DNA of 7,134 nucleotides, taken from contig CANOBT010000240.1 of assembly GCA_947564305.1 (NCBI GenBank), forward strand, positions 1-7,134. Direction: 5' to 3'. This DNA is from an uncultured Lachnospiraceae bacterium. Lineage in GTDB: Bacteria > Bacillota_A > Clostridia > Lachnospirales > Lachnospiraceae. Both the position numbers and the translations under genes were made by a program. How positions within the stretch are numbered: position 1 is the stretch's first letter; each line of letters opens with the position of its first letter. Below are positions 1 through 7,134 of the stretch, in pieces. The notes beneath the pieces were generated by a model. The model did not search any database. It was given only the letters and a program-made list of their open reading frames with translations, and was not told where the DNA came from.

Positions 1-187
1 AGCCCGCTAATTTAGTTCCCTTTTCGGCAAAATAAGCATATCCGCACATCATTGGTACAAAACTAAGCGAAATGAACATAGAAGAAAAGTAACTGCCATA
101 ATCAAATCCCACTAACATAGACAGCGCAAAGCAGATTACCGCAATGCAATTAACAGCAGAGCCATACATTCCTATTTTCTTATTCAT
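1..187 (-). CDS. Membrane protein, N-terminal part (gene runs off the left edge)
   Basis: This reading frame starts with ATG at 187 and stays open to the window edge, giving 62 residues. It begins MNKKIGMYGSAVNCIAV and contains two hydrophobic stretches, about residues 11-27 and 33-51, separated by a short loop. It is therefore the start of an integral membrane protein. I do not recognise a named family. The start is supported by an overlap: the preceding frame ends in GATGAATAA, so its TAA (180-182) lies 8 nt inside this gene. That arrangement suggests translational coupling. No separate Shine-Dalgarno is obvious, which fits coupling but also weakens the start call. Because the upstream frame is interrupted by a stop, this gene may be poorly translated or be part of a decaying pair. 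Confidence 0.6.
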   Translation of the reverse strand, partial: MNKKIGMYGSAVNCIAVICFALSMLVGFDYGSYFSSMFISLSFVPMMCGYAYFAEKGTKLAG

Positions 188-371
188 CAATCTTACCGGC
201 CATTTTACCGATATATGCGGCTCTATCGTCAGCTTTCGCAAAATCATATCCAAGTAATTATTGGGCTGTTTCACTTCCTAAAAATGCTACCTGCATTGCA
301 GCAGTAAGAATAAATACAAACATAGATTTATCCTCATTGGATATACCATTCTTCAAAACAAGCCATTTCCC
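180..371 (-). pseudogene. Interrupted reading frame upstream of the membrane protein
   Basis: On the minus strand one frame reads as plausible soluble protein on both sides of a TAA at 258-260. Before the stop it contains NEDKSMFVFILTAAMQ and GSETAQ. After it the frame continues LLGYDFAKADDRAAYIG and ends KIDE with TAA at 180-182. A single change (for example AAA to TAA) would explain the break. Further upstream the same frame is closed by TGA at 372-374, so the beginning is missing or lies in another frame. The charged, helix-like end next to a membrane-protein gene would fit the C-terminus of a small regulator such as a TetR-type protein, but that is a guess from general character, not a recognised motif. 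The alternative is that this is chance open frame. Confidence 0.4.
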
Positions 372-468
372 TCAATATCTCTGACAGCCATTACACCGCC
401 AAAACAACCTTTGCAGGCATGGATATCCATGCCTTCCAGAAAGAATTAATATCACAAACTCTCTGCAA

Positions 469-855
469 TTATTCTGCATTTCTACACCCTTTTTCTATGC
501 CGTAACATGCTTCTGCAATTTTCTTGTACTGCGGGAGCCGATCCAGATACGGCTGAAATTTCCTTGCAATCTCTTCCGCTTCTAAGGAATCCACTGCTTT
601 GCTGCAATGGTCGTTTCCAAAATACTGCAGCACATCTGTCACAATCTCTGAAAAAAGTTCCTGGCATAAGGTTTCTCCATCATCAATAACAAGGGATTCA
701 CCCTCCAAATGGCGATGTTCTGTGCTGATTTTCAGCAGCACATACCCCACCTTATCCGACCATACCAAATCCAAGTACGGGCTGTTCTCCAGGTAATCTT
801 GAAATACTTCAATAATCTGTTCCAGTTCCAACTTCTGTTCCTCTGTATATAACAT
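469..855 (-). CDS. Small acidic protein of unknown function (128 residues)
   Basis: I chose the start at 855 (MLYTEEQKLELEQIIEVF) because it sits 7 nt after a perfect AGGAGG. An ATG at 912 in the same frame would add 19 residues but has no ribosome binding site. The product is 128 residues with no signal peptide or membrane segment, so it should be cytosolic. It is rich in Glu and Asp and has an amphipathic helix near residues 4-23, a short beta-like stretch around VGYVLLKIS, and a C-terminal helical part containing LDRLPQYKKIAEACYG. I do not recognise the family. It lies 108 nt downstream of the ABC ATPase gene, same strand, and could be co-transcribed with it. A short hairpin (873-890) precedes its ribosome binding site. 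It might be an accessory or immunity-type protein of the transporter cassette, but only position supports this. Confidence 0.75.
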   Translation of the reverse strand: MLYTEEQKLELEQIIEVFQDYLENSPYLDLVWSDKVGYVLLKISTEHRHLEGESLVIDDGETLCQELFSEIVTDVLQYFGNDHCSKAVDSLEAEEIARKFQPYLDRLPQYKKIAEACYGIEKGCRNAE

Positions 856-872
856 AGCTTTTCCTCCTGTCT

Positions 873-890
873 CTGGCTTTTTTATGCCAG
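873..890 (-). other. Small hairpin just upstream of the 128-residue protein gene
   Basis: On the minus strand CTGGC, an 8-nt A-rich loop and GCCAG form a 5-bp stem that ends a few bases before AGGAGG. It lacks a U-tract after the stem, so it is not a terminator. It could be a processing site or an effect on initiation, or simply chance. Confidence 0.25.
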
Positions 891-963
891 CATTACAAAA
901 AGATTCTATCATAATAGGAGAAACAGTGCCATAAAAAGCCGAATGGCCGCTGAATCCGTTTCC

Positions 964-1590
964 TTACCTGATAATCCTTCCACCATCTATCTCATAGGTA
1001 CGGTCACAGATACATTCAATATCCTTCTGATTATGAGACGCTAGTAAAATTGTCTTTCCTTTCTCTTTCTCTCTGTTCAGGACATTACGCATCTTTTCCG
1101 CCATCTGCCGATCCAACCCATTAAACGGCTCATCCAATACCAATATGTCTGGTTCTTCCATCAACGCCTGTGCCAGTCCCAAGCGCTGCCTCATGCCAAG
1201 AGAATACTTCTTTACTTTCTTATGGTCACCAATATCCAGTCCTGTCAGTTCCATATAAGCCGCCATCTCATCCCTGCCAATTTTTTTACGGATTCCTGCC
1301 AGAAGTTTCAGGTTCTCATAACCGCTCAAATACGGCATAAACCCTGGGGTTTCAATAATAAATCCTGTGTTTTTTGGAAATTCTGCATCCTTCCCAATCC
1401 TGTCACCCAAAACTTCAATTTCTCCGGTAAACATACTGTTAAATCCACAAATGCATTTCATCAGCATTGTCTTACCAGAACCATTTCCTCCCACCAGCCC
1501 CACAGCCTCGCCGCTTCTGGCTTCTATGGAAACATTTTTAAGAATCTGATGCTTATTTATTGTAAGTGATACATCTCTCACATAAATCAT
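964..1590 (-). CDS. ABC transporter ATP-binding protein, BcrA/GldA-like
   Basis: This is a 208-residue nucleotide-binding subunit that should power the two membrane proteins encoded just upstream. Visible motifs are Walker A GGNGSGKT (34-41), signature YSLGMRQ (129-135), Walker B ILVLDE (149-154), D-loop GLD (158-160) and the switch His in ASHN (H186). The Q-loop position carries Glu (E80 in GFIIETPG) instead of Gln. This is seen in the subfamily that includes bacitracin-resistance BcrA, GldA and lantibiotic-immunity ATPases, which supports that placement. The length is short: one compact domain with no C-terminal extension. Its ATG overlaps the stop of the upstream permease gene by ATGA (1587-1590), indicating coupled translation. 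An AGGAGG lies about 12 nt upstream inside the permease gene. The substrate is unknown. In this subfamily typical roles are self-immunity or antimicrobial-peptide resistance. Confidence 0.93.
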   Translation of the reverse strand: MIYVRDVSLTINKHQILKNVSIEARSGEAVGLVGGNGSGKTMLMKCICGFNSMFTGEIEVLGDRIGKDAEFPKNTGFIIETPGFMPYLSGYENLKLLAGIRKKIGRDEMAAYMELTGLDIGDHKKVKKYSLGMRQRLGLAQALMEEPDILVLDEPFNGLDRQMAEKMRNVLNREKEKGKTILLASHNQKDIECICDRTYEIDGGRIIR

Positions 1591-2462
1591 GGCAGTACAT
1601 CCCCTCCTATCATATCAAGGCTTACCTTCCGCGCCTTCCTATACATAAGCGCCATAAGCAGCAGCACAGCCAGCACAAACAACGCCAGCGACCACCATGG
1701 CGCAAACATATACTCCCTAAAATATTTCCGGTAATGGCACGCCAGCATGGAATGGCTCACTGGAAAAAGCCACATGCCCCGGCTCCGTATCAAAATCAGC
1801 CCGCATCCCACCGTAATATGCAGTACCTGCAGTAAGAACAGCAAAAGCCGCTTTTGATATAAACAGCCCGCTAAAAATATGAAACCGCACCACAGCAAAA
1901 ATAACGATATCAAACCATACGACAGTAAAAATGCTTTCATGGGGGACATTTGGAAATACAGATTCGGAGGAATAATCTCCGCCATCTTAAACCCTCCCAC
2001 TACACCATAAAGCCCGTCATAATCTGTCACTGCCAGGCTCCAGCCATTGGCAAGGAAAGCATCTGCGGCCACCTGTGCCACAGATGCCGCAATGATAATA
2101 AAATTATAGGTAACAACTGCCATAAACTGAAACAGCATCTCTCCCAGTATCCAGTTCCTTCTCCCCATGCGCGCTATGTAAAAAAGCATGTTGCCATCCA
2201 TCGTAGGAAACGAAGACATAAAAACCATATATACCAAAGCCATAAGAAGAAGCCCCAGCCATGAATTCGCTGTTGCAATGCATGGCTCTAACAGATTCAC
2301 CGGGCTGTCCATCTTTTCTGCCGCTTTAAGCATTGGCATAATCACAACATCACGCAGAGGTAGGATTACCACTGCTAAAAGCAGAATTTTCGGATTCACC
2401 AGCCAGCGAATATATTCACTTCCCGCTGTCAGGGCAATATTTTTTATCTGAATATTTTTCAT
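1587..2462 (-). CDS. ABC-2-type transporter membrane protein (291 residues)
   Basis: A polytopic membrane protein with about six predicted helices, near residues 25-43, 67-85, 107-131, 175-200, 205-225 and 255-274. This is the usual count for an ABC-2-type permease. A short basic stretch, ARMGRRN (97-103), between the second and third helices could be the cytoplasmic coupling element that meets the ATPase. The C-terminal tail after the last helix is basic (YRKARK), which fits a cytoplasmic end. The stop overlaps the ATPase start (ATGA) and its own start overlaps the preceding membrane-protein gene by four bases (2459-2462), so the three are one coupled set. I see no similarity to a specific named permease. 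The family call rests on topology, length and the adjacent ATPase. Confidence 0.85.
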   Translation of the reverse strand: MKNIQIKNIALTAGSEYIRWLVNPKILLLAVVILPLRDVVIMPMLKAAEKMDSPVNLLEPCIATANSWLGLLLMALVYMVFMSSFPTMDGNMLFYIARMGRRNWILGEMLFQFMAVVTYNFIIIAASVAQVAADAFLANGWSLAVTDYDGLYGVVGGFKMAEIIPPNLYFQMSPMKAFLLSYGLISLFLLWCGFIFLAGCLYQKRLLLFLLQVLHITVGCGLILIRSRGMWLFPVSHSMLACHYRKYFREYMFAPWWSLALFVLAVLLLMALMYRKARKVSLDMIGGDVLP

Positions 2463-3157
2463 ATCCGCTCACTCCTGAATTTCCACATTACGCCATACAA
2501 AACCGCCAAAATCCCTGTCAAAAACAGCGGAAAGGCAAAATTCTCTCTCATGGCTGTTTCCCTCAATAAATATGCGGCAATAAACAATATACTCAAATCA
2601 ACATACAGATTCTGGTACAGATAGACCATAAAGGAAGCAAACGCAGACATAGCCATCCCATACGCTGCCAGATACAGAATTTTAGCCAGCATACAAATTA
2701 CAAATTGTGCCGTGTTCATTTCCACGCCTGCATCACCTCCTGCAGGATTCACCGGAAAGATCATGCAGACTGCCGCCGCATACACGGCAAGACCTACTGC
2801 CACTGCCGCTCCGCCGCTTACAGCAGAATATAAAAAACCTGAATACACATATCTGTACTTTCCTTTGCGCATTTGCACACCCATATAAAACCTACTTTTA
2901 AGCTCTTCATAAATATAGGATGCAGAAGGAATAGCCGCAACCACTGGCAAAAGTGTATACATCCAGCTTGTCCTGCCAGCCAGAAACACATCGCGTGCAG
3001 CAAATCCCCGCAGCGCCTCCCTTGGAAGCCTTAGGATTCCCGTAATTACTGAAACGCTCCCATCCCCATCTTTATGATACAGCGGTCCCAGAAGGAATAA
3101 AACAAAAATTGCCACAATCCCCAGAATATAATAAGGCATCTTTTTCTTAACCTTCAT
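2459..3157 (-). CDS. Second ABC-type membrane protein (232 residues)
   Basis: A membrane protein with about six hydrophobic segments, near residues 9-26, 65-82, 111-135, 150-180, 185-199 and 208-226. An external-looking loop rich in Asp, Gly and Ser follows the first helix. A basic cytoplasmic loop around ELKSRFYMGVQMRKGKYRY (85-103) resembles the coupling region of ABC-2 permeases, where the ABC ATPase would dock. The next gene encodes another six-helix protein and then an ATPase, so this is probably one half of a heterodimeric permease. The gene begins one base after the TGA of the lipoprotein gene and ends inside the next start codon. A GGAG lies about 9 nt before the ATG. No family name can be given from sequence alone. 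Confidence 0.82.
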   Translation of the reverse strand: MKVKKKMPYYILGIVAIFVLFLLGPLYHKDGDGSVSVITGILRLPREALRGFAARDVFLAGRTSWMYTLLPVVAAIPSASYIYEELKSRFYMGVQMRKGKYRYVYSGFLYSAVSGGAAVAVGLAVYAAAVCMIFPVNPAGGDAGVEMNTAQFVICMLAKILYLAAYGMAMSAFASFMVYLYQNLYVDLSILFIAAYLLRETAMRENFAFPLFLTGILAVLYGVMWKFRSERI

Positions 3158-3158
3158 A

Positions 3159-4325
3159 TCAGCCGCTCCGTCCTATATCAGAATCCGTCACTAGTTCCCC
3201 GGTAACCATATCTACAAGAAAAAAATTCTTACAAGTTCCAAATTTTAGTATCCCCATGCCTGGATCTTCCCCTGGTGCCTGCACCAAAAATGCATAAACA
3301 GGTCTAGCATTAATCCTGGCTCCCGGCATGTTATAGTCCTCTTCTACATATAGTGCATATAATGGGCAGACTTCTGTAATTTTAAAAGTTCCAAACCCAG
3401 ACAACGTTTCATTGACAATCCTCACGGCACTTTCAAAATCAACCACTTTCTCAACTTTTTCCGTTGAGTCTATGACAAAACCTTCATTTCTCGAAAAAAA
3501 GGAGGGAATATTTGCGGCATCATATTCCAGCTGGACTACAAGGTTTGTCGTCACGCATTTCGTACTCAAATCCCAATTTTCTTCCATCTGAGGCATCGTA
3601 TGATCATCCAGACGGATTCCTTTATACTCGTACTCTGCACACATGGAAACTTTCCTTGCGTCTGTATCGTCCATTTTCCTGACAAACGCATCTGAAACTT
3701 TATACCGGATGCCCTTTATCGGAAAATTTTCTTGCATCCACTCTTCTGTGCTTTTGCATAAATCATCAAGATTTACTTCTTTATCCTTCAAAAGCACATT
3801 TACATTCGATATATCTTCTTTATCTATTTGGTACTTATGCTCTATTTTATTAGGAAAATAGGTATAAGACAAATCTGCCATACGAACCATGCCGCCATTC
3901 TCTAATATTGATATATATTTCTGTTCCTCTTCATTTTCATATTCAATGATACCGCCTCCAAAACCCGTTTCATCTGATTTTTTCTCACTTTTAATTTCAT
4001 TCAGATTACCTTCAAATAATTCCATATATTTTTTGACATTTCCTTCATTCAGGAAATCCTTTTCAAGTGACAGATGCAGAATCTCCACGCCCTCTATCTC
4101 TGAGAAATCTATATATTCGGGAAAACTTAAATTGCTCCCGTTGATTTCCGGCAGTTTCTCCTGCTTCATTTCGTCCACAGAACAATAAGTGATTTCCGAG
4201 GATTCCAACTGAGGATTGTCCCCATACTCCTTCATATTCTCTTTTACTTCCTGGGGTGCCTCCTGGCAGGCACAGAAAAAGACCGCGACGCACAATACCG
4301 CAAGAAATATTTCCACCCTTTTCAT
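3159..4325 (-). CDS. Lipoprotein associated with the ABC transporter (388 residues)
   Basis: The N-terminus has a Lys-Arg pair and a hydrophobic core followed by FFCAC, which reads as a lipobox of slightly unusual form (Phe-Cys-Ala then Cys20). The mature protein should be lipid-anchored outside the membrane. Residues 21-60 look like a flexible acidic linker. The rest is mixed alpha/beta and acidic. The C-terminal part (about 294-378) has a helix (DFESAVRIVNETLSG), strands, then PVYAFLV and FFLVDMVTGELV, a layout reminiscent of PepSY or YycH/YycI-type extracytoplasmic domains. I offer that as a resemblance only. The start is well supported by GAGGTGAT before the ATG. It lies directly upstream of the membrane proteins (1-nt gap) and downstream of the secreted protein gene, so it may bind that protein, act as an immunity lipoprotein, or work as a transporter accessory factor. 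Confidence 0.85.
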   Translation of the reverse strand: MKRVEIFLAVLCVAVFFCACQEAPQEVKENMKEYGDNPQLESSEITYCSVDEMKQEKLPEINGSNLSFPEYIDFSEIEGVEILHLSLEKDFLNEGNVKKYMELFEGNLNEIKSEKKSDETGFGGGIIEYENEEEQKYISILENGGMVRMADLSYTYFPNKIEHKYQIDKEDISNVNVLLKDKEVNLDDLCKSTEEWMQENFPIKGIRYKVSDAFVRKMDDTDARKVSMCAEYEYKGIRLDDHTMPQMEENWDLSTKCVTTNLVVQLEYDAANIPSFFSRNEGFVIDSTEKVEKVVDFESAVRIVNETLSGFGTFKITEVCPLYALYVEEDYNMPGARINARPVYAFLVQAPGEDPGMGILKFGTCKNFFLVDMVTGELVTDSDIGRSG

Positions 4326-4352
4326 AACATCACCTCGATACTATGTAATAAC

Positions 4353-4387
4353 TGCAAGGGGTTCTATCATAATCCGAACCCCTTGCA
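4353..4387 (-). terminator. 12-bp intercistronic hairpin, probable partial terminator or attenuator
   Basis: The arms TGCAAGGGGTTC and GAACCCCTTGCA pair perfectly over 12 bp around an 11-nt loop, in the 71-nt gap between the secreted-protein stop and the lipoprotein start. On the minus strand the stem is followed by GTTATTAC, which is only moderately U-rich. It should therefore be a leaky terminator or a 3'-end stabiliser that lets the first gene be expressed above the rest. Confidence 0.65.
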
Positions 4388-4396
4388 AAATAAATA

Positions 4397-4801
4397 TTAA
4401 TGTTTTATACTACCGCTTGCTCTGCCCGGATTGCTTGGATAATTTACAAACTTCACGGTATATGTATAAGTGAGCCCTCGAGATACACGTATTGAATGAT
4501 TGGTAACTCTGGAACTGAATACTCTGCCGCTTCCGCTGATGGCATTAGGAACGTTAATTCTGACTGAAGCACCATTCGCTATACTGCTAACATTAAAATA
4601 TGATGTCGTTCCATATGCAATCATTGCTCTGCTCCATGAAGTTAAATTTTCAGCAGGCGGTCCGCTGGGATTATAATATAAAGACCATGATGTTGTCTCC
4701 TGCGCTGCAAACGCTGTAATGCCAAATAGCTGCAAACTAACAGCGCACGCCGCTATCAGACATGTCACTTTCTTTAATGATTTCAATTTGCATTTGTTCA
4801 T
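4397..4801 (-). CDS. Sec-secreted, cationic, beta-rich small protein (134-residue precursor)
   Basis: The precursor begins MNKCKLKSLKKVTCLIAAC, a classical signal peptide with a basic n-region and a hydrophobic core (about 12-28). It ends at AFA, so cleavage after residue 32 leaves about 102 residues. The mature part has no cysteine. It holds seven Arg and two Lys against only two Glu and no Asp, so it is strongly basic. It is rich in Ser, Thr, Tyr and Asn with alternating hydrophobic residues (ASVRINVPNAI, TYTYTVKFVNYPS), which suggests a small beta-sandwich. It ends SIKH. The start follows GGGGAGG by 8 nt, a strong site. I do not recognise the family. Small Sec-secreted proteins next to a lipoprotein and ABC genes are reminiscent of Sec-dependent bacteriocin-like loci, but no lactococcin-972 motif is visible. 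It may be an antimicrobial, a signal, or a wall-associated protein. Confidence 0.85.
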   Translation of the reverse strand: MNKCKLKSLKKVTCLIAACAVSLQLFGITAFAAQETTSWSLYYNPSGPPAENLTSWSRAMIAYGTTSYFNVSSIANGASVRINVPNAISGSGRVFSSRVTNHSIRVSRGLTYTYTVKFVNYPSNPGRASGSIKH

Positions 4802-4848
4802 AAACTATACCTCCCCATAATCTGACTTTTCTTCATTAGTAACTTCAC
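4798..4848 (-). CDS. Possible 16-residue leader peptide overlapping the secreted-protein start
   Basis: A GTG at 4848-4846 opens a frame reading MKLLMKKSQIMGRYSL, whose TGA overlaps the ATG of the secreted-protein gene (ATGA, 4801-4798). An in-frame ATG at 4836 is an alternative start. Its own start overlaps the stop of another mini-ORF (GTGA). It is basic and could be a coupling or regulatory leader. Such short frames also arise by chance. Confidence 0.25.
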   Translation of the reverse strand: MKLLMKKSQIMGRYSL

Positions 4849-4874
4849 TCCATCTGATTTACTCTTTCCGGCAC
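4845..4874 (-). CDS. Possible 9-residue leader peptide with strong ribosome binding site
   Basis: An AGGAGG followed by GG (AGGAGGGG, 4884-4877) lies 4 nt before GTG at 4874-4872. The frame reads VPERVNQME and stops at TGA 4847-4845, overlapping the next mini-ORF by GTGA. The ribosome binding site is as good as that of the main gene about 75 nt downstream and has no other obvious use, except a 5-codon frame from an ATG only 2 nt away. Whether it is translated is unknown. Confidence 0.28.
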   Translation of the reverse strand: MPERVNQME

Positions 4875-5022
4875 ATCCCCTCCTTCAAAAGTATACGCCA
4901 GGAAATCCATGGCTTACCCGGCATTTACGGTTATTTTATATCAGGCATCCCAAAAACTTCCTTATCTCCCCGGCTTTAAAAGCTCCCAGGCAAAACAAAG
5001 TTTGGAATACTGCCAGATATCT

Positions 5023-5031
5023 ATTATAACA
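5023..5031 (-). promoter_or_regulatory. Extended -10 promoter element
   Basis: The minus strand reads TGTTATAAT, a perfect extended -10 (TGN then TATAAT, with TATAAT at 5023-5028). No good -35 sits 17 nt upstream, which extended -10 promoters tolerate. Transcription would start near 5016, giving a leader of about 215 nt. Confidence 0.5.
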
Positions 5032-5052
5032 TCTGTATACTTTATGAAATAA

Positions 5053-5097
5053 AGTTTATTATAAAAGTAATAATTTGTCAATTATCTTATTTTTTTT
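5053..5097 (-). promoter_or_regulatory. Promoter with TTGACA -35 and A-tract UP element
   Basis: On the minus strand a run of eight A (5090-5097) precedes a perfect TTGACA (5076-5081), followed after 17 nt by TAAACT (5053-5058, four of six matches to TATAAT). The A-tract just upstream of -35 looks like an UP element. A nearer TATAAT at 5058-5063 leaves only a 12-nt spacer and is unlikely to pair with this -35. This is the likeliest promoter of the secreted-protein and transporter operon. Confidence 0.55.
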
Positions 5098-5356
5098 GTA
5101 TTAAAATAATTTTAAAGCATATCGCCATTCATCTATATACTTCGTATAGACAGAAACACAAAGTTCTTCTGCCAGTATCCGTTAAATACTCGTCCTTCCC
5201 TAATTTGCTCCTTCATTTTACTCCATTCTCCCCCGCATAGATGGGGGATTGGCGATTTCATTCAGAACCATCTTTTCTGTGAAGATGCCCTTGATGTTTA
5301 GTCTGCTTTTGAACCAATAACATATACGGAACCTTACGCCATTTTAACAACAAGCG
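5098..5356. other. Intergenic or decayed stretch with little recognisable content
   Basis: There is no convincing gene here. A minus-strand frame of 41 codons (5218-5343) without a start reads like protein in places (IFTEKMVLNEIANPPSMRG) and may be a gene remnant, but I cannot name it. A 6-bp hairpin TCCCCC/GGGGGA lies at 5229-5248, and an imperfect dyad around ACTTCGTATA lies at 5132-5150 upstream of the promoter. The dyad could be an operator. Confidence 0.35.
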
Positions 5357-5796
5357 TTATACAAAAGCATCCATTTTATCAAAGCTAAGCTCAATTCGTC
5401 TGCCGTCACCGTATTTGATTGCATTTTCAATCAGATTTTGCAGGCACTCTGCAAGACGGTCGGGGTCGCAGGAAAGAATGCAGTCATCATATTTCTGAAT
5501 GGCAAGCTCCGTTCCCGCCATGGCAAGCTGGGGCGCATATCTCGCATCTGGCCTCTTGATGATAACGCTTAAGAAAGCCTCCCCCTGCTTCTATAATCAG
5601 ATAATGCTCATCGGAGTTGTACAGTTCGCCATCATCAGCCTTGAACACCCCCGTAATGTGGGGATATTTTTCAAGGTCATAATTGCCTGTTTCCGCTATC
5701 TCATCTGCAAGCCGCTTGGCTTCAACACGGTAAATGCCTTCGTTTCGGTTTTTTGCTCCCACAAGAAATACCTTATCAGCTAAGATTCTGCAAGCA
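5357..5796 (-). pseudogene. Sensor histidine kinase remnant with internal deletion and lost ends
   Basis: Two pieces of a two-component sensor kinase lie in different frames. The upstream piece (5796 to about 5586) has FLVGAKNRNEGIYRVEAKR and YNSDEHYLIIEAGG, typical of the extracytoplasmic start of kinases that accompany antimicrobial-peptide ABC transporters. The second piece (about 5580-5357) reads AFLSVIIKR, then DRLAECLQNLIENAIKYGDG, the N-box of the HATPase domain, then stops at TAA 5357-5359. Missing are the start codon and first membrane segment, the second membrane segment, HAMP and His-phosphoacceptor regions, and the G-boxes after the N-box. The junction is near 5577-5586 in a G-rich stretch. 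The frame begins directly after the ATPase stop without a start codon. It cannot make a working kinase. Confidence 0.8.
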
Positions 5797-6414
5797 TTAC
5801 CAGCCCTGTTCCATAAGCCAGTTATTCAGTTCTCTTTCACGGTCACGAAACTCCTTGTCACCGCCGCCAAAATGTCCCATTTCTTTTTCACCGACAATAC
5901 CGCCGTCCACAATGTAAAGTACCCTGCTGCACTTGGCGGCAACCTTTGAATCGTGGATCACGCACATAATCGTCGTACCGGCACGGTTGAGGGAGAGCAG
6001 CTCGTTCATGACCTCTTCAGAGCTTGCACGGTTTAATGCGCCTGTCGGCTCGTCGGCAAAAATCATCTTGGGATTGTTTATCATACTGCGGCAGATGCAA
6101 GCCCTCTGAAGCTGTCCGCCCGACACCTCGTTAATATCATTGCCGCGTACATTGTCAATGCCGAGCTTTTGCATGAGCGCTCTGCCGCGCTCCTCGGTCT
6201 GCCTGCGGCTCACCATATTCTTTTTGGACTTTACCGCAGGAAAAATGATATTATCAAGTACCGAGAGATTTTTCATCATGTACAGATGCTGAAAAATAAA
6301 ACCCATTTCGCCCTCGCCGATTGTCAAATCGACGTTTTTCAACACATTGTTCTGATGTTTGTTCACAATATATGTCTTGCAAAGTCCCTTTGTCTGTAAA
6401 ACCGGATGATTCAT
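5797..6414 (-). pseudogene. MacB/LolD-type ABC ATPase lacking its Walker A region
   Basis: From ATG 6414 (MNHPVLQTKGLCKTYIVNKH) the product is 205 residues and has the Q-loop MGFIFQH (Q42), signature VSGGQLQR (97-104), Walker B MIFADEPTGALN (117-128), switch His in VIHD (H154) and the familiar end NNWLMEQGW. After VDLTIGEGE (28-36) the sequence jumps straight to MGFIFQ. The expected 40-50 residues that carry GPSGSGKST are absent, and the reading frame is kept. Without a P-loop it should not bind or hydrolyse ATP normally. In-frame codons extend upstream to 6579, but they are antisense to a recombinase tail and are not native. No good ribosome binding site precedes 6414. Family members pair with an FtsX-like permease and a two-component system. 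The permease is gone and only a kinase scrap follows. Confidence 0.85.
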
Positions 6415-6561
6415 TCTGAAAAATCCAGCTGTCACAGCCATGTCAAAGTGGACATCTACTTTACGGCGGTAGGGATGACAGACATTCCTACCGAAGAAGA
6501 AATCCTTGCTACGATGGAAGAAATACGGAATAACCCGCAGGACTTCAAATTTGCAGCATAA
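6415..6561 (+). pseudogene. C-terminal tail of a probable large serine recombinase (TnpX/DUF4368-like)
   Basis: The plus strand encodes 48 residues ending at TAA 6559-6561. They include SHVKVDIYFTAVGMTDIPT and EEILATMEEIRNNPQDF. The pattern VKVDIYFTAVGM followed by an acidic helix resembles the extreme C-terminus of DUF4368-bearing large serine recombinases of clostridial mobilisable and conjugative elements. That assignment is from memory of the family. No catalytic domain is present: the frame loses sense at about 6414, exactly where the ATPase start begins on the other strand. It is therefore a truncated 3' end left by deletion or insertion. It is the only strong plus-strand coding signal in the window. 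Confidence 0.6.
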
Positions 6562-6568
6562 CAAAATG

Positions 6569-6604
6569 ATACGGCGCAATCCTTTTTACGGATTTGCACC
6601 GTAC
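6569..6604 (+). terminator. Hairpin just after the recombinase stop
   Basis: The plus strand can fold TACGG-c-GCAATCC against GGATTTGC-a-CCGTA with one mismatch and one bulge, 8 nt after the recombinase TAA. A run of five T lies in the loop, but no T-tract follows the stem. It is a probable 3'-end structure of the recombinase transcript or part of the element end. Confidence 0.4.
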
Positions 6605-6902
6605 CCTACATAAAAACATCCTTATCCGGCAACAGCAAAGCCTCTGCGACCTTTACGGTTATAAAAAATTATAATTCTATTTAACAGAGATTCTACTTCT
6701 GGTTTCATGGTGAGAAGCAGCGTTGCATAAGCAGGGACTTTTTTAACTGGCTTTCCGCCAATCCCCAATATACTATGTACAGATAAACACTGTTTTGTAT
6801 GAACAAATAAATAACTGCCCGAAAAAAGAGCATTAAAAATCTCCCCAAACTTCTAAACATGTCTGGAGAGTGTCTGTCAAGTTTTTTGGGCATAGCAAGT
6901 CA
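6605..6902. other. Mostly non-coding stretch between recombinase tail and KTR gene
   Basis: I see no recognised gene. Two minus-strand frames are open: 62 codons at 6705-6893 (starts MPKKLDRHSPDMF, one hydrophobic segment near residues 18-44, no ribosome binding site at normal distance) and 28 codons at 6622-6708 (MKPEVESLLNR, ends GFAVAG, no ribosome binding site). Either could be a scrap of a mobile-element gene. An AT-rich repeat TTATAA-AAAA-TTATAA lies at 6659-6674. Confidence 0.35.
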
Positions 6903-6935
6903 GCCCACCAAAACACCGTTTTCTATATGGTGGGC
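6903..6935. repeat. Strong imperfect hairpin with 7-8 bp GC-rich outer stem
   Basis: GCCCACC (6903-6909) pairs with GGTGGGC (6929-6935), extendable by an A-T pair. Inside it AAAAC pairs with GTTTT around a 3-nt loop, leaving a one-sided bulge of about 6 nt. It is not followed by a T-tract on either strand. It may be a regulatory RNA hairpin, a protein-binding site or a remnant of an element end. Confidence 0.5.
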
Positions 6936-6954
6936 GTTCGCCTTAAATCCTTAT

Positions 6955-7030
6955 GAAATAAAATAGAGCCAACGAACTGTGATGATTGCTCACTTGTCCA
7001 TCGGCTCCGCATCTATGTGTCTGGCTCTAT
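6955..7030 (-). terminator. Probable terminator of the KTR gene
   Basis: On the minus strand ATAGAGCCA (7030-7022) pairs with TGGCTCTAT (6971-6963), a perfect 9-bp stem around a 50-nt loop that may fold further. TTTTATTTC follows directly. The upstream arm lies inside the last codons of the KTR frame. Confidence 0.45.
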
Positions 7031-7134
7031 GATGACTGCTGTATGTAGATTTTTCACTTCAATCAGCGTTTTCTTCTTGCACTTTGGACAGTAGAGAGGA
7101 TAGTTCTTCAAAACTGTATCTTTTCTTATTCTGT
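7013..7134 (-). pseudogene. Cysteine-rich KTR-type protein, C-terminal part, ends early
   Basis: The frame enters from the right edge and encodes 39 residues, including YPLYCPKCKKETLIEVKN and TAVIIEPDT, then TAG at 7013-7015. The CPKC knuckle followed by ETLIEVKN and EPD matches what I remember of the small cysteine-rich KTR proteins carried on Tn916-like and other Firmicute conjugative elements, whose usual end is EPD-AKTQSR. After the TAG the same frame continues M-R-S-R-W, which aligns with TQSR plus stop. So the TAG probably replaces the Lys codon, shaving about five residues. The zinc-knuckle part in view is intact, so the protein could still function. The missing N-terminal half should carry a second Cys pair. 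Confidence 0.6.

Follow-up and report, generated by a model that had tools for sequence, protein, structure and literature searches.

Nisin is countered by the lipoprotein NisI together with the ABC transporter NisFEG, as passages of PMC10257480 describe. In the lactococcin 972 system, according to the corresponding passages of PMC4786598, a Sec-secreted structural gene is followed by putative ABC immunity genes, and a second transcript consists of the structural gene alone. A further point of comparison is provided by YycH and YycI, regulators of the WalK kinase; what their fold senses is a question left open in the relevant passages of a WalK review (PMC8774646).

The window, that is, the whole stretch of 7,134 nucleotides that was analysed, contains five intact genes, A to E, which form a real, conserved gut-bacterial operon. 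The open reading frames of these genes and of the neighbouring gene F were all confirmed on the minus strand. The features are the following:

5053..5081, minus strand: best match to a sigma-70-like promoter in front of A, with 10 of 12 positions
4397..4801, minus strand: gene A, Sec-secreted protein of 134 aa (open reading frame, structure model, family alignments)
4353..4387, minus strand: stem-loop between A and B, with 12-bp arms at 4353-4364 and 4376-4387
3159..4325, minus strand: gene B, lipoprotein of 388 aa (54 homologues, alignment, structure model)
2459..3157, minus strand: gene C, ABC-2-type permease subunit 1, 232 aa (sub-threshold Pfam match to ABC2_membrane_2)
1587..2462, minus strand: gene D, ABC-2-type permease subunit 2, 291 aa (profile A3)
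964..1590, minus strand: gene E, BcrA/MutF-type ABC ATPase of 208 aa (PF00005, ABC_tran, E 8e-28)
469..912, minus strand: gene F, small acidic protein of 147 aa, a neighbour outside the conserved operon

The gene order A-B-C-D-E was found again in distant relatives, and its conservation is thus beyond chance. This bears out a sequence-only reading of the same DNA, which had proposed a cassette of an exported product, a hairpin, a lipoprotein and a split ABC permease with a BcrA-like ATPase, and the ATGA overlaps that it reported at C/D and D/E are present, with four bases each. It had also placed A, B, C and D outside named families, and indeed none of the four reached a Pfam or NCBIfam cutoff; F likewise had no match reaching the Pfam cutoff. 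Its inclusion of the acidic protein F was not borne out, as a homologue of F was found in just one of 54 related loci (L001). The promoter match upstream of A is weak, because the window holds 20 such sites against 17.4 expected.

In E, the Walker and signature motifs are intact by eye, and an ABC_tran ATPase next to multi-pass permeases is the make-up of an ABC-2 exporter, with C matching a permease model below threshold and D matching none. In NCBIfam, C has no match at E 1 or less, and the only match of D is a weak one to AmaP (16.1 bits). Both permeases had been described as six-helix proteins; a crude hydrophobicity scan, which is a rough check, agrees for D, with six peaks, and gives six peaks for C of which two overlap, leaving five that are distinct.

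The likeness to LanI-LanFEG (NisI with NisFEG) lies in a lipoprotein, two permease subunits and a BcrA/MutF-type ATPase encoded in one operon near an exported product, recognised here from gene order, and in the best NCBIfam model for E, which is TIGR03740, the lantibiotic protection ATPase. However, E scores 144.1 bits against this model, far below its cutoff of 309.75, and C and D reach no cutoff in NCBIfam, which includes LanE/LanG (MutE/MutG) models. Further differences are that A is a Sec-secreted protein with about 100 mature residues, that the predicted fold of B is of the YycH/YycI type, and that no lantibiotic modification gene was seen in the window. With lactococcin 972, whose mature protein is all-beta, the operon shares a Sec-secreted protein in first place with ABC genes downstream, and A has a signal-peptide-like N-terminus and predicted strands in its mature part. 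It differs in that A matches no model in Pfam or NCBIfam, both of which include a lactococcin 972 family model, in the extra lipoprotein B, and in E, which is nearer to the MutF-type model (144 bits) than to the Lcn972 ABC model (91.5 bits). The lactococcin 972 fold is absent among the fold matches listed for A. The operon is most likely functionally like LanI-LanFEG or lactococcin 972; it is a sequence member of neither.

In layout it resembles a bacteriocin accompanied by dedicated immunity machinery, with A and B lying outside the named families searched. We tentatively favour the interpretation that it encodes a self-protected exported effector, in which A is bacteriocin-like, B binds or senses A, and C-D-E removes A; the nisin and lactococcin 972 precedents and the TIGR03740 match of E all count in its favour. 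We infer a role of A as toxin, substrate or ligand. A would be a folded beta-sandwich protein that Sec exports and whose action is extracellular, most likely that of a narrow-spectrum bacteriocin-like factor with a putative toxicity. Membrane-anchored B may bind or sense A, or the damage caused by A, through its YycH/YycI-type ectodomain, and the LanFEG-like transporter C-D-E would use ATP to free the membrane of the bound material. With a hairpin at the A-B junction, A could be produced in excess of the machinery, and activation of the operon in certain relatives probably depends on agr quorum sensing, BlaI/BlaR1 or an ECF sigma factor.

Several observations on gene linkage support the exported effector. 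B, C and E each adjoin D in 49 of the 52 loci that carry permease D, and B adjoins D in 38 of the 41 loci retrieved through D alone. All seven A2-profile matches under E 1e-10, one of which is the near-source of a profile member, adjoin B. Eight A6 matches outside the profile were examined, and six adjoin B; the remaining two are weaker, have no adjoining B, lie in reading frames 343 and 166 aa long, and resemble signal-peptide matches. Homologues of A that consistently occur without the lipoprotein and ABC genes would contradict the cassette, and this was not what we found, since the strong A matches examined adjoin B, although one A-B pair (L158) is without adjoining transporter genes. The hairpin also counts in favour: the A-B junction of the window has a minimum free energy of -30.2, compared with -21.7 +/- 3.1 in 60 simple shuffles, and a gap of at least 25 bases is present at 14 of 21 A-B junctions, ten of these 14 lying at least 2 sd below simple shuffles. 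Identity between the window and L003 is 78% for E, 63% for D, 43% for B and 30% for A, so the exported protein is the most variable.

The properties of B give a more complex picture. Cys20 is invariant in the B alignment, and the structure model (pLDDT 86.5) matches a YycH/YycI-like ectodomain and also the uncharacterised Eubacterium rectale protein EUBREC_2869 (5coz), which differs in that neither profile A1 nor profile A5 has it among its sequence matches. The Pfam YycI model does not match B of the window at E 1 or less; among 21 divergent B proteins, three have a weak PepSY match and one a weak YycI match (E 0.0024). B departs from YycH/YycI in being a lipoprotein linked to an ABC operon, and no walRK genes were seen beside it. 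A B-like domain also occurs in fused form in four relatives, attached either to BlaR1 or to the product of a gene that follows an ECF sigma factor gene; it makes up the outer part of BlaR1 and of two such products. Based on the predicted fold and these fusions, B is probably a sensing or binding domain, beyond a mere immunity lipoprotein. Against the exported effector, the fold of B is that of kinase regulators, with the NisI/SpaI fold absent among the fold matches listed, and B occurs without adjoining C-D-E in L008, L009 and L158.

The operon could instead be a toxin-free sensing module, with B as the sensor of an extracellular signal, A as its secreted ligand or cofactor, and C-D-E transmitting or resetting the signal, as Bce-type transporters do. 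We consider this rather unlikely: a ligand would hardly need a dedicated ABC-2 transporter whose ATPase is nearest to those of bacteriocin immunity, and the operon of the window has no intact sensor or regulator next to it, an absence that also counts against the exported effector.

In relatives, regulatory genes are found beside some loci, namely agr quorum-sensing, BlaI/BlaR1 or ECF-sigma genes. A LytTR regulator and a GHKL kinase lie upstream in L101, L109, L112, L116, L117 and L126, which favours the exported effector; four of the six also carry A, AgrB occurs in L101, L109, L117 and L126, and AgrD scores above its cutoff in L117 and L126. On the other side, no A was detected by profile at the agr-bearing loci L116 and L117 or at either BlaR1 locus. 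More generally, A was detected by profile in 22 of the 52 D loci and missed in 30, two of which have a positional A-like open reading frame and at least five of which (L010, L012, L105, L120 and L121) offer fewer than 500 bases upstream of B. The transporter therefore needs no adjacent A, which argues against the exported effector and suits a general antimicrobial-peptide resistance, in which C-D-E and B would guard against foreign peptides and A would be a secreted decoy or shield. The BcrA/MutF-type ATPase agrees with such a defence, and BlaR1-type and ECF neighbours suit a response to outside attack. However, agr neighbours suit production more than defence, and the charge of A is not uniform: A had been called cationic, which is correct for the protein of the window (pI 10.3) and not for the family (pI 4.4-10.3, 19 members). 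We regard this explanation as improbable.

A itself has a signal peptide at about residues 1-32 and a mature part predicted as a seven-strand beta-sandwich, made of strands with only one short helix-like turn; the model has a pLDDT of 83 overall and of 81-96 per 10-residue block from residue 31 onward. Signal peptide, a W-x-L...G-A-P-S-S-like N-terminus and the predicted beta-sandwich are traits of the family, whose near and distant members are linked profile-to-profile at E 2.3e-18. No Pfam or NCBIfam family matches A at E 1 or less. Three results count against the exported effector: likeness to known bacteriocin sequences is absent from every A, its fold matches are of a generic kind, with E 9e-3 as the best Foldseek value, and no sign of an arms race is seen at the distance between the window and L001, whose A genes give a dN/dS of 0.13, indicating purifying selection. 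A role of A at the surface, in an appendage or in carbohydrate binding, with the lipoprotein and transporter helping to place or energise it as in GldA-type systems, would agree with CBM36 and the Ena2A fibre among its weak fold neighbours and with GldA as the second-best NCBIfam model for E, but it is very improbable, as common structural arrangements reach similar fold scores, A shows no anchor or sorting signal by eye, and it has its own Sec signal.

If A to E do encode an exported effector with its protection, Lachnospiraceae and related bacteria possess a family of exported proteins, possibly antibacterial, that lacks annotation and comes with matching protection; gene order revealed this family, which escaped the Pfam and NCBIfam models applied here. 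In that case, fusions that join a B-like domain with BlaR1 and with likely anti-sigma factors would also offer a direct handle on YycH/YycI-fold sensing. A more speculative extension, which we consider doubtful, is that A-type beta-sandwich proteins are recognised outside the cell by B-type YycH/YycI-like domains, which would serve as interchangeable receptors. Such a new class of recognition systems for exported proteins would employ the B-type domain in three settings, namely in a lipoprotein that feeds an ABC-2 transporter, in the ectodomain of BlaR1 and in that of an ECF anti-sigma factor; gut Clostridia would thus make, sense and disarm a diverging exported family, in some strains under quorum control. 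The YycH/YycI-like fold of B and its fusions had not been anticipated by the sequence-only reading.

On the minus strand of the window, the stretch 4801-469 is filled by six ORFs, A to F:

4801-4397, minus: A, secreted protein, signal peptide ending near residue 32
4325-3159, minus: B, lipoprotein, cysteine at position 20
minus: C and D, multi-pass membrane proteins of the split ABC-2 permease
minus: E, ABC ATPase
minus: F, small acidic protein

ATGA overlaps join C to D and D to E, and the lipoprotein cysteine of B is invariant across 48 aligned sequences. In the Pfam search E was recognised as ABC_tran and C matched ABC2_membrane_2 below threshold; A had no match, and B, D and F had none that was credible. 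In NCBIfam, the lantibiotic-protection ATPase TIGR03740 was nearest to E, with a score well below cutoff. None of the families searched gives A or B a name, and a literature search of titles and abstract openings found no description of the system.

A search of 5.8 billion proteins yielded 54 homologues of B. Only two close homologues of A were found, and nine, including those two, with a seven-sequence profile; an F homologue was present in one of 54 loci, L001. When genome contigs were scanned once with the B alignment, 12 loci emerged; their titles name Lachnospiraceae in 8, Ruminococcus in 2, Eubacterium in 1 and Ruminiclostridium in 1. L001, L004 (with B doubled), L007 and L011 show the full A-B-C-D-E arrangement; L003 has A-B-C-D with E relocated upstream and L006 has A-B-B-D-E with no recognised C. 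B-C-D-E was found in L002, L005, L010 and L012, the last two with little or no upstream sequence, and in L008 and L009 B lacks adjoining C-D-E. In L007 (11156-12847) a single continuous frame of about 560 aa spans C and D, possibly a fused permease.

Permease D served as bait for wider sampling: of 397 genomes taken from the family to which L001's genome belongs, 29 had a match at E ≤1e-20; in a class-level sample, 3 of 341 genomes, L001's own among them, matched at 1e-30. Thirty of the 31 family places with E ≤1e-30 were retrieved, the remaining one being L001, and nine further D places plus another two from the class sample, ten B-scan loci and the window brought the set to 52 D loci. E, C and B were each beside D in 49 loci (for B counting four fused forms, in which a B-like domain is joined to BlaR1 or to a protein encoded after an ECF sigma gene), and A was in 22; B is present by construction in the ten loci that came via B, and the A and B counts are partly so because the A6 profile, the broader one of the A family, and the divergent-B profile include many of the same proteins. 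Among D-found loci, B adjoins in 38 of 41. E was not beside D in L003, L088 (short piece only) and L118 (contig end), and its match in L106 is partial; C was not found beside D in L006, L103 and L159, nor B in L102, L123 and L159. L102 has an A-like ORF and carries B beyond E, and L092 and L124 have a positional A-like secreted ORF missed by the profile. No A was found by profile in 30 loci, at least five of which have fewer than 500 bases upstream of B. Ten weaker D relatives had E values of 1e-20 to 1e-30; the three inspected (L164-L166) encode a large lipoprotein-like protein with C, D and E in partly different order and two-component genes nearby, confirmed by Pfam for L164 and L166, which suggests a still wider superfamily around D and E.

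The narrower A2 profile had seven matches under 1e-10 in 6 of the 397 genomes, all with B directly downstream (L001, whose A is nearly a member of the profile, L095, L097, L100, L101, L111 and L112). The A6 profile gave 75 rows: 11 members or near-members, eight others inspected, and 56 remaining, all weak. B adjoins six of the eight (G281:C22, G287:C25, G289:C27, G157:C14, G289:C38 and G371:C72), three of them truncated by contig ends; the B pieces in G157 (16 bits) and G371 (29 bits) are short and weak because the contigs end there. G319:C24 (343-aa frame) and G380:C45 (166-aa frame) have no B beside them. The A-B pair of G289:C38 lacks C-D-E downstream, and its genome carries a complete operon elsewhere. 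At L158 (5537-7780, minus) the A-B pair without transporter genes adjoins pieces of a second, decayed B; the full operon of that genome is L098. One genome contributes both L087 and L009, where B-type lipoprotein genes are surrounded by several proteins of about 300-470 aa that look secreted, and no A gene was found in these clusters.

Profile-profile comparison joins near and distant A proteins (E 2.3e-18). Common to both are an N-terminal W-x-L motif, with a P-rich or G-A-P-S-S stretch after it, and a C-terminal G. The mature part of the window A is modelled confidently (81-96 per 10-residue block) with seven predicted strands, fold searches gave generic beta-sandwich matches only, and charge varies within the family (pI 4.4 to 10.3, 19 members). 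In the window, the gap separating A from B contains a 12-bp stem. The gap is at least 25 bases in 14 of 21 A-B junctions, and 10 of these 14 are 2 sd or more below shuffled controls (simple rather than dinucleotide) in folding energy; L006, L109, L113 and L126 are not, and the gap of L089 is uncertain, its B start possibly being called late.

Regulatory genes adjoin several relatives, counted as raw presence. L101, L109, L112, L116, L117 and L126 have a LytTR response regulator and a GHKL kinase upstream; A is present in L101, L109, L112 and L126 and was not found in L116 and L117. AgrB occurs in L101, L109, L117 and L126, with AgrD over cutoff in L117 and L126; an AgrD candidate in L109 failed. 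BlaI/BlaR1 accompany L090 and L099, neither with A, and ECF sigma genes L003, L004, L010, L011, L091, L114 and L125, with A in L003, L004, L011 and L114. Near the cassettes of L003 (8672-9079) and L004 (1627-2031), an SH3_3-domain protein of about 135 aa adjoins the ECF sigma gene and the next gene.

By analogy, the plan of exported protein, hairpin, lipoprotein and split transporter with a MutF-like ATPase, together with quorum genes neighbouring some relatives, is consistent with a production-plus-immunity system. It is similar to the plans of nisin, with NisI and NisFEG (PMC10257480), and lactococcin 972 (PMC4786598), and the operon's working principle resembles that of known immunity operons. 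From its YycH/YycI-like predicted fold and its fusions, B is probably a sensor or binding protein for something extracellular; YycH and YycI modulate WalK (PMC8774646). Weighing this plan together with the fold and fusions of B, we tentatively favour A-B-C-D-E as an exported effector with self-protection. This assignment is weakened by the absence of a detected A from more than half of the loci, by the lack of a recognisable toxin feature, and by dN/dS of 0.06-0.22 against L001 in all six genes, A included. A pure sensing module seems rather unlikely, peptide resistance with A as a decoy improbable, and surface assembly very improbable.

The window has no intact regulator; upstream of A are only kinase and ABC ATPase remnants, and 5357-6579 is a decayed transporter-plus-kinase cluster. 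The sensor histidine kinase remnant is broken across two frames (5357-5521 and 5487-5762, minus), and only the piece 5357-5521 matches Pfam HATPase_c, under cutoff. The LolD/MacB-type ABC ATPase remnant (5797-6579, minus) has an ABC_tran match restricted to profile positions 52-136. Cysteine-rich KTR genes are frequent on integrative elements, and the C-terminal part of one (PF14205, E 4.7e-18) lies at 7016-7132, minus, truncated by the window edge.
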